Shown here: positions 1 to 64,000 of the stretch, in pieces
Layout: the number at the start of each line of letters is the position of its first letter
Position numbering within the stretch: position 1 is the stretch's first letter
NCBI RefSeq assembly: GCF_000420705.1
Contig: NZ_ATVL01000007.1
Coordinates: 682,001 to 746,000 of the forward strand
Source: Hymenobacter norwichensis DSM 15439
GTDB taxonomy: Bacteria > Bacteroidota > Bacteroidia > Cytophagales > Hymenobacteraceae
DNA length: 64,000 nt
Direction of reading: 5' to 3'
Notes under the pieces: generated by a model
The model's input: the letters and a program-made list of their open reading frames with translations, nothing else
Told to the model about the DNA's origin: nothing
The model's database searches: none
Made by a program: the position numbers and the translations under genes

Positions 1-155
1 AATAGTAATTCATACTTTACGGGCTACTTAGCCATGATGGCTCGTCATGCAAGAAGCACTTACTTCTTATTTGATTACAACTTATGCTTGCTGAAGTGGA
101 ATCGAACCTGCTGCCAGTCCGCACCGCAGCCGGCGTATTGTGCCCAGCTATCCGG

Positions 156-167
156 TCAATCGGTTGA
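156..167. promoter_or_regulatory. Candidate LacI-family operator upstream of galM-araBDA
   Basis: The 12-mer TCAATCGGTTGA carries the core CAATCGGTTG. Cores CAATCG(A/G)TTG also lie at 7545, 23614 and 26723, each at the 5' end of an arabinose/arabinan gene. It is 67-78 bp before the galM start at 234. Only the inner ten bases match the better palindromes, so it is a weaker copy. Binding by the LacI-family protein encoded at 33584 is inference. Confidence 0.5.
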
Positions 168-233
168 TTTCATCTGCATTTCACGGCTTACTTGCACTCT
201 CTATTTCTAGCATTCCTAACTCCCCCTCGCTTG

Positions 234-1433
234 ATGAAAAACCTAAACCGTGCTGGTCTGCTTGCCGGCAGTATTGCGGCCAGCTTGGCCTTTGCAGCTT
301 GCAACCAGCAGCCTGCCACCAACACCGAAGGTAGCAGCACCGCTGCCGCCACTGATTCCACTCAAACCTCTGCTGCTGCAATGCCTACTTCCACTTCTTT
401 CGGCAAAACCAACGCCGGTACCGAAGCGCAACTCTTCACGCTCACCAATGCCCACGGCGTGAAGGCCACCATCACTAACTTCGGTGGCACGCTCACCAGC
501 CTCATGGTGCCTGATAAGGACGGCAAGATGGGTGACGTAATCTTGGGTTTTGATGAGGTAAGCGGCTACCAGAGCCCGGAGTTCTTGAAGTCAGGCCCAT
601 ACTTTGGGGCCTTGATTGGGCGCTACGGCAACCGCATCAAAGGCGGCAAGTTCACGCTGGACGGCAAGGAGTACACGTTGGCCAAAAACAATGGGCCAAA
701 CACGCTGCACGGCGGTAAAGTAGGCTTCGACAAAGTGGTATGGGAAGCCAAACCCGGCACCTCGGCCGACGGCCAGACCCTGACGCTCACCTACAATAGC
801 AAGGACGGCGAAGAAGGCTACCCCGGCAACCTGGCCGTGACGGTGGTCTACACTCTTACCAACGACGACGCCCTGCGCCTCGACTACACCGCCACTACCG
901 ATAAGGCCACGCCCGTCAACCTGACCAACCACGCCTACTTTAACCTCAATCACGGCGTCGGCAAGGACATCCTGGGCCACGAAGTGACGCTGCCCGCCGA
1001 CCGCTACACCGTCGTAGACGCCACCCTGATTCCGACTGGCGAGCTAAAGCCCGTGAAAGGCACGCCCTTCGACTTTACCACGCCGCACACCATTGGCGAG
1101 CGGATCGGGCAGGTGCCCGGCGGCTACGACCACAACTGGGCGCTGAACAACCCGAGCGGTATGCATGCCGCCGCTACCGTGTATGATGCCGCCACCGGCC
1201 GTACCATGGAAGTAACCACCACCGAGCCCGGCATCCAGTTCTACACCGGCAACTTCCTCGATGGCACCCTGAAAGGCAAAGGCGGCACCGTGTACGGCAA
1301 AAACTCCGGCTTCTGCCTGGAAACCCAGCACTTCCCCGATTCGCCGAACCAGCCTTCGTTCCCAAGCACCATCCTCAAGCCCGGCGACACCCTGAAATCA
1401 ACGACGATCTACAAGTTCGGCGTGCGCAAATAA
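234..1433 (+). CDS. galM: Aldose 1-epimerase (mutarotase), lipoprotein
   Basis: Interconverts alpha and beta anomers of aldoses, so it would prepare sugars such as L-arabinose for import or isomerisation. The chosen ATG gives 399 aa starting with a lipoprotein-type signal peptide whose candidate lipidated Cys is residue 23 (AFAAC), which places the protein in the cell envelope. The same frame is open from 192, but that start would put 14 extra residues before the signal. Galactose mutarotase landmarks are present: NGPNTLHGG with His159, NLTNHAYFNL with His233, and CLETQHFPDSPN with Glu363, matching the family's two catalytic His and catalytic Glu. A Ser/Thr/Ala-rich linker (about residues 24-55) follows the Cys. 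It is first in a galM-araB-araD-araA-symporter series, with a candidate operator at 156. Substrate preference is not visible from sequence. Confidence 0.93.
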   Translation: MKNLNRAGLLAGSIAASLAFAACNQQPATNTEGSSTAAATDSTQTSAAAMPTSTSFGKTNAGTEAQLFTLTNAHGVKATITNFGGTLTSLMVPDKDGKMGDVILGFDEVSGYQSPEFLKSGPYFGALIGRYGNRIKGGKFTLDGKEYTLAKNNGPNTLHGGKVGFDKVVWEAKPGTSADGQTLTLTYNSKDGEEGYPGNLAVTVVYTLTNDDALRLDYTATTDKATPVNLTNHAYFNLNHGVGKDILGHEVTLPADRYTVVDATLIPTGELKPVKGTPFDFTTPHTIGERIGQVPGGYDHNWALNNPSGMHAAATVYDAATGRTMEVTTTEPGIQFYTGNFLDGTLKGKGGTVYGKNSGFCLETQHFPDSPNQPSFPSTILKPGDTLKSTTIYKFGVRK

Positions 1434-1455
1434 GGTGAAGTTGCAATGTACTATC

Positions 1456-1558
1456 AGAACGTCATGCAGAGCGCAGCGAAGCATCTCGCGTGCTGATGCT
1501 AGGTTAGTGATCTGACGTCAGTACGCGAGATGCTTCGCTGCGCTCTGCATGACGTTCT
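1456..1558. repeat. Palindromic repeat family A, copy 1
   Basis: Two perfectly complementary 36-base arms (1456-1491 and 1523-1558) flank a 31-base centre. The arms contain GTCATGCAGAGCGCAGCGAA and GCATCTCGCG. The same arms recur at 4061, 13778, 25543 and 37351 and as a half copy at 53274. This copy lies inside the galM-araB gap, so if it is transcribed it would fold into a very stable hairpin within the operon mRNA. Confidence 0.95.
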
Positions 1559-1561
1559 AGT

Positions 1562-1605
1562 GACACTTCACAAACTCACCACTTTACAACTTCACCATTT
1601 CACCA
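1562..1605. repeat. Degenerate half copy of repeat family B
   Basis: A run of CTCACCAC / TTCACAA / CTTCACCA words resembles the right arm of the large palindrome at 42608-42712. It abuts the araB GTG start. Similarity was judged by eye, and low complexity could explain part of it. Confidence 0.35.
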
Positions 1606-1608
1606 CCC

Positions 1609-3348
1609 GTGGAAACTTCTCATACCGCATCTTCCGACTCCCCGGCGTACGTCATTGGGGTCGACTACGGCACTGACTCGGTGCGCTCCTTGCTGGTTGA
1701 TGCCCGGACCGGGGCCGAAATAGCCCAGGCCGTGCACTACTACGCCCGCTGGAAAAAGCTGGAGTTCTGCAACCCAGCCCGCAACCGGTTCCGCCAACAC
1801 CCCCTCGACCACATCGAAGGCTTGGAAACCACTATCCGCAAAGTGGCCGCCCAAGTGCCCGCCGAGCAGATTGTGGGTATTGCCGTGGACACCACCGGCT
1901 CGACGCCCGGCCCCGTGAACGAACAGGGCGTGGCCCTGGCTCTCACACCCGGCTTCGAATCCAACCCGAACGCCATGTTCGTGCTCTGGAAAGACCACAC
2001 CGCGCTAGCCGAAGCCGCCGAAATCAACCAGAAAGCCCGCACCTGGGGCGGTGAAGATTTCACCAAGTTTGAAGGCGGTATTTACTCATCGGAGTGGTTT
2101 TGGGCCAAGATTGCGCACGTTATCCGCGAGGATGAAGCCGTATTCCAGGCCGCGCACTCCTGGATTGAGCACTGCGACTGGGTGACGCTGCTGCTGACCG
2201 GTCAGGATTTGGCCACCTTCAAGCGCAGCCGTTGCGCCGCCGGCCACAAAGCTATGTGGCACGAAAGCTGGGGCGGTTTGCCCTCCGAAGAGTTCCTGAC
2301 GCACCTGGAGCCCAAACTGGCCGGCTTGCGCAGCCGTCTGTTCGAGGAAACCTACACCGCCGACGAAGTAGCCGGCAACCTCTCCGCCGAATGGGCCGAG
2401 CGCCTCGGCTTGACCACCAACACCGTGGTAGCCGTGGGTAGCTTCGATGCCCATGCCGGCGCCGTAGCCGGAGAAATCGAAGCCTATTCGATGGTGAAAG
2501 TGATGGGCACTTCCACCTGTGACATTGTGGTGGCGCCCACCGCCGAAGTGGGCAGCCACCTTGTGGCCGGCATCTGCGGACAGGTAGATGGCTCCGTAAT
2601 TCCCGGTATGCTGGGCTTAGAGGCTGGGCAGTCGGCTTTTGGTGACTTGCTGGCTTGGTTCCGGCAGATTGTGGAGTGGCCGCTGCACAACGTGCTGCCG
2701 CATTCCAAAGTGCTGAACGCCGAGCAACAAGCTGCCCTGCGCGACGAAATGAGCGACCTGCTGCTAGTAGAACTCAGCAAAGCCGCCGCCGACGTGGACC
2801 CCGAAGAGTCGGCCGTATTGGCCCTAGACTGGGTGAATGGCCGCCGCACGCCTGACGCCAACCAAGCCCTGAAAGGTGCCTTGATGAATCTGACCATGGG
2901 CACCAACGCCCCCCAGATTTTCCGGGCGCTGGTGGAAGCTATCTGCTACGGCTCCAAGCAAATTGTGGAGCGTTTCGAGCAGGAAGGCATTCCGGTGAAG
3001 CAGGTAATCGGCATCGGTGGCGTAGCCAAGAAGTCGAAGTTTGTAATGCAAACCCTGGCCGACGTGCTGGACCGCCCCATCAAAATTGCCGTTTCTGAGC
3101 AGGCCCCTGCCTTGGGCGCGGCCATGTACGCTTCGGTTGCCGCCGGTATCCACGCCGATGTGCTGACCGCCCAGCGCGTGATGGGCAGCGGCTTTGCCGA
3201 AACCTACGAGCCGAACCCCGCCCGCGTGGCCGACTACCAGGCCCGTTACGAGCAGTACCAAGCCTTTGGTAAGTTCGTGGAAAGCGCCACCGTGGGCCAG
3301 TCTGAGCCGGTAATGGAACCCGAAACGCCTGCCATCACCTCCGCATGA
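1609..3348 (+). CDS. araB: Ribulokinase
   Basis: Phosphorylates L-ribulose with ATP to L-ribulose 5-phosphate, the second step of L-arabinose catabolism in the cytoplasm. The 579-aa protein is close to the usual length of about 565 and belongs to the FGGY kinase family. The N-terminal phosphate-binding segment GVDYGTDSVRSLLVD (from residue 17) and the second-domain segment GIGGVAKKSKFVMQ are clear, and AVDTTGSTPGPV is typical of AraB. The start is GTG; no in-frame ATG lies near the conserved N-terminus. The stop overlaps the araD start by 4 nt (ATGA), implying translational coupling. The 175-bp gap to galM holds palindromic repeat A and a degenerate family-B half repeat. Confidence 0.96.
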   Translation: METSHTASSDSPAYVIGVDYGTDSVRSLLVDARTGAEIAQAVHYYARWKKLEFCNPARNRFRQHPLDHIEGLETTIRKVAAQVPAEQIVGIAVDTTGSTPGPVNEQGVALALTPGFESNPNAMFVLWKDHTALAEAAEINQKARTWGGEDFTKFEGGIYSSEWFWAKIAHVIREDEAVFQAAHSWIEHCDWVTLLLTGQDLATFKRSRCAAGHKAMWHESWGGLPSEEFLTHLEPKLAGLRSRLFEETYTADEVAGNLSAEWAERLGLTTNTVVAVGSFDAHAGAVAGEIEAYSMVKVMGTSTCDIVVAPTAEVGSHLVAGICGQVDGSVIPGMLGLEAGQSAFGDLLAWFRQIVEWPLHNVLPHSKVLNAEQQAALRDEMSDLLLVELSKAAADVDPEESAVLALDWVNGRRTPDANQALKGALMNLTMGTNAPQIFRALVEAICYGSKQIVERFEQEGIPVKQVIGIGGVAKKSKFVMQTLADVLDRPIKIAVSEQAPALGAAMYASVAAGIHADVLTAQRVMGSGFAETYEPNPARVADYQARYEQYQAFGKFVESATVGQSEPVMEPETPAITSA

Positions 3349-4043
3349 GCCAATACCAAGACCTGAAACAGGCGTGCTACGACGCCAACATGCAACTGCC
3401 CAAACTCGGGCTGGTGCTCTTCACCTTCGGCAACGCCAGCGTGGTGGACCGCGCAAAAAGCGTATTCGCCATCAAGCCCAGCGGCGTGCCCTACGATACG
3501 CTGAAGCCCGAGGACATTGTGATTGTCGATTTCGACAACAACATTGTGGAAGGGGAGAAGCGTCCGTCGTCTGATACCAAAACGCACGCGCTGCTTTTCA
3601 AGCAGTGGACGGAAATTGGAGGCATCGTGCACACGCACTCCACCTACGCCACGGCCTGGGCCCAAACCCAAACCGACATTCCGATTCTGGGCACCACCCA
3701 CGCCGACCACCTCACCACCGACGTGCCCTGCGCCCCGCCCATGGCCGACGAGCTAATTCAGGGCGACTACGAGCACCAAACCGGCTGGCAGATCATCCAG
3801 GAATTCGAGCGGCGCGGCATTTCGCCCACCGAAGTGGAGATGATACTCGTGGGTAATCACGCGCCGTTCACCTGGGGCAAAACCGTGGAAAAAGCGGTGT
3901 ACAACAGTGCGGTGCTGGAAGAAATTGCCCGCCTGGCCTACCTGAGCTGCACCCTGCGCCCCGAGGTGCCTCGCCTAAAAGATGCATTGATTCGCAAGCA
4001 CTACGAGCGTAAGCACGGCGCTAATTCTTATTACGGACAGTAG
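3345..4043 (+). CDS. araD: L-ribulose-5-phosphate 4-epimerase
   Basis: Converts L-ribulose 5-phosphate to D-xylulose 5-phosphate, joining arabinose breakdown to the pentose phosphate pathway. At 232 aa it is the normal size for this class II aldolase-fold, zinc-dependent enzyme. The metal ligands are visible: HTHSTYATAWAQ supplies His96 and His98, and VGNHAPFTWG supplies His172, matching H95/H97/H171 of the E. coli enzyme. The start codon overlaps the araB stop. The 170-bp gap to araA holds a palindromic repeat, so araD and araA may not have equal mRNA stability. Confidence 0.96.
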   Translation: MSQYQDLKQACYDANMQLPKLGLVLFTFGNASVVDRAKSVFAIKPSGVPYDTLKPEDIVIVDFDNNIVEGEKRPSSDTKTHALLFKQWTEIGGIVHTHSTYATAWAQTQTDIPILGTTHADHLTTDVPCAPPMADELIQGDYEHQTGWQIIQEFERRGISPTEVEMILVGNHAPFTWGKTVEKAVYNSAVLEEIARLAYLSCTLRPEVPRLKDALIRKHYERKHGANSYYGQ

Positions 4044-4060
4044 GGCCGCCAAAACAGAAC

Positions 4061-4180
4061 GTCATGCTGAGTGGAGGCGCAGCCGCAGTCGAAGCATCTC
4101 GCTAGCGTGGTAGACTTAGTTAGCACCACAACTTCAGCACGCGAGATGCTTCGGCTTCGTTGCACTGCGCTCAGCATGAC
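4061..4180. repeat. Palindromic repeat family A, copy 2 (diverged)
   Basis: The left part starts GTCATGCTGAG and ends GAAGCATCTCGC (4061-4102). The right part is its imperfect reverse complement (4137-4180), ending CTCAGCATGAC. The centre differs from the other copies. It sits between araD and araA in the operon. Confidence 0.85.
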
Positions 4181-4213
4181 CTTAGACCTTAATTTCTTTA
4201 GTTTCCCTTTCTC

Positions 4214-5704
4214 ATGATTGACATTTCGCAATACGAAGCTTGGTTCATCACCGGCAGCCAGCACCTCTACGGCCCCGAAACCTTGGAAGAAGTAGCCGTA
4301 CACTCGCAGCAGATTGCCGCCGAGCTGAACACGCAGCTACCCATCAAGATTGTATACAAGCCCGTGCTGACTGGCCCGGAGGAGATTTATAAGCTGGTGC
4401 AGGAAGCCAACACCACCCCGAACTGCGTGGGTCTGATTGCCTGGATGCACACCTTCTCGCCGGCCAAAATGTGGATCAACGGCCTGAAGATTCTGCAAAA
4501 GCCGCTGGCGCACCTGCACACCCAGTTCAACCGCGACATTCCGTGGGGCGACATCAACATGGACTTTATGAACACCAACCAATCGGCGCACGGCGACCGT
4601 GAGTTTGGTTTCATTGGGGCCCGTATGGGTATCAAGCGCAAGGTGGTAGTGGGCCATTGGCAGGACTCTGCTGTGCACCAGAGCTTGAATATCTGGAGCC
4701 GCGTGGCTTGTGCCTGGGCTGATTGGCAGGGTGCCCGCTTCGTACGCTTCGGCGACAATATGCGCTACGTAGCCGTAACCGAAGGCGACAAAGTGGAAGC
4801 TGAAATCAAGTTCGGCTATTCAGTGAATACCTATGGCATCGGGGACCTGGTGGCCGTGGTAAACGCCGTAACCGACGAGCAAATCAACGAGCTGCTGGCT
4901 ACCTATGAAAAGGAGTACGACCTAGCTGACACGCTGAAAGACGGCGGCAGCCAGCGCGAATCCCTGCGCGACGCCGCCCGCATTGAGGCTGGCATGCGCA
5001 AATTCTTGCAAGACACCAACGCCAAAGGCTTCACCGATACCTTCGAGGACCTGCACGGCATGGTCCAGCTGCCCGGCATTGCCACTCAGCGCCTGATGGC
5101 CGAAGGCTACGGTTTCGGGGGCGAAGGCGACTGGAAAACCTCGGCGCTGGTGCGCGCCATGAAGGTGATGGGTGCCGGCCTGCCCGGCGGCAACTCGTTC
5201 ATGGAAGACTACACTTACCACTTCGCGCCCAACAACAACCAAGTGCTGGGTTCGCACATGCTGGAAATCTGCCCCACTATTGCCGAAGGCAAAGTGCGCG
5301 CCGAGATTCACCCACTGGGCATTGGCGGCAAAGCCGACCCGGTGCGTCTGGTGTTCAACTGCCCCGCTGGAGAAGGCCTCAACGCCACCATCGTGGATAT
5401 GGGCAACCGCTTCCGCATGATTGTAAACGAAGTGGTGGCCGTAGCGCCCGAGCAAGACCTGCCGAACCTGCCCGTAGCCCGCGTGCTCTGGAAAGTGAAG
5501 CCCGACCTCGCCACCGGCGCTGCCGCCTGGATTCTGGCCGGCGGTGCGCACCACACTGGTTTCAGCCAGAACCTGACCGCCGAGTACCTGGAGGATTTCG
5601 CTGAAATGGCCGGCATCGAATACGTGGTTATCGACGCCGACACCAAGCTGCGCACCTTCAAAAACGAGCTGCGCTACAATGAAGTAGCCTTCGGTGGCCG
5701 CTAA
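4214..5704 (+). CDS. araA: L-arabinose isomerase
   Basis: Isomerises L-arabinose to L-ribulose, the first cytoplasmic step of the pathway, using a divalent metal. The 496-aa length is typical (E. coli 500). The catalytic/metal residues can be placed: Glu304 in GGEGDWKT, Glu331 in FMEDYTYHF, His348 in [10 protein letters not shown] and His447 in [11 protein letters not shown], corresponding to E306, E333, H350 and H450 of E. coli AraA. The N-terminal [17 protein letters not shown] segment is a family signature. It follows araD and precedes the symporter by 52 bp. The order galM-B-D-A-transporter on one strand gives a complete uptake-to-xylulose-5-P route. Confidence 0.97.
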
Positions 5705-5756
5705 TTTCACTAATTTCCAGCTCCACTACCTCTCATAAAGTCCTACCACTTCCCCA

Positions 5757-7433
5757 ATGAATCAACTGGCCACAATTGATTACATCATTTTTTTCATTTA
5801 TTTCTTGATTGTGGCCGGCTATGGCATCTGGATTTATCGCCAGAAAACGAGCCATGACGGCACCCTTGAAGGCGACTCCAAAGACTACTTCCTAGCCGAA
5901 GGCTCCCTAACGTGGTGGGCCATTGGCTCATCGCTGATTGCCTCCAACATTTCGGCCGAGCAGTTCGTGGCTATGTCGGGCTCAGGCTTCAAGATGGGTT
6001 TGGCTATTGCTGCTTACGAGTGGATGGCCGCCATTACGCTCGTTATCGTGGCCGTATTCTTCATTCCGGTGTACCTGAAGAACAATATTGCCACGATGCC
6101 GCAGTTTCTGCACCAGCGCTACAACGGCACGGTGGCCATGATTATGGCCGTGTTCTGGTTGGCGCTGTACGTGGTTGTTAACCTGACTTCGATTCTTTAC
6201 CTCGGAGCTATTGCGGCCAGCAGCGTATCGGGTCTGAACATCAACATCTGTATTTACGGGCTAGCCATTTGCGCGGTGATTATCACGCTGGGTGGTATGA
6301 AGGTTATCGGCTTCACCGACGTTATTCAGGTGTTTTTCCTGATTCTGGGCGGCTTGGCTACCACCTACATGGCACTCAACCTGGTAGCCGAGCATTACGG
6401 TACCAGCGGAGTGGTTAACGGCTTCAACCTGCTCACCACGCAAGCCAACGACCATTTCCACATGATTCTGGAGCGCGACAATCCGAGCTACATCGACCTA
6501 CCTGGTATGACTGTACTGCTTGGGGGCCTCTGGATTGTGAACCTGAACTATTGGGGCTGCAACCAGTATATCACGCAACGGGCGCTAGGTGCCGACTTGC
6601 CCACAGCGCGTGGTGGCTTGCTGTTCGCAGCTTTCCTCAAGATTATGATGCCGGTGATTGTAGTGCTGCCTGGTATTGCGGCCTTCGTACTGTTCAAGCA
6701 GAATGTGTTTGGCTCGGAAATGATGTTGGATGGTAAGGTAGCGCCCGACCGCGCTTACCCCGTACTGCTCAACATTCTGCCAGTAGGGTTGAAAGGCTTG
6801 TCGTTTGCGGCACTTACGGCAGCGGTAGTAGCTTCTTTGGCAGGTAAGGCCAACTCTATTGCTACCATTTTCACTCTTGACATCTACAAGAAAGTACTGA
6901 ATAAAGATGCTTCGGAGAAGAAGATGGTAGCCGTAGGTAAAATCTCGGTGGTAGTAGCGATGCTGCTGGGCATCTTGCTTGCGCCGCATTTAGGCATCGA
7001 GAAAGGTGGTTTCACTTACATCCAGGAGTACACGGGCTTTGTGTCGCCGGGCATCTTTGCCATGTTCATCCTGGGCTTCTTCTGGAAAAAGGCTACCTCC
7101 ACAGCAGCTCTGTTCGCTACTATTGGCGGCTTCTTGCTATCGGTACTGCTCAAGTTCCTGCCTATTATGACAGACCTATCGTGGCTGGCACCGTTCGGCT
7201 TTGCAGTTCCGGTTAACGGTATCTACGAGATTCCTTTCCTCGACCGGATGGGCTTCGTGTTCGTCTTCTGCATTCTGGGCATGGTGCTCATCAGCCTCAT
7301 CCAAACCAGCCAGGGCGCCAAGACCAACGGTCTGGAAATCGATACAGATATGTTCCGTACTAACCGTAGCTTCACGGTCGGCTCGATCATCGTAGCGGTG
7401 TTGGTTACGGTGCTTTACACAATCTACTGGTAA
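5757..7433 (+). CDS. Sodium:solute symporter (SSS family), probable L-arabinose importer
   Basis: A 558-aa polytopic inner-membrane protein with many hydrophobic segments from residue 9 to the C-terminus, consistent with the 13-15 helices of SSS sugar/sodium symporters. The N-terminus IDYIIFFIYFLIVAGYGIWI and the motif SLIASNISAEQFVAMSGSGF are typical of the SglT-like branch, as is NYWGCNQYITQRALGA. Sodium-coupled sugar import is known for this family. Arabinose as substrate is inferred from its place 52 bp after araA and before an arabinofuranosidase gene. A stem-loop (7444-7488) follows the stop. Confidence 0.92.
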   Translation: MNQLATIDYIIFFIYFLIVAGYGIWIYRQKTSHDGTLEGDSKDYFLAEGSLTWWAIGSSLIASNISAEQFVAMSGSGFKMGLAIAAYEWMAAITLVIVAVFFIPVYLKNNIATMPQFLHQRYNGTVAMIMAVFWLALYVVVNLTSILYLGAIAASSVSGLNINICIYGLAICAVIITLGGMKVIGFTDVIQVFFLILGGLATTYMALNLVAEHYGTSGVVNGFNLLTTQANDHFHMILERDNPSYIDLPGMTVLLGGLWIVNLNYWGCNQYITQRALGADLPTARGGLLFAAFLKIMMPVIVVLPGIAAFVLFKQNVFGSEMMLDGKVAPDRAYPVLLNILPVGLKGLSFAALTAAVVASLAGKANSIATIFTLDIYKKVLNKDASEKKMVAVGKISVVVAMLLGILLAPHLGIEKGGFTYIQEYTGFVSPGIFAMFILGFFWKKATSTAALFATIGGFLLSVLLKFLPIMTDLSWLAPFGFAVPVNGIYEIPFLDRMGFVFVFCILGMVLISLIQTSQGAKTNGLEIDTDMFRTNRSFTVGSIIVAVLVTVLYTIYW

Positions 7434-7443
7434 CGAGTTTGTT

Positions 7444-7488
7444 CAGCCCACCAGTTGCGAAGCGCACTGCTTTGTAGTTGGTGGGCTG
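7444..7488. terminator. Stem-loop after the symporter gene
   Basis: Perfect 10-bp arms CAGCCCACCA (7444-7453) and TGGTGGGCTG (7479-7488) start 11 bp after the symporter stop. There is no T-run, so it may end transcription weakly, protect the 3' end, or separate the operon from the GH51 gene. Confidence 0.55.
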
Positions 7489-7514
7489 GATGAAATCAAC
7501 TACAACTGTTTGTC

Positions 7515-9587
7515 ATGACTTCAAAAAACAACTCCCACAAAGCACAATCGATTGTGTGCGGTGCTTTATTGCTTAGCGCGCTGGCCAGCAACGCGGCGCT
7601 GGCCCAGAATACCGCGCCGGGCACCATCACGGTGCAGGTCAACAAGCCGGGCGCGTCCATTGCTAAAACCATGTACGGTCTGTTCTTCGAGGACATCAAC
7701 TTCGCGGCCGATGGCGGCTTGTACCCGGAACTGGTGAAAAACAAGTCGTTTGAAACCGATGAGAAGCTAGTAGGGTGGAAGGGCATCAATGGGGCGGCGG
7801 CGCTATCTACATACACCATTTCCAGCCAGCAGCCCATCAGCGCCACCAACAACCACTTCCTGCGCATGACGGCCACCACCGCTAGCGCCGATGCCGGCTT
7901 CACCAACGAAGGCTTCCGGGGAATGGGCATAAAGCAGGATGCCGAGTACACGTTTTCGGTGTATCTGCGGCGCGGCCCCGGCAACGCCAGCGGCCTGATC
8001 GTAACGCTGGAAGAGCCCGGCCGCGGCAACACTGGGCAGGTTTTGGGCCAAACCAAAATCACAGGCCTGACCAACGAGTGGAAGAAGTACACGGCCGTTA
8101 TCAAGGCCTCAGGCACGGCGCCCAAAGCCCGGCTCAAGCTGACGATGGAAGGCGCCGGTACCCTCGATATTGATGTGGTATCGTTGTTTCCGAAAGACAC
8201 TTGGCAGAACCGTGAAAACGGTTTGCGGCCCGACTTAGTGCAACTGCTCAAGGATATGAAGCCTGGTTTCCTGCGCTTCCCTGGAGGCTGCATTGTGGAA
8301 GGCCGTACGCTGGAAGAGCGGTATCAGTGGAAAGAAACCATTGGCGACGTAGCCAGCCGCAAACCTTTGATTAACCGCTGGAACACCGAGTTCCGGCACA
8401 AGTTCACGCCCGATTACTATCAATCATTCGGCCTAGGCTTCTTCGAGTATTTCCAGCTTTCCGAGGATATTGGGGCTGAGCCGCTGCCCATCCTGAATGT
8501 GGGCATGGCCTGCCAGTTCAACTCGGCCGAGCTGGCACCTATTACCACCGCCTCGGGTCCGAATGCTGGCAACACAGCAGGTGGCGCTGATCTTTCGCTG
8601 GACACCTTCATTCAGGATGCGCTGGACTTGGTGGAATTCGCCAACGGCTCCACCAGCAGCCCCTGGGGCGCCAAGCGCGCCGCTATGGGCCACCCCGCGC
8701 CGTTCAACCTGAAGTATATCGGGGTGGGCAACGAGCAGTGGGGGCCGCAGTACTTGGAGCGCTACGAGCCGTTTGCTAAGGCGCTGAAAGACAAGTATCC
8801 CAACATCCAGATTGTGAGCAGCGCCGGCCCGAGCCCCGATGGGGATTTGTTCACCAAAGCCTCCAAGCGGCTAGGCGAGCTGAAGGCCGACTTCGTGGAT
8901 GAGCACTACTACGCCAAGCCCGACTGGTTCCGGCAGAACGTGGGCCGCTACGACAACTACGCCCGCACCGGCCCGAAAATCTTTGCCGGCGAGTACGCCG
9001 CGCAAAGCGTGAACACCGGCAATGCCGAAAACAAGAACACCTGGGACTGCGCCATTTCGGAAGCGGCTTTCATGACCGGCTTGGAGCGCAACGCCGACGT
9101 AGTACGCATGGCTTCCTACGCGCCGCTGTTTGCGCACGTAGACGCCTGGCAGTGGACACCCGACCTGATTTGGTTTGATAATCTGAAATCATACGGTACG
9201 CCTAACTACTACGTGCAGAAAATGTACGCCACCAACGCCGGCACCACCATGTTGCCGGTGCAAATGCCGAACAACGCGAAGAACGGAGACGCAAACCTTT
9301 TCGCCAGTGCCGTAGCCGACGACAAGGCCGGTGACATCATTGTGAAGCTGGTCAACTACTCCACCGATGCGCGCCCAGTGAAGCTGAACCTGGCTGGGGC
9401 CAAGAAAATGGGTAAAACCGGCCAAGCCATTGTGCTTGCCAGCAACGATTTGCAAGCCGTGAACAGCTTGCAGGAGCCCATGAAGCTGGCTCCGAAGGAA
9501 GAGCAGTTCAAGGTGTCGTCTACCACGGTCAGCTACACGCTGGCCCCGAATTCATTCACGGTGCTACGGATTCCGGGTAAGCGCTAA
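7515..9587 (+). CDS. Alpha-L-arabinofuranosidase, GH51
   Basis: Releases terminal alpha-L-arabinofuranose from arabinan and arabinoxylan. The 690-aa protein starts with a Sec signal peptide (cleavage expected after ALAQ, residue ~31), so it acts in the periplasm or outside. A carbohydrate-binding-like beta domain (about residues 80-220) precedes the (beta/alpha)8 catalytic domain. The acid/base Glu407 lies in IGVGNEQWGP and the nucleophile Glu493 in IFAGEYAAQS, the standard GH51 pair. MYGLFFEDINFAADGGLYPELV near the start is highly typical. A perfect operator-like palindrome (7543-7556) lies inside codons 10-14. A terminator follows at 9599. Confidence 0.95.
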   Translation: MTSKNNSHKAQSIVCGALLLSALASNAALAQNTAPGTITVQVNKPGASIAKTMYGLFFEDINFAADGGLYPELVKNKSFETDEKLVGWKGINGAAALSTYTISSQQPISATNNHFLRMTATTASADAGFTNEGFRGMGIKQDAEYTFSVYLRRGPGNASGLIVTLEEPGRGNTGQVLGQTKITGLTNEWKKYTAVIKASGTAPKARLKLTMEGAGTLDIDVVSLFPKDTWQNRENGLRPDLVQLLKDMKPGFLRFPGGCIVEGRTLEERYQWKETIGDVASRKPLINRWNTEFRHKFTPDYYQSFGLGFFEYFQLSEDIGAEPLPILNVGMACQFNSAELAPITTASGPNAGNTAGGADLSLDTFIQDALDLVEFANGSTSSPWGAKRAAMGHPAPFNLKYIGVGNEQWGPQYLERYEPFAKALKDKYPNIQIVSSAGPSPDGDLFTKASKRLGELKADFVDEHYYAKPDWFRQNVGRYDNYARTGPKIFAGEYAAQSVNTGNAENKNTWDCAISEAAFMTGLERNADVVRMASYAPLFAHVDAWQWTPDLIWFDNLKSYGTPNYYVQKMYATNAGTTMLPVQMPNNAKNGDANLFASAVADDKAGDIIVKLVNYSTDARPVKLNLAGAKKMGKTGQAIVLASNDLQAVNSLQEPMKLAPKEEQFKVSSTTVSYTLAPNSFTVLRIPGKR
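7543..7556. promoter_or_regulatory. Perfect palindrome CACAATCGATTGTG, candidate operator inside GH51 gene start
   Basis: This 14-bp perfect palindrome overlaps codons 10-14 of the GH51 gene, within the signal-peptide sequence. The same core occurs just upstream of a GH43 gene (26721) and, with one central change, between the GH39-like and MFS genes (23611). An even CG-centred palindrome is the usual form of LacI-family sites; the assignment is inference. Confidence 0.65.
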
Positions 9588-9598
9588 AGCATGAATAG

Positions 9599-9633
9599 AA
9601 AAGCGGAGTGGCTGAAAAAGCGCTCCGCTTTTT
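9599..9633 (+). terminator. Intrinsic terminator after GH51 gene
   Basis: Arms AAAAGCGGAG (9599-9608) and CTCCGCTTTT (9623-9632) are followed by further T residues, 12 bp after the GH51 stop. Confidence 0.85.
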
Positions 9634-9696
9634 CATTTACCTGCGTTGACTCGCTAGGCTCCGACTTAGCGTTATAAGCAACTTTTGCACTCGCTG

Positions 9697-11553
9697 ATGA
9701 AATTTATACCCCAGTCAGTACTAGCTGTAGCCGCGCTTGCCTGTGCGGCCATGCCCACCTTCGCCCAAACCAAACCTACCTCCAAATCCGACTTCCACCA
9801 GTGGGCTGCTACGCCGCCGATGGGTTGGAATAGCTGGGACTGCTACGGCCCTACCGTGACCGAAGCCGAGGTGAAAGCCAACGCTGATTACATGGCCAAA
9901 AACCTTAAAAGCAGTGGCTGGAACTACGTGGTAGTGGATATTCGGTGGTACGTGGGCAACGACACGGCGCACGGCTACAACGAGAAAAACCCCGACTGGA
10001 ACATCGACCAGTACGGGCGTTTCGTGCCGGCGCCGAACCGGTTTCCATCGGCGGCTGGGGGTAAGGGCTTCAAGCCGCTGGGCGACTATTTGCACGCCAA
10101 GGGGCTGAAATTCGGGATTCACATCATGCGCGGCGTGCCCGTCATTGCCGTAAATCGCAAGCTGCCCATCCTCGGTACCAAGCTCACGGCGGCGGACATC
10201 TACTCGAAAGAGGGGCAAGCCCGCTGGCTGCACGACATGTACACCGTGAAAGAAGGGCCGGGCGCACAGGAGTACTACGATTCACTGTTCAAGCTCTACG
10301 CCTCGTGGGGGCTGGATTTCGTGAAAGTCGATGACCTCTCGGAGCCTTACCACAAGGCCGAGGTGGAGATGATTCGCAAAGCCATTGACCGCTCAGGCCG
10401 CAAAATCGTGTTCAGCACCTCGCCCGGCGAAACGCCCATCAGCGAGGCCAAGCACGTGCAGGCCCACGCCAATATGTGGCGCACCGTCGGCGACTTCTGG
10501 GACAGTTGGGAGCAGCTCGAAGAGCACTTCGAAGTGTGCAACCGCTGGGCACCGTACGTCATGACGGGGGCGTGGCCCGATGCCGACATGCTGCCGATGG
10601 GCCGGCTGGGCATCCGGGCCGAGCGCGGCGACGACCGGATGACGCGCTTCACCCACGACGAACAGTACACCCTGATGACGCTGTGGAGCATCTTCCGCTC
10701 CCCACTGATGTTTGGGGGTGATTTGCCAAGCAACGATGCCTTTACGCTGGCCATGCTCACCAACAAGGACGTACTGGCCATGCACAGCAACAGCCGCAAC
10801 AACCGCCAGCTGTTCCGCCGCGACAACCTAGTGGCTTGGACCGCCGATGACCCCAAAACCGGCGACAAGTTTCTGGCCGTATTCAACGCCCAGGACCAAG
10901 AACTGGCCGAAGAGAAAACCGCCGTGTGGAACAGCGGCGTGATTACGCGCAGCACGCCCGGCCAAAGCAAAACCGCCGAAATCGACATTACGGGTGCCAC
11001 CAAGCTCTACCTGAACGTGCGCAATGGCGGCGACGATACCGGTTGGGACCACGCCGACTGGCTAACACCCACGCTTTCCAACGGCAGCAAATCGGTGGCC
11101 TTGACCTCGATTCCGTGGAAAACGGCCTCGGCGGGCTGGGGCAAAACCACCGTCAATAAGAGCGTGTCAGGCGGGCCACTGGTGGTAGATGGCAAAACCT
11201 ACGCCGACGGTATCGGCACCCATTCCAACTCGATAATCGAGTACGACTTGCCGGCCGGCTACACCAAACTCACTGCCACGGTAGGCTTGGACAAGGCGGC
11301 GGCCGGCCAGAATACCGGCGGCACCGTGCAGTTTCTGGTGTTCACCAAAAGCCCTTACCAGGCAGCCCCGCTCGATTCGGTGGCGGTGAAAGTGAATCTG
11401 GCCGAGGTAGGTCTCACCGGGCCGTGTACCGTGCGCGACCTGTGGGCCGGCAAAACTGTGGGCACCGTTACCGACGAGTTTGCCCCGTACGTGCGGCGCC
11501 ACGGCGCGCATCTGTACCGAATTTCCAAACGCGGAACGGCTACCTCGAAGTAG
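9697..11553 (+). CDS. GH27 alpha-galactosidase / beta-L-arabinopyranosidase with C-terminal NPCBM domain
   Basis: A secreted glycosidase of 618 aa. The ATG at 9697 gives a clean signal peptide ending MPTFAQ; the frame is open from 9685 through a TTG, which is less likely. GH27 landmarks: PPMGWNSWDCYG at the mature N-terminus, FVKVDD with nucleophile Asp212, and MWRTVGDFWD with acid/base Asp266. The C-terminal ~150 residues (about 465-615), containing YADGIGTHSNSIIEYDLP, match an NPCBM-type carbohydrate-binding module. GH27 includes alpha-galactosidases and some beta-L-arabinopyranosidases; the arabinose context makes the second activity plausible, but the sequence does not decide. Only 47 bp separate it from the GH127 gene. 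Confidence 0.9.
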   Translation: MKFIPQSVLAVAALACAAMPTFAQTKPTSKSDFHQWAATPPMGWNSWDCYGPTVTEAEVKANADYMAKNLKSSGWNYVVVDIRWYVGNDTAHGYNEKNPDWNIDQYGRFVPAPNRFPSAAGGKGFKPLGDYLHAKGLKFGIHIMRGVPVIAVNRKLPILGTKLTAADIYSKEGQARWLHDMYTVKEGPGAQEYYDSLFKLYASWGLDFVKVDDLSEPYHKAEVEMIRKAIDRSGRKIVFSTSPGETPISEAKHVQAHANMWRTVGDFWDSWEQLEEHFEVCNRWAPYVMTGAWPDADMLPMGRLGIRAERGDDRMTRFTHDEQYTLMTLWSIFRSPLMFGGDLPSNDAFTLAMLTNKDVLAMHSNSRNNRQLFRRDNLVAWTADDPKTGDKFLAVFNAQDQELAEEKTAVWNSGVITRSTPGQSKTAEIDITGATKLYLNVRNGGDDTGWDHADWLTPTLSNGSKSVALTSIPWKTASAGWGKTTVNKSVSGGPLVVDGKTYADGIGTHSNSIIEYDLPAGYTKLTATVGLDKAAAGQNTGGTVQFLVFTKSPYQAAPLDSVAVKVNLAEVGLTGPCTVRDLWAGKTVGTVTDEFAPYVRRHGAHLYRISKRGTATSK

Positions 11554-11600
11554 GCCGTTCCTTCCTCACGCATTCCCCATCCCCAAATTCCCCCTTTCGT

Positions 11601-13652
11601 ATGAAAAGCTTATTTCCTGTGCTTGCCGTTGCCGGCTTGCTTGCTACGCCGAGCGTAGCGCAGTCGGTGAAGCGCTCCGACTATCCCATTCAGGCTGTAA
11701 ATTTCACCAAGGTGAAGCTAGATGATAAGTTCTGGTTGCCCCGCCTCAAAACCAACACCGACGTCACCATTCCGGCTTCGTTTCAGCGTTGCGAAGCCAC
11801 CAACCGGGTGAAGAATTTCGAGATGGCCGCGGCCAAATCGGGCAAGTTTGCCACCACGTTTCCCTTCGACGATACCGACATCTACAAGACCATCGAGGGT
11901 GCGTCGTACTCGCTGAGCCTGTACCCCGACAAGAAGCTGGAAAGCTACATCGATGAGCTGATTGCGAAAGTGGGCAAGGCGCAGGAACCCGACGGATACC
12001 TGTACACGGCCCGCACCATCGACCCGGCACACCCGCACGCCTGGGCCGGTAAGGAACGCTGGGAAAAGGAGCGGGAGCTGAGCCACGAGCTGTATAACTC
12101 CGGCCACCTCTACGAGTCGGCGGTGGCGCACTATGAGGCGACTGGCAAAAAGAACCTGCTGAACATTGCCCTCAAAAACGCCGATTTGGTGTGCGCCACC
12201 TTCGGGCCCGGCAAGCGCGCCGTCGCGCCCGGCCACGAAATCGTGGAAATGGGCCTCGTGAAGCTGTACCGCGTGACTGGCAAGCCCGAGTACCTGAGTA
12301 CGGCCAAGTTCTTTATCGAGCAGCGCGGGCAGTACAAAGGCTACGACCCCAAGAGCCCCGATGTCTGGAAAAACGGCTCGTACTGGCAAGACCACCAATC
12401 GGTGTACGACCAGAAAGAAGCCATTGGCCACGCCGTACGCGCCGAATACCTGTACTCGGCTATGGCGGATGTAGCGGCCCTCACCGGCGACCAGAAAATG
12501 CTGGCGTCGGTGGACAGCATCTGGAACAACATGGTTACCAAGAAGCTGTACGTAACCGGCGGCACCGGAGCCGTGGCTGGTGGGGAGCGGTTCGGTGGCA
12601 ACTATGAGCTGCCCAATGGCACGGCCTACAACGAAACCTGTGCCTCGGTGGCCAACGTGTACTGGAACCAGCGCATGTTCCTGTTGCACGGCGACTCGAA
12701 GTACGTGGACGTAATGGAGAAGGTGCTTTACAACGGCCTGATTTCGGGTGTGGGGCTCGATGGCAAGTCGTTCTTCTACTCCAACGCCATGCAAATCAAG
12801 AACAGCGCCGTGTTCGGGCAGTCGGAGCCGGAGCGGGCGGGCTGGTTTGAGTGCTCGTGCTGTCCCACCAACCTGGCGCGGCTGTTCCCGTCGTTGCCGG
12901 GCTACGTGTATGCCCAGAAAGCCAATGACGTGTACGTCAACCTGTTCATCAACGGCACCACCGATTTGAACGTGAACAAGCAGGCCGTGCGCATCACCCA
13001 GCAAAACAACTACCCCTGGAACGCTGACCTAAAATTCACGGTAGCCCCCAAGTCCAGCGCCGACTTCAACCTTCTGGTGCGCCTGCCCGGCTGGGCCCGC
13101 AACGAAGCGTTGCCATCTAACCTCTACACCTTCGCCGCCCCTTCGCAGGAGCAAGTGAGCATCAAGGTGAACGGTAAGGTGCAGCCGTACACTACGCGCA
13201 ATGGCTACGCCGTATTGGCCCGCAAGTGGAAGAAAAACGACGTGGTAGAAGTGGCCCTGCCGATGGAAACGCGCAAAGTAGTGGCTAACCCCAACGTGCG
13301 CGACGATGCTGGTAAAGTGGCCCTACAGCGCGGCCCGCTGATGTATTGCGCCGAGTGGAAAGACAACGACGGCCGCACCAGCAACATCGTGGTGCCCGCC
13401 GCTACCAGCTTCACGGCCAGTTACAAGCCTGACGTGCTCAACGGCATCACCGAGCTAACCGCCACCGTGCCCGTGGTGAAAGTGGACGCCGCCAACAACT
13501 CCATCAGCACCGTGCAGCAAACCCTAACCGCCATTCCGTACTACGCTTGGGCCAACCGCGGCAAAGGCGAAATGACCGTGTGGTTCCCAGAACGTATCAC
13601 CGACGTGGACTTGATTACCCGCAAAGCGGAAGAGAAGATAGTCGCCAAGTAG
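11601..13652 (+). CDS. GH127 beta-L-arabinofuranosidase (DUF1680)
   Basis: A secreted 683-aa enzyme with signal peptide ending PSVAQ; the ATG at 11601 was chosen over an upstream GTG at 11424, which lies inside the preceding gene. GH127 enzymes hydrolyse beta-L-arabinofuranosyl bonds with a zinc-bound cysteine nucleophile. The zinc/catalytic set is present: Glu345 and Cys347 in NETCASVANVYW, and Cys420-Cys421 in ECSCCPTNLARL, corresponding to E338, C340, C417 and C418 of Bifidobacterium HypBA1. The fold has an N-terminal (alpha/alpha) barrel and C-terminal beta domains. It is paired with the GH27 gene upstream and ends before a strong terminator at 13701. DUF1680 proteins have diverse substrates, so the linkage is not certain. 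Confidence 0.92.
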   Translation: MKSLFPVLAVAGLLATPSVAQSVKRSDYPIQAVNFTKVKLDDKFWLPRLKTNTDVTIPASFQRCEATNRVKNFEMAAAKSGKFATTFPFDDTDIYKTIEGASYSLSLYPDKKLESYIDELIAKVGKAQEPDGYLYTARTIDPAHPHAWAGKERWEKERELSHELYNSGHLYESAVAHYEATGKKNLLNIALKNADLVCATFGPGKRAVAPGHEIVEMGLVKLYRVTGKPEYLSTAKFFIEQRGQYKGYDPKSPDVWKNGSYWQDHQSVYDQKEAIGHAVRAEYLYSAMADVAALTGDQKMLASVDSIWNNMVTKKLYVTGGTGAVAGGERFGGNYELPNGTAYNETCASVANVYWNQRMFLLHGDSKYVDVMEKVLYNGLISGVGLDGKSFFYSNAMQIKNSAVFGQSEPERAGWFECSCCPTNLARLFPSLPGYVYAQKANDVYVNLFINGTTDLNVNKQAVRITQQNNYPWNADLKFTVAPKSSADFNLLVRLPGWARNEALPSNLYTFAAPSQEQVSIKVNGKVQPYTTRNGYAVLARKWKKNDVVEVALPMETRKVVANPNVRDDAGKVALQRGPLMYCAEWKDNDGRTSNIVVPAATSFTASYKPDVLNGITELTATVPVVKVDAANNSISTVQQTLTAIPYYAWANRGKGEMTVWFPERITDVDLITRKAEEKIVAK

Positions 13653-13700
13653 ACTGTTATTCCGACCGTATAGAGGAATCCAGATTCATTTCTGCCAGTC

Positions 13701-13739
13701 AAAAACCGGTCATGCTTCCCGAAGCATGACCGGTTTTTT
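13701..13739. terminator. Intrinsic terminator after GH127 gene
   Basis: 18-bp perfect arms (13701-13718 and 13721-13738), left arm AAAAACCGGTCATGCTTC, are separated by only CC and end in a T-run. The A-run on the other side makes it potentially bidirectional. Confidence 0.92.
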
Positions 13740-13777
13740 ATGGGTTTACCAGGGTGTGCATAGCAAACAAAAGAACT

Positions 13778-13870
13778 GTCATGCAGAGCGCAGCGAAGCA
13801 TCTCGCGTGCTGACGCTGGATTACTGTTGCAACCTCAGCACGCGAGATGCTTCGCTGCGCTCTGCATGAC
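13778..13870. repeat. Palindromic repeat family A, copy 3
   Basis: Perfect 36-base arms (13778-13813 and 13835-13870) start GTCATGCAGAGCGCAGCGAA. The 21-base centre differs from copy 1. Confidence 0.95.
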
Positions 13871-13906
13871 GGCCTTTGTTATGTGATTAGCTCATGTATA
13901 GAACAA

Positions 13907-13938
13907 AACTGGTTATGCTTCTTGAAGCATGACCAGTT
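13907..13938. repeat. Hairpin related to the terminator at 13701
   Basis: 15-base arms AACTGGTTATGCTTC and GAAGCATGACCAGTT have one mismatch and a 2-base centre. The inner GAAGCATGACC is shared with the terminator 200 bp upstream. There is no T-run, so it is not an obvious terminator. Confidence 0.7.
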
Positions 13939-14033
13939 ATTGTTGGGCTGATAGTGCCTATTCCAGTTTGATGCGTAAGCCTGTTATCTACCGTATAGAC
14001 CTCGACTCGTCAACCAACCAACCCACCTACGCA

Positions 14034-15626
14034 ATGCCCAATCAACCCTCGTTCACGCCGTTTCGCCGGGAGGTGCTGTTGCAACAATTGGAAGCGCAGC
14101 CTGAGTGGGACCTGCTGGTAATTGGGGGCGGCGCTACTGGGCTGGGGGTGGCGCTGGATGGTATCAGTAGGGGCTACAAAACCTTGCTGCTAGAGCAGGT
14201 GGATTACGCCAAAGGCACCAGCAGCCGCAGTACCAAGCTGGTGCACGGCGGGGTGCGCTACTTGGCGCAAGGCGACGTAGCGCTGGTGCGCGAGGCATTA
14301 TACGAGCGGGGTCTGTTGCTGAAAAACGCGCCGCATCTGGTCAAGAATCAGGATTTCATCATCCCAAACTACAACTGGTGGGGCGGCCCGTTCTATACTA
14401 TCGGTCTGAAACTGTACGACCTGCTGGCTGGTAAGCTCAGCCTGGGTGCTTCGGTGCATCTTAGCAAAGCGGAAACCCTGGCGCGCCTCGGCAGCCTGAA
14501 ACCGGAGGGTTTGCGCGGCGGCGTGCTCTACCACGACGGGCAGTTTGATGATGCGCGGCTGGCCATCAACCTAGCCCAAACGGCCATCGAGCAAGGCGGT
14601 ACGCTACTCAACCACTTCGAGGTGCGTGGGCTGCTGAAAGACGCGCGCGGCAACATCATTGGCGTATCGGCCACCAACCAGGAAACCGGCACTGCCTATG
14701 AAGTGCGCGCCAAGGTGGTGGTAAATGCCACCGGCATCTTCGTGGATGATATTCTGCAACTTGATAAGCCGGGCGGCCGGAAGCTGGTGCGGCCCAGCCA
14801 GGGCGTGCATATCGTGCTAGACAAGTCGTTTTGGCCCGGCGACGACGCGTTGATGATTCCGAAAACCGACGACGGCCGGGTGCTATTTGCCGTGCCCTGG
14901 CACAACCGGGTGGTGGTTGGCACCACCGACACGCCCCTCACCGAATACCGCCAGGAACCGCAGGCCCTGGAAGCGGAAATCGAGTTCATCTTGCGCACGG
15001 CCGGGCGCTACCTCACCCGCGCCCCCCAATGCTCCGATGCGCTGAGCGTATTTGCCGGGCTACGCCCCTTGGCGGCTACGGAAGGCGGCGACGAGAAAAC
15101 TCAGGAAATTTCGCGCAGCCACAAGATAATCGTGTCGGAAACCGGGCTCATCACCATTACGGGCGGCAAATGGACCACCTACCGCCGTATGGGCCAAGAC
15201 ACCGTGGACCAGGCCGTGGCGCTGAGCAAGCTGCCCGCTGCCGCCAGCCGTACCGCCCACCTACCCATCCACGGTGCCCAGCCCACCCCCGACCGAAGCA
15301 GCCACCTCTACGTGTACGGCACCGACCAACCGGCCTTGCTCGAACTAATAGCCCAGCAACCCGAACTCGGCCAAAAACTGGACCTAAGCCTCGAATTTCT
15401 GAAGGCGGAAGTGGTATGGGCTGCCCGCCACGAAATGGCCCGCACCGTGGAAGACGTACTGGCTAGGCGGGTGCGCATCTTGTTCCTCGACGCCCGCGCA
15501 GCCCTGCGCGTGGCGCCAGCAGTGGCCGCCCTGCTGGCGCAGGAGCTAGGCCACGATGCCGCCTGGCAGCAGCAGCAAGTAGCGGCATTCCGAGAGGTGG
15601 CCCAGCAGTACGTGCTGCCTAGCTGA
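14034..15626 (+). CDS. glpD: Glycerol-3-phosphate dehydrogenase (FAD-dependent)
   Basis: Oxidises sn-glycerol 3-phosphate to dihydroxyacetone phosphate and passes electrons to the quinone pool at the inner membrane. The ATG at 14034 gives 530 aa; the open frame continues upstream to 13929 but would overlap the hairpin at 13907. The Rossmann motif [18 protein letters not shown] (about residues 25-42) binds FAD, and [15 protein letters not shown] is the family signature. The C-terminal cap domain with [16 protein letters not shown] fits GlpD. glpK follows 41 bp downstream on the same strand, so the two form a glycerol operon set inside the arabinose locus. Confidence 0.95.
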
Positions 15627-15667
15627 GTGCTTCTGGTCGTATCTTACCCTTGACTTATCCACCCGCC

Positions 15668-17188
15668 ATGCAACAGTTTATTCTGGCTCTCGACCAAGGC
15701 ACGACCAGCTCCCGCGCCATCCTTTTCGATAAGAAAGGGCATATTGTGGCCGAAGCGCAGAAGGAGTTTAAGCAGATTTTCCCCAAGCCCGGTTGGGTGG
15801 AGCACGACCCGCTGGAAATCTGGTCGACGCAGGCGGGGGTGGCGGCGGAAGCCACGGTGAAAGCTGGCCGCAACGGCAAGAGCATTGCCGCCATCGGCAT
15901 CACCAATCAGCGCGAAACCGTGGTAGTTTGGAACCGCAAAACTGGCAAGCCGGTCTACAACGCCATTGTGTGGCAAGACCGCCGCACCGCCGAATACTGC
16001 GACCAACTGCGCGCCGAAGGCCAGGAAGACCTGATTCGCCGCAAAACCGGGTTGCTGCTGGATGCCTACTTTTCAGCCAGCAAAGTGCGCTGGATTCTCG
16101 ACCACGTAAAAGGCGCCCGCAAGCAGGCCGAGGCGGGTAAACTGGCATTTGGCACCGTGGATAGTTGGCTGATTTGGAATTTCACCCAGGGCGAGCTGCA
16201 CGTGACGGACGTAACCAACGCTTCCCGCACCATGCTCTTCAATATTCACACGCTCGAATGGGATGTGGAACTGCTGGCGCTGTTTGATATTCCGCGTAGC
16301 ATGTTGCCCGATGTGCGGCAATCGAGCGAGATGTATGGCGAAACCAAAACCACCATCTTCGCCTCGAAAATACCCATTGCAGGCATTGCCGGCGACCAAC
16401 AAGCGGCGCTGTTTGGGCAGCAGTGTGTGCGGTCGGGTATGGTGAAAAGCACCTACGGCACCGGCTGTTTCATGCTGATGAACATCGGGACGGAAGCCCG
16501 GCTCTCGCAAAACCAACTGCTTACTACCGTGGCCTGGAAGATAAACGGGCAGGTGCAGTATGCGCTGGAAGGCAGTATTTTCATTGCCGGCGCCGTGGTG
16601 CAATGGCTGCGCGACAACCTCGGCGTCATCAAAACATCGGCGGAGGTAGAGCAGCTCGCTAGGCAAGTCAGCAGCTCCGACGGAGTGTGTTTCGTGCCCG
16701 CTTTTGCTGGGCTGGGCGCGCCCTACTGGGACCCGTACGCGCGGGGCGTCATCTTCGGTATGACCCGGGCCACCCAAGCGGCGCACATCGCCCGCGCCGC
16801 CCTGGAAGCCATTGCCTACCAAACCATGGACGTGCTGAAAGCCATGCAGGCTGATGCCGGCCTACCCATTGCCGAGCTACGGGTAGACGGCGGCGCAACC
16901 AGCAACGAAACCCTGATGCAGTTTCTGGCCGACGTGGTGAACACCAACGTAGTGCGGCCGCGCATGGCCGAAACCACCGCGCTGGGCGCGGCTTACTTGG
17001 CCGGACTGGCCGTGGGCTACTGGAAAAGCTTAGAGGAAATTCAGGCGCTGCCCCACGCCGAAAAACGGTTCAGCCCGAAGCTGCAACCAGCCCAGGTGCA
17101 GGCCGGAATTGCGAACTGGCACCGCGCCGTGCAGGCCCTGCAAGTATGGTCAAAAGCCCCGCAATCCACCCTACTCGAAACTAGCTAG
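15668..17188 (+). CDS. glpK: Glycerol kinase
   Basis: Phosphorylates glycerol with ATP to glycerol 3-phosphate, feeding the adjacent glpD. The ATG at 15668 gives 506 aa, the usual FGGY glycerol kinase length (E. coli 502). Landmarks: [16 protein letters not shown] at the N-terminus, [38 protein letters not shown] and [18 protein letters not shown]. An in-frame TTG at 15650 is an unlikely start. It runs convergently into the DUF6807 gene with only 13 bp between stops. No glycerol facilitator (glpF) is in the window. Confidence 0.97.
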
Positions 17189-17201
17189 TATTATATGGGC
17201 C

Positions 17202-18251
17202 TTACTTCACGGCTAGGTTTTTCTTGGCGAAGTCGGCAGCAGCTTGGTTGAGTTGTTTGGTGGATAGGGTACTGTTGCCTTCGTCGATTAGCACTCGGTA
17301 GCGGAACGTCACCGATTCGCCCTTCTTGAGTTGAAGGTTTTTGGCAGTGGCGCCGTTGGTGAAAATCTTCTCGCCGAGTGGGTTGGCGGCAAACAAGCCG
17401 TAGCCGCGGGCGTGCCAATAGGTGGGATAGTTGAAATTCTTGGGATGGTCGAGGATAACAACGCTCACCGAATCAGCGCCCATTTTGCCATACATCTTGC
17501 ACCATGCGGCGCGAGTACCCCACACGTCGTTGCCGCGCTTGCCGGTGCTGGCGAGGTAGTTGCCGTTGGGGATTCGGTCGGTGCCAGCCTTCACTAGCGT
17601 TACGTTGCCTTTGTTGTCGGTGAACTTCTCGTCTTTGTCGCTCGGGATTTGCAGCTCATGGGCCACTCGCAAGCCTAGCAGCCCATCCTTGACATCGGTA
17701 AACGTGACTTCGGTATTCGCCTTGAGCGTCGTAACCCGGTCGATGGTGCGTTGCTGGTGGGTGCCGCTGAACTCGAAGCGGGTGGTTTCCTCTAGCAAAA
17801 CGTCGTTTTGCTGGTTCGTCCAGTTGGCGTGGTAGGCCAAGGTGCCAGTGGGGCCGCTGGTGGTTTCCAAGATTTTGTCGGTCTTGATCCAGCCGTAGGC
17901 CCCCTTTTTCTCGGTTGGAATGGCGTAGGAGTTGTTCCAGAAATCGAGGCCATTCACGTTCTCGAAGTTCAACCACAACCCAAGGTGGTGCGGGTGGTCG
18001 GTGGGGTCGCCGGGCTTAGGCGCTACGGGGAAGCCGCGCGTAACGGCCGTGCCTTTGGCCGTGTGCAGCGGGTAGAGCACGGGCTTTTCCAGGCTGTCGG
18101 GGTAGAGGAAGCTGGTGAATAGCTGCTTGCCCACAAACACATCTATCTTTTTGGCTTTGGCGTCTTTGGTGATGCGCACAGCCGGCTTTTGCTGCGCCTG
18201 TACTTCGGTCAAGCAGCCAGCCGTCAAAAGCAAGCAAAGAAATTTCATCAT
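17202..18251 (-). CDS. Secreted DUF6807 (PmoA-like) protein
   Basis: A 349-aa protein with a signal peptide ending VQAQ. It matches the DUF6807 / 'PmoA family' group by TDHPHHLGLW near residue 86 and the overall beta-rich sandwich pattern; the PmoA name comes from a weak similarity and does not imply methane oxidation. Members are common in Bacteroidota and Planctomycetes next to Gfo/Idh/MocA oxidoreductases and DUF1080 proteins, as here (19 bp downstream of the oxidoreductase gene). A role in processing oxidised sugars is inferred from that context. Biochemical function is not known to me. Confidence 0.82.
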   Translation of the reverse strand: MMKFLCLLLTAGCLTEVQAQQKPAVRITKDAKAKKIDVFVGKQLFTSFLYPDSLEKPVLYPLHTAKGTAVTRGFPVAPKPGDPTDHPHHLGLWLNFENVNGLDFWNNSYAIPTEKKGAYGWIKTDKILETTSGPTGTLAYHANWTNQQNDVLLEETTRFEFSGTHQQRTIDRVTTLKANTEVTFTDVKDGLLGLRVAHELQIPSDKDEKFTDNKGNVTLVKAGTDRIPNGNYLASTGKRGNDVWGTRAAWCKMYGKMGADSVSVVILDHPKNFNYPTYWHARGYGLFAANPLGEKIFTNGATAKNLQLKKGESVTFRYRVLIDEGNSTLSTKQLNQAAADFAKKNLAVK

Positions 18252-18270
18252 GGCGCGGACCTGTAACGGG

Positions 18271-19626
18271 CTAAGAAGTAAACACCTTACCGCCCACCAT
18301 CACCTCCTGCTTTTTCTCGTCAAAGGTGGCTTTGAGCCCTGTGTGCGCGGCGGCGGTGGTCATGATGTTGGCAATGGAGTGATAATACCCGGCCTCAACA
18401 GGCGCATTGGGCTGCTTGCGGCTGCGGACGCACTCCATCCAGTTGCGCACGTGGTTGGAGGTAAGCAAGTCGCCGCCCGTATTGGCCGATGCAGCCACCG
18501 CCGTAGCCTCCGACAAGCTGAACTCCGGCAGCAGATTGGCTTGCATCTGCATTTCGTCGGCGTGCTGTTTGGTTAGGCCGCCTCTGGGTATCACCTTGTT
18601 GGTGTTCAGGTTCAGCTCGCCGCCGTTGGAGTAGTAGATTTCGGTGGGCCGTTCGTCGCCGTTGTGCATGCGCGAGCCAAACGTCACCTGGAAGCCGCTG
18701 GACGGGTCGTTGGCCGGGCCGTAGTCGAACACGGCCGTTAGCGTATCCCAGTTGCGGCGGCCGTCTTTCCACATGTAAATACCGCCGTTCGCCACCACGC
18801 TGCGCGGGTGTTGCAGGCCCGTAAACCAATGCACGGTGTCAATCTGGTGGCTCATCCATTGGCCCGGCAAGCCCGAGGAGTAGGGCCAGAACAACCGGTA
18901 CTCCAAGTACTTCCGCGGGTCGAAGGCTTCGGCGGGGCGGTTCATCAAAAACCGCTTCCAATCGGTATCCGCTTCCTTGAGCTGGCTGAGTAAGGCCGGC
19001 CGGCGCCAGCGCCCCGGCTGGTTCACGTTCCAGGTTAGTTCTACCATCGTAATCGGGCCAAACTTGCCGGATTTGATGAAAGAATCGGCGGCGTGATAGT
19101 TGGCTCCGCTGCGGCGCTGCGAGCCAATCTGCACAATCTGCTTGGACGCCTTAATGGCTTTCAGGGCCGCCCGGTTGTCTTCCATCGTCTCGGCGAAGGG
19201 CTTTTCCACGTAGGCGTCGCAGCCGGCTTTCACGGCCTCAATGGCGTGCAGCGCGTGCTGGAAGTCGGCGGTACCCACAAACACGGCATCCACATCTTTC
19301 TTGGCGTACATCTCCTCGTTGTTGCGGTAGGCCACCACGTCGTGCCCCAGCTTCGCCTTCCACATGGCCGCGCCTTCTTCCCGGCGCTGCTTCCAAATGT
19401 CGGACACGGCCACTACATCGAAATTCAGCTCCTTGTAGTGGTTCAGAAAGCAAGGCATGTGGGAGTTGCGGTGACGGTCAGAGAAGCCCACTACGCCCAC
19501 TCGCACCCGGTCGTTGGCCCCGATGATGCGCTTGTAGCTGCTGGCCGACCAGGAAACCTGCGAGAACATCACTCCGGCGCTAGCTAGGGCAGTGGTTTTA
19601 AGAAAATCACGACGCTGATAAGACAT
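18271..19626 (-). CDS. Gfo/Idh/MocA-family oxidoreductase, Tat-exported
   Basis: An NAD(P)-dependent sugar or cyclitol oxidoreductase of 451 aa. The start at 19626 gives MSYQRRDFLKTTALASAG, a twin-arginine signal (Arg5-Arg6), so the folded, cofactor-loaded protein is exported. The Rossmann segment VRVGVVGFSDRHRNSH (about residue 40), AVFVGTADFQHALHAIEAVK and DAYVEKPFAETMEDN with its EKP motif are family hallmarks. Exported members in sugar loci are known to oxidise glycosides to 3-keto forms. It lies between DUF6807 and DUF1080 genes on one strand, 35 bp after the latter. The reading frame is open upstream to 19761, but that would overlap the DUF1080 gene. Confidence 0.9.
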   Translation of the reverse strand: MSYQRRDFLKTTALASAGVMFSQVSWSASSYKRIIGANDRVRVGVVGFSDRHRNSHMPCFLNHYKELNFDVVAVSDIWKQRREEGAAMWKAKLGHDVVAYRNNEEMYAKKDVDAVFVGTADFQHALHAIEAVKAGCDAYVEKPFAETMEDNRAALKAIKASKQIVQIGSQRRSGANYHAADSFIKSGKFGPITMVELTWNVNQPGRWRRPALLSQLKEADTDWKRFLMNRPAEAFDPRKYLEYRLFWPYSSGLPGQWMSHQIDTVHWFTGLQHPRSVVANGGIYMWKDGRRNWDTLTAVFDYGPANDPSSGFQVTFGSRMHNGDERPTEIYYSNGGELNLNTNKVIPRGGLTKQHADEMQMQANLLPEFSLSEATAVAASANTGGDLLTSNHVRNWMECVRSRKQPNAPVEAGYYHSIANIMTTAAAHTGLKATFDEKKQEVMVGGKVFTS

Positions 19627-19661
19627 AATAACAGGCAATTGAGGGTGAGAAAAGCGGATGA

Positions 19662-21044
19662 TTACTTCAGCTCTTTGATTTTGATGCTCCGAAACGACAC
19701 GTTGTTGCCGTGGTCTTGCAGCAAAATGTGCCCAGCCGGGGCCTCTCCAAAGTTCGGCCACACCTTGTACTTGCTGATGGCCACCAGGTCTTTGAACTCC
19801 TGGGAGCCGCGCGTGTATTCCAGCACTTTGGCGCCGTTCAGGTAATGTTCCACCCGGTTGTCGGGGTACACCATCACGCGCCCCACGTTCCAGTCCCCGA
19901 TTTTGTGAATGAAGCGCGGGTTTTTATCGGCCTTCTTGAGGTCGTAGAGCGAGGCCAGCGTGCGGTTGCCGTCGCGCCCGAGCTTGGCGTCGGGGTGCAG
20001 CTCATCGTCTAGCACCTGATACTCCAGGCCAATAGCTGACCCCGTGCTTTGCTCGGCCAGCGTCACGAAGTATTTCACGCCGCTGTTGGCGCCCGGCGTC
20101 AGCTTGAACTCAAACGACAGGTCAAAGGCCTTGTACTGGCCATTGGTTACAATGTCGCCGCCATTGGTTGATTCCTTGCCTTCGGCGGGCAGCACGCTCA
20201 TCATGCCATCACTCACCTGCCAGCCTTTGGCCGGAAAAGCTGTGCCTTTGGCACTGCGCCAGCCCGCCGAGGATTTGCCATCGAACAGCAGCTTCCAGCC
20301 GTGCTCTTTCTCGTAGGGCGTCAGCATGTTGGGCATAAAGTTGACCACGTAAATGTCGGTAGGGAAGGCGCTTGGCTTGAGGCCAGTGGTCTTGATTTTG
20401 ATGTTCTTGAAGTACACCTTTTTGCCTTCCTGCTCTTTGGTGGTGATGCCGTGCACCTGCAAGCCAATAAAGCCCTTGGCATCCACCGGGTCTACCACGT
20501 AGGCCACGGGCGTGCCGTTCAGCCAGGTTTTCATCTCGTTGCCGATGCATTCCACTTTCATGTGGTTGTACTGCCCCACCTTGAAAAGCGGCTTAGCCTT
20601 GGGATTCAAATCCAGCGGGTACAGCCACTGCCGGCGCGCCTCATCGTACACGCCCCCCGACCAGCTCCGCTCGGACGGGTCGATTTCCACCTGCCGGCCG
20701 TACACTTTGTTCTCGAAACCGGGCGTGTTGAAGTGGCTGCGCGTTTGCACCCCCGAGTTGCTGACGTTGCTTTCCAGCATAATGTCCAGTTCCAGCTGAA
20801 AGTCGCCGTACTCTTTCTCGGTGACCAGAAACGTGTTGCCGGAGTTCATCACCGTCGTCCCAATGATGGCGCCGTTTTCCACTTTGTAGTCGGCGGTGCC
20901 AGCCAGGCGCTTCCAGCCGGTCAGGGTTTTGCCGTCGAACAGGTTCTGCCAGGTATCGGCAGGGTCGACAGGAGCGGGGCGAGGCTGCACAAACGCCGCT
21001 GAAACCGCGGTGGCGCAGATAACGAAGGTCGTAAGCTTTATCAA
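19662..21044 (-). CDS. Secreted protein with two DUF1080 (3-keto-glycoside hydrolase/lyase-like) domains
   Basis: Two related beta-jellyroll domains are visible. The first (about residues 35-230) begins WQNLFDGKTLTGWKRL; the second (about 245-460) begins WKLLFDGKSSAGWRSA. Each carries the DUF1080 opening LFDGKxxxGW. A hydrophobic signal segment IKLTTFVICATAVSAAF starts right after a TTG at 21044, and no ATG is near, so TTG is the proposed start (460 aa). DUF1080 proteins have been shown in some Bacteroidota to cleave 3-keto-glycosides; with the neighbouring oxidoreductase this suggests an oxidise-then-cleave pathway. Duplication within one chain is notable. Start confidence is moderate. Confidence 0.83.
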   Translation of the reverse strand: MIKLTTFVICATAVSAAFVQPRPAPVDPADTWQNLFDGKTLTGWKRLAGTADYKVENGAIIGTTVMNSGNTFLVTEKEYGDFQLELDIMLESNVSNSGVQTRSHFNTPGFENKVYGRQVEIDPSERSWSGGVYDEARRQWLYPLDLNPKAKPLFKVGQYNHMKVECIGNEMKTWLNGTPVAYVVDPVDAKGFIGLQVHGITTKEQEGKKVYFKNIKIKTTGLKPSAFPTDIYVVNFMPNMLTPYEKEHGWKLLFDGKSSAGWRSAKGTAFPAKGWQVSDGMMSVLPAEGKESTNGGDIVTNGQYKAFDLSFEFKLTPGANSGVKYFVTLAEQSTGSAIGLEYQVLDDELHPDAKLGRDGNRTLASLYDLKKADKNPRFIHKIGDWNVGRVMVYPDNRVEHYLNGAKVLEYTRGSQEFKDLVAISKYKVWPNFGEAPAGHILLQDHGNNVSFRSIKIKELK

Positions 21045-21360
21045 CTTGGTGGAATTAGGAATGGTGGAGGATGTAGTGCGAGTAGGAGGGTCACTTGCCA
21101 GAAAACTCAGGCAGCAAGTAGCATCTAGTGGTACTTGATGATGAAAAGGCAAACGATTTCGGTGGTGCGTTTTTCGTTGCCCTTTTTCCAGTGGCGCGCA
21201 GGAAGCAAGAGAAGGCCTTAGAGCTAAGGTGTGCCTTTCGCAACCAGGCAAAGTGCTTGATATGCTAATCTATAGGCAAATACAATCCAATAGCCAATAT
21301 TCTGGGCTTTAATTGCGCAATCGTTTACGAAGAGCGAAACTATTAGCGCCTAGTGGCAGA
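21045..21360. other. Upstream region of the DUF1080 operon
   Basis: 316 bp between the DUF1080 TTG start and the IS630 end. No gene is supported. A weak operator-like word CGCAATCGTTTACG (21316-21329) matches 10 of 14 positions of the palindrome CACAATCGATTGTG. The promoter for the three minus-strand genes should be here. Confidence 0.5.
21316..21329. promoter_or_regulatory. Weak candidate operator upstream of the DUF1080 operon
   Basis: CGCAATCGTTTACG keeps the CAATCG half of the proposed operator, but the other half is poor. It is about 270 bp from the DUF1080 start and 31 bp from the IS boundary. Confidence 0.25.
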
Positions 21361-21370
21361 TATAGCAGAT

Positions 21371-21946
21371 TCACGAACGGTGTACGTGATAGCCGCAGTG
21401 GTTGAACCACGCGGTGGCGTCGTCACGGGTAATCCACTGCAAGGCGGTTTGAATGGCCGCTTCCAGCGCCTCACGGGTGCGAGCCTGCGCTTGGCGCAAG
21501 ATGGTTTTGAGCTTGCTCCAGGCCTGCTCGACCGGGGTGAAGTCGGGCGAGTAAGGCGGTAAAAACAGCAGCTGCACGCCGCGGACAGCCAGCGCTTCCG
21601 GCAGCCCGCCGAGTTTATGCACGGCCAGGTTATCCAACACCAACACGTCGCCGCGGCGTAGTTGCGGACCCAGTACACGGCCCACGTAGAAGGCAAAGTT
21701 GTGCTGGTTCAAGGCGCCGTCCAGCAGTTGCACCGCCGTCAGGCCGCGCACGCCCAGCACCCCAATCAGCGTTAACGCCCGCCCACGCCGGAGCGGCACC
21801 GCCTGCCCTACACGTTGGCTGCCTGCTGCCCGCCCGTAGTGCCGGCAGTAGTCCAGGCGCACGCCGGTCTCATCCAAAAAGTAAAACCGGTGCACATCGC
21901 GGCGGGTGGCGATGGCTTCTACATGCTGGCAACGCGCGTCGCGCAC
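21371..21946 (-). CDS. IS630 transposase, C-terminal DDE part (frame B)
   Basis: 191 residues from the first start-like codon (GTG at 21946), but the frame is open further up to the slippery A-run and is probably entered there by -1 frameshifting. Catalytic residues: first Asp in FLDETGVRLDY, second Asp in VLVLDNLAVHK, and Glu in PPYSPDFTPVEQAW, the DDE triad of IS630 transposases. The stop codon lies inside the left inverted repeat. Confidence 0.9.
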   Translation of the reverse strand: MRDARCQHVEAIATRRDVHRFYFLDETGVRLDYCRHYGRAAGSQRVGQAVPLRRGRALTLIGVLGVRGLTAVQLLDGALNQHNFAFYVGRVLGPQLRRGDVLVLDNLAVHKLGGLPEALAVRGVQLLFLPPYSPDFTPVEQAWSKLKTILRQAQARTREALEAAIQTALQWITRDDATAWFNHCGYHVHRS

Positions 21947-21962
21947 GCGGGGCGTGTCGCGT

Positions 21963-22328
21963 TCAGTGGCGTGCAGGCTTTTTTTTGCGGCGCAGCCCGT
22001 GCTCGTCGAGTACGCGCCAGACCGCCCCGAGGCTCACACACTGACCGCTTTCGGCCAGCAACCCGTCACGCAGCTCCGCCAGCGTCGCGTCTGGCTGCCG
22101 CTCGACCTGCGCCACCAGCCACGCCTGCGCCGCCGCACTCAGGCAGCGCGGCGGTCCGCCCCGGCCGGGCAAAGCTGCCACCTGACCGGTCTGTCGCTGC
22201 CGCCGCAACAGGTTGCCTACAAAGGCCCCGCTCACGCAAAAGCGCTGAGCCACCTGCGCCTGCCGCGCCCCCGGCTCAGCGCACGCCTGGGCCACACGCT
22301 GGCGTAAATCCAAAGAATAGGCTTGCAT
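21963..22328 (-). CDS. IS630 transposase, N-terminal DNA-binding part (frame A)
   Basis: 121 aa starting MQAYSLDLRQRVAQA with a helix-turn-helix (RQAQVAQRFCVSGAFVGNLL) that recognises the element ends. Near its end the sequence reads CGC AAA AAA AAG (T-run 21979-21986 on the plus strand), giving the heptamer A AAA AAG in frame. A -1 slip there joins it to the DDE part; without the slip, translation stops at 21963. Such two-frame organisation is known for IS630 elements. Confidence 0.9.
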   Translation of the reverse strand: MQAYSLDLRQRVAQACAEPGARQAQVAQRFCVSGAFVGNLLRRQRQTGQVAALPGRGGPPRCLSAAAQAWLVAQVERQPDATLAELRDGLLAESGQCVSLGAVWRVLDEHGLRRKKKPARH

Positions 22329-22415
22329 ACAACTGCTTACGTAGCCCGGACGCGAACAGCTACACCGTTCTTGAATCTGCTATAACATACGTGTGGCTAA
22401 GGCTAATCGAAACCG

Positions 22416-23576
22416 CTACGCTGGAGTGGGCACCGGCTTGGGTTTGATGGCAATGCCCGCTGCTAGTACTCCTACCGCGGCCCCAACTACCGCCACAAGT
22501 GCAAAGGAGATACGCAGATTAAAGATCTCACCTAGCAACCCAATCAGCGGCGGTCCCGACAGAAACCCCAGGTACCCAATGGTGGAAACTAGCGCCAGCG
22601 CTACCCCCGGCGACACGGTTTGCGCCTGCCCGGCAGCAGAGTAAGCCAGCGGCGTAACCGATGCAATACCAAACCCAACCAGCAAAAAGCCCAGAATAGC
22701 AGGCACCAAATACGGGAAAACCACTGCCGTTAGCAGCCCCGAGGCAATAAGCGCGCTGCTGACTTGCAGCATGCGGGCCGCCCCGAAACGGTGCGTGAAG
22801 TAATCGGCGAGGAAGCGGCCCAGGGCCATGGTGCTCATGCAGGCCACGTAGCCGCTGGTTACCAGCGTGGCATCGGGACGCACTACCCGCTGGAAATACA
22901 TCCCGCTCCAGTCGAACATGCAGCCTTCGCAAAGCATCCCGCAAAACGCAATCAGCCCGATGCGCAGTAAATATGGCTCGGGGCGGCGCAAGCTCATGCC
23001 GCCGGATTCGCTGCCTTCGTCGTGGCGCACGGTGAACGGGTGCGCGCCCAGCACCAGCAGCAGCCCCAGCACGGCCACCAGCAAGAAGTGGGAGAGGGGC
23101 GACTGTTGCCAGCCAATCAGCAACGTGCCCAGCGCCCCGCCCAAGAAGCCCGCCAAACTCCAAAGCCCGTGAAACGACCCCATGATGGGTTTGCCGTAGT
23201 GTGCCTGCACATTAATGGCCTGAGTGTTCACCGATACATTCACCAGATTGCCGGCAAAGCCAAACAGTGCTAGCGCCGCGGCTAGCGTCCAGAAATGCTC
23301 CACCCACCCGAGCAGCGGCAGAAACACCGCGTATAGGATGGCCGCTAACAGCACCACCGTTCGGCTACCCCAGCGGTGCACTAGCCAGCCGGCCAGCGGC
23401 AACGCGGTGAGGGCGCCCACTGGCATGGCCAGCAGCAACTGGCCAAGGTCGCCTTCACTCAACCCCAGCTTCAAGCTGATGTCGGGAATGCGGGAAGCCC
23501 AGCTGGCGAAACAGATGCCTGCCTGGAAGAAAACGGCCGCAACGGCAATCCGGCTTCGGGTAATTGAAAGCTGCAT
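22416..23576 (-). CDS. Major facilitator superfamily transporter
   Basis: A 386-aa inner-membrane protein with about 12 hydrophobic segments. The N-terminus FQAGICFASWASRIPDISLKLGLSEGDLGQLLL and the mid-loop SFHGLWSLAGFLGGALG are typical of the YbjJ-like MFS branch. Substrate is unknown. It is divergent from the GH39-like gene, and a perfect palindromic candidate operator (23611-23626) lies between them, so it may belong to the arabinose regulon as a sugar or sugar-derivative transporter (inference). The IS630 element ends 34 bp after its stop. Confidence 0.88.
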   Translation of the reverse strand: MQLSITRSRIAVAAVFFQAGICFASWASRIPDISLKLGLSEGDLGQLLLAMPVGALTALPLAGWLVHRWGSRTVVLLAAILYAVFLPLLGWVEHFWTLAAALALFGFAGNLVNVSVNTQAINVQAHYGKPIMGSFHGLWSLAGFLGGALGTLLIGWQQSPLSHFLLVAVLGLLLVLGAHPFTVRHDEGSESGGMSLRRPEPYLLRIGLIAFCGMLCEGCMFDWSGMYFQRVVRPDATLVTSGYVACMSTMALGRFLADYFTHRFGAARMLQVSSALIASGLLTAVVFPYLVPAILGFLLVGFGIASVTPLAYSAAGQAQTVSPGVALALVSTIGYLGFLSGPPLIGLLGEIFNLRISFALVAVVGAAVGVLAAGIAIKPKPVPTPA

Positions 23577-23610
23577 ATAAAGGAATAATCGGGCAAAGGT
23601 ACGCGCAGGT

Positions 23611-23626
23611 ACACAATCGGTTGTGT
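23611..23626. promoter_or_regulatory. Candidate operator ACACAATCGGTTGTGT between MFS and GH39-like genes
   Basis: Arms ACACAA/TTGTGT are perfect around TCGG. It lies 35-50 bp before the MFS start (23576, minus strand) and 60 bp before the ATG at 23686, so one site could control both divergent genes. Confidence 0.65.
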
Positions 23627-23685
23627 TTGGCAGACAGGAATGCTAGCTTGCTTCGAACGTTCTTGCTCTCCCAACCCCACCACGT

Positions 23686-25506
23686 ATGCTAAAGCTGGCC
23701 ATATCTTCCTGTGTGAACCGTAGCGCGGAAAGCCGTTCCGCGCCGAACACAGCGAGTTCCTGCATGTGCATGTATGGTGCGGTACCAGATACTCGCGCTG
23801 TTCGTTGCAGAACGGCTTTTCGCGCTACAATTTTTTATGCCGTTTGCTTGCTGTTGTTGGCCGCTGGCCCTGCCAAAGCTCAAACACCTGCTGCCCCGGT
23901 GGTTATTCAGGTGGATTTGGCGAAGCCGAAAGGCCCCATGTACCCAATGTGGGCCTACTTTGGGTATGACGAGCCGAACTACACCTACATGAAGGACGGG
24001 CAGAAGCTGCTGACGGAACTAGCCGCCCTGAGTCCGACCACCGTGTACGTGCGCACCCACAACCTGCTCACCACCGGCGACGGGACGCCTGCCCTCAAGT
24101 GGGGCTCTACTAACGCCTACACCGAAGACAAAAAAGGCCGGCCCATCTACAACTGGAAAATAGCCGACCAGATATTCGATACCTACTTGGCGCGGGGCAT
24201 GAAGCCCATTGCCCAAATCGGGTTCATGCCCGAGGCGTTATCGTCGCACCCGGTGCCGTACCGCCACCATTGGAAGCCCGGCGACAACTATAACGACATC
24301 TACACCGGCTGGGCCTATCCGCCCAACGACTACAAGAAGTGGAATGAGCTTGTGTACCAATGGGTGAAGCACTGCGTGGCGCGCTACGGCGAAGCTGAGG
24401 TGAAAAGCTGGCCCTGGGAACTGTGGAACGAGCCGAATATCGGCTACTGGAAAGGCACGCCCGAAGAGTACAGCAAGCTGTTCGATTACACCGAAGAAGC
24501 CGTGCACCGTGCCTGCCCCGGCATCCAACTCGGCGGCCCCGAAACCACTGGCCCAGGCTGGGATAAGGCCGCCGACTTTCTGCGCAACTTCTTGCAGCAC
24601 TGCGCCACCGGCACCAACTACGCCACCGGCAAATCCGGCACCCGCCTCGACTTCATCACCTTCCACGCCAAAGGCGGGCCGAAAGTGGTGGAGGGCCACG
24701 TGCGCATGAACATGGGCACCCAGTTCAAGGACCTCACCGAAGGCTTTAAAATCGTGGCCTCGTTTCCGCAGTACCAGAAGCTGCCCATCATCATCGGCGA
24801 AAACGACCCCGAAGGCTGCGCGGCCTGCTCCGTAGATTTGAGCCCGGAAAATGCCTACCGCAACGGCACCATGTATTCCAGCTACACCGCCGCCGCCTAT
24901 GCGCACTTATATGAGCTAGCCGACGAGTACAAGGTGAATCTGCTGGGTGCGGTAAGCTGGTCGTTCGAGTTTGAAAACCAGCCCTGGTTTGCCGGTTTCC
25001 GCGACTTAGCCACCAACGGCGTCGGTAAGCCGGTGCTGAATGTATTCCGGATGATGGGCCTGATGGGCGGGCAGCGCGTAACCGTCAGCAACGCTACGGC
25101 GCTGTCGTTGCAGGACGTGCGCCAAGGCCAGCAAACCCAGCGACCCGATATTAGCGCCTTGGCCTCTACCGATGGCCGCTCCGCCAACGTGCTCGTCTGG
25201 AACTACCACAACGACGACCTGCCCGCGGCGGCATCGGAAGTTGAAATTGTGCTGCAAGGTATAACCGCGCCGCAAGCCCTAGCCCAGCACTACCGCATCG
25301 ACGGCGAGCATAGCAACTCCTACACGGTGTGGCAGAAAATGGGTTCCCCGCAAAACGTATCGGCCACCCAACGCGCCCAGCTGGAGCAAGCTGGCCAGCT
25401 GGCCCTACTCGATTCGCCGGCCTGGGTGAAAACCAAAGACGGCAAAACCACCCTGCGCTTTACGCTCCCGCGGCAAGGCGTTTCGCTGCTAAAACTGACT
25501 TGGTAG
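23686..25506 (+). CDS. GH39-like secreted glycosidase (xylosidase/arabinosidase)
   Basis: A 606-aa frame encoding a clan-A (beta/alpha)8 glycosidase. WPWELWNEPNIGYWKG supplies the acid/base Glu249 and LPIIIGENDPEG the probable nucleophile Glu372; WNEPN is the usual GH39/clan-A form. GH39 enzymes include beta-xylosidases and alpha-L-arabinosidases; substrate is unresolved. The hydrophobic signal segment IFYAVCLLLLAAGPAKAQ (cleavage about residue 66) lies unusually far from the first ATG because a 109-bp palindrome (23720-23828) occupies codons 12-48. Other starts are the ATGs at 23764 and 23770 inside the palindrome. The start is therefore uncertain. Confidence 0.82.
   Translation: MLKLAISSCVNRSAESRSAPNTASSCMCMYGAVPDTRAVRCRTAFRATIFYAVCLLLLAAGPAKAQTPAAPVVIQVDLAKPKGPMYPMWAYFGYDEPNYTYMKDGQKLLTELAALSPTTVYVRTHNLLTTGDGTPALKWGSTNAYTEDKKGRPIYNWKIADQIFDTYLARGMKPIAQIGFMPEALSSHPVPYRHHWKPGDNYNDIYTGWAYPPNDYKKWNELVYQWVKHCVARYGEAEVKSWPWELWNEPNIGYWKGTPEEYSKLFDYTEEAVHRACPGIQLGGPETTGPGWDKAADFLRNFLQHCATGTNYATGKSGTRLDFITFHAKGGPKVVEGHVRMNMGTQFKDLTEGFKIVASFPQYQKLPIIIGENDPEGCAACSVDLSPENAYRNGTMYSSYTAAAYAHLYELADEYKVNLLGAVSWSFEFENQPWFAGFRDLATNGVGKPVLNVFRMMGLMGGQRVTVSNATALSLQDVRQGQQTQRPDISALASTDGRSANVLVWNYHNDDLPAAASEVEIVLQGITAPQALAQHYRIDGEHSNSYTVWQKMGSPQNVSATQRAQLEQAGQLALLDSPAWVKTKDGKTTLRFTLPRQGVSLLKLTW
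23720..23828. repeat. 109-bp palindrome (family D) inside the signal-peptide region
   Basis: 38-base arms (23720-23757 and 23791-23828) match at 32 of 38 positions; the ends are GTAGCGCGGAAAG and CTTTTCGCGCTAC. The same end GTAGCGCGGAA forms a shorter hairpin at 29701. It interrupts what would otherwise be a short normal signal peptide. Confidence 0.85.
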
Positions 25507-25542
25507 GAGTGTAAGCGGCTTTACCTTCACTACTCAAAAAGG

Positions 25543-25642
25543 CCGTCATGCAGAGGCGGAGCCGAAGCATCTCGCGTGCTGACGTTGATAGACTAACTCA
25601 ACGACGCTACGCGAGATGCTTCGGCTCCGCTCTGCATGACGA
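25543..25642. repeat. Palindromic repeat family A, copy 4
   Basis: Arms GTCATGCAGAGGCGGAGCCG...CATCTCGCGT and the near-perfect reverse complement (25609-25640) lie between the convergent GH39-like and GH43 genes. Extra A and T residues flank both sides, so it may also act as a bidirectional terminator. Confidence 0.92.
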
Positions 25643-25695
25643 CCTTTTATCTTCTCGTAAGTAGACAAATGTGCGAAGCCACGCCTATCTGTATT

Positions 25696-26700
25696 TTACT
25701 TCGCCGGTTTCACACCTTCGGTGGTCATTACCACCCGTTTGAGCGTGCCATCCTTGTTGTAGTTCAGGTAATCAATGCAGACGGAACGGCGGTAGCTGCC
25801 GCCATCGGTGTTGATGGCGCCGTTGTGGTAGATGAAGTACGACTGGCCTTTGAAGTCGATGATGGACTGGTGGTTGGTGTTGGAATTGCCAGCTATTTCG
25901 TTTAGAATGCCCTTATACTCCCACGGACCCTCAATCTTGCGGCTCATAGCGTACACAATCTTCTCGGGGAAGCCAGACGCGTAGGAGAGGTAGTACCAGT
26001 CGCCGCGCTTGTGGACCCAAGGGGCCTCGGTGAAGTTGGGCAGCGCCACTTTGTTGATGGGGCCGTCCAGTTCGGTCATATTGGGCTTGAGTTTGGCGTA
26101 GTAGCACGTGGTGTTGCCCCAGAACAGGTAGGCTTGGCCCTTTTCGTCTATCCAAACCGAGGGGTCGATATCGGCCCAGCTGATTTTGTCGTCGGGCGTC
26201 ATGTCGCTCGTAATCAGTGCTGAGCCACGAGCATCTTTGAAAGGGCCGGTGGGGCTGTCGGCTACTGCTACGCCAATTGCTTTGCCCTTGACGGTGGCGT
26301 GCTCCACGGCCGCATACCAGTAAAACTTACCGTTGCGCTCCACCACCTGCGAAGCCCACGCATCGTCTTTGGCCCACGTGAAATCCTTGACGGCGAGGGG
26401 TGAGGCGTGTTCGGTCCAGTTCACCATGTCGGTGGAGGAAAAGCACAGCCAGTCGTGCATCACGTAGCGTTCCTGCCGGGCCGGTGCTTCGTCGTGGCCA
26501 GTGTAGAGATACACGGTTCCTTTGTGCACGAAGGCGGCCGGGTCGGCAGTGTACTTCTGCTTAATGATGGGGTTGCCCGCCGGTGCCGTCGAAGCTGGGT
26601 TTTGAGCTAACACCGAGGGCACGGTCATCATTCCTAATAAGCCAGCGAAGGCGGCGTAGCGGAATAAGGAAACAGCTTTTTTGTGGGAGTTTAAGGGCAT
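25696..26700 (-). CDS. GH43-family glycosidase, secreted
   Basis: 334 aa from the ATG at 26700, with a signal peptide ending SVLAQ; the open frame starts at 26775, but that would put the candidate operator in the coding region. A five-bladed beta-propeller pattern is seen. TADPAAFVHKGTVYLYTGHDE gives the N-terminal general base Asp, ADIDPSVWIDEKGQAYLFWG the pKa-modulating Asp, and FTEAPWVHKRGDWYYLSYA the acid Glu, the GH43 triad. GH43 covers arabinanases, arabinofuranosidases and xylosidases; exact activity is undecided. A perfect operator-like palindrome lies 19-37 bp upstream. Confidence 0.9.
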   Translation of the reverse strand: MPLNSHKKAVSLFRYAAFAGLLGMMTVPSVLAQNPASTAPAGNPIIKQKYTADPAAFVHKGTVYLYTGHDEAPARQERYVMHDWLCFSSTDMVNWTEHASPLAVKDFTWAKDDAWASQVVERNGKFYWYAAVEHATVKGKAIGVAVADSPTGPFKDARGSALITSDMTPDDKISWADIDPSVWIDEKGQAYLFWGNTTCYYAKLKPNMTELDGPINKVALPNFTEAPWVHKRGDWYYLSYASGFPEKIVYAMSRKIEGPWEYKGILNEIAGNSNTNHQSIIDFKGQSYFIYHNGAINTDGGSYRRSVCIDYLNYNKDGTLKRVVMTTEGVKPAK

Positions 26701-26718
26701 TCTGGAATGGTGAAGAAT

Positions 26719-26737
26719 TACACAATCGATTGTTAAA
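26719..26737. promoter_or_regulatory. Candidate operator upstream of GH43 gene
   Basis: TTACACAATCGATTGTTAA contains the perfect palindrome ACAATCGATTGT (26722-26733), immediately upstream of the GH43 start at 26700. A version lacking four bases sits at the same distance upstream of the second GH43 gene (33164-33178). Confidence 0.65.
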
Positions 26738-26803
26738 ACTAAACAAAAAAACCGGCTTGGCGCTGCTAGTGCCAAGCCGATTTCAACCTAGTCGGTTACT
26801 CGA

Positions 26804-29641
26804 TTACTTCGCTTGCAACGTAGCCGCTTGCAGGGCCGTTAGCACGGTTTGCAGACCCTGCTCGGCATCGTCGCCGAGGTGGATGTGCAGCGTACGACGG
26901 TCATAGTCGTGTAGGGCTTGTAGGTCACCGGCGGCTTGCGCGTTCTGGAACGTGCCGAACGTGTAGGAGCGGCCGGGGAGGGGCAAGTCCTGCGGGTGGT
27001 TTTTGGTGAACTGCACGAACAGCCCGTTGTTGGGGCCGCCCTTGTGGTATTGACCCGTGGAGTGCAGGAAGCGCGGACCGTAACCGGAAGCCGTAGCAAT
27101 GTGCAACTGCTCTTGCACCTGCGCCCGGAACTGGTCGAGGCTGGCGTTCAGGCTAGGCGTTTCGGTCAAGTAAGCTTGCAGGCAGAGGAAGTTGCCGGGC
27201 TGGGCCTGGTCGAAGAAGGCTTGCAGCACCTCCGTAGCACTGGAACCCGACACGGCAGTGTAGTACGCCACGTCGTTTTCGGTTACTACTGGCGCGTCGC
27301 CTTCGGGCAGGCTGCCTTGCTCTTCCACCACTTTCATCAGCGCATCGGTAGCCGTTTTGGCGGCTTGCACGTTGGGCTGGTCGAAGGGGTTGATTTCCAG
27401 CACAGCGCTGGCCACAGCAATGGCTACTTCCCAACGGAAGAACTCCTGGCCGAAATCATACGCGTCTTCGAGCGTAATCCGCACCACGGGGTGGCCGGCT
27501 TGCTCCAGCGCTTGCAGCGCCTGCTTGTTGGCTTCGTCGGCTTCGTTCTCGTAGCCCACGTACACAAATACCCGGTCGTTGCCATATAGCGCAGGCTCGC
27601 GCACTGGCTCGCCGGCAATCGGCATGATGCCGGTGCCCTGCTTGCCAGTGCTCTCGGCCGTCAGTTGCTCCAGCCACAACCCGAAGCTGCTCAACGATTC
27701 GGGTACAATCAGCGTTAGCTTGTCGCGGCCTTGCTTGGCTAGTACGCCCAGCGCCACACCTAGCTCTACGCCGGGGTTTTGGTCCACTTTGCCGTAAGCG
27801 CCGCAGGCGCGCATCATCAGCACAGCCCGGCCCAGAATTTCGCCGGTGCTCAAGCCGTACATGGCCGCTGGCACCAAACCGAAGTAGGTAAGAGCCGAGA
27901 ATCGGCCACCCACTTCCGCGAAGTTCAAGAAGATATGGCGGTAGCCCTGCGCCGTCGCCGACGTCACGAACTTGGAGCCGGGGTCGGTAATGGCCACGAA
28001 GTTTTCGCCGGCTTTGTCGCCTTTAATCTGCTTTACCTTGTCGTAGAAATAGTCGCCAAATGCCAGCGGCTCGGCCGTGGTGCCCGATTTGCTGGCCACA
28101 ATGAACAGCGTATCTGCCAGCGGTATTGACTCTTCAATGCGGCGTACCGTGCTTGGGTCAGTGGTATCGAGTACCGAAATTGGCAGGCCGTTTTCGCCCT
28201 GCTCGAAGCTCTCGGTAAACACGATGGGCGCCATGGTGCTGCCGCCCATGCCCATTACCACTACGTGCTTGAAGCCGGCATCTTTCACTTCCTGCGCGAA
28301 TTGCTCGATGGCGGGCACGGCCGCTACCATCGTTTCGGCCACGCGCAGCCAGCCCATGAAGCTGCGGATGCTTTCCTGCCCTTCGGCATCCTGCACCCAC
28401 AAATCTGCCTGCTTGTTCCAGAAGCCTTCGGTGAAGTTCTTGTCGTTGAACTCCTTGACTTTGGCATCGACATCAGCCTGGTACTGACCCAACGCCAGCT
28501 TAGCCGGAGCCGTGGTTAGCTCCAGTGCTGCCAGGCGTTTCTTCTCAATCGAGTCCATCAGCTTAGCGAAGGGCTCTTTGAATTTTTTAGCGCCATCCTC
28601 TTCCAGCGCCTGGGTTTGCTCTTCCAGGTTGATGCCCAACTCGGGTAAGCGGCGCAGCACGTCGGCGGCTTTGTCAAGGCCTTCTTCCAGGCGGTTAGCG
28701 GGCTGGCCTTTCTCGCGGAAAATGTCCAGCGTTTCGGTTGGCACGGTGTTCACCGTTTTCGGCCCAATCAGGTTCTCGATGTACTTCAGGTCGTCGTACT
28801 TCGGGTTTTTGTTGCCGGTGCTGGCCCACAGCAGGCGCTGCGTATCGGCACCTTTGGCCAGTAACGCTTTCCAGCGCGGGCCTTGGAAGATTTCCTTGTA
28901 GATCTGGTAGGCTTGCTTGGCACTCGACAGGGCTACTTCGCCCACCATACTTTCAGCTAGCGCACCTTTCTCGCCGCCTTCGGCTGCAATTTTTTCCAGC
29001 ATCGGGTCAATCAGCACATCAATGCGGCTGAGGAAAAAGCTGGCTACCGAGTCGATGTTGTCGAGGGGTAGGCCAGCTTTCACCCGGTCTTCGAGGCCAG
29101 AAATGTAAGCTTCGGCCACCAAGCGGTAGCGCTCCAACCCGAAAATCAGGGTCACGTTGACGTTGATGCCTTCGGCGATGAGCCGGCGGATGGCGGGGAG
29201 GCCTTCCAGGGTGGCCGGCACCTTAATCATCACGTTCGGGCGGTCCACCGTTTTCCAGAAGCGCATGCCTTCTTCAATGGTGCCTTCGGTATCGTTGACC
29301 AGCGTCGGCGACACTTCCAGGCTCACGTAGCCGTCGGAAGAGTTATCGTGGCTGTCGTAGAGCGGGCGGAACAGGTCGCAGGCGTGCTGAATGTCTGCAA
29401 TAACCATCTCCGTGTAGATTTCGTCGGTGGTCTTGTTTTGCAGCGCCAAGCTTTTGATAGCGCCGTCGTAGTCGTCGGAACCGCCAATAGCCTTCTCGAA
29501 GATGGCCGGGTTGGAGGTTACGCCGCGCAATGCCTCGTTATCAATGCGGCGCTTCAACTCACCGTTAATCAGAATTTTGCGGCGAATAAAGTCCAGCCAG
29601 ATGCTCTGGTCGAACTCGCGGATGGCAATTAATGGGTTCAT
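26804..29641 (-). CDS. tal-pgi: Bifunctional transaldolase / glucose-6-phosphate isomerase
   Basis: A 945-aa fusion. Residues about 1-365 are a transaldolase: GVTSNPAIFEKAI, DNIDSVASFFLSRID and the Schiff-base Lys in RPNVMIKVPAT. Residues about 400-945 are a phosphoglucose isomerase: GMGGSTMAPIVF, VASKSGTTAEPLAFGDYF and a C-terminal FLHSTGQYHKGGPNNGLFVQ. It transfers dihydroxyacetone between sugar phosphates and interconverts glucose-6-P and fructose-6-P in the cytoplasm. The ATG at 29641 was preferred to the upstream frame opening at 29698. With transketolase 126 bp upstream on the same strand it provides the non-oxidative pentose-phosphate steps needed for xylulose-5-P from arabinose. Confidence 0.95.
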   Translation of the reverse strand: MNPLIAIREFDQSIWLDFIRRKILINGELKRRIDNEALRGVTSNPAIFEKAIGGSDDYDGAIKSLALQNKTTDEIYTEMVIADIQHACDLFRPLYDSHDNSSDGYVSLEVSPTLVNDTEGTIEEGMRFWKTVDRPNVMIKVPATLEGLPAIRRLIAEGINVNVTLIFGLERYRLVAEAYISGLEDRVKAGLPLDNIDSVASFFLSRIDVLIDPMLEKIAAEGGEKGALAESMVGEVALSSAKQAYQIYKEIFQGPRWKALLAKGADTQRLLWASTGNKNPKYDDLKYIENLIGPKTVNTVPTETLDIFREKGQPANRLEEGLDKAADVLRRLPELGINLEEQTQALEEDGAKKFKEPFAKLMDSIEKKRLAALELTTAPAKLALGQYQADVDAKVKEFNDKNFTEGFWNKQADLWVQDAEGQESIRSFMGWLRVAETMVAAVPAIEQFAQEVKDAGFKHVVVMGMGGSTMAPIVFTESFEQGENGLPISVLDTTDPSTVRRIEESIPLADTLFIVASKSGTTAEPLAFGDYFYDKVKQIKGDKAGENFVAITDPGSKFVTSATAQGYRHIFLNFAEVGGRFSALTYFGLVPAAMYGLSTGEILGRAVLMMRACGAYGKVDQNPGVELGVALGVLAKQGRDKLTLIVPESLSSFGLWLEQLTAESTGKQGTGIMPIAGEPVREPALYGNDRVFVYVGYENEADEANKQALQALEQAGHPVVRITLEDAYDFGQEFFRWEVAIAVASAVLEINPFDQPNVQAAKTATDALMKVVEEQGSLPEGDAPVVTENDVAYYTAVSGSSATEVLQAFFDQAQPGNFLCLQAYLTETPSLNASLDQFRAQVQEQLHIATASGYGPRFLHSTGQYHKGGPNNGLFVQFTKNHPQDLPLPGRSYTFGTFQNAQAAGDLQALHDYDRRTLHIHLGDDAEQGLQTVLTALQAATLQAK

Positions 29642-29700
29642 GCTAGGGGAATAGAGTGGAAAGCGAATGTAAGAAGTATAGGTGGCCAGAAGCAGCAAGT

Positions 29701-29732
29701 GTAGCGCGGAAATCTGGTGGCTTCCGCGCTAC
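29701..29732. repeat. Short hairpin of family D type
   Basis: 11-bp perfect arms GTAGCGCGGAA (29701-29711) and TTCCGCGCTAC (29722-29732) lie between the transketolase stop and tal-pgi. The arm equals the outer end of the palindrome at 23720. Confidence 0.75.
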
Positions 29733-29767
29733 AAGTAGGCTAGCTGTTCGCGCACCTTGGTTACTGC

Positions 29768-31819
29768 TTACGAAACCACTTGTTTTTCGTCTTCTTCTTC
29801 TGGCTGACCGTTCAGCACGGAGTGGGCGACTTTCACCACGTTTTTCACCGTGAAGCCGAACTCCTCGAACAAGTATTCGGCCGGGGCCGACTCGCCGAAA
29901 CGGTTCATGCTGATGCTGGTGCCTTCGTCGGTGGCGTACTTGGCCCAACCGATTGGCGAACCAGCCTCAATGGTCACGCGCTTGCGCACCGAAGGCGGCA
30001 GCACCTGCTGGCGGTAGGCCTTATCCTGCTTCTCGAACAGTTCCCACGACGGCATGCTCACCACGCGGGTAGCTACCCCTTCGCCTTGCAGCGCCTTCTG
30101 CGACTCCAATGCCAAACTCACTTCCGAGCCCGTTGCAATCAAAATCAGTTGCGGCGTGCCACCGTCAGCTTCGCTCAGGATGTATGCACCTTTGGCCACA
30201 CCTTCGCGAGCGGAACCCAGTACGGTCTGGTCGAAAATCGGCAGTTTCTGGCGCGACAAAATCAAGCAGACCGGCGACTTAGGCGTGGTCATGGCAATGC
30301 GCCAGGCTTCGGTGGTTTCGTTGGCGTCGCCGGGGCGCAGCACCACGATGTTCGGAATGGTGCGCAACGATACCACTTGCTCAATTGGCTGGTGCGTTGG
30401 GCCGTCTTCGCCCAAGCCAATGCTGTCGTGGGTAAAAACGAACGTGGCAGCCGACTCGGCCAGGGCCGTGAGACGGATGGCACCGCGCATGTAATCGGAG
30501 AAGGTGAGGAAGGTACCGCCGTAGGCGCGTACACCCGCGTGCTGCGACATACCATTCATGATGCCGCCCATGGCGTGCTCGCGCACCCCAAACCAGATGT
30601 TGCTGCGCTCATAGTGGCCGGGCTGGAAGCTGTCATCCCCTGACTTGTCCATTTCGTTGGACGAAGCCAAGTCAGCCGAGCCGCCGAACATGAACGGAAC
30701 GGATTTCTTGAGGGCCGTCAGGGCCTTGCCGGATGCCTGGCGGGTGGCTAGCTCGCCATCAGCAGGGGTGTAAACCGGCAGGTCTTTGTCCCAGCCTTCG
30801 GGTAGGTCGCCGTTGAAGGAAACGTGGAACTGCTGGGCTTCCACCTGGAATTCCTGCTCGTATTTCTTGAACTGCTCGTCCCACTCTTTTTGCAACTCAG
30901 CGCCTTGCTGGCCGGGCTTGCTCAGGTGCTCGTACACGCCTTCGGGTACCACAAAGCTGGCTTCTGGGTCCCAACCAAAAAACTCCTTGGCTTTCTTCAC
31001 GTTGTCGGGGCCGAGGGGGCTGCCGTGGGCTTTGTTGGTGCCGGCCAGCGGTGAACCGAAGCCAATGATGGTCTTAATCGAAATAATCGAAGGCTTATTT
31101 TTCTCGTCTTGGGCTGCTTTGATAGCGGCCTCTATGTCGTCGAGGTTGTTGCCATCTTCAACGCGCTGGGTGTGCCAGCCGTACGCCTCGAAACGCTTCA
31201 TAGCGTCTTCGGTGTAGGCCAAGCTAGTCGGGCCGTCGAGCGAGATGTCGTTGTCGTCGTAGAGGTAGATGAGCTTGCCCAACTTCAAGTGGCCGGCTAG
31301 CGAAGCCGCTTCTGAGGCAATGCCTTCCATCAGGTCACCATCACTCACGATAGAGTAGGTATAGTGGTCTTGCACGGTGTGGCCGGGCTTGTTGTACGTG
31401 GCGGCCAAATGCGCCTCAGCCATTGCCATACCCACGCCGTTGGCGAAGCCCTGACCCAAGGGGCCAGTAGTTACTTCAATACCGGGCGTCACGTTGGACT
31501 CGGGGTGGCCGGGGGTGCGGAAGCCAGGCTGCCGGAATTGCTTCAGCTCGGCCAGTGGCAAATCATAGCCGTAGAGGTGCAGCAGGCTGTAAATCAGTGC
31601 TGAGCCGTGACCTGCCGACAGTACGAAACGGTCCCGGTTAGGCCACTTGGGGTCTTGGGGGTTGAAGCGCAAAAAGCGCGAGAACAGGACGTAGGCCATG
31701 GGGGCGGCACCAAGTGGCAGGCCGGGGTGGCCGGAGTTGGCCGCTTGCACCATGTCCACGGACAGCAGGCGGATGGTATTAACACTTTGCTGCTCGATGG
31801 ACGTTGCTTGTTCAGTCAT
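29768..31819 (-). CDS. tkt: Transketolase
   Basis: A thiamine-diphosphate enzyme transferring two-carbon units between xylulose-5-P and ribose-5-P or erythrose-4-P. The 683-aa length and motifs fit: [19 protein letters not shown] near residue 28, [19 protein letters not shown], the ThDP-binding [10 protein letters not shown] with its DDNDIS continuation, and the pyrimidine-domain [20 protein letters not shown]. It lies upstream of tal-pgi on the same strand, so co-transcription is likely, with the 29701 hairpin between them. Confidence 0.97.
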
Positions 31820-32165
31820 GAGAAAATGGAAAGAAGTGTATGTGCTTGATTGAGTGAGAATTAGGTGAAATGTTGCGGTTGATGCTGAACTGCTTGCCGT
31901 TACAAGCAGCGTGAACCAGCCAGCGGGTTCGAATGCTCGGGCAAACCAGTCCCCGGAATGGCCCTATACGTTTATTGGAAGCCTAGCGCCGAGTAAGTAG
32001 TGGCATTAGTGCGCAACCAGCGCGCTAAATTGACCGGCTTGCTCCAAAGAATGTTCGGGGCTAAAGCGCTTCTCCGGCCCCCAACTATTCGGTTATGCAA
32101 AGAAGAGTATTTCCTTATTTATATGGCCGACCGGAAACGATTCAGTGAAAAAATAACCTGATATT
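31820..32165. other. Intergenic region upstream of transketolase
   Basis: 346 bp between the transketolase start and the stop of the second GH43 gene, both on the minus strand. No gene, strong hairpin or operator copy was seen. It should contain the transketolase promoter. Confidence 0.6.
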
Positions 32166-33149
32166 TTAGCGCTTTACCACGGGCCAGCCATCGGAATCCC
32201 AACCTAGTTTCTCGATTCGGAGCTTGGAGCGGCCCCGGTCGGCGGCATCGTAGCCGTGGAAAACTAGATAGTCGGTCTTATCGAAGGTGTACACTGAGTT
32301 GTGCCCGACGCCGAACCAGTTCTTGTCGCCTTCCAGTACCAGCGTGCCACCGCTTTGCTCCAGGCCCGTGCCGGCTTTGTCCACATAAGGACCGGTTACG
32401 CTTTTCGAGCGGCCCACCATCATCTTGTACGTGCTTTGGGGGCCACGGCAGCAGTAATCGAATGAGGTAAACAAGTAGTAATAGCCGTTCTTCTTGAAGA
32501 TGAAAGGGGCCTCAATGGCCGCGTCGCCGGGCAAGGAGTCGGTGAGCTTCGGGTCGCGGGGACGGGCGGCTACGGTGCGCCAGTGCTCGGGCTGGGCGGG
32601 GGCTGTAAGGTCGGGGCGGAGTTGCACCAGCTTCATACCGCTCCAAAACGAGCCAAACACCAACCACGGCGTGTCCTTGTCGTCGCGCACTAGGTTGGGG
32701 TCGATGGCGTTCCACAGGTCGCGCCCCGGAACCGACTGAATCACCTTGCCTTTATCCACCCACTGGTAGTCGGGTGAGGTTGGGTCCAGCGTTTTGTTGG
32801 TAGCTAGCCCAATGCAGGACGTGTTCTTGCCAAACGCCGACACCGAGTAGAACAGGTAATACACGCCGTTATGCAAGGAAATATCCGGCGCCCAAATGTG
32901 GCCTTTGAAGCCGGGTATGGCTTTCACGGCCCACTCTGGCGCGCTGGCAAACACCGGCTTCTCCAGCTTCCAAGTCTTCATATCCTTCGACGACCAGATG
33001 GCAATACCTTGACCAGTGCAGAACATATAGTACGTGCCGTTCTGTCGGATCATAACCGGGTCGTGGGCCGGAATGAGGTGCGGAGCCTGCTGGGTGAACC
33101 CCGGAAACCCAACGAATAGCACTAGGAGGAACAGTAAAAATCTCATCAA
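32166..33149 (-). CDS. GH43 arabinan endo-1,5-alpha-L-arabinosidase, secreted
   Basis: A 327-aa secreted enzyme (signal peptide ending FPGFTQQ) that should cut the alpha-1,5 backbone of arabinan. Motifs in order: AHDPVMIRQNGTYYMF with the general base Asp, GHIWAPDISLHNGVYYLFY, NAIDPNLVRDD with the second Asp, VFGSFWSGM, DAAIEAPFIFKKNGYYYLF with the acid Glu, and VGHNSVYTFD, a set characteristic of endo-arabinanases. It is divergent from the LacI-family gene, and a truncated operator-like site lies 15-29 bp upstream. Confidence 0.93.
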   Translation of the reverse strand: MMRFLLFLLVLFVGFPGFTQQAPHLIPAHDPVMIRQNGTYYMFCTGQGIAIWSSKDMKTWKLEKPVFASAPEWAVKAIPGFKGHIWAPDISLHNGVYYLFYSVSAFGKNTSCIGLATNKTLDPTSPDYQWVDKGKVIQSVPGRDLWNAIDPNLVRDDKDTPWLVFGSFWSGMKLVQLRPDLTAPAQPEHWRTVAARPRDPKLTDSLPGDAAIEAPFIFKKNGYYYLFTSFDYCCRGPQSTYKMMVGRSKSVTGPYVDKAGTGLEQSGGTLVLEGDKNWFGVGHNSVYTFDKTDYLVFHGYDAADRGRSKLRIEKLGWDSDGWPVVKR

Positions 33150-33583
33150 GCAGAAATGCTAGATTAACGATTGTGTAATCTGCGCATAGATAAGAGAAAT
33201 TATGCTATTCATATTCTGCTGCCGCTGTAAAGTGCTCTGTTGTTCTCCGATTAAGCTTTTCGAAGGTGTATGAGCTTATACCCAATGCGCTTTTAATTAG
33301 ACTAGTTACCTAAAAGCAGTGTCGTTTCACTTGGGGTTATGAGCATGGCACGTACTGAAGTAAGCGTGGCTTTATTTCAGCAGTCATACACAGTTATTTA
33401 CAAAGTAAGAGTTTTCAAGGCAACCTTTCGCTTTGAGGAGCATCATTGCCATTCGGTGAAAAAGAAAAGCATATTATACCACGCATAGCAAGCAGCGCGT
33501 ATTTCGTCAGGCTATAGGCAGTCTATAAAACTGCTGTAGCTTTACGCAACGCATCTATATAAGCAGCCTTTCGCCATCCATTT
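33150..33583. other. Divergent intergenic region between endo-arabinanase and LacI genes
   Basis: 434 bp, AT-richer than its flanks, with no supported gene. The only recognisable signal is the half operator at 33164-33178 next to the GH43 start. No copy of the palindrome was found near the LacI gene itself, so autoregulation is not suggested. Confidence 0.6.
33164..33178. promoter_or_regulatory. Truncated operator upstream of endo-arabinanase gene
   Basis: Read on the minus strand, TTACACAATCGTTAA equals the 26719 site TTACACAATCGATTGTTAA with ATTG removed. It keeps one perfect half and the flanks, at nearly the same distance from its start codon. Confidence 0.5.
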
Positions 33584-34654
33584 ATGCCTCCACGCGGCAG
33601 CAAAAAACACGATACCACCCACGAGCCCAACAGTCCGGTATCTATGGCTGATTTGGCGCGGGAGCTAGGTGTTTCGATGACTACTATTTCGCGGGCACTG
33701 AGCGACCACCACAGCATTGGGCCGGCCACCAAGCAGAAGGTGCTCAAGCTGGCCAAAAAGCTCAACTACCAGCCCAACCACTTGGCGGCGGCGTTACGCA
33801 AAGGCAAAAGCAAGTTGCTTGGGGTGGTAGTACCATACATAGAAGGACGCTTTTTTCCGTCGGTGGTGCACGGTATCGAAACGGCTGCCAGCAAGGCGGG
33901 CTACAGCGTCATCATCTGCCAGTCGAACGAGGATGTGGCGCACGAGCGGCGCAACATCGAAACGCTGATTAGCGCGCAGGTAGCCGGTATTATGGTTTCC
34001 TTGTCGCGCACTACTGTTGATTTCAAGCACTTCGATAAGGTGCGTAAGCGCGGCATTCCGCTGGTGTTTTTCGACCGCGCAATGGAAGGCGAAAACGTGA
34101 ATGCCGTGGTGCTCAACGACCGGGACGGGGGCTTTCAATCCACCAAGCACTTGCTGGAACAAGGCTGCCGGCGCGTAGCCCATTTCGCGGGCTTGCAGCA
34201 CCTCAACATCTACAAAAACCGCCGTCAGGGCTACCTCGATGCCCTCACCGAATACAACATCCCGCACGACGAGGACCTGATTGTATATTGCGACATGAAC
34301 CTGGAGGAAGGTATGAAAGCCATGCGCCATCTGCTGACATTGCCCAACCCACCTGATGCTGTGTTTGCGGCTGGCGACTCAGCGCTGCTGGGGGCATTGC
34401 AGTTGCTCAAGCAGCAGGGGATTCGAGTGCCGCAGGATGTGGCGCTGGCTGGCTTCAGCAACGAGGGCTTCACCGCTATTACTGAACCCATGCTCACTTC
34501 CGTGGATCAGCGCTGCGAGGAAATGGGCCAAGCAGCCGTGCGGCTTTTTCTGGAGCTAGTGGAAGCCAAAGGCACCAACTTCTCGCACCGGCAGGTGGTA
34601 TTGCAGCCCCAATTGTTTGTGCGGGATTCGTCGTTGCATCAGAACAAAGCTTAA
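33584..34654 (+). CDS. LacI-family transcriptional regulator
   Basis: A 356-aa regulator. An N-terminal extension of about 17 residues precedes the helix-turn-helix MADLARELGVSMTTISRALSDHHSIGPATKQKV (from residue 21) and the hinge helix NHLAAALRKGKSKLLGVVVP; the rest is a periplasmic-binding-protein-like effector domain ending in SVDQRCEEMGQAAVRLFLELV. LacI proteins bind even palindromes with a central CG, which fits the CAATCG(A/G)TTG sites in this locus. The effector may be arabinose or an arabino-oligosaccharide; this is inference from location. It is the only sugar regulator visible in the locus. Confidence 0.93.
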   Translation: MPPRGSKKHDTTHEPNSPVSMADLARELGVSMTTISRALSDHHSIGPATKQKVLKLAKKLNYQPNHLAAALRKGKSKLLGVVVPYIEGRFFPSVVHGIETAASKAGYSVIICQSNEDVAHERRNIETLISAQVAGIMVSLSRTTVDFKHFDKVRKRGIPLVFFDRAMEGENVNAVVLNDRDGGFQSTKHLLEQGCRRVAHFAGLQHLNIYKNRRQGYLDALTEYNIPHDEDLIVYCDMNLEEGMKAMRHLLTLPNPPDAVFAAGDSALLGALQLLKQQGIRVPQDVALAGFSNEGFTAITEPMLTSVDQRCEEMGQAAVRLFLELVEAKGTNFSHRQVVLQPQLFVRDSSLHQNKA

Positions 34655-34717
34655 TGCTCCCGGTTGCGCCTGTTGGAACATGGAGCAGACAAACGTCTTA
34701 TAATTAAGAAAAGCCGG

Positions 34718-35431
34718 GTGCAGCAATTTTTACTGTTTGTCGATACCGAAACCACCGGGCTGCCCGGCAACTGGAACACGACGTACGCGGCCAAGCGCAA
34801 CTGGCCTTACGTAGCGCAGCTTGCCTGGCTGGTGTACACCCAAACAGGTGAACTGGTAAAAGAGGAAAACCACTTTCTGCGAGTACCCGCTGGCCAGATG
34901 CGGGCCCGGTCTCAAGCCATTCATGGCCTAACAGCAACTTTCTTGTCCGAGCAGGGCGAGGACCCCGCTCTGGTTATGCAGCGCTTCCACGACGATTTGC
35001 GCGTGTATCAGCCCCTAGTAGTCGGCCATTACATGCGGCTCGATTTTCACATGATAGGCGCGGAATTCCACCGGACGGGCTTGCCCAATTTGCTGGCCGA
35101 ACTGCCCACGCTCTGCACCATGCAAACCAGCCAGCGGCACGCAAAAGCAGTTCAGCGCAATTTCCTGCGCCTGGGCGAGTTGCACGAACACCTGTTTCGG
35201 GAGCCGATGCCGCGTCAGCACGACGCCCAAGCCGATGCCCAGGCCACTGCGAACTGTTTTTTCGAGCTGCGCCGCCTTGGCGATTTGGATGAGGCTATTA
35301 TTGCTGGCCAGCCGCAGCTGCTGGTACCAACCGCCGAACCCGGTATCTTTCAGCGGCATCGGTGGCTAGGGCCGGGCGTGCTGGTTGTGGCCGGAGTGCT
35401 TTTACTGCTATTATTTTGGGTTTATGGATAA
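34718..35431 (+). CDS. DnaQ-like 3'-5' exonuclease with C-terminal membrane helix
   Basis: 237 aa if the GTG at 34718 is used; an in-frame TTG at 34664 would add 18 residues, and no in-frame ATG is available. Exonuclease motifs of the DEDD superfamily: FVDTETTGLPG (ExoI, Asp-Glu), HYMRLDFHMIGAEF (ExoII) and HDAQADAQATANCF (ExoIII, His-Asp). The C-terminus (about 215-237) is a single hydrophobic helix, LVVAGVLLLLLFWVY, suggesting membrane attachment, which is unusual for this fold. Its last codons overlap the start of the cNMP/CBS/DUF294 gene by 8 nt, so the two are surely coupled. Confidence 0.85.
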   Translation: MQQFLLFVDTETTGLPGNWNTTYAAKRNWPYVAQLAWLVYTQTGELVKEENHFLRVPAGQMRARSQAIHGLTATFLSEQGEDPALVMQRFHDDLRVYQPLVVGHYMRLDFHMIGAEFHRTGLPNLLAELPTLCTMQTSQRHAKAVQRNFLRLGELHEHLFREPMPRQHDAQADAQATANCFFELRRLGDLDEAIIAGQPQLLVPTAEPGIFQRHRWLGPGVLVVAGVLLLLLFWVYG

Positions 35432-37325
35432 CCGCTTCGCTTTTCTGAAAACCGTCAGCCCCTTCAACTTACTGCCCGATGACGTGCTATTGGGCGTGGA
35501 AAGCTTGTTGCAAGAGGTGCGCTATACCAAGGAAGCCCTTATCTACCAGCAGGATACTTCCAAGCTGCGGGGGCTCGACATTGTGGTGGAGGGCGCCTAC
35601 GAAACGTTTTTTTACGATAGTGAGCAAAACAAGCGTCTGCCCGAAACCTACGGGGTAGGGGCTTGCTACGGCGGCATGTCGATATTGCTCAACAAGAAAC
35701 GCTCAATTCGCACGGTTATAGCCCGCAAAGGCACCGTGGTATATGCCCTGCCCCGGCGCGACTTCCGAGCGCTCTGCCTAGCTTACGAGAACTTCTTTCA
35801 TTACTTCACGGCGCGCTACGGCGAGCGGATGCTCAACGAGGAATACGCGCACTTCGTGAAGCCTATATCAGCGCCCGAAGAAAATTACATTGCCGCCGAC
35901 CAGATGTACTCGCGCCGTATCGAGACGCTGGAGGTACGCTCTATCCTAGCCGTGCCCTTCGATACGCCCATTTTCCGGGCCGCCCAGCTCATGGCCGAAG
36001 CGAAGGTGAGTTGCTCGTTTGTAACCGCCGATACCGGTGAAATCATCGGCTACCTAACCGATATCACGCTGCGCGACAATGTAATAGCGCAGCAGCTGAA
36101 CGTGACGCGCCCCGTAGCCGACGTGCTGGATACGCCCATTGTGAGCATCAGCAGCGAGGCCTACGTGTATGAGGCCATCCTGCTGATGTTCCAAACGAAA
36201 ACCCGCTATCTGCTAGTGGAGAAGGGCGGGCAGTACATTGGGTTTATGAGCCGCAACAAGCTGCTAAGCGACTTGGCGCAGTCGCCGTTTATGTTCATTC
36301 AGGCGGTGAAATCGGCGCAGAGCGCGCGGGAGTTGAAGCGGCGCTGGGAGATGGTGCCCGACATGGTAAATCAGCTGCTTAGCCGCGGCGTGAAGGCCGA
36401 AATTGTGAACCAGGTAATCACCACCGTGGCCGATACCATTGCCCTGAAGGTGATTGAAAGCGTACTGGCCGAGCACGGCCCGGCCCCAGCCAAGTTCGTG
36501 TTTATGGTGCTCGGCAGCGAAGGCCGCAAAGAGCAAACCCTGCTCACCGACCAAGACAACGCTATTATCTACGAAGACAAGGCCAACGAGCAGCGCGAAC
36601 TGGTGCGGGCGTATTTCCTGCACTTCGCCGAAGCCGTTTCCGACCAGCTCAACCACATCGGACTCAGCTTTTGCACGGGCGGCTTCATGGCTAAAAATCA
36701 CAAGTGGACTCACTCCCTGTCGCACTGGAAGCGCAACTATCACAGCTGGATGAGCGATTCGAACGCCGAAACGGTGATGAAGTTCTCCACGTTTTTCGAC
36801 TGCCGGTTCTTGTATGGTGAGGCAGCCATCATGGACGAGCTACAGGCATTTATGGGTGAGGAGCTGCGTGGCCCGGTGGACCGGTTTTTCTACTACATGG
36901 CCAAAAACGCCCTGCAATACGAGCCGCCCCTCACGTTTTTCCGCAATTTCCGCACGTTCACGCAAGGCACCCAGCAGGTATTCGACCTGAAAAAAACTAT
37001 GACGCCCATCGTGGATCTAGTACGGGTGTACGCCCTCAAACACCAGATTTTCAAGACCAATACCGGTGAGCGGCTTCAGGAGCTACGCACGAAAGGCGTA
37101 TTCACTGAGAAAGAGTATGAGGAACTGTTTCAAGCCTATTACTACCTGATGGGTATGCGCCTGAAAAAGCAGGCCCGCCAGCTCATCAACGACCGGGTGC
37201 CGCCCACCAACTACCTCGACCCCAAAGTCCTCACGCAAGTAGAGCAAGTAACCCTAAAGGAGATTTTCAAAGTCATAGCCGACTTCCAGCTTCGCATCAA
37301 AGTAGCCTTCACCAAGACGCTGTAG
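35424..37325 (+). CDS. cNMP-binding / CBS-pair / DUF294 putative nucleotidyltransferase
   Basis: A 633-aa multidomain protein. Residues about 1-140 form a cyclic-nucleotide-binding-like beta-roll; about 160-290 hold two CBS domains; about 310-450 contain DUF294 with the nucleotidyltransferase signature LGSEGRKEQTLLTDQDNAII (Gly-Ser then Asp-x-Asp); the rest is the DUF294 C-terminal helical domain. The family is thought to transfer nucleotides to an unknown partner under control of ligand-sensing domains. The ATG at 35424 overlaps the exonuclease stop; a start at 35385 would overlap more. Pairing with a DnaQ-like exonuclease is a recurrent arrangement in bacteria (established). Substrate unknown. 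Confidence 0.9.
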   Translation: MDNRFAFLKTVSPFNLLPDDVLLGVESLLQEVRYTKEALIYQQDTSKLRGLDIVVEGAYETFFYDSEQNKRLPETYGVGACYGGMSILLNKKRSIRTVIARKGTVVYALPRRDFRALCLAYENFFHYFTARYGERMLNEEYAHFVKPISAPEENYIAADQMYSRRIETLEVRSILAVPFDTPIFRAAQLMAEAKVSCSFVTADTGEIIGYLTDITLRDNVIAQQLNVTRPVADVLDTPIVSISSEAYVYEAILLMFQTKTRYLLVEKGGQYIGFMSRNKLLSDLAQSPFMFIQAVKSAQSARELKRRWEMVPDMVNQLLSRGVKAEIVNQVITTVADTIALKVIESVLAEHGPAPAKFVFMVLGSEGRKEQTLLTDQDNAIIYEDKANEQRELVRAYFLHFAEAVSDQLNHIGLSFCTGGFMAKNHKWTHSLSHWKRNYHSWMSDSNAETVMKFSTFFDCRFLYGEAAIMDELQAFMGEELRGPVDRFFYYMAKNALQYEPPLTFFRNFRTFTQGTQQVFDLKKTMTPIVDLVRVYALKHQIFKTNTGERLQELRTKGVFTEKEYEELFQAYYYLMGMRLKKQARQLINDRVPPTNYLDPKVLTQVEQVTLKEIFKVIADFQLRIKVAFTKTL

Positions 37326-37350
37326 GCTATGCGGGTAGCAACCCAATAAA

Positions 37351-37446
37351 GGCCATGATTTCGAGCTTACCGAGGAATCTCGCGTGCTGCTGCTAGGTTA
37401 GTAGTCTGACGTCAGCACGCGAGATGCTTCGCTGCGCTCTGCATGA
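37351..37446. repeat. Palindromic repeat family A, copy 5 (left arm replaced)
   Basis: The right arm (37413-37446) is intact and the centre, with GCTAGGTTAGT and CTGACGTCAG, matches copy 1. The outer left arm differs: only AATCTCGCGTGCTG is kept, after an unrelated stretch. Confidence 0.85.
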
Positions 37447-37467
37447 CGAGAAATTAAATACTTGAGC

Positions 37468-37527
37468 ACAAACACTACGCCCCGGCGAAGTGACGTTGCC
37501 GCTACTTTGCCGGGGCGTAGTGTTTGT
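37468..37527. terminator. Bidirectional terminator hairpin between DUF294 and PASTA genes
   Basis: 19-bp perfect arms ACAAACACTACGCCCCGGC (37468-37486) and its complement (37509-37527) with a 22-base loop lie between two convergent genes. T-runs are weak. Confidence 0.8.
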
Positions 37528-37543
37528 AATCCGCAAGAATCCG

Positions 37544-38332
37544 TTAGTCTTTCACTTCAGAGAGTGGCGCTTTGCCAGCTACCCAAATGTCTACTAGCTG
37601 GCCCATCCGGATGGTGGCAACGGGTGAGGCTACCGGCCGCTGCTTCACTACGGTGCCTTCGGTTTCGCCGTCTTGGGGCTCCTGATAGAAGGTTTCGCCG
37701 AGTTGTAGACCCTGGCCAACCAGCAGGGTAGTGGCCTCATCGGCGGGCATATTGATGAGGTTAGGCACCGCAAACTCTTGGTTACCGAGGCCGTCACCGA
37801 CTTCTAGGTCCACGCGGGTACCTTTGGCAATAGGTGAGCCGGGTGTTATTTCCTTGCCGTCCACCAACTGCCGTAGCACTTGGTTCTGGCGCACATCGGG
37901 CACCTTAATGAGCTTGCCCACCGTGAGGCCGTAGCTGGAAATAATCATCTGCGCGTTCTTCTCCGACCCATCGGTGAGCTTCGGCATCTTGATAACCGGC
38001 GGATTCTGCATCGCTACCGTGATGTAGATTTTGCGGTCTTCCTTCACCTTCTCACCCGGCGCGGGGTCCTGGTTGAGCACTGTAAACGGCCGGGTGCCAG
38101 GGTTGTAGCTGGAATCATCCACGAAGTAGCGCAGGTTCCGCTCGTCGAGGTAATCTTCGAGGTCGGACTGATTCATGCCCGTAATCTTGGGTACCACAAT
38201 GGTTTCGCCGTGGTTGGTGGTGAGCGGCAGATACACGAAGAAGAAGCCAAACACCAGCGCCGCCGTGGCCACCGCCATTACCACTAAGTGCTTTACCAGG
38301 TCAATCGGCGTATCAGATTTAAGAAAAGACAT
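37544..38332 (-). CDS. Membrane-anchored protein with three PASTA domains
   Basis: A 262-aa protein with one N-terminal transmembrane helix (about residues 15-38, VVMAVATAALVFGFFFVYLPL) and three extracytoplasmic PASTA repeats starting near IVVPKITGMNQSDLEDYL, IKMPKLTDGSEKNAQMII and FAVPNLINMPADEATTLL. PASTA domains bind peptidoglycan fragments or beta-lactams in Ser/Thr kinases and PBPs; here no kinase or PBP is attached. Placement 131 bp downstream of the tandem D-Ala-D-Ala ligase gene supports a cell-wall role (inference). Confidence 0.9.
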   Translation of the reverse strand: MSFLKSDTPIDLVKHLVVMAVATAALVFGFFFVYLPLTTNHGETIVVPKITGMNQSDLEDYLDERNLRYFVDDSSYNPGTRPFTVLNQDPAPGEKVKEDRKIYITVAMQNPPVIKMPKLTDGSEKNAQMIISSYGLTVGKLIKVPDVRQNQVLRQLVDGKEITPGSPIAKGTRVDLEVGDGLGNQEFAVPNLINMPADEATTLLVGQGLQLGETFYQEPQDGETEGTVVKQRPVASPVATIRMGQLVDIWVAGKAPLSEVKD

Positions 38333-38343
38333 TCTATTGAAGA

Positions 38344-38470
38344 AGCTAGGAGCTAGAAGTTGGGAGTTGGAGTGCTAGGAGAAGCAGAAAAGAAGAAGTT
38401 AGGAGCTACAATAGTAAGGAAAGCTGGGAGTTGGAAAGCAGAATGAATTCTAACTCCCAGCTTCTAGCTC
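38344..38470. repeat. Family C intergenic repeat reaching into the ddl stop codon
   Basis: Repeated words GCTAGGAGCTAGAAG, GGGAGTTGG and TTAGGAGCTAC are followed by the inverted copy TAACTCCCAGCTTCTAGCTC. The last part includes the ddl stop codon (38464-38466). Confidence 0.8.
38421..38463 (-). terminator. Hairpin directly after ddl
   Basis: AAGCTGGGAGTT and AACTCCCAGCTT pair perfectly within the family C repeat and abut the ddl stop. It has no proper T-run in the ddl direction, so termination is likely but not certain. Confidence 0.55.
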
Positions 38471-41232
38471 TGGAATGCTAGCTTCTCACTCCGCGCTTTC
38501 CCAAACTCCAAAATCTGGTCGATGAACTGATAAGGCGTGTAGCCGGCCAGCGCGGTTTGGTGGAAGATGCAGGTGGCAGGCGTCATACCCGGTAACGAAT
38601 TCACCTCGATAATCAGTACTTCCACGGCGCCGTTTTGCCGTACTCGCACAAACGCGTCGATGCGGGCGTAGCCTTGGATATCGAGCACCTCGGCCACGCG
38701 GCGCAATTCGGCCTTCACTTCTTCGGAAATACGCTGCCGCTCCACGGGGTCGGGAGCGTAGCGGGCCGGGGTGATATTTTGGCCTTCGCCGGCCAAGAAT
38801 TTCTCTTCCAAACTCAATACTTCGCCAATGGCCAGGGCTTCGGAGGCCTCAAATACTTCGATTTGCAGCTCGCCATTTTCGCCCCAATGCGTGAGCAGGC
38901 CACCGGTTACTTCCAAAAAGTGGGCCGCGCCGTCGCGCTCAATCAGGGTTTCTATTAGAAAGGTTTCTTTCTGCGGAAACTCTTCCTTGAAGCCTAGGTG
39001 CAGCACGGTAGCGTCGGCGGCCATCAAGTCCTCCTGGTCGCGGAAGATGAGGCGGGTGAAGGCCGTCAGCTCCGCCCGATTCTTGATTTTCTTCACGGCC
39101 GAGGAACAGCCGTCGTCGGCGGGCTTGGCAATGAAGGGGTAGGGGAACTGCGTTTCCAGGCTCTGGTAGAACGCCTCCGGGTCGGCGGTCCACTCCAGGC
39201 GGCTGGCCATGCGGTGCTCGGCCACGCGCAAGCCGGCCTCGCGCAGCTTGCGGTTGGTTTCGAACTTGTTGATGGTGATGCTGCTGCTGGCTACGCCTGA
39301 GCCGTTGTACGGCAGGCCGTATTGCTCTAGCTGGCGCTGCAAAGCTCCATCCTCGCCGGGGCGGCCGTGCAAGGCAATGAAGACCTCGCTCACTTCTTTG
39401 GCCAGCTCCGGGAACGTAATGGCGCGTGGCTGCTCCACCGGTTGCCCAGCGTAGGTGTTAGTAATGGTAGCCGCTTCCTGCCGGATGCGCGTCAGGATAG
39501 GATGCGTGGCGTGGCCGGCTTCGGCTAGCTCGATCTTCTCCCGGATGTCGTCGGCGTTGTCCTTGAGCATCACGTTGATGGGCAGCACATACAGGCGGAA
39601 CTCCTGGCTGTTGCCGGTCAGGAACACAGGCACCGGCTCGTACTTCACCGAAGAGCTAAGCTTCTCGTAGATGTTGCGCCCGCTCTCCACCGAAATGTGC
39701 CGCTCCGACGAATAACCGCCCATAATGACGGCCACTTTGGTGCGGGTGCGCTCCTGGGTTTGGCGAACTGCTACGGCATCATCTAGCTGCTTAAGCAAGC
39801 CGGCCAGCCGCACCGGCTGCATACCGCCGCGCCGCCGCGCCGCCAACGAGGTACGAATCAGGAAGGTGAGAAACTGCGAAGGATTCAGCCCGATTTCGGC
39901 GGCTTGGTGGAAGAAGAACGACGCCGGCAACATGCCCGACGTGGTGTTCGGGTCGTTCAGGAACAGCGTACCGTCGGCCTGAATGAAGCCATCCAACCGC
40001 GCATATACCTGAAAGCCGAACGTGTCGAACATTTCCTCGCATGCCTCTCGGATGCGCTGAATATCCGCTTCGGGCAGGTCGATGGGGGTGACTTTGCGGG
40101 CCAGGCCGGGCAGGTATTTCGAGCGGTAATCGAACATTTCCTCGCCCTTCACAATCTCTGTGGGCGGCAGGGCCAGGGGTTTGCCATCGGGGTCTTCCAC
40201 CACAATGCACGAGAATTCGCGGCCCTGCACGAAGCTTTCCACCAATACTTGCGCCTCACCTTCCACGCTGGTTAGCAGCACGGTTTCAGCGGTTGCCAGC
40301 TGGGTATCGAGAGCGGCTAGTAACGCTTCGGGATGGTAAATGAAAGACGAACTTGTAGCGGTTAGCTGTTGACTGTTAGCGTTTTCCTCTGCCAGAGAGC
40401 TAACAACTAATGGCTCAGGGCTAGCAGCCAAAACAACCGGCAGGCCAATGCCTTCCCGAATATCAACCAGTTGCTGCACCCACTGGAGTTTATCATGCTC
40501 GGTGAGTTGCTGCCACTCGGTGCGGGTGACAGTTTTGCGGAACAAGCTGCGCTCCATAGCCGTGGCAAACTTGGCCACGTCGGCCTCGCGCAGAATGCTG
40601 ATACCGATGCTGGAACCCTGGCGCGGCGCCTTAAATACCAGCGGCAGGCCCAACTCCCGCACCAGATAACCGAGGGTGGCGGCAGGGTCGGCGGCATCCC
40701 ATTCTTCCGTTGAAATCACGCGGAAATCGGGGGTAGGACGGCCCAGGGCTTTGAGCAGCTTCTTCTGAGCCACTTTGTTGATGCCGAAAGCCGAGGGCAG
40801 AATGCCGGAGCCGGAATACGGGATGCCGTACCATTCCAGCAAGCCCTGAATGGCACCGTCTTCGCCGCCCGGTCCGTGCAAAGCCAGGAAGGCGAAGTCC
40901 ATCAGCTCGCGCAACTCGTGGGGCTGCACGCGCCGGCCTACTTCGGAAATGATGCTGTCCTGCTCGGATTGGGATAAGTCGCCTAGGCTTTCCAGGTACA
41001 CCTGCACCGGCAGCGTGGACGGCGGCAGCGCCGAAACTGGCGGGTAAAAGTCGCGGATGGTGCCTTTGTAGATGTAGTGCCAGTCGAGCAGAATGAAGTT
41101 GCCCCGGCTATCCACAAACACAGGAACGGCCTCGAACAGAGACTTGTCGAGGTTATCATATACGGTGCGGCCGCCCGCAAAGGAGATTTCCCGCTCGCGC
41201 GACGGGCCGCCGAAGAAGATGCCAATTTTCAT
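38464..41232 (-). CDS. ddl: Tandem D-alanine--D-alanine ligase (two ligase modules)
   Basis: 922 aa, about three times the size of a single Ddl (300-360 aa). Two ATP-grasp ligase modules are seen. Module 1 (about 1-460) starts IGIFFGGPSREREISFAGG and has FLALHGPGGEDGAIQGLLEW and LNDPNTTSGM. Module 2 (about 500-922) starts VAVIMGGYSSERHISVESG and has FIALHGRPGEDGALQRQLEQ and IIEVNSLPGMT. The metal-binding Glu-x-Asn of module 2 (EVN) is Asp-Pro-Asn in module 1, so the modules may not be equal in activity. Module 1 also has an insert at about 265-300 derived from repeat-like DNA. The enzyme makes D-Ala-D-Ala for peptidoglycan in the cytoplasm. Divergent from pgk. Confidence 0.92.
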   Translation of the reverse strand: MKIGIFFGGPSREREISFAGGRTVYDNLDKSLFEAVPVFVDSRGNFILLDWHYIYKGTIRDFYPPVSALPPSTLPVQVYLESLGDLSQSEQDSIISEVGRRVQPHELRELMDFAFLALHGPGGEDGAIQGLLEWYGIPYSGSGILPSAFGINKVAQKKLLKALGRPTPDFRVISTEEWDAADPAATLGYLVRELGLPLVFKAPRQGSSIGISILREADVAKFATAMERSLFRKTVTRTEWQQLTEHDKLQWVQQLVDIREGIGLPVVLAASPEPLVVSSLAEENANSQQLTATSSSFIYHPEALLAALDTQLATAETVLLTSVEGEAQVLVESFVQGREFSCIVVEDPDGKPLALPPTEIVKGEEMFDYRSKYLPGLARKVTPIDLPEADIQRIREACEEMFDTFGFQVYARLDGFIQADGTLFLNDPNTTSGMLPASFFFHQAAEIGLNPSQFLTFLIRTSLAARRRGGMQPVRLAGLLKQLDDAVAVRQTQERTRTKVAVIMGGYSSERHISVESGRNIYEKLSSSVKYEPVPVFLTGNSQEFRLYVLPINVMLKDNADDIREKIELAEAGHATHPILTRIRQEAATITNTYAGQPVEQPRAITFPELAKEVSEVFIALHGRPGEDGALQRQLEQYGLPYNGSGVASSSITINKFETNRKLREAGLRVAEHRMASRLEWTADPEAFYQSLETQFPYPFIAKPADDGCSSAVKKIKNRAELTAFTRLIFRDQEDLMAADATVLHLGFKEEFPQKETFLIETLIERDGAAHFLEVTGGLLTHWGENGELQIEVFEASEALAIGEVLSLEEKFLAGEGQNITPARYAPDPVERQRISEEVKAELRRVAEVLDIQGYARIDAFVRVRQNGAVEVLIIEVNSLPGMTPATCIFHQTALAGYTPYQFIDQILEFGKARSEKLAFQS
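40366..40425. repeat. Repeat-like inverted sequence inside ddl
   Basis: GTTGACTGTTAGC (40368-40380) and GCTAACAACTAA (from 40400) form an imperfect inverted repeat in a stretch of unlike codon use. It encodes the low-complexity segment SSLAEENANSQQLTATSSS, absent from module 2 of the same protein. Confidence 0.5.
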
Positions 41233-41352
41233 AGTTACCGCAAAGGTACGGGGATGGAACGTAAGGTGTAGAGTGGCTTTGCCTACTACGAAAGTGGGAC
41301 GTATAGGCCATACTACGACGTGTAGCCGATGATTTTCGTGGCCGTATTCCGG

Positions 41353-41383
41353 GCATAAGCTTCAAAGCATACAAAGCTTATGC
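41353..41383. promoter_or_regulatory. Inverted repeat upstream of pgk
   Basis: Perfect 10-bp arms GCATAAGCTT (41353-41362) and AAGCTTATGC (41374-41383), 11 bases apart, lie 47 bp before the pgk start. TACATTCG (41384-41391) directly after it resembles a Bacteroidota -7 element. It could be an operator or an RNA hairpin. Confidence 0.45.
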
Positions 41384-41429
41384 TACATTCGCCCCGTTAC
41401 GTTCCACTTTCCCCATCTCTTTCTTCTTC

Positions 41430-42614
41430 ATGAAAACGCTCGACCAGTACAACTTCAGTGGCAAGCGCGCCGTGGTGCGCGTAGATTTCAACGTGCCTCT
41501 GGACAAAGAATTCAACATCACCGACGACACCCGCATCCGGGCGGCTACGCCCACCATCAAGAAGATTTTGGCCGATGGCGGCTCGGTGGTGCTGCTTTCG
41601 CACCTGGGCCGGCCCAAAGGTGGTCCCGAAAACAAGTACTCGCTGAAGCACATCGTAGCTCGCCTCGGCGAAGAGTACGGCACCGACGTACAGTTTGCCG
41701 ACGACGCCCTGAAAGCTGAAGAGCAAGCCAACGCCTTGCAGCCCGGCCAGATACTGCTGGTAGAAAACGTACGCTTCTACCCCGAAGAAGAGAAAGGCGA
41801 CGAAGCCTTTGCTGAAAACTTAGCCAAGCTCGGCGAGGTGTACGTGAACGACGCTTTCGGGGCCGCTCACCGCAAGCACGCCTCCACGGCCGTAATGGCC
41901 GCACAGTTCGCACCCGAAGACCGGGTGGCCGGCTACTTGCTGCAATCAGAACTAGACAACGCCCAAAAAGTGCTGGAACACGCCGAGCGGCCTTTCACGG
42001 CCATTATGGGCGGCGCCAAAATCTCCGACAAGATTCTGTTGATTGAGAAGCTGCTTGATAAGGTAGACAACCTGCTCATCGGGGGCGGCATGGCCTACAC
42101 GTTTGCCAAAGCCCAGGGCGGCAGCATCGGCAGCTCGTTGCTGGAAGCCGACAAGATGGATTTGGCCCTACGCCTCATCCAGCAAGCCAAAGACAAGGGC
42201 GTGAACCTAGTGCTCCCTACCGACAGCATCATTGCCGATAAATTCGCCAACGACGCCAATACCAAAGAAGCCAACAACGACAGCATCCCCGACGGCTGGT
42301 TGGGCCTTGACCTCGGCCCCGAGTCACAGAAGGCATTTGCCGACATCGTGCGCCAGTCGAAAACTGTGCTCTGGAATGGTCCAATGGGTGTGTTTGAGAT
42401 GAGCAACTTCGCGGCCGGCACCACCAAAGTAGCCGAAGCCATTGCCGAAGCCACCGAAGCCGGCGCGTTCAGCCTCATCGGCGGCGGCGACTCCGCGGCG
42501 GCTGTCAACCAACTAGGCTTCTCCGAGAAAGTATCCTACATCAGCACCGGCGGCGGCGCCCTCCTCGAATACATGGAAGGCAAAGAACTACCCGGCGTAG
42601 CAGCGCTGAACTAA
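41430..42614 (+). CDS. pgk: Phosphoglycerate kinase
   Basis: Catalyses reversible phosphate transfer between 1,3-bisphosphoglycerate and ADP in glycolysis. The 394-aa length is standard. Motifs: [23 protein letters not shown] near the N-terminus, [11 protein letters not shown], the hinge [30 protein letters not shown] and the nucleotide-binding [12 protein letters not shown] with [16 protein letters not shown]. It is divergent from ddl across a 197-bp gap with an inverted repeat. Its stop codon is inside the large palindrome shared with the convergent neighbour. Confidence 0.98.
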
Positions 42615-42712
42615 GTGGTGAGATAGTGAAGTGGTGAGTGTGGTGTTCCTTCGGCGCTGTTTGCGCAAGTCGAACATCAAACTCACCACTTCACAATCTC
42701 ACCACTTAGTTC
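42608..42712. repeat. Family B palindrome covering two convergent stop codons
   Basis: Arms of about 33 bases (42608-42641, 42679-42712; left arm starts GAACTAAGTGGTGAGATAGT) pair with about two mismatches. The pgk TAA (42612-42614) and the stop of the minus-strand gene (42706-42708) both lie within the arms. It may act as a bidirectional terminator. Confidence 0.85.
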
Positions 42713-43350
42713 ACATAAGGCGATTCTAATTCCTGACCCATACTGCGTAGGGGGGATGAGTCGAGGCGGCCGGTGAGGCGGGTGGCGAGGATGCGGGCTT
42801 CCCGCTCGGTCAGCACGTCGAGCTTGCGCAGCCAGCGTAGGCGGTGCAACTGGGTGTCGATGAGCCCAAGCGGGTTGATGTTGGCGTATTCCTCGCGCAG
42901 GTAGGCTTTGGTGCGTGACTCCAGCGCACGAGCAAACTTATCGACCGAGGCGCGTTCTGAGGAACGGTCGGCGAGAGTGATGTTGGTGCGGGCCGTGCCT
43001 AGCGTAACGTGCTGCCACCAGTTGCGTTGCCCATAGAGGTATACTCCGATCAGCAGGCCACCAAATCCGAACAGTCCTAGCCAGGCTGCGTCGGAAAGCT
43101 GTCCGTTTTCGGTAACAGGAATCAAGCGGTGTAATAGATTAACCACAAACCACAGCGCCAGCAAGGGCCGCCAAGTGAGTTGCGGCGTAGTACGGAAGCG
43201 TGTTACTTGCACTGGCAGCACTTCCTCGTACGGCATTTCAAATTCCAGCGTAGCGCGGCCGTGGCTGTTGCGTTGGCAGATATATAATCCGTTGGGACGT
43301 AGAGCAAGCTGCGTGGAGCCGGCCAGCAGCCGACGTTGTTCAATTATCAT
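42706..43350 (-). CDS. Hypothetical membrane protein
   Basis: I do not recognise a family. The 214-aa protein has a beta-rich N-terminal part (about 1-60), two hydrophobic helices (about 63-77 and 88-106, WLGLFGFGGLLIGVYLYG), then a second soluble part and a helical basic C-terminus (about 140-214). The layout of a small domain, two helices and a cytosolic tail resembles PH-like membrane proteins, but no signature motif is seen. Convergent with pgk; the next gene upstream is the site-2 protease, 128 bp away on the same strand. Confidence 0.75.
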   Translation of the reverse strand: MIIEQRRLLAGSTQLALRPNGLYICQRNSHGRATLEFEMPYEEVLPVQVTRFRTTPQLTWRPLLALWFVVNLLHRLIPVTENGQLSDAAWLGLFGFGGLLIGVYLYGQRNWWQHVTLGTARTNITLADRSSERASVDKFARALESRTKAYLREEYANINPLGLIDTQLHRLRWLRKLDVLTEREARILATRLTGRLDSSPLRSMGQELESPYVN

Positions 43351-43478
43351 TCTCTGGGAATAAATGCCTGATTGATATAGTGCTTAGTTGGTAGTGGCTT
43401 GTGCCTACTTCACGGATTATAGCAGAGCAGCCTAAGTACTACGCACGAGGCAATAGCACCAAAACAGCTACGCAGCAA

Positions 43479-44687
43479 TCAATGAAACGGACTTGGGGTG
43501 AAGCACAGTACAAAAATAACTAGCATCAGCCAGCCCAGCACCTTGCGGCCCGTGCTCAGCGCCGACTCGTCGGGAGCAGGCGGGTGGTAAATACCTGTAA
43601 CCCGGCCCAGCATCAGCCCAAACACCAGCCAGCCCGGATTACCCATAATATCGGGTACGGCCACTGTTACAGCTAATTGTGCGGCCCACACGCTCAGGCT
43701 TAGGAGCAATGCCCGGCGCGGAGTAGGCAAGGCTCTTCTAAATACTAGAAACAGGTACCCGAAGTAGGGTAAGCCCCAGTATAGCCAAGTGTCGGAATCG
43801 GTTTGCAAGGAAAATAACCCTAGACCAGCGTAAAAGATGAAGCCCACAAACAGAACCATCGACAGCCGATTGAACTGCTTGAACCCCAACAGGCCGTACA
43901 AAATGTGCCCGCCGTCGAGCTGACCAATGGGCAGCAGGTTCAGCGCCGTGAAGAACAACGACAGCACGCCTGCCATTAGCACCGGGTAGTGCATTAGCTC
44001 GTACGGATGCGGCAGGCGTGCAGGATCAGCAAACAGATATTCCAGCCCCTGGTAGAGCAACGGCCGCGCCAAGGCTATGCCCTCGCCGGATTGGTACACG
44101 TAACGGGCATAGTCAGAGCCGTATGCCCGATATTCGGGGTGCACCTGAAACACGTAGTCGGCCGGCGGCAGATGCGTGAAACCGTAGATGAGCACCGGTA
44201 CCGCCACCAAAAACCCCGCCAGCGGTCCGGCCAGGCCTACATCAAAAAACTCCCGGCGCGAAAAAATCCGCTCCTTGATTCGGATAACCGCCCCAAACGT
44301 ACCGATGGTGTTGAAGAAGCCCGTGAAAAACGGAATGTAATACGGCAACGTAGCCCGAATGCCGTTGCGGCGGGCCGTGAAATAATGCCCAAACTCATGT
44401 ACCGTGAGCACCCCCAGAAATGGCAGCGAAAACCAGAGCCCACGCTGCATTTCCGCAGCAGTTAAGGGCGTTGGGCCAAAGGTGAGCTTGCCGGTCATCC
44501 ACTCGGCGCCGGCCAGCGTGGTAGTAAGCAGCGTCAGCAGAAACAGCCCTAAGTGGAGCGCGGCGGTGCGCCAAGGCGGAGTAGGTTTTTCATACTGAAT
44601 AAAGGCTGTCTCAACTTCTTCTGCGGGCGTAGGCGCCGGGGCGTCAGGAAACGGCAGTGGCGGGGTCGTATTCTCGGGGAAAGGCAC
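43479..44687 (-). CDS. Site-2 protease family zinc metalloprotease
   Basis: A polytopic intramembrane protease of 402 aa from the GTG at 44687. The frame is open to an ATG at 44792, but that would overlap the HAD gene by about 150 nt, whereas 44687 overlaps by 44. Landmarks: zinc-binding VHEFGHYFTARRNGI (HExxH) in the first membrane core and LPIGQLDGGHILY (LDG) in the third, with FDVGLAGPLAGFLVA between. A Pro-rich N-terminal tail (about 1-30) is predicted cytosolic. The substrate is unknown; S2P proteins often cut membrane-bound regulators. It is translationally coupled with the HAD gene upstream. Confidence 0.9.
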   Translation of the reverse strand: MPFPENTTPPLPFPDAPAPTPAEEVETAFIQYEKPTPPWRTAALHLGLFLLTLLTTTLAGAEWMTGKLTFGPTPLTAAEMQRGLWFSLPFLGVLTVHEFGHYFTARRNGIRATLPYYIPFFTGFFNTIGTFGAVIRIKERIFSRREFFDVGLAGPLAGFLVAVPVLIYGFTHLPPADYVFQVHPEYRAYGSDYARYVYQSGEGIALARPLLYQGLEYLFADPARLPHPYELMHYPVLMAGVLSLFFTALNLLPIGQLDGGHILYGLLGFKQFNRLSMVLFVGFIFYAGLGLFSLQTDSDTWLYWGLPYFGYLFLVFRRALPTPRRALLLSLSVWAAQLAVTVAVPDIMGNPGWLVFGLMLGRVTGIYHPPAPDESALSTGRKVLGWLMLVIFVLCFTPSPFH

Positions 44688-45318
44688 GGATGGCAGCGGG
44701 GAGAGCGTCGAGGATGGTATGAGGCGGGGGCAGAAACAACGTGCGCAACCCCAGGCGGCGGGCCGTTTCGATATGTTGAAAACTGTCTTCAATGAAAAGA
44801 GTTTCTTCGGCTTTCCAGTTCATCTCGCGCAAGGCATGCTGGAAAACTTCCTCGCCCGGCTTACGCAAGCCTACCTCTTGCGAGTAGAATACTCGGTCCA
44901 GCACATCAGCAATGCCGTGCTCGAAGCCGTACTGCGTTTTCAACGTCTGGTTGACGGCCTCAATGTGAATGTGGTTGGTGTTGGAAAGCAGCGCGGTTTG
45001 GTGACCTTGAGCACGCAAATCGGCAATGAGAGCCAGCCGCTCCGCCGGTACATCCAGCAGCATAGCGTTCCAGGCAGCGTCTAGCTCGGCATCGGTAGCC
45101 GTCAGGTTGTAGTGCGTCCGCAAGCCCGCTCGAAACTCATGAGGCGTGAGGCGGCCGGTTTCCACTAAGTCGAACAATTCACTTTGGGCTGCCTGCGTGA
45201 ACGGAATAGTTTCTCCTTGCGAGTTCAGAAGACGCATAGCTTCTAAGGTGCGCCGAAACTCGATGTTGAGGATAACGCCTCCGAAATCGAAGAGCAGATT
45301 AGGCAGTTTATGTGGCAT
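44644..45318 (-). CDS. HAD-superfamily phosphatase
   Basis: 224 aa with HAD motifs: FDFGGVILNIE (motif I; the nucleophile is Asp, and the residue two later is Gly rather than the usual Asp), LLSNTNHIH (motif II), GLRKPGEEVF (motif III Lys) and LFIEDSFQHIETARRLG (motif IV). The cap is helical. It resembles the YihX / epoxide-hydrolase N-terminal-type phosphatases, which also have FDFGGV. Substrate unknown. The ATG at 45318 was chosen because the longer frame runs upstream towards the tRNA gene. It overlaps the S2P gene downstream. Confidence 0.88.
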   Translation of the reverse strand: MPHKLPNLLFDFGGVILNIEFRRTLEAMRLLNSQGETIPFTQAAQSELFDLVETGRLTPHEFRAGLRTHYNLTATDAELDAAWNAMLLDVPAERLALIADLRAQGHQTALLSNTNHIHIEAVNQTLKTQYGFEHGIADVLDRVFYSQEVGLRKPGEEVFQHALREMNWKAEETLFIEDSFQHIETARRLGLRTLFLPPPHTILDALPAAIRAFPREYDPATAVS

Positions 45319-45468
45319 GAGTGAGGAAGTATACAGCAGAAAAGAAATACGATATGGGGTGCTGACCAAAGACCAGTTCCAGCAAATCTTGCGAGCAGCG
45401 TTGCAAAATTGCCCGTAAAAGTCGAAGTTTGCGCTGCCGAAACCAACTGCTTTGGCAGTCTTCGCACC

Positions 45469-45542
45469 GGGCCTATAGCTCAATCGGTTAGAGCAGCTGA
45501 CTCATAATCAGCAGGTCACTGGTTCGATTCCAGTTGGGCCCA
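45469..45542 (+). tRNA. tRNA with CAU anticodon (Ile2 or elongator Met)
   Basis: A full 74-nt cloverleaf: acceptor GGGCCTA pairs with TGGGCCC, D-arm AGCTCAATCGGTTAGAGC, anticodon arm GCTGA-CTCATAA-TCAGC with CAT at 45503-45505, T-arm ACTGG-TTCGATT-CCAGT and discriminator A. CCA is not encoded. A CAU anticodon may be lysidine-modified tRNA-Ile2 or elongator Met. Absence of the initiator-type A1-C72-like mismatch rules out fMet. I favour Ile2. Confidence 0.93.
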
Positions 45543-45544
45543 CA

Positions 45545-45904
45545 ATGCACCCTTGCAATGAGCTGATAATCAGCACTTCGCAAGGGTGTTTTTTTGTTTG
45601 TAAGGCCGCGTTTGGTAGTTGCTCAACTTTATCCGTGGTCTTGCTTGAAGAAAGCCAACCTCGATTTACACTACTTTTAAGCATTACTGTTGCTTGCATT
45701 CTGTGCTTGGCTACGACTTGTAACACCTCTTATAAGCATCAGCAGAAGAAAACCGCTGAAGAGCGGCTCTGGAGAATTGCTAGCAAGCTCAGTAAAAGCA
45801 CCAATGCCGCCAAATACAAGTATGCTGCGCTGGTGCATGTCTTACTTATATCTATTGCCAGTTCCTTCAGCGCTCTATTTCTTGTCACCATGGCTGTGGG
45901 ATAA
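45545..45904 (+). CDS. Doubtful small membrane ORF
   Basis: A 119-aa frame with two hydrophobic stretches (about residues 42-58 and 94-116) and a basic middle. Its first 17 codons overlap the tRNA terminator, so if real it must start later, for example at a GTG near 45636. No family is recognised. It may be a decayed gene. Confidence 0.22.
   Translation: MHPCNELIISTSQGCFFVCKAAFGSCSTLSVVLLEESQPRFTLLLSITVACILCLATTCNTSYKHQQKKTAEERLWRIASKLSKSTNAAKYKYAALVHVLLISIASSFSALFLVTMAVG
45548..45595 (+). terminator. Intrinsic terminator after the tRNA gene
   Basis: CACCCTTGC (45548-45556) pairs with GCAAGGGTG (45580-45588) around a nested hairpin GCTGA-TAA-TCAGC, followed by seven T. Confidence 0.88.
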
Positions 45905-46148
45905 AAATAGTTATTCAATTTATACCGCTCCTAATCCGTTGATTGCCAGTTCTACAACGTAGCGCTGGCTTCGTATGTACGGCCGGGTTACGGTGCCCAT
46001 TTGAAATTATTTTCTGAGAGTAAGCTCCTCTATAAGTGAATTAGCGTACAGCGTAGCGGAAAGCTACGGTCCAGGTTGCGCAAGCCTCTTTTGCTTGCAC
46101 TCTGGGCCGGTCAGCTATCCTACACTAAGTCCACTTATCGAACCCGTC

Positions 46149-48446
46149 ATGCTCAACATCAACCACGACAAAACTGACACCAAGAGCTTCGAAATGCTTG
46201 GGAAGTGCCCGTTCGGCGGCGACCGAATTGGAGGTGTAGTAAGTACACCCCCCACGCTGTCTGACTGGTATCCCAACCGCCTAAAAGTGGAACTGCTGCA
46301 TCAGAATGGTCCCCAAGCCAACCCATTGGGTGAGGACTTCAACTACGCGGAGGCTTTCAATTCTATTGATTTAGAAGCGTTGAAGCAAGAAATCAAAGGC
46401 TTCCTAACCTCGTCGGTAGATTGGTGGCCTTCCGATTACGGCAACTACGGCCCACAGATGATTCGCATGTCCTGGCATTCGGCTGGCACCTATCGTATTG
46501 CCGACGGCCGCGGCGGTGCGGGCGAAGCCTTACAGCGTTTCGCGCCTATCAATAGCTGGTGGGATAATGGCAACACAGATAAGTCGCGCCGATTGCTCTG
46601 GCCTATTAAGCAGAAATACGGCAGTGCCCTTTCGTGGGCTGATTTGATTGTACTGACCGGCAACTGCGCTTTAGAAATCATGGGCTTCCCAACCTACGGC
46701 TTCGCCGGTGGCCGCCAGGATGCCTGGGAGGCCGACAACGCTACGTATTGGGGACCCGAGGTGATACATGACTTGTCCAAGGCTAAATCGCCTGACGAGA
46801 TGGTGAACCGCGACAAGCGCTGGCGCGGCCGCAACGGCGACGCTAACTACGACCTCGAAAACCCGTTGGCTGCTTCGCACCAAGCCCTCATTTATGTCAA
46901 TCCCGAAGGCCCTTATGCCAATGGCGACCCTCTAGGTTCGGCGCGCGACATCCGCACCACCTTCACGCGTATGGCCATGAACGACGAGGAAACCGTGGCT
47001 CTCATTGCTGGTGGTCACGCCTTCGGCAAAAGCCACGGCATGGTGCCGGCCGCCGAAATTGGGATGCCGCCCGAAATTGCACCGATGGAAGCCATGGGCC
47101 TGGGCTGGCACAACCCCAAGGGTGCGGGTAATGCCGAAAATACGATGACCAACGGCATCGAAGGCAGTTGGACGCCCAACCCTACGCAGTGGGACAACGA
47201 CTACCTCACCAACCTGTTCAAGTTCGACTGGAAGCAGACCAAGAGCCCAGCCGGCGCGCTGCAATGGACGCCTGTGGACTCGAATGCTCCTAAAACGCCC
47301 GACGCGCACATCCCCGGCCAGATGAACGCGCTGATGATGATGACCACGGATATTGCGCTAAAAGAAGACCCCGAATATCGCAAGGTGTGCGAGAAGTTTC
47401 TGAACGATTTCGAGGCCTTCACCCAAGCTTTTTCTAAAGCGTGGTACAAACTGACGCACCGCGACATGGGGCCGCGCGAGCGGTACTTAGGTCCGGAAAA
47501 ACGCAACGAAAACGACTTGCTCTGGCAAGACCCCATTCCACTGGCCGATTACGCCCCCATCGACGCGGCCGATGTGGCAGCGCTGAAAAAGGAAATCCTG
47601 AACCTAGGAGTGTCGCCTTCAGATTTGGTGTTCACGGCATTTTCGGCGGCCGTCACGCACCGCCACAGCGACAAGCGCGGTGGCGCCAACGGTGGCCGGC
47701 TCGCGCTAGCTCCTCAAAAGGACTGGGAGGTGAACCGTCGTACGGTGCCGGTAGTGGCGGCCTTGCGCACGGTGCAGGAGAAATTCAACGGCTCGGATGC
47801 GGGTAGCAAGCAAGTTTCGCTGGCCGACCTTATCGTACTGGGCGGTTGCGCGGCACTTGAAAAAGCCGCTGCCGATGCGGGCGTGCCTACAGAGGTGCCT
47901 TTCACGCCGGGCCGCCGCGATACCACGCAAGACCTCACCGATATCGAGATGTTCACTTGGCTAAAGCCCGTGGCCGATGGCTTCCGCAACTACCTCGACG
48001 AGGGCTTCAACGAAATTTCCCAGGGTGTGGCGCCAGAGGAAATGTTCTTGGATAAAGCCCAACTGCTCTCACTCACCGCTCCTGAGTGGACGGCGTTGGT
48101 AGGCGGCCTGCGGGCTATGAATGCCAACCACGACAACTCCAAGCACGGTATCTTCACCGATCGGGTGGGCGTGCTCACTAACGATTTCTTTAACGTGCTG
48201 ACGAGCACCGACCTGGAGTGGAAGAAAGCCGATACCAAAAGCCTAACCCTAACCCTTAACGACCGCAAGACGGGTGAAACGCGTTTCACCGCCACGCGCG
48301 CCGATCTAGTGTTTGGCTCCAATAGTCAGTTGCGCGCCGTATCAGAAGTATATGCTGGCAACGATGGACACAAGCGCTTTGTAAAAGCGTTTGTGAAGGC
48401 CTGGCACAAGGTGATGATGCTCGATCGTTACGATGTAAAAGCATAG
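46149..48446 (+). CDS. katG: Catalase-peroxidase
   Basis: A 765-aa haem enzyme that breaks down hydrogen peroxide and peroxidises substrates. The distal side [18 protein letters not shown] has the conserved Arg-Trp-His; the proximal His is in [14 protein letters not shown]. The Met-Tyr-Trp cofactor partners are present: Trp in MSWHS, Tyr in LIYVNPEGP and Met in FTRMAMND. The C-terminal half is the usual inactive duplicate peroxidase domain ([19 protein letters not shown]). The ATG at 46149 matches family N-termini; the frame is open to 46095. No signal peptide, so cytoplasmic. No OxyR-type gene is adjacent. Confidence 0.97.
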
Positions 48447-48447
48447 C

Positions 48448-48545
48448 ATAAGCTAAGTAACGGCCCCCAAACGAAAGGCAGACCTCGCATAGTAGCGGGA
48501 CTGGACTTTTGTTTGGGGGCTATTACTTAGCTTATTCCTTTGTTT
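48448..48545. terminator. Long two-part inverted repeat after katG
   Basis: Outer arms ATAAGCTAAGTAA / TTACTTAGCTTAT (48448-48460, 48533-48545) and inner arms GCCCCCAAAC / GTTTGGGGGC (48463-48472, 48521-48530) are all perfect. It starts two bases after the katG stop and probably ends transcription. Confidence 0.8.
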
Positions 48546-48652
48546 AACAAAGAAGTGCCCCGCTCGCAAAACCGCTATAACTTGCTGCCCGAAGGCAGCG
48601 GCACCCCGCATAGCTTTTTAAAAGCGAAAATCACAGTATAAGTATCCAACGT

Positions 48653-49573
48653 ATGGCTTCCGGTTTTTTTGCTCTTTTAGATGACATATCCGCTTTAGTC
48701 AAAGCCAGCGCGGCTAGTCTAGATGACGTACCGGCCCAAGTAGCCAAGACCACCGGCAAAGTGTCCGGTATTGTTATTGATGATACGGCCGTGACACCCA
48801 AGTATGTTGTGGGCCTCGACCCCTCTCGGGAGCTAGCTATTATCTATCAAATAGCCAAGAAGTCCCTAATCAATAAGCTTCTGCTTCTGACGCCTGCGGC
48901 TCTACTACTCGGGTATTTCGCGCCGTGGGCTATTACGCCCATTTTAATGGTAGGTGGGGCTTACTTATGCTTTGAAGGGTACGAAAAGGTGCACTCTTTA
49001 TTTAGCAAACATCCCGACGTGCCAGTGGAAAGTGAAAACGTAAAGCAGATTACGCCCGAGGAGCTGGAACAAGAGCGGGTAGCGGGGGCCGTGCGCACCG
49101 ATATTATTTTGTCCGCTGAAATTATGGCCATTGCCTATAGCCAGGTGACCGGCCAACCGATTGTCAACCAGATTGTCGTTATGGCGGCTGTGGCTGTGTT
49201 TATTACCGTGGCCGTCTATGGCTTTGTGGGCTTGCTCGTGAAAGCAGATGATATCGGCATGCACTTAGCGCAGGATAACTACCCTGCTGTTACGCAAAAA
49301 ATTGGGCGTGGCATCGTGCACTTAATGCCGCGCTTGTTGAGTGTGCTAGGCTATGTGGGAACAGCCGCCATGCTGTGGGTTGGGGCCGAAATCATTGCCC
49401 ACGGCATTCCCTTTACCAATCATTTGCTGCACGGTTTAGAGCAGACATTCGCTCACCTACCGGTGGTGGCATGGTTGGCTAAAGTGCTGGCTTGCGCAGT
49501 AGGCGGGCTCCTGATAGGGTTTGTGGTTGAAAAAGCAGTGTTGCTCTTCAAAAAGATATTCCGCAAGCCTTAA
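48653..49573 (+). CDS. DUF808 family inner-membrane protein (YedI-like)
   Basis: 306 aa. The N-terminus SGFFALLDDISALVKASAASLDDVPAQVAKTTGKVSGIVIDDTAVTP is very typical of DUF808/YedI. Several hydrophobic segments follow (about residues 82-108, 155-192, 220-250, 275-297). Function in the family is unknown. It lies alone between katG and a gene-poor stretch. Confidence 0.92.
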   Translation: MASGFFALLDDISALVKASAASLDDVPAQVAKTTGKVSGIVIDDTAVTPKYVVGLDPSRELAIIYQIAKKSLINKLLLLTPAALLLGYFAPWAITPILMVGGAYLCFEGYEKVHSLFSKHPDVPVESENVKQITPEELEQERVAGAVRTDIILSAEIMAIAYSQVTGQPIVNQIVVMAAVAVFITVAVYGFVGLLVKADDIGMHLAQDNYPAVTQKIGRGIVHLMPRLLSVLGYVGTAAMLWVGAEIIAHGIPFTNHLLHGLEQTFAHLPVVAWLAKVLACAVGGLLIGFVVEKAVLLFKKIFRKP

Positions 49574-50235
49574 CAAAAGTGTATTTACTGGTTCCGTGTA
49601 TCCTTGCCTTGAAAAGCTAGCCCGTTGCCAACGGCTCGGCTAGATTAGGAGAGTTGACCAAAACTATTACTACGGCAGGAACCAGGATTTGATTTGTTTA
49701 GTGTAAATTAAAATTGGTAAAATATAATAAACGCCTTGCTAGAGCAACGAGAAAATAGATAACATTCCGTTGAAATTATGCCTAACGAAGAAGTGGTAGT
49801 ATAGAGGAAGTACAACCACTATACAGTCCAGATACGACTGTGCTTGAAGGTGGCATGTCCTAAGCTAAAGTACTGCTAACGTTAGGCTTCAACCACGGCA
49901 GCAACAGTTGAACTCGATGTTCGAGCTTGGTGGCAGATTTCAACCAAGACGTGGACCTCACTGATGAGCTAGCGCCGCCAAAATTTTAGCTTGTGGGGAT
50001 TTGCCGCAGCCATAGCCTGTCAGCTAAGGCTGCGGAATAAAGAGCTAAAGTTAAGATGGAGCGTACATGCAAAGCAATTGGCCACGCAGGCCATAATTTT
50101 TTTGATAGCAAAAAAGACAACAAAAACTGCGTAGCTCAGCTCGTTAGGTTGGAAATAGAATTTGTGAAGCGCGAGGTGAAAAAAATTAATCTTACTAATG
50201 AATTGCTGGGCTTAACAATGCCTTAATTTTGCGCC
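49574..50235. other. AT-rich gene-poor region before the pyr leader
   Basis: 662 bp with no convincing gene. A stem CCGCAGCC / GGCTGCGG (50004-50011, 50028-50035) and an isolated 56-codon frame (50056-50226) are present, but neither looks functional. The pyrB promoter lies at its end. The base composition contrasts with the GC-rich flanks, consistent with a junction or decayed DNA. Confidence 0.6.
50203..50231 (+). promoter_or_regulatory. Bacteroidota-type promoter for pyrBC
   Basis: TTG (50203-50205), 18 bases, then TAATTTTG (50224-50231) match the TTG / TAnnTTTG pattern of the main sigma factor in Bacteroidota. Transcription would begin near 50236-50240, giving a leader of about 290 nt before pyrB. 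Confidence 0.7.
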
Positions 50236-50259
50236 ATGCTTCAACCAAAAAATTCGTTG

Positions 50260-50472
50260 ATGAAGCGCGAGATCCTGCTCGGCTGGGAACCGCGAGTGGA
50301 CCGTAAGGTCTTCGCCATCATTGGTTTCCCCGATTTTGCCTTTGGTATCTCTATTGTCTCTTCTGATTGTTGCCCCGCTACCGTTTCGGATTCCGAAACG
50401 GTTTTTTTATGCCCGCTGAGTTTGGCGGCTGCCGTCGCGCAGCACGCAGCTTCCCGTTATGGCGAGGGGTAG
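50260..50472 (+). CDS. Putative pyrB leader peptide overlapping the attenuator
   Basis: A 70-aa frame from ATG 50260; the frame is open from 50236, but that ATG lies at the predicted transcription start. It runs through a pyrimidine-rich stretch (about 50320-50380) and the intrinsic terminator (50380-50408), then stops 57 bp before pyrB. It resembles no protein family I know. The layout parallels the E. coli pyrBI leader, where ribosomes following RNA polymerase prevent the terminator from forming when UTP is low. The match is architectural only. Confidence 0.4.
   Translation: MKREILLGWEPRVDRKVFAIIGFPDFAFGISIVSSDCCPATVSDSETVFLCPLSLAAAVAQHAASRYGEG
50380..50408 (+). terminator. Intrinsic terminator (attenuator) in the pyrB leader
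   Basis: ACCGTTTCGG and CCGAAACGGT pair perfectly around ATT and are followed by a run of T. It lies between the promoter and pyrB, so it must be read through for expression; no gene stop precedes it except in the leader frame. Confidence 0.9.
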
Positions 50473-50529
50473 ATAAGAATTAACACTGTCCATTTTAGCT
50501 AGTCAACCTCATTTTTCCTCAACTTCGGT

Positions 50530-51510
50530 ATGGCACGTAAAGACCTGCTCGACATTGCCTCCCTCCATCGTGAGGAAATCGAGTTCCTGCTCGACCAATC
50601 CACGTCCTTTAAAAAACTGTTCACCCACTCGGTGAAGAAAATTCCTGCGCTAGAGGGCAAGTCCGTGCTCATGCTGTTCTATGAGGCCAGCACCCGGACC
50701 CATTCTTCCTTTGAGGTGGCGGCCAAGCGCCTCTCGGCGGAGGTAACGAATTTCGACGTCGCCCATTCCTCCATCACCAAGGGCGAGTCGGTGCGCGAGA
50801 CCATCGAGACGCTCCAAGCTATGCGCACCGATTATATCGTCGTCCGCCACAGCCACCCCGGCCTGCCCGGCATGATTGCCCGCCAAACCACGGCGTCGGT
50901 TATCAATGCCGGCGACGGGGCGCACGAGCATCCCACCCAAGCCCTGCTGGATGCCTTCACCATCAAGGAAAAATTCCCTGATCCTCGGGGTAAAAGAGTG
51001 CTCATCATCGGCGACATTCTCCACTCTCGCGTCGCGCGCTCTACCAGCACGTTGCTGCAAAAGCTAGGTGTTGAAGTTGCCTACCTTGGTCCAGGCTCGC
51101 TGGTGCCCAAATACGTGCCGGAAAGCATCCCCCGCTTCACCGACTACGAAGCGGCCATGGCTTGGGCCCCCGATGTAGTGTACTTGCTCCGTGTGCAGAT
51201 GGAGCGCCAAGACGTGCAGTTTTTCCCTAGCGTCCGCGAATACCACCGGGTGTACGGCATTACTACTGCCCGGCTAGCGGAAATCCGCGATAAGGGTCTC
51301 TACATCATGCACCCTGGCCCCGTGAACCGGGGGGTTGAGCTGTGCGATGCCGTTATGGACTATGAGCGCAGCCTGATTACCAACCAAGTTGAAAACGGCA
51401 TCTCCATCCGCATGGCCGTGCTCGACTGGCTCACGCCAGGCGGGGAGTTCCCGAAACAGGAGGCATATGCCGCGCGGCAGCGGGCTGGCTCATCGGTGAT
51501 TATGCCCTAA
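50530..51510 (+). CDS. pyrB: Aspartate carbamoyltransferase, catalytic chain
   Basis: Joins carbamoyl phosphate and aspartate, the committed step of pyrimidine synthesis. The 326-aa length is normal. Motifs: FYEASTRTHSSFEVAAKRL (carbamoyl-phosphate loop), GDGAHEHPTQALLDAFTI (HPTQ), RVQMER and MHPGPVNRGVEL. The loop reads STRTH where most enzymes, including the usual Bacteroidota PyrB, have STRTR; the essential STRT is kept. No pyrI regulatory gene is adjacent. Expression is probably controlled by the leader terminator at 50380. pyrC follows 75 bp downstream. The sequence may come from another phylum (see findings). Confidence 0.96.
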   Translation: MARKDLLDIASLHREEIEFLLDQSTSFKKLFTHSVKKIPALEGKSVLMLFYEASTRTHSSFEVAAKRLSAEVTNFDVAHSSITKGESVRETIETLQAMRTDYIVVRHSHPGLPGMIARQTTASVINAGDGAHEHPTQALLDAFTIKEKFPDPRGKRVLIIGDILHSRVARSTSTLLQKLGVEVAYLGPGSLVPKYVPESIPRFTDYEAAMAWAPDVVYLLRVQMERQDVQFFPSVREYHRVYGITTARLAEIRDKGLYIMHPGPVNRGVELCDAVMDYERSLITNQVENGISIRMAVLDWLTPGGEFPKQEAYAARQRAGSSVIMP

Positions 51511-51585
51511 GTGCCGAACGCGGCGGTTAACTCTTTACTTTTACTTCTTCCATACCCCTTGCCGGTTTACAGCAATTATCACCTC

Positions 51586-52863
51586 ATGCTTCTCCTTCAA
51601 AACGCCCGCATTGCCTCCGAAAATTCACCTGTGCTGCTCGAGGGCGACGTCCTGATTGTCGAGGGGAAAATTCAGGACATTGGACCCAACCTGACTGTTC
51701 CCAAAGGAGCCCGCGTCATCGACGCGCGGGGCCGGGTGCTGATGCCGGGTATGTTTGATGCCCACGTTCATTTCCGCGCCCCTGGGTTTGAGAACAAGGA
51801 AACCATTACTACGGGGAGTGAGGCAGCTATCAATGGCGGCATTACTGGCGTGGTGATGATGCCCAATACCCGCCCGGCCATCGACTCGGCAACGGTGGTA
51901 GCTACGGTGCTGGAAAATGCCAAGCACCGGTCGCGCATTCCGGTGTATACCTCCGGCTGTGTCACCAAGAACCGTGAGGGCAAGGAACTAGCGGAAATTG
52001 AGGGGATGCACCGACTCGGCGTGACCATGCTGACCGACGATGGAGACACCACCAACGACCCAGCGGTGCTGCTACGGGCTATGCAGTACGCCACCGAGTT
52101 TGGGATGTTTTTCGCCAGCCACTGCGAGGTGCCGGAGCTGGCTGGGCCGCGCGCCCTCAACGAAGGCGTGATGAGCTACCGGCTCGGCATTAAGGGCTCA
52201 CCGGCCTGCGCCGAGGAAATCATCATTGACCGCGACATCCGGCTGGCCCGGGCGGCGGGTGCGCACGTGCACATCCAACACGTATCCAGCAAGCTCGGCA
52301 TGGAAACGATTCGCTGGTGGAAATCCCGCGGCGACGTGAAGGTGACGGCCGAAGTGGCCCCGCACCACCTGCTGTTCACCGACGAGCACATCGGCGACTA
52401 CGACACCAACTATAAGATGAACCCACCGCTGCGCACGCAGGCCGATTGTGATGCGCTGCTGGAAGGGCTCATCGACGGCGTATTCGACCTTATTGCCACC
52501 GACCACGCGCCACACACGCCGTTTGAAAAAGCGCAGGATTTCATCAGCGCGCCCAACGGCATCACCGGCCTAGATACCGCCCTCGTGTCGCTCCACCATT
52601 TCTTTATTGAGCCCGGCAAATTTGGGTGGGACTTATTGGTGAAGCGCTACTCAGCGGAACCCCGCCGCCTGATGGGTTTGCCAGTACCCACCATCGAAGT
52701 CGGTCAGCCAGCAGAGTGTATTTTGTTTGATACCGAAGCGGAAACGACCTTTACGCGGGAATTCATGAAATCCAAATCCCAGAACACGCCCTTCATCGAC
52801 CAGACGTTGAAAGGACGGGTAGATCTGGTGATTTTGGGTTCGGAAATCCTGCTGGAGCGCTAA
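51586..52863 (+). CDS. pyrC: Dihydroorotase (class I)
   Basis: Cyclises carbamoyl-aspartate to dihydroorotate. The ATG at 51586 gives 425 aa starting MLLLQNARI; an upstream GTG at 51511 directly follows the pyrB stop but adds 25 residues not expected for the family. Amidohydrolase motifs: MPGMFDAHVHFRAPGFENKE (HxHxR), GGITGVVMMPNTRPAID, the Asp of MLTDDGDTT, AEVAPHHLLFT and LIATDHAPHTPFEKA (catalytic Asp). It forms an operon with pyrB; the remaining pyr genes are not in the window. Confidence 0.95.
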   Translation: MLLLQNARIASENSPVLLEGDVLIVEGKIQDIGPNLTVPKGARVIDARGRVLMPGMFDAHVHFRAPGFENKETITTGSEAAINGGITGVVMMPNTRPAIDSATVVATVLENAKHRSRIPVYTSGCVTKNREGKELAEIEGMHRLGVTMLTDDGDTTNDPAVLLRAMQYATEFGMFFASHCEVPELAGPRALNEGVMSYRLGIKGSPACAEEIIIDRDIRLARAAGAHVHIQHVSSKLGMETIRWWKSRGDVKVTAEVAPHHLLFTDEHIGDYDTNYKMNPPLRTQADCDALLEGLIDGVFDLIATDHAPHTPFEKAQDFISAPNGITGLDTALVSLHHFFIEPGKFGWDLLVKRYSAEPRRLMGLPVPTIEVGQPAECILFDTEAETTFTREFMKSKSQNTPFIDQTLKGRVDLVILGSEILLER

Positions 52864-52932
52864 GTAAGTGTCCTACTAAGCTTGGAGAAGCGTTCCTATC
52901 GCGCAGATTGAGGATGACTGATCTATAGAATC

Positions 52933-53252
52933 ATGGAGAATTCATCGCAGATAGGTGATAGTACAACGCATATTGTGCGCTACTACAAAAAAGCCACTTA
53001 TAGCTATTTGGCTCCTTTTGGACTTGTACTGCTGGGTTTTCTGCTAGATTTTTTCTGTTGCTAGCACTACTCACGGTAATGCCTTGCAGCGTTATAGGCC
53101 TGTATTTTTCTTTCAAAGGTTTCAAATCATCTAGCAGGCTGGGCGACTTAGAAAAGAAGGATGTTGGCTACACCAATATTTTACTAGGTATCATTCTTTT
53201 TGTAGTCGGATTGCTTAGTGCTGGATTTGCTTACGTTTGGATAAGCGGTTAG
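52933..53252 (+). pseudogene. Small membrane protein gene split by a -1 frameshift
   Basis: Frame 1 (52933-53064) encodes MENSSQIGDSTTHIVRYYKK, a hydrophobic helix, then stops. Frame 2 (to 53252) continues with a helix ALLTVMPCSVIGLYFSF, the soluble stretch KSSSRLGDLEKKDVGYTN and a last helix IILFVVGLLSAGFAYVWISG. A -1 shift at T TTT TTC (53049-53055) joins them into a sensible protein of about 106 aa with three or four helices, like DUF4190-type small membrane proteins. Either programmed frameshifting, a recent mutation or a base error explains it. No ATG opens frame 2 before 53081. Confidence 0.6.
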
Positions 53253-53273
53253 TGCTCTCCTTTAACCTGCTAC

Positions 53274-53310
53274 GATGCTTCGACTCCGCTCCGCTTCGCT
53301 GAGCATGACC
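53274..53310. repeat. Half copy of palindromic repeat family A
   Basis: GATGCTTCGACTCCGCTCC and CGCTGAGCATGACC correspond to the right arm of copy 2. The left arm and centre are missing. It ends 14 bp before the purE start. Confidence 0.75.
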
Positions 53311-53324
53311 ACTAAATAATTTCG

Positions 53325-53837
53325 ATGAGTACTCCTTCCTCTTCCAATACTATCAAACCCCTAATTGGCGTGGTTATGGGTTCCAGCAGCGACTGGGACA
53401 CCATGCAGCATGCCGTGCAGATTCTCACCCAGTTTGGTGTGGCCCACGAAGCGCGCGTAGTGTCGGCCCACCGCATGCCCGACGACTTGTTTGCCTACGC
53501 CGAACAAGCTGGTCCGCGTGGCTTACAAGCCATCATTGCTGGCGCGGGTGGGGCCGCCCACCTGCCGGGCATGCTGGCGGCCAAAACTACGGTGCCCGTA
53601 CTGGGGGTGCCAGTGGCCAGCCGCCATTTGCAGGGGGTGGATTCGCTGCATAGCATCGTGCAAATGCCCAAAGGAATACCCGTTGCTACGTTTGCTATTG
53701 GCACTGCCGGGGCGGCTAATGCGGCGCTGTTTGCCATCAGCCTGTTGGCTTTGCACGACGCAGACTTGGCTGCAAAGCTACAGGCGTTTCGCGCCGAACA
53801 AACCGAAGCGGCTCGCGCCATGACGTTGCCCCTATGA
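53325..53837 (+). CDS. purE: N5-carboxyaminoimidazole ribonucleotide mutase
   Basis: Converts N5-CAIR to CAIR in purine synthesis. 170 aa, class I Pur[29 protein letters not shown] (with the catalytic His), [17 protein letters not shown] and [20 protein letters not shown]. The stop overlaps the purK start by 4 nt (ATGA), so the two subreactions are translationally coupled. A half palindrome lies just upstream. Confidence 0.97.
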
Positions 53838-55084
53838 GTGCCGATAATCACGTTGCAGCCCTGGCTCCAATTTTTCCAGGTAGTGTGGACGCTGCGGGTC
53901 AGCGGGCCACCTTAGGGGTACTGGGGGGCGGGCAGCTGGGCCGGATGTTTGTGCATGCTGCTCAGCGCCTAGGATACTTCACCGCCGTGCTGGAGCCCGA
54001 CCCGCAAAGCCCCGCCGGGCTGGTGAGTCACCACTACATCCAGACCAACTACGACGACCCGATCGGGCTGGCGGAACTAGCCCAGCTATGCCAAGCTATT
54101 ACCACCGAGTTTGAAAATGTGCCGGCCCAGGCTCTGCAAACCCTAGCGCAAACCCGGCCCGTGGCACCCAGTGCGGCCGTGGTTGGCATTGCCCAAAACC
54201 GCATTGAGGAAAAAGCGCAGTTCGCGGCCTGTGCTGACGTGTCGGGGGTGACCTGCGCGCCTTATGCGGTGATTGAAACGACGGCCCAGTTGCAGGCCGT
54301 GCTGGATGAACAGGCCGATTTGCTTCCCGGCATCCTGAAAACCGCGCGCATGGGCTACGACGGCAAGGGCCAAGTCCGCGTCAAGACTGCCGATGAGCTG
54401 GCTGCCGCCTGGGCGGAGCTGGGTGGTGTGGCCTGCGTGCTGGAAAAGATGTTGCCGCTCACCGCCGAGTGCTCGGTGCTGGTGGCGCGTGGTTGGGACG
54501 GGCAAGTCGTCAGCTTCGCTCCGCAGCGCAATGTGCACGTCGATGGCATTTTGGCCGTGACTCACGCGTATGAAGGCAATATGCCGGTAGCCTTGTCTAC
54601 TAGGGCGCGTGAGGCCGCTGTGGCTATAGCGCAGCATCTTGGCTATGTCGGAGTGCTGTGTGTGGAGTTTTTTGTGGTGGACGATGGCAGTGAGTTCGGT
54701 GGTCTGGTTGTCAACGAAATGGCCCCGCGCCCGCACAACAGCGGCCACTACACCTTGGACGCCTGTGACGCGTCGCAGTTTGACTTGCAGGTGCACGCCA
54801 TGGCCGGCTTGCCCTTACCGCAGCCACGCCAGCATTCCCCGGCCATCATGCTCAACTTGCTGGGCGACGTGTGGTTTGACGCCGATGGTCAATTGCAAGA
54901 ACCGGATTGGTACTCTGTGCTAAGCCTGCCGGGCACGCATCTGCATTTATACGGCAAGATGCAGGCCCGCGCCGGCCGCAAAATGGGCCACCTGACCATC
55001 ACCGGCCTGGATGTCGACAGTATCAAAACCGTGGCGCGCCGCGCCGGTGCTCTGCTCAACTTGCCAGGGTTGGACGCTATATAG
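53834..55084 (+). CDS. purK: N5-carboxyaminoimidazole ribonucleotide synthase
   Basis: ATP-grasp enzyme adding bicarbonate to AIR, supplying PurE. 416 aa, slightly longer than usual because of about 25 N-terminal residues before [19 protein letters not shown]. Other motifs: [36 protein letters not shown] and [18 protein letters not shown]. It is followed by a terminator at 55265. Confidence 0.96.
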
Positions 55085-55487
55085 AGGCCCTTGCCTGAAC
55101 GTGACCAAGTCAGCCGAAGGTCTCGTATCTGGACCACATCATTCATTACCTGATGCTCTCTGCTGAGAAAAGAAGTAAGCATCGAGGTAGCTATAGTGAC
55201 TTCAGGCTCCAATAGCTTCTGAGCCTGAACGCCAACAGTTTGATGAGTACTAATTGGGCTTATGAACCCCTATTTGCAAGCTGCAAATAGGGGTTTTGTT
55301 TTGCTGCCAATAACTCTGTTATCACAAATTGGTTTGAGTTCTACTACTAAGGGCTGCAAAAGGCAGGAAGCCTAGCCTTCTGGGTTGTATGCCCAATAGC
55401 TGCTCTGCGGGTAACACCGTTCGGTAGCTCCAACTGAATCCCAGTATCTTGCCGTTTCGATTTCGTTCTGCACCCTGAATCTAATCC
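55085..55487. other. Intergenic region purK-response regulator
   Basis: 403 bp with a clear terminator (55265-55297) ending the pur genes. The remaining 190 bp should hold the response-regulator promoter; no clear element was recognised and no gene is supported. Confidence 0.6.
55265..55297 (+). terminator. Intrinsic terminator downstream of purK
   Basis: AACCCCTATTTGCA (55265-55278) and TGCAAATAGGGGTT (55282-55295) pair perfectly around a 3-base loop, followed by T residues. Confidence 0.88.
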
Positions 55488-56165
55488 ATGAAAATTCTGC
55501 TGGTTGAAGATGAGCCCAAAGTGGCGGCGTTTCTGCACAAAGGCCTTACCGAGCAACAGCACGCCGTAGAGGTAGCCACCGATGGACCCATTGGCTTGCG
55601 AATGGCACTAGCGGGCACCTACGACCTGATTATCCTTGATAACCTGCTGCCCGGCCTAAGTGGCCTCGACGTATGCCGGCAGGTGCGCGCTCAGAACTCC
55701 GCCGTCCCGATTCTGATGCTGACGGCCCTGGGCGAAACGGACGACAAAATCCGAGGGCTCGATGCCGGCGCCGACGATTACTTGGTGAAGCCATTTGCTT
55801 TTCAAGAATTGCTGGCGCGGCTTCGGGCCTTAGTGCGCCGACGGCCCGAAGCTAGCGGTAACGCTGCCGTACTGTTCCTCGCCGACCTTACTCTTGACCC
55901 CGGCAGCAAACGAGTGCAGCGGGCTGGCCAGCCCATTCAGCTAACCGCACGCGAGTTTTCGCTCTTGGAGTACCTGCTACGCCACAAGGGCCGGGTTATT
56001 TCACGGGTGGACATTCTGGAGCACGTCTGGGAAACTAGCTTCGATACGGGTTCCAACGTTATTGACGTGTATATCAACTTCCTGCGTAAGAAAATTGATA
56101 AAGACTTCAACCCCAAGCTAATTCATACGCTGGTGGGGATGGGCTACGTGATGAAGGAAGAATAG
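55488..56165 (+). CDS. OmpR/PhoB-family response regulator
   Basis: 225 aa. The receiver domain (1-115) has Asp8-Glu9, the phosphoacceptor Asp51 in LIILDNLLPG, Thr79 and Lys101 in DYLVKPF. The winged-helix DNA-binding domain (about 128-225) includes LTAREFSLLEYLLRHKGRVISR and ends VGMGYVMKEE. It is followed by its likely partner kinase after 157 bp. Its closest relatives are probably the metal- or envelope-stress regulators (CusR-like), but the signal is not evident. Confidence 0.94.
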   Translation: MKILLVEDEPKVAAFLHKGLTEQQHAVEVATDGPIGLRMALAGTYDLIILDNLLPGLSGLDVCRQVRAQNSAVPILMLTALGETDDKIRGLDAGADDYLVKPFAFQELLARLRALVRRRPEASGNAAVLFLADLTLDPGSKRVQRAGQPIQLTAREFSLLEYLLRHKGRVISRVDILEHVWETSFDTGSNVIDVYINFLRKKIDKDFNPKLIHTLVGMGYVMKEE

Positions 56166-56322
56166 GCCAATGTGTTGCCTGTTGGGGTGGTTGCTAATCA
56201 TGACGACGCTGGCTAGAGAATAGATGTTAGGCACGTTAGCACAAGTATTTCAATGAAATAGGAAGCCCCAATCATTATAGCAAGGCGCATCAACACATCA
56301 CTAATCAGCATCCCAATTCATC

Positions 56323-57723
56323 ATGTCTATTCGCCTGCGTCTGGCTTTGCAGTTTGCTGCTATTCTGGCCGTTACGCTGCTGTTGTTTTCGGTAGTAATC
56401 TACTACTTCACATTCCAGGCCCGCCAGGAGTCGTTTACGGAGAGCTTGTTTGCGCGGGCCCGTATTGTGGCCCACGTCTACCTCGACGGTACCAACCGCG
56501 CCGACGAGGCCAGCCGGGCGTCTTATCGGCGGTACTTGCGGCAGTTCTACCGGACGCTGCCCGAAGAAGAGGTGCGGGTGTACAACGCCGACAATAAAGT
56601 GGTGTTTCGAGAAGGGCAGCTAACGGAAGTGCCCGTGCCTGTGAGCTTACTGACAGCCGTGCGCCAAACCGGCCGGCAGGTCCAGACGCGTAATAGGTTC
56701 TATCAGACGGTAGGGCTACTGTACAAAGATGCTCGCCAAGGCTACTTTGTGGTGGTGGCTTCCTCGGTGGATACTGACACGCGCGATAGGCAGCAGGGTT
56801 TGCGTAATATCCTGATTAGCGGGCTGTTGGTTTCACTGATTATTGTGGGTATTGGCGGATGGTTTTTTGCGAGCCAAGCATTGCAACCTATGCAGAAAGT
56901 GGTGCGGGAAGTGGACAGCATCACGGCTTCTGATTTGCACCGGCGCCTCTCGCAGGCCGATGGATACGACGAAATAGCTCACTTGGCCCAGCGCTTCAAC
57001 CAACTGCTCGACCGGTTGGAAATTGCGTTTGCCGGGCAGCGCACCTTCGTCCGCGACGCTTCGCACGAGTTACGCACCCCACTCACCGTATTGATTGGTG
57101 AGCTGGAAGTGGCCCTGCTCCAGCAGGAGCGCAGCCCCCAGGAATACCGCCGGGTGCTGCAAAGTACCCTCGACGCATCTCGGCTGCTCAAAGACCTCAC
57201 CAACGGCCTACTCCAAATTGCCCGTGCCTCCGACGATCCTTCGCAGGTACCTCTGACCACCTTGCGCCTTGATGAACTGCTACTGCAAGCCCATGAGGAA
57301 TTGCAGCGCCGCCACCCTACGCACCGCGTCGATTTAGAATTTGGCGATGTGCCAGTCCAGGTGAAGCAGCCGTTTGCAGTACGGGGCAACGAGGCGCTGC
57401 TGCTATCGGCTTTCTTGAACGTGCTGGAAAATGCCTGTAAGTTCTCAACGGGCGCCAACATGCCGGTGCTGGCCAGCTTGACCACCACCACCCGGCATGT
57501 GGTACTGGAAGTGCGCGACTACGGCGTAGGCATGACTGAGGCCGACCGCCAGCAGGTATTCGTGCCATTTTTCCGCGCCGAAGCCATCCGGACGGTGCCA
57601 GGCCATGGTATTGGGCTGCCGCTTACGGCCAAAATCATGTCGTTGCACGGCGGAACGGTGCGGGTGGAAAGTCAACTGGGAGAAGGAACGCAAGTACTGC
57701 TGGAGTGGCCCGCTCTGGGTTAA
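56323..57723 (+). CDS. Sensor histidine kinase
   Basis: 466 aa. Two membrane helices (about residues 10-31 and 165-187) enclose a periplasmic sensor domain; a HAMP region follows, then HisKA with RDASHELRTPLTVLIGELE (phospho-His248) and HATPase with NVLENACKFS (N box), VRDYGVGMTEADRQQVF (G1) and GHGIGLPLTAKIMSLHGG (G2). It should phosphorylate the regulator encoded just upstream. Signal unknown. The next gene downstream is a SulP transporter, a possible target. Confidence 0.94.
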   Translation: MSIRLRLALQFAAILAVTLLLFSVVIYYFTFQARQESFTESLFARARIVAHVYLDGTNRADEASRASYRRYLRQFYRTLPEEEVRVYNADNKVVFREGQLTEVPVPVSLLTAVRQTGRQVQTRNRFYQTVGLLYKDARQGYFVVVASSVDTDTRDRQQGLRNILISGLLVSLIIVGIGGWFFASQALQPMQKVVREVDSITASDLHRRLSQADGYDEIAHLAQRFNQLLDRLEIAFAGQRTFVRDASHELRTPLTVLIGELEVALLQQERSPQEYRRVLQSTLDASRLLKDLTNGLLQIARASDDPSQVPLTTLRLDELLLQAHEELQRRHPTHRVDLEFGDVPVQVKQPFAVRGNEALLLSAFLNVLENACKFSTGANMPVLASLTTTTRHVVLEVRDYGVGMTEADRQQVFVPFFRAEAIRTVPGHGIGLPLTAKIMSLHGGTVRVESQLGEGTQVLLEWPALG

Positions 57724-57886
57724 ACTGTGAGGATCAACGGGAGGGTAAGTAGACGCTTATTTTAGAAATTAATCTGCTTTTAATTTCCTTTTAACCAGGT
57801 CTTAATTGCTGACTTATAGACTTGTAAGATATCCACATCGGTAGGCGGTTACTGCCTGACATTGGGGACATCAAACTCGTCTATTT

Positions 57887-59497
57887 ATGCCTGAAATAGT
57901 CAACGTCCCGCTGACCACCAAAGTTGCTGCCGAGGCACCAGCCAAGGTGGGTTACCTGCAACATTTAGGAAAAGATATTCCGGCTGGGCTGGTTACTTTC
58001 CTGGTAGCGTTGCCATTGTGCCTAGGCATTTCACTGGCTTCTGGTACACCGCTGTTGTCAGGCATCATCACCGGCATTGTGGGGGGGGTAATGGTATCCT
58101 GGCTTAGCGGCTCACAACTTAGCGTAAGCGGGCCAGCTGCGGGGCTAACGGCCATTGTTTTGACGGCGCTGCAAACTCTGGGCACTTTTCAGGCGGTACT
58201 GGCGGCCACGGTAATAGCAGGGGCGCTACAGGTGATAATGGGTTTGGTGCGCGCTGGCATCATTGGGCTGTACTTTCCTACGTCGGTTATCCGCGGTATG
58301 CTGGCCGCTATTGGCTTGATTCTCATCCTCAAGCAGATTCCGCATCTGCTGGGGGCTGATACCGACTACTTCGAGGACATGACGTTCTTGCAATTTGACG
58401 GGCAAAACACGTTTTCGGCAGTGGCTGGTGCGTTACGTTCTTTCGGCTGGGGCTCGGCCTTGATTGGGCTGCTATCGTTAGGCGTGCTGCTGTTCTGGGA
58501 AAACGTAGTGCGCAAGCGGGTAGCAGCCTTGCGGATTATTCCGGCAGCGTTGGTTGTGGTGTTATTTTCCATCGGCATCAGCTCCCTGCTCGACGTTACG
58601 GTACCGGGGCTGCGGGTACGGCCCGAGCATTTGGTGCAGCTACCCGTAGTGTCGTCGTGGCAGGATTTGGCGAGCATCTTCACCGCCCCCGACTGGACGG
58701 CCTTCACCCGGCCCGCTACTTACACAGTGGCTTTTACTATTGCTATTGTGGCTTCGTTGGAAAGCTTATTGAGCGTAGAAGCCGTGGATAAGCTTGACCC
58801 CAGGAAGCGCGCTACGCCCACCAACCGGGAGTTAATGGCGCAGGGCACCGGCAACATGGTGAGCGGTTTGCTGGGCGGTCTGCCACTAACGGCGGTTATC
58901 GTACGTAGCTCAGCCAACATCGACGCGGGCGGCCAAACCAAGGTGTCAGCGTTTTTTCACGGCTTGCTACTGTTGGTAAGCTTGCTGTTCCTTGAAACCA
59001 TTCTGAACCGGATTCCCCTATCGGCTCTAGCGGCTGTGCTGCTGGTAGTGGGTTATAAGCTGACCAAGCCCGCCCTGTACCGTACCCAATGGCGGCTGGG
59101 CTGGCAGCAATTTTTGCCGTTCATTGTAACGGTGCTGGCCGTGCTGTTTACCGATCTGCTGAAAGGCGTGACTATTGGGCTAGTAGTGGGCATTTTCTAC
59201 ATTCTGAAAACCCACTACGAGTCGGCGTATTTCCTGCGCTCAGCGCCTGCGCTTCAAGAAGCCGGGGTGTATCACCTCAAACTAAGTGAGCATGTCTCGT
59301 TTCTGAATAAGGCCAGCATCGTGCGCATGCTGGAGCAATTCTCGCCCGGCACCCACGTCATCCTTGATGGCACCGAATCGAAAATGATAGACTACGACGT
59401 GTTAGAAGCCGTGGAGAACTTCCGGCAAACTGCGGAATCCCGCGGTATCAAGCTGGAGCTACGCGGCATCAAACAAGTCGACATGATTAGCCACTAG
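57887..59497 (+). CDS. SulP-family anion transporter with STAS domain
   Basis: 536-aa inner-membrane transporter. The N-terminal core DIPAGLVTFLVALPLCLGIS, LSVSGPAAGLTAIVLTAL, SLESLLSVEAVDKLDPRKR and the C-terminal STAS domain (about 435-536, HVILDGTESKMIDYDVLEAVENF) identify SulP. Substrates in the family include sulfate, bicarbonate and other anions; the sequence does not decide, and no carbonic anhydrase or sulfate gene is adjacent. A 163-bp gap separates it from the kinase; a terminator follows at 59559. Confidence 0.93.
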   Translation: MPEIVNVPLTTKVAAEAPAKVGYLQHLGKDIPAGLVTFLVALPLCLGISLASGTPLLSGIITGIVGGVMVSWLSGSQLSVSGPAAGLTAIVLTALQTLGTFQAVLAATVIAGALQVIMGLVRAGIIGLYFPTSVIRGMLAAIGLILILKQIPHLLGADTDYFEDMTFLQFDGQNTFSAVAGALRSFGWGSALIGLLSLGVLLFWENVVRKRVAALRIIPAALVVVLFSIGISSLLDVTVPGLRVRPEHLVQLPVVSSWQDLASIFTAPDWTAFTRPATYTVAFTIAIVASLESLLSVEAVDKLDPRKRATPTNRELMAQGTGNMVSGLLGGLPLTAVIVRSSANIDAGGQTKVSAFFHGLLLLVSLLFLETILNRIPLSALAAVLLVVGYKLTKPALYRTQWRLGWQQFLPFIVTVLAVLFTDLLKGVTIGLVVGIFYILKTHYESAYFLRSAPALQEAGVYHLKLSEHVSFLNKASIVRMLEQFSPGTHVILDGTESKMIDYDVLEAVENFRQTAESRGIKLELRGIKQVDMISH

Positions 59498-59558
59498 CTG
59501 CCAAGTCAGCAGGGCTCACCCTCTTGCCCCCGGGCAAGTTAATTAGTTAAGTGTGGTT

Positions 59559-59595
59559 AAAACCGCCGTGGCTTCTGGCTGCGGCGGTTTTGCTT
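59559..59595 (+). terminator. Intrinsic terminator after the SulP gene
   Basis: AAAACCGCCG (59559-59568) pairs with CGGCGGTTTT (59582-59591), followed by GCTTTT. It argues against starting the next gene at the GTG 59551. Confidence 0.85.
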
Positions 59596-59679
59596 TTCAG
59601 CGAGGCTGCTACTGTATGGGTTGGGTCACTAAGTACAGTTGAGTTACGTATGAATTTCCAAACACCAACTCACTTAGCC

Positions 59680-60627
59680 ATGCAAGCAGCTTATTTCGAG
59701 CAATACGGCCCCGCCGATGTACTACAATACGGCGAACAACCTACCCCCACGCCCAAAGCCAACCAGATTCTGGTGCGGGTGCGGGCCAGCAGCGTCAACC
59801 CCGTAGACTGGAAAGTCCGCAACGGCGACTTAAAACTTATTACCGGCTTCTCGTTTCCCAAAATTCCGGGCCGCGACGTGGCCGGTGAGGTAGCGGCCGT
59901 AGGAGCCAACGTCACGCGCTTTTCGCCCGGCGACCGGGTGTACGGCATGCCCAACGATGGCGTGGGTGGTGCCAACGCCCAATACGCACTGCTGGCGGAT
60001 TCGGTGGCGGCTTTCATCCCTGAAAAGCTGAGCTTCGAGGAAGCGGGCTCTATTCCGCTGGCTGCCCTTACGGCCCTGCAAGCCCTCCGCGACCATGCCC
60101 AGCTGCTATCCGGCGACCGGGTGCTGATTAATGGTGCATCCGGCGGTGTGGGGTCAATGGCGGTGCAGATTGCCAAAGCTCTGGGCGCTGGCGAAGTAAC
60201 CGGCGTGTGCGGCCCCGACAACCAAGACCTAGTGCGCAGCCTCGGCGCCGACCGGGTGCTCAACCACCAAGAGCACGATTTCACCAAAGACCTGAGCCAC
60301 TATGACATTGTGTTCGATGCCGCTGGTAAAAGCTCGTTTGTAGCCAGCAAAGAAGCGTTGCGCCGCAACGGCCGCTACGTTACCACCACACCCGACCCCG
60401 CTGCAATAGTAGCTGGCAAGGCGGCCGCAGTGTTCAGCACCAAAACGGTACACGCCTTCATGGCCAAGGAAAGCGGCTCGGATTTGGCCCTGATTTCCGC
60501 ATGGCTGCAAGCTGGCACCCTGCGACCTATCATCGATAGAACTTTTCCTCTCCAGGAAATTGCCGAAGCTCATCGCTACAACGAGCAGGGCCACGCCGCC
60601 GGCAAAATCGTGCTGACGGTGGAATAG
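59680..60627 (+). CDS. NADP-dependent quinone oxidoreductase-like (MDR family) protein
   Basis: 315 aa from ATG 59680, starting MQAAYFEQYGPADVLQYGE as is usual; 59650 is an alternative ATG. The GroES-like domain (RVRASSVNPVDWKVRNGD, PGRDVAGEVAAVG) precedes a Rossmann domain with VLINGASGGVGSMAVQIAKALG. The zinc ligands of alcohol dehydrogenases are lacking, so it is of the quinone reductase (QOR / zeta-crystallin) type. Substrate unknown. Convergent with the M1 peptidase gene across a strong terminator. Confidence 0.92.
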   Translation: MQAAYFEQYGPADVLQYGEQPTPTPKANQILVRVRASSVNPVDWKVRNGDLKLITGFSFPKIPGRDVAGEVAAVGANVTRFSPGDRVYGMPNDGVGGANAQYALLADSVAAFIPEKLSFEEAGSIPLAALTALQALRDHAQLLSGDRVLINGASGGVGSMAVQIAKALGAGEVTGVCGPDNQDLVRSLGADRVLNHQEHDFTKDLSHYDIVFDAAGKSSFVASKEALRRNGRYVTTTPDPAAIVAGKAAAVFSTKTVHAFMAKESGSDLALISAWLQAGTLRPIIDRTFPLQEIAEAHRYNEQGHAAGKIVLTVE

Positions 60628-60641
60628 GTCTGGTTGTTCTG

Positions 60642-60691
60642 TGACAGCAAAAAGCCCCTTCCGCTTTGTGCAGAAGGGGCTTTTTGCTGTT
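60642..60691. terminator. Bidirectional terminator
   Basis: AGCAAAAAGCCCCTTC and GAAGGGGCTTTTTGCT form a near-perfect stem with A/T-rich flanks on both sides, between convergent genes. Confidence 0.92.
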
Positions 60692-60739
60692 ATTCAGACA
60701 TTCCACTTAATGCGTGGAATGTTGGAATGCCAAGCGGGC

Positions 60740-63220
60740 TTACTTGGCCTGCTGGATTTCAGTTACGGCTTTGTCGATGATGGGCTGCTGCATGGTGGCA
60801 GCGGCGCCCGACTTGCCTTTGGTTACGCCTTGCAGTAGCTCAATCATGGGCTTGTCGGCGCCGCGGGCTTTGAACTGAATGGCAATGGCCTTAATCCGGT
60901 CTACGCCTTCGGCAAAAGCCGTAGGGTCTTGCAGGCGGGGGAGCATAGTGGAAATGCTTTCCAACAAGCCGAACTTGCCTTGCAGGCTGGCGGCATCGTA
61001 CTTGGTGCGGATGTAGTTCCACTCGGGTGTGCCACCGGCTTTGGCGTACACCTCCGTTACAGACTGTACCACCGACTGTTGCTCACTGGTTTCCAGCGGC
61101 TTCGCCAGCTTCAAGGCTTGCGCCGGGTCGGTGCTGGCCAAGGCGCTAAGCGCAGCGCCCTGCACGTTGTACGATTTGCTGTCGTTGAACTTGTTGGCAA
61201 ACAGTTTGGCGTCGCGCTTGTCCTTTAGCTTCGATAGAGTAGTGAGGGCATCGGCTAGTACGGCGGGCTCTTTCTCGCTGGCCGCTAGTTTCCGGACGGC
61301 AGGGGCAGCCGCTTTGGCTACGGCTTTGTCGTCGAGGTCGAGGCGCTCTAGGGCGAGACTGCGCAAGCCGGCGAATTTGTCGCGCAAGCCGCTCAGCAAC
61401 AGGGTACGGGCAGCAGCGTTGGTTTTCTGTTCGTTGGCAGCGGCTACTAAAGCTTCGCGCCGGTCCAGGTACAAGGGAGCGTGGGCATACTGGTAAGCGT
61501 ATTCGGCCATCGACTTCTTGTCGGTAGGCATCCACACCAGCGTTTTTTCGGCGTCCACGTTCACTAAGTCGGGCTTGCTGGCCAGCGGCATCAGGAAAGT
61601 TTGCGTGGCTTCGGTCATCATCACGCGCTGGCGCTGCGGCTTGCCGTTCACGTAGTAATCAATGGCAAACGGCAACTGAAATACTTTGCCGGGCTGCGTC
61701 TGCTTCACGGTTACGGCCTGGATCTTTTTGGCGGCGTCCCAGCTGTAATCGATGGTAACCAGCGGGTGGCCCGAGCTGAAATACCACTGGTTGTAGAACC
61801 AGTTCAAATCCTGGCCCGATACGGCTTCCATGGCCAAGCGCATCTGGTGGGCTTCGCCATTGCCGAGGGCGTTGTCTTTCAAATACTTCTGCAAGCCAGC
61901 AAAAAATACGTCGTCGCCGAGGTAGGTGCGCAGCATGTCTACAATGGCGCCGCCCTTCTGGTAGCTCACCAAGTCGAACATGTCCTCTTTGTCGGCGTAG
62001 TGGAAGCGCACCAAGTCCTTAGAGGCACTACGGGCGTTGGTGAGGTAGTTGCGCAGGTTGCGGTAGTTGTGCGCGTCGGCCTCGTCGGCGCCGTACTTGT
62101 GCTCGGCATAGAGGCCTTCCGAGAAGTCGGCCATACTCTCGTTCACGGTCAGGTTGCTCCAGCTTTCGGCCGTCACGTAGTCGCCAAACCACTGGTGGAA
62201 CAGCTCGTGCGCAATAACCGATTCGTTGCTGTACGGCCGGTCAATTAGCTCCCGGTCGGTCATCTGCACAAAGTCGCCGTGCAGGGTGGCCGAGGTGTTT
62301 TCCATGGCCCCGCTCACGTAGTCGCGCACCACAATCTGGGCGTACTTGTTCCACGGAAACTCCACGCCCAGCCGGGTCGAGAAGAATTCCAGCATGTCGG
62401 GCGTGTTGCCGAAAATCTGCTTGGCGTAAGGCGCGTACTTGGGCTCCAGGTAGTAGCTGACTTCCTTGCCGCGCCAAGTTTCCTTATGGATTTTGAAGTC
62501 GCCGACGGCCATCATAAACAGATAGGGCGCGTGCGGCAATTCCATTTTCCAGGTATCGGTGCGCAGGCCGGCCCCAGCAGGTTTCTGGCTGACTAGGGCG
62601 CCATTGCTGAGCGTGACGTACTTGCTGGGCACCGTCATGCTGATTTCCGAGGTGGTTTTCTGGTTGGGCCGGTCGATGGTCGGGAACCAGGCCGATGAAG
62701 CTTCCGTCTCACCTTGCGTCCAGATTTGCACCGGCTTACCGGCTACGGAGCTATCGGGGTTGATGAAATACAGGCCCTTGGCATCGGAAATGGCCGCGCT
62801 GCCTTGCACTTTTAGCTCGTCGGGCTTGGCTGTGTACTCGATGTACACCATATATGCGGTGCCCGGTGCCATGCTTTTGCCGAGGTCGATGCGCAGGTTG
62901 TTCTGGTCGGAGTAGGTGTATTTGAGGGGCACCTGCTGCTCGCCGTTCATCAAGGCCACGCTCTTGATATCCATGCCTTTAGCATCGAGCCGCAAGGAAT
63001 CGGTGGCGTAACCGTGGGGCTTGAGCGTCACCCACTCTTTGCCGTAGAGGTAGCGCTTGGCATAATCGAAGCGCACATCCAACTTGGTGTGTACCAAGTC
63101 GTTGATTTTGGTGGCTGAAGCCCGGTACGGCCCAACTGGCTCGGTGGGTGGGGCAGGGGCCTGGCCCTGCACAGCACTGGCGGCTAGTACCAACAGGCCT
63201 AGCGCAAAAGAATGCTTCAT
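60740..63220 (-). CDS. M1-family zinc aminopeptidase, secreted
   Basis: 826 aa with a signal peptide ending SAVQGQ. GAMENTSATLHGD is the substrate-binding GAMEN-type motif; VIAHELFHQWFGDY gives His338-Glu339-His342 and NESMADFSE gives the third zinc ligand Glu361. After the catalytic domain a helical HEAT-like C-terminal region (about 550-826) follows. It removes N-terminal residues from peptides in the periplasm or outside. No operon partner is evident; the Cys/Gly-tailed protein gene lies upstream on the same strand. Confidence 0.95.
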   Translation of the reverse strand: MKHSFALGLLVLAASAVQGQAPAPPTEPVGPYRASATKINDLVHTKLDVRFDYAKRYLYGKEWVTLKPHGYATDSLRLDAKGMDIKSVALMNGEQQVPLKYTYSDQNNLRIDLGKSMAPGTAYMVYIEYTAKPDELKVQGSAAISDAKGLYFINPDSSVAGKPVQIWTQGETEASSAWFPTIDRPNQKTTSEISMTVPSKYVTLSNGALVSQKPAGAGLRTDTWKMELPHAPYLFMMAVGDFKIHKETWRGKEVSYYLEPKYAPYAKQIFGNTPDMLEFFSTRLGVEFPWNKYAQIVVRDYVSGAMENTSATLHGDFVQMTDRELIDRPYSNESVIAHELFHQWFGDYVTAESWSNLTVNESMADFSEGLYAEHKYGADEADAHNYRNLRNYLTNARSASKDLVRFHYADKEDMFDLVSYQKGGAIVDMLRTYLGDDVFFAGLQKYLKDNALGNGEAHQMRLAMEAVSGQDLNWFYNQWYFSSGHPLVTIDYSWDAAKKIQAVTVKQTQPGKVFQLPFAIDYYVNGKPQRQRVMMTEATQTFLMPLASKPDLVNVDAEKTLVWMPTDKKSMAEYAYQYAHAPLYLDRREALVAAANEQKTNAAARTLLLSGLRDKFAGLRSLALERLDLDDKAVAKAAAPAVRKLAASEKEPAVLADALTTLSKLKDKRDAKLFANKFNDSKSYNVQGAALSALASTDPAQALKLAKPLETSEQQSVVQSVTEVYAKAGGTPEWNYIRTKYDAASLQGKFGLLESISTMLPRLQDPTAFAEGVDRIKAIAIQFKARGADKPMIELLQGVTKGKSGAAATMQQPIIDKAVTEIQQAK

Positions 63221-63349
63221 TGAAAGGAACGTGAGAGGAAGAGGTTTGAGGGCCTAAAGATGTGGACTTCAAGCTGAAGTTGCCTCGCACCCTCGAAGAA
63301 ACATCTCCTGCATCAGCAGGACCCGTGCGTTCCTGCCAGCCAAGGAAAG

Positions 63350-64000
63350 CTAGTCGCCGCCACAGCCGCCGCAACCCGAGCAGCCACTGTCGCCGCCACA
63401 GCCACTATCCCCACTGCTATTGTCGCCACCGCCGCCGCTGCTATTGTCAGAGTCGCCGTGGCTGGGGCAATGGCTGTCGAAGGTGGTGCCGTGTGCGTGC
63501 CAGGAAGTGCCACTATCGGTGGTGCCGCCAAAATCGGTGCTGGTATTGTCGCGTGGCTCGTGCAGCTGGTGTAGCTCCCGTTCCAGCTGGCTGCTAGTTT
63601 CCGAGGTGTAGGAAGGCAGCAGAAAAAACGCGCCGCCGAGCAATGACATCAGCTGGTAGCTGTTGGCCGGGTTTTGCGCGGTTTGCGCCTTCACCTCTTT
63701 GTCGAGGCGCACTAGTTCCGCTTCAACGGCGTCTTGCAGCTGCTGGCCCTCCCGGGTGAGGTAGCGGGTATTGATCAGGCTCCAAAACCAGTGCTGCGAA
63801 AACAATTGCCCGGTGCGCGCATTCGCCTCAATGAGCTTGTAGTACTCCGACGCGGTGCGGGCCTGCTCAAACACCATGTGTACGTACTGCTTGAATGGTA
63901 TACGCAGTTGGTCTTCAGCTCGGAACGCGTTAATCAGCAGCTTTTCGTGAGGTAATGCTGCGTGCGTGCGCAGGGCAGGGCCGCTTACAATGTATTGCTG
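63350..64000 (-). CDS. Cys/Gly-tailed membrane protein (TIGR04222-like), 5' end outside window
   Basis: The frame stays open to the window edge (the first ATG inside is at 63877), so only the C-terminal ~216 residues are visible. They contain a helical segment (VFEQARTASEYYKLIEANAR), a hydrophobic stretch (SYQLMSLLGGAFFLLPSYT) and a tail of about 75 residues rich in Gly, Ser, Asp and His ending with seven Cys in DSGCGGDSGCSGCGGCGGD. The Cys-Gly tail and preceding helices resemble TIGR04222-type membrane proteins of unknown function. It is upstream of, and in line with, the M1 peptidase gene. Confidence 0.75.
   Translation of the reverse strand, partial: QQYIVSGPALRTHAALPHEKLLINAFRAEDQLRIPFKQYVHMVFEQARTASEYYKLIEANARTGQLFSQHWFWSLINTRYLTREGQQLQDAVEAELVRLDKEVKAQTAQNPANSYQLMSLLGGAFFLLPSYTSETSSQLERELHQLHEPRDNTSTDFGGTTDSGTSWHAHGTTFDSHCPSHGDSDNSSGGGGDNSSGDSGCGGDSGCSGCGGCGGD

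Follow-up and report, generated by a model that had tools for sequence, protein, structure and literature searches.

Pyrimidine operons of Bacillus are regulated by PyrR through a terminator in the leader, and in the trp and his attenuators translation of a leader ORF decides over the terminator, with leader hairpins that can synchronise polymerase and ribosome. E. coli pyrC is regulated by a nucleotide-dependent shift of the start site. For E. coli pyrBI, whose leader contains the ORF pyrL, pausing and ribosome coupling are described in PMC4824070 and PMC5021804.

We here analysed a 64-kb stretch of Hymenobacter DNA (the window, meaning the whole stretch), in which the leader of pyrBC shares with E. 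coli pyrBI, as judged by eye, the order of its parts—start, hairpin, U-rich tract and a terminator inside an ORF—as well as the downstream gene, encoding aspartate carbamoyltransferase. The two are not identical: the pyrL ORF comprises 44 codons and ends 3 nt before pyrB, whereas the Hymenobacter ORF ends 57 nt ahead of it, and the Hymenobacter leader has a start codon at its predicted 5′ end, conserved covarying helices, an additional copy before pyrDFE and a place in another phylum. With PyrR attenuation as known from Bacillus it has pyrimidine operons and a leader terminator in common, but no PyrR above the cut-off is encoded in leader-bearing genomes of the family sample, and the window gave no match to a PyrR RNA family. 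Unlike in trp and his leaders, the translations hold no run of one regulatory codon, codon positions are under no recognisable constraint, and inspection by eye revealed no conserved antiterminator. A covariance model of the leader (model R1) matched nothing around pyrB of E. coli (L238) at E-values up to 1; most likely, the Hymenobacter element therefore works like a pyrBI attenuator without being a member of that group by descent. No description of this leader was found in the literature covered, an absence that weighs little since most subscription journals lie outside that coverage.

Anatomy of the pyrBC leader

A gene for a DUF808 protein (window 48653-49573) lies upstream of the leader, and purE (53325) follows downstream of pyrC. 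A sequence-only reading of the region had named a Bacteroidota-type promoter, an open frame at 50260-50472 with its stop 57 nt before pyrB, a T/C-rich stretch of 60 bases and an intrinsic terminator. All four are present as described, and the same frame can begin at 50236, which makes it 78 codons long. Beyond that reading, we find a structured 5′ part, this earlier start codon (s1) and a second copy in the genome. The parts are:

50203-50231, + strand: promoter of Bacteroidota type, TTG at 50203-50205 and box TAATTTTG (TAnnTTTG) at 50224-50231
50236-50408, + strand: leader RNA, 173 nt, with helices, pyrimidine-rich tract and terminator, and an open frame running through
50236-50238, + strand: s1, first in-frame start codon (ATG), predicted transcription start and possible leaderless start
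50236-50472, + strand: leader ORF, crossing the terminator
50239-50265, + strand: P0, putative pairing of CUUCA (50239-50243) with UGAAG (50261-50265), which would overlap part of s2
50260-50262, + strand: s2, second in-frame ATG, the start named in the earlier reading
50266-50294, + strand: P1 hairpin, 50266-50270 with 50290-50294
50297-50312, + strand: P2 hairpin, around GACC-GUAA-GGUC
50320-50379, + strand: U-/pyrimidine-rich tract, directly 5′ of the terminator and overlapping P3
50322-50332, + strand: P3, a short 3-bp helix with covariation
50380-50408, + strand: intrinsic terminator, a stem-loop of 10 pairs (50380-50402) followed by T's to 50408
50530-51510, + strand: pyrB, aspartate carbamoyltransferase catalytic chain (NF002032, 355.7 bits, cut-off 263)
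51586-52863, + strand: pyrC, dihydroorotase (TIGR00857, 380.8 bits, cut-off 279.05; the profile search covered 51511-52860, and the ATG at 51586 was read from the sequence)

The TAnnTTTG box, preceded in the window by a TTG 18 bp upstream, stands 4 nt 5′ of the leader start in all 86 leaders that were aligned (alignment A1: 50 pyrB-type from the genus, 8 from its sister genus, 26 D-type and 2 before purE). It recurs in 50/50 leaders of a hold-out set, which consists of the 51 covariance-model matches unused in model building (16 pyrB-type and 35 others, including L219, dropped here and below); the −33 TTG is present in only 36 of the 86. Judged by the position of the box, transcription would start at or next to 50236. 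The s1 position, 4 nt 3′ of the box, holds ATG in 59 and GTG in 77 leaders, together 136/136, of which the 50 hold-out leaders were read purely by position and so give an unbiased 50/50; in the other 86, s1 was chosen with the help of a pattern, which left only the first base open for the 50 pyrB-type leaders and demanded [AG]TG, GTG or ATG for the remaining 36. The first base of s1 would equally follow from transcription starting on a purine.

The leader ORF is probably leaderless. A survey from 2011 reported leaderless genes for 1 of 37 Bacteroidetes/Chlorobi genomes, and its authors caution that such genes are underestimated in this group (PMC3160421). The s2 codon is ATG in 74/86 leaders and ACG, CTG or ATA in the other 12. 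In five leaders the s1 frame is shifted, and there the frame from s2 clears the hairpin. These five carry a UAAUG stop/start overlap at s2, which we do not count as translational coupling, because the usual UGAUG at s2 yields an overlapping stop after the same shift.

As in pyrBI-type attenuators, an intrinsic terminator lies between promoter and pyrB. Its sequence is unique, with no other site in the 64 kb at up to 3 mismatches (none expected), and across the 86 aligned leaders its cells are paired in 99.1%, with one U-A pair replaced by C-G in 11. The tract before it consists of 47% T and 73% pyrimidine and thereby exceeds 99.93% (T) and 99.89% (C+T) of 60-nt windows taken from both strands at steps of 5 nt. 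A U-rich tract ahead of the terminator, likewise a property of pyrBI-type attenuators, is common to all four leader classes: mean T amounts to 0.42–0.48 in the tract vs 0.14–0.18 in the 5′ part (86 leaders).

Conservation, a second copy and the distribution of PyrR

How widespread is this arrangement? In the genus, pyrB was found in 50 of the 61 sampled genomes (no match in the other 11), and the leader stands upstream of it in 50/50. These leaders start with ATG in 38 cases and GTG in 12, their frame clears the terminator hairpin in all 50 and stops before pyrB in 48, and the terminator arm CCGTTTCG is found in 49, with compensating changes in both arms of L020. ORF and terminator of the sequence-only reading are thus both kept in relatives, throughout the 50 genus pyrB leaders. 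The 5′ arm of the terminator is separated from pyrB by 77–265 nt in 48 of 49 leaders measured and by 552 nt in L053 (genome G012), which suggests an insertion between terminator and pyrB.

A DNA search with the leader returned more diverged copies in the same genus. The window's own genome has a second copy (L105:2583-2734) directly before pyrD, pyrF and pyrE, with pyrF and pyrE above their family cut-offs and pyrD a clear match below its own (135 bits vs 269). Among 63 matches not associated with pyrB, 60 precede pyrD/pyrF/pyrE genes and 2 precede purE; the one left, L219, has no pyr gene downstream and was rejected as a false positive. In Hymenobacter, the same conserved leader heads both main pyrimidine gene sets.

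Several further observations concern these loci. In 29 of the 60 pyrD/pyrF/pyrE loci, an asparagine-ligase-like gene, or at minimum a fragment of one, comes first. Its product resembles class-II Asn/Asp ligases, with a match that begins near position 130 of Asn-tRNA ligase profiles, and in D-type loci such as L078 (905-1939) the gene is often at the head of the pyrD-pyrF-pyrE operon; several D-type loci hold pieces only, and others, including that of the window's genome, none. The two copies before purE (L064 and L066, genomes G003 and G034) are extra leaders of the pyrB type. The window's genome also encodes a second pyrD-like gene (L106:970-2010, − strand), and no terminator of the leader type was found in the 5-kb stretch around it. 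In the 11 genomes of the genus where no pyrB exceeds the family cut-off (G016, G017, G022, G030, G031, G036, G037, G038, G042, G045 and G050), a pyrC relative is at best 34% identical, and the first steps of de novo pyrimidine synthesis may have been lost. Fuller scoring nonetheless recovered the leader in 11/11, followed by pyrD and/or pyrF in the nine examined (all except G038 and G050).

In the other genera of the family that were sampled, the leader gives way to PyrR. With filters that are stricter and can lose weak matches, a search of 120 genomes of the family placed model R1 in 43/43 genomes of the window's genus (g1), 8/8 of the sister genus (g5) and 0/69 of four other genera, and a search across the class matched 3/295 genomes, all g1. 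An exact pattern of the 5′ part, run over a collection of 84,980 species (contigs of at least 3,000 bases; records near the window may be absent), hit 74 stretches, all titled Hymenobacter. One R1 match on the minus strand of the window (50110-50268, 14.8 bits, E 0.017) was taken as chance. PyrR (NF003549) exceeds its cut-off in 68/69 genomes that lack the leader, the miss (G094) being 78% complete, and in 0/51 leader-bearing genomes of the family.

The earlier reading had seen no PyrR gene or PyrR-binding loop near the locus, and this extends well beyond the window: PyrR exceeds the curated cut-off in 0/61 genus genomes, the window's own included, and weak sub-cut-off matches in 35 of them are taken for other phosphoribosyltransferases. 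Rfam searches gave no PyrR RNA family and no riboswitch, neither for the window at the gathering threshold, where just a tRNA matched, nor for 50150-50560 at E up to 10, where six weak matches appeared (the best, ylbH on the other strand at E 0.091, was discarded). Hence neither mark of PyrR-dependent attenuation, an encoded PyrR or a known PyrR-binding RNA element, was found. Four loci read in other genera have the PyrR gene immediately 5′ of pyrB; these pyrB are 46–50% identical to that of the window, as compared to 84–88% for pyrB of g5, and the regulator and pyrB therefore seem, on sequence grounds, to have changed together.

Reading frame and helices

Does the open frame reflect selection? 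Across all 136 leaders (86 aligned and 50 hold-out, the frame read from 4 nt after the promoter box), it extends beyond the hairpin in 127, stops within the hairpin in 7 and falls 5 nt short of it in 2, the latter two groups counting against a pyrBI-like model. In the pyrB-type leaders it is open from s1 through the T-run in 76/76 (74 before pyrB, 2 before purE), and in the hold-out set 16/16 pyrB-type leaders are open past the terminator. Judging from leader lengths, length changes in the pyrB type are out of frame in 6 leaders and in frame in 6, a further point against such a model. Six of the 76 are frameshifted near the terminator and were excluded from the frame test. Among the remaining 70, stops occur in none in the coding frame vs 16 and 30 leaders in the other two frames. 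Simulations along the tree predicted 6.3 (site-specific base pools) or 8.1 (transition-biased) stop-bearing leaders, and only 4/500 and 3/500 runs, respectively, were as low as the observed 0/70. A run with 57 sequences pointed in the same direction (0 observed vs 6.6, 13.5 and 18.4 expected under three models), and dinucleotide shuffles led us to expect 23/58 open leaders vs 58/58 observed. Openness by chance being unlikely in these simulations, the frame of the pyrB-type copies appears to be under constraint.

The encoded peptide is another matter. From s2 to the terminator, changes are spread evenly over the three codon positions, with no excess at the third (199/184/202; 162/154/173 in an earlier set), which rules out a conserved leader peptide and argues that openness, not the peptide, is kept. 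In the s1–s2 stretch, changes number 32/10/27, from too few sites to rely on. D-type copies gave no frame-specific signal either: in 56 of the 61 leaders (L187, L209, L212, L217 and L219 excluded), 52 are open in frame 0, 53 in +1 and 22 in +2, where shuffles expect 28. Frame +1 is no less open than the coding one, probably owing to an A-poor tract, and the D-type copies alone thus lend no support to translation.

Upstream of the tract, the leader aligns with few gaps across both operon types, and the tract itself varies by tens of nt. P1 is paired in 99.1% of cells with changes on both sides in 3/5 pairs (the window copy has one mismatch), P2 in 89.1% with 3/6 (its outermost pair forms in only 43/86), and P3 in 92.3% with 3/3, its columns being empty in 4/86 and the alignment around it uncertain in several D-type leaders. 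P0, at 96.7% paired and with no pair changed on both sides, is weakly supported. For all five helices, counting the terminator, 95.8% of cells in the 86 leaders are paired; 50 cells show both-side changes vs 11.9 in shuffles, and the covariation score is 0.183 vs 0.145, with 0/500 shuffles as high, although these shuffles ignore relatedness among the leaders. Sliding the partners by 1–3 columns yielded at most 44.1% paired cells, 31 both-side cells and a score of 0.080, a comparison that favours the unslid structure in so far as four of the five helices came from a fold of the same alignment. The full-length window leader folds more stably than shuffles (z −2.82), with a contribution from the terminator; its 5′ 85 nt alone are unremarkable (z −1.16). 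The loops of P1 and P2 are variable, and the 5′ end is nearly invariant in sequence. We also considered, by eye, whether the P2 loop could pair with the terminator arm, and dropped the idea because variation in the loop is not mirrored in the arm.

Proposed mechanism and its rivals

We lean towards the leader being a pyrBI-type transcription attenuator peculiar to Hymenobacter that controls both pyrBC and pyrDFE. Transcription would begin at or next to 50236, so that the emerging RNA offers a ribosome an AUG or GUG right at its 5′ end. RNA polymerase would then traverse P1 and P2, hairpins that may slow or synchronise its progress, and enter the U-rich tract of ~60 nt. At low UTP, polymerase would stall in the tract and be caught up by the ribosome, which would then sit on the terminator's 5′ arm and let transcription continue into the pyr genes; at high UTP, polymerase would run ahead, the terminator would fold and transcription would stop. 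The layout of the ORF is that required of a pyrBI-type attenuator, in that a translating ribosome would be brought onto the terminator. Anatomy, conservation, attachment to two pyrimidine operons, a distribution complementary to that of PyrR and, for pyrB-type copies, a constraint that keeps the frame open are read directly from the genomes; we infer where transcription starts, that the ORF is translated, that UTP is the signal and what the hairpins do.

The likeness to pyrBI that the sequence-only reading had proposed stands in part. It holds genus-wide and at pyrimidine genes, with a pyrB-type frame open beyond what simulations yield and with PyrR missing. Sitting less well with it are the conserved helices, which the simple E. 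coli model does not require, and the openness of D-type copies, which is not frame-specific. As the main extra over pyrBI, the helices may act as pause or synchronising hairpins, or as a binding site.

The latter possibility leads to a structured-RNA attenuator, in which P1-P2, with or without P0, would serve as the binding site of a pyrimidine nucleotide or RNA-binding protein, binding would determine whether the terminator forms, and the open frame would be a by-product of the A-poor, U-rich tract. Covariation above that of shuffles and of slid partners, a 5′ part that hardly tolerates gaps next to a length-variable tract, the missing codon-position signal and the D-type frames all speak for it. 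Yet we consider it the less likely of the two, though a serious rival: no conserved antiterminator pairing was recognised by eye, variable P1 and P2 loops are not what is typical of an aptamer, no known Rfam riboswitch matched, and neither ATG/GTG in 50/50 hold-out leaders nor the stop-free frame of the pyrB type finds an explanation. A bolder proposal, to which we give little credence, is a new class of RNA regulator: P0-P1-P2 would sense a pyrimidine nucleotide directly or via an unknown protein and thereby control whether the leader ORF, itself leaderless, is translated, and termination would depend on that translation. If true, such a class would have taken over two pyrimidine operons in a PyrR-less lineage.

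Could the 5′ end itself be the switch? Pairing of the 5′ end with the s2 region (P0) might, through a nucleotide-dependent start shift of the E. coli pyrC kind, open or close the ORF, and the high pairing of P0 and the near-invariant 5′ end would suit such gating of leader translation. But no P0 pair has changed on both sides, and the diverged leaders L209 and L212 have an altered 5′ arm of P0 and still keep the s1 GTG, so that we regard this as highly improbable. That the terminator is constitutive and partly leaky, setting a basal level without any signal, is compatible with the fact that no sequence feature proves regulation; presence in 51/51 genomes, attachment to two pyrimidine operons and the absence of PyrR from the same 51 are hard to reconcile with it, and we find it barely credible.

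Among the sampled genomes, two sister genera thus have a cis RNA element on pyrimidine operons but lack PyrR, and in their relatives within the family the situation is reversed. Bacteroidota genes generally lack Shine-Dalgarno sequences (PMC3155529), and translation initiation in this phylum is called largely unknown in PMC3160421. If the proposed pyrBI-type coupling is true, the leader would offer a natural, testable reporter for transcription-translation coupling in Bacteroidota, and possibly for leaderless initiation as well.
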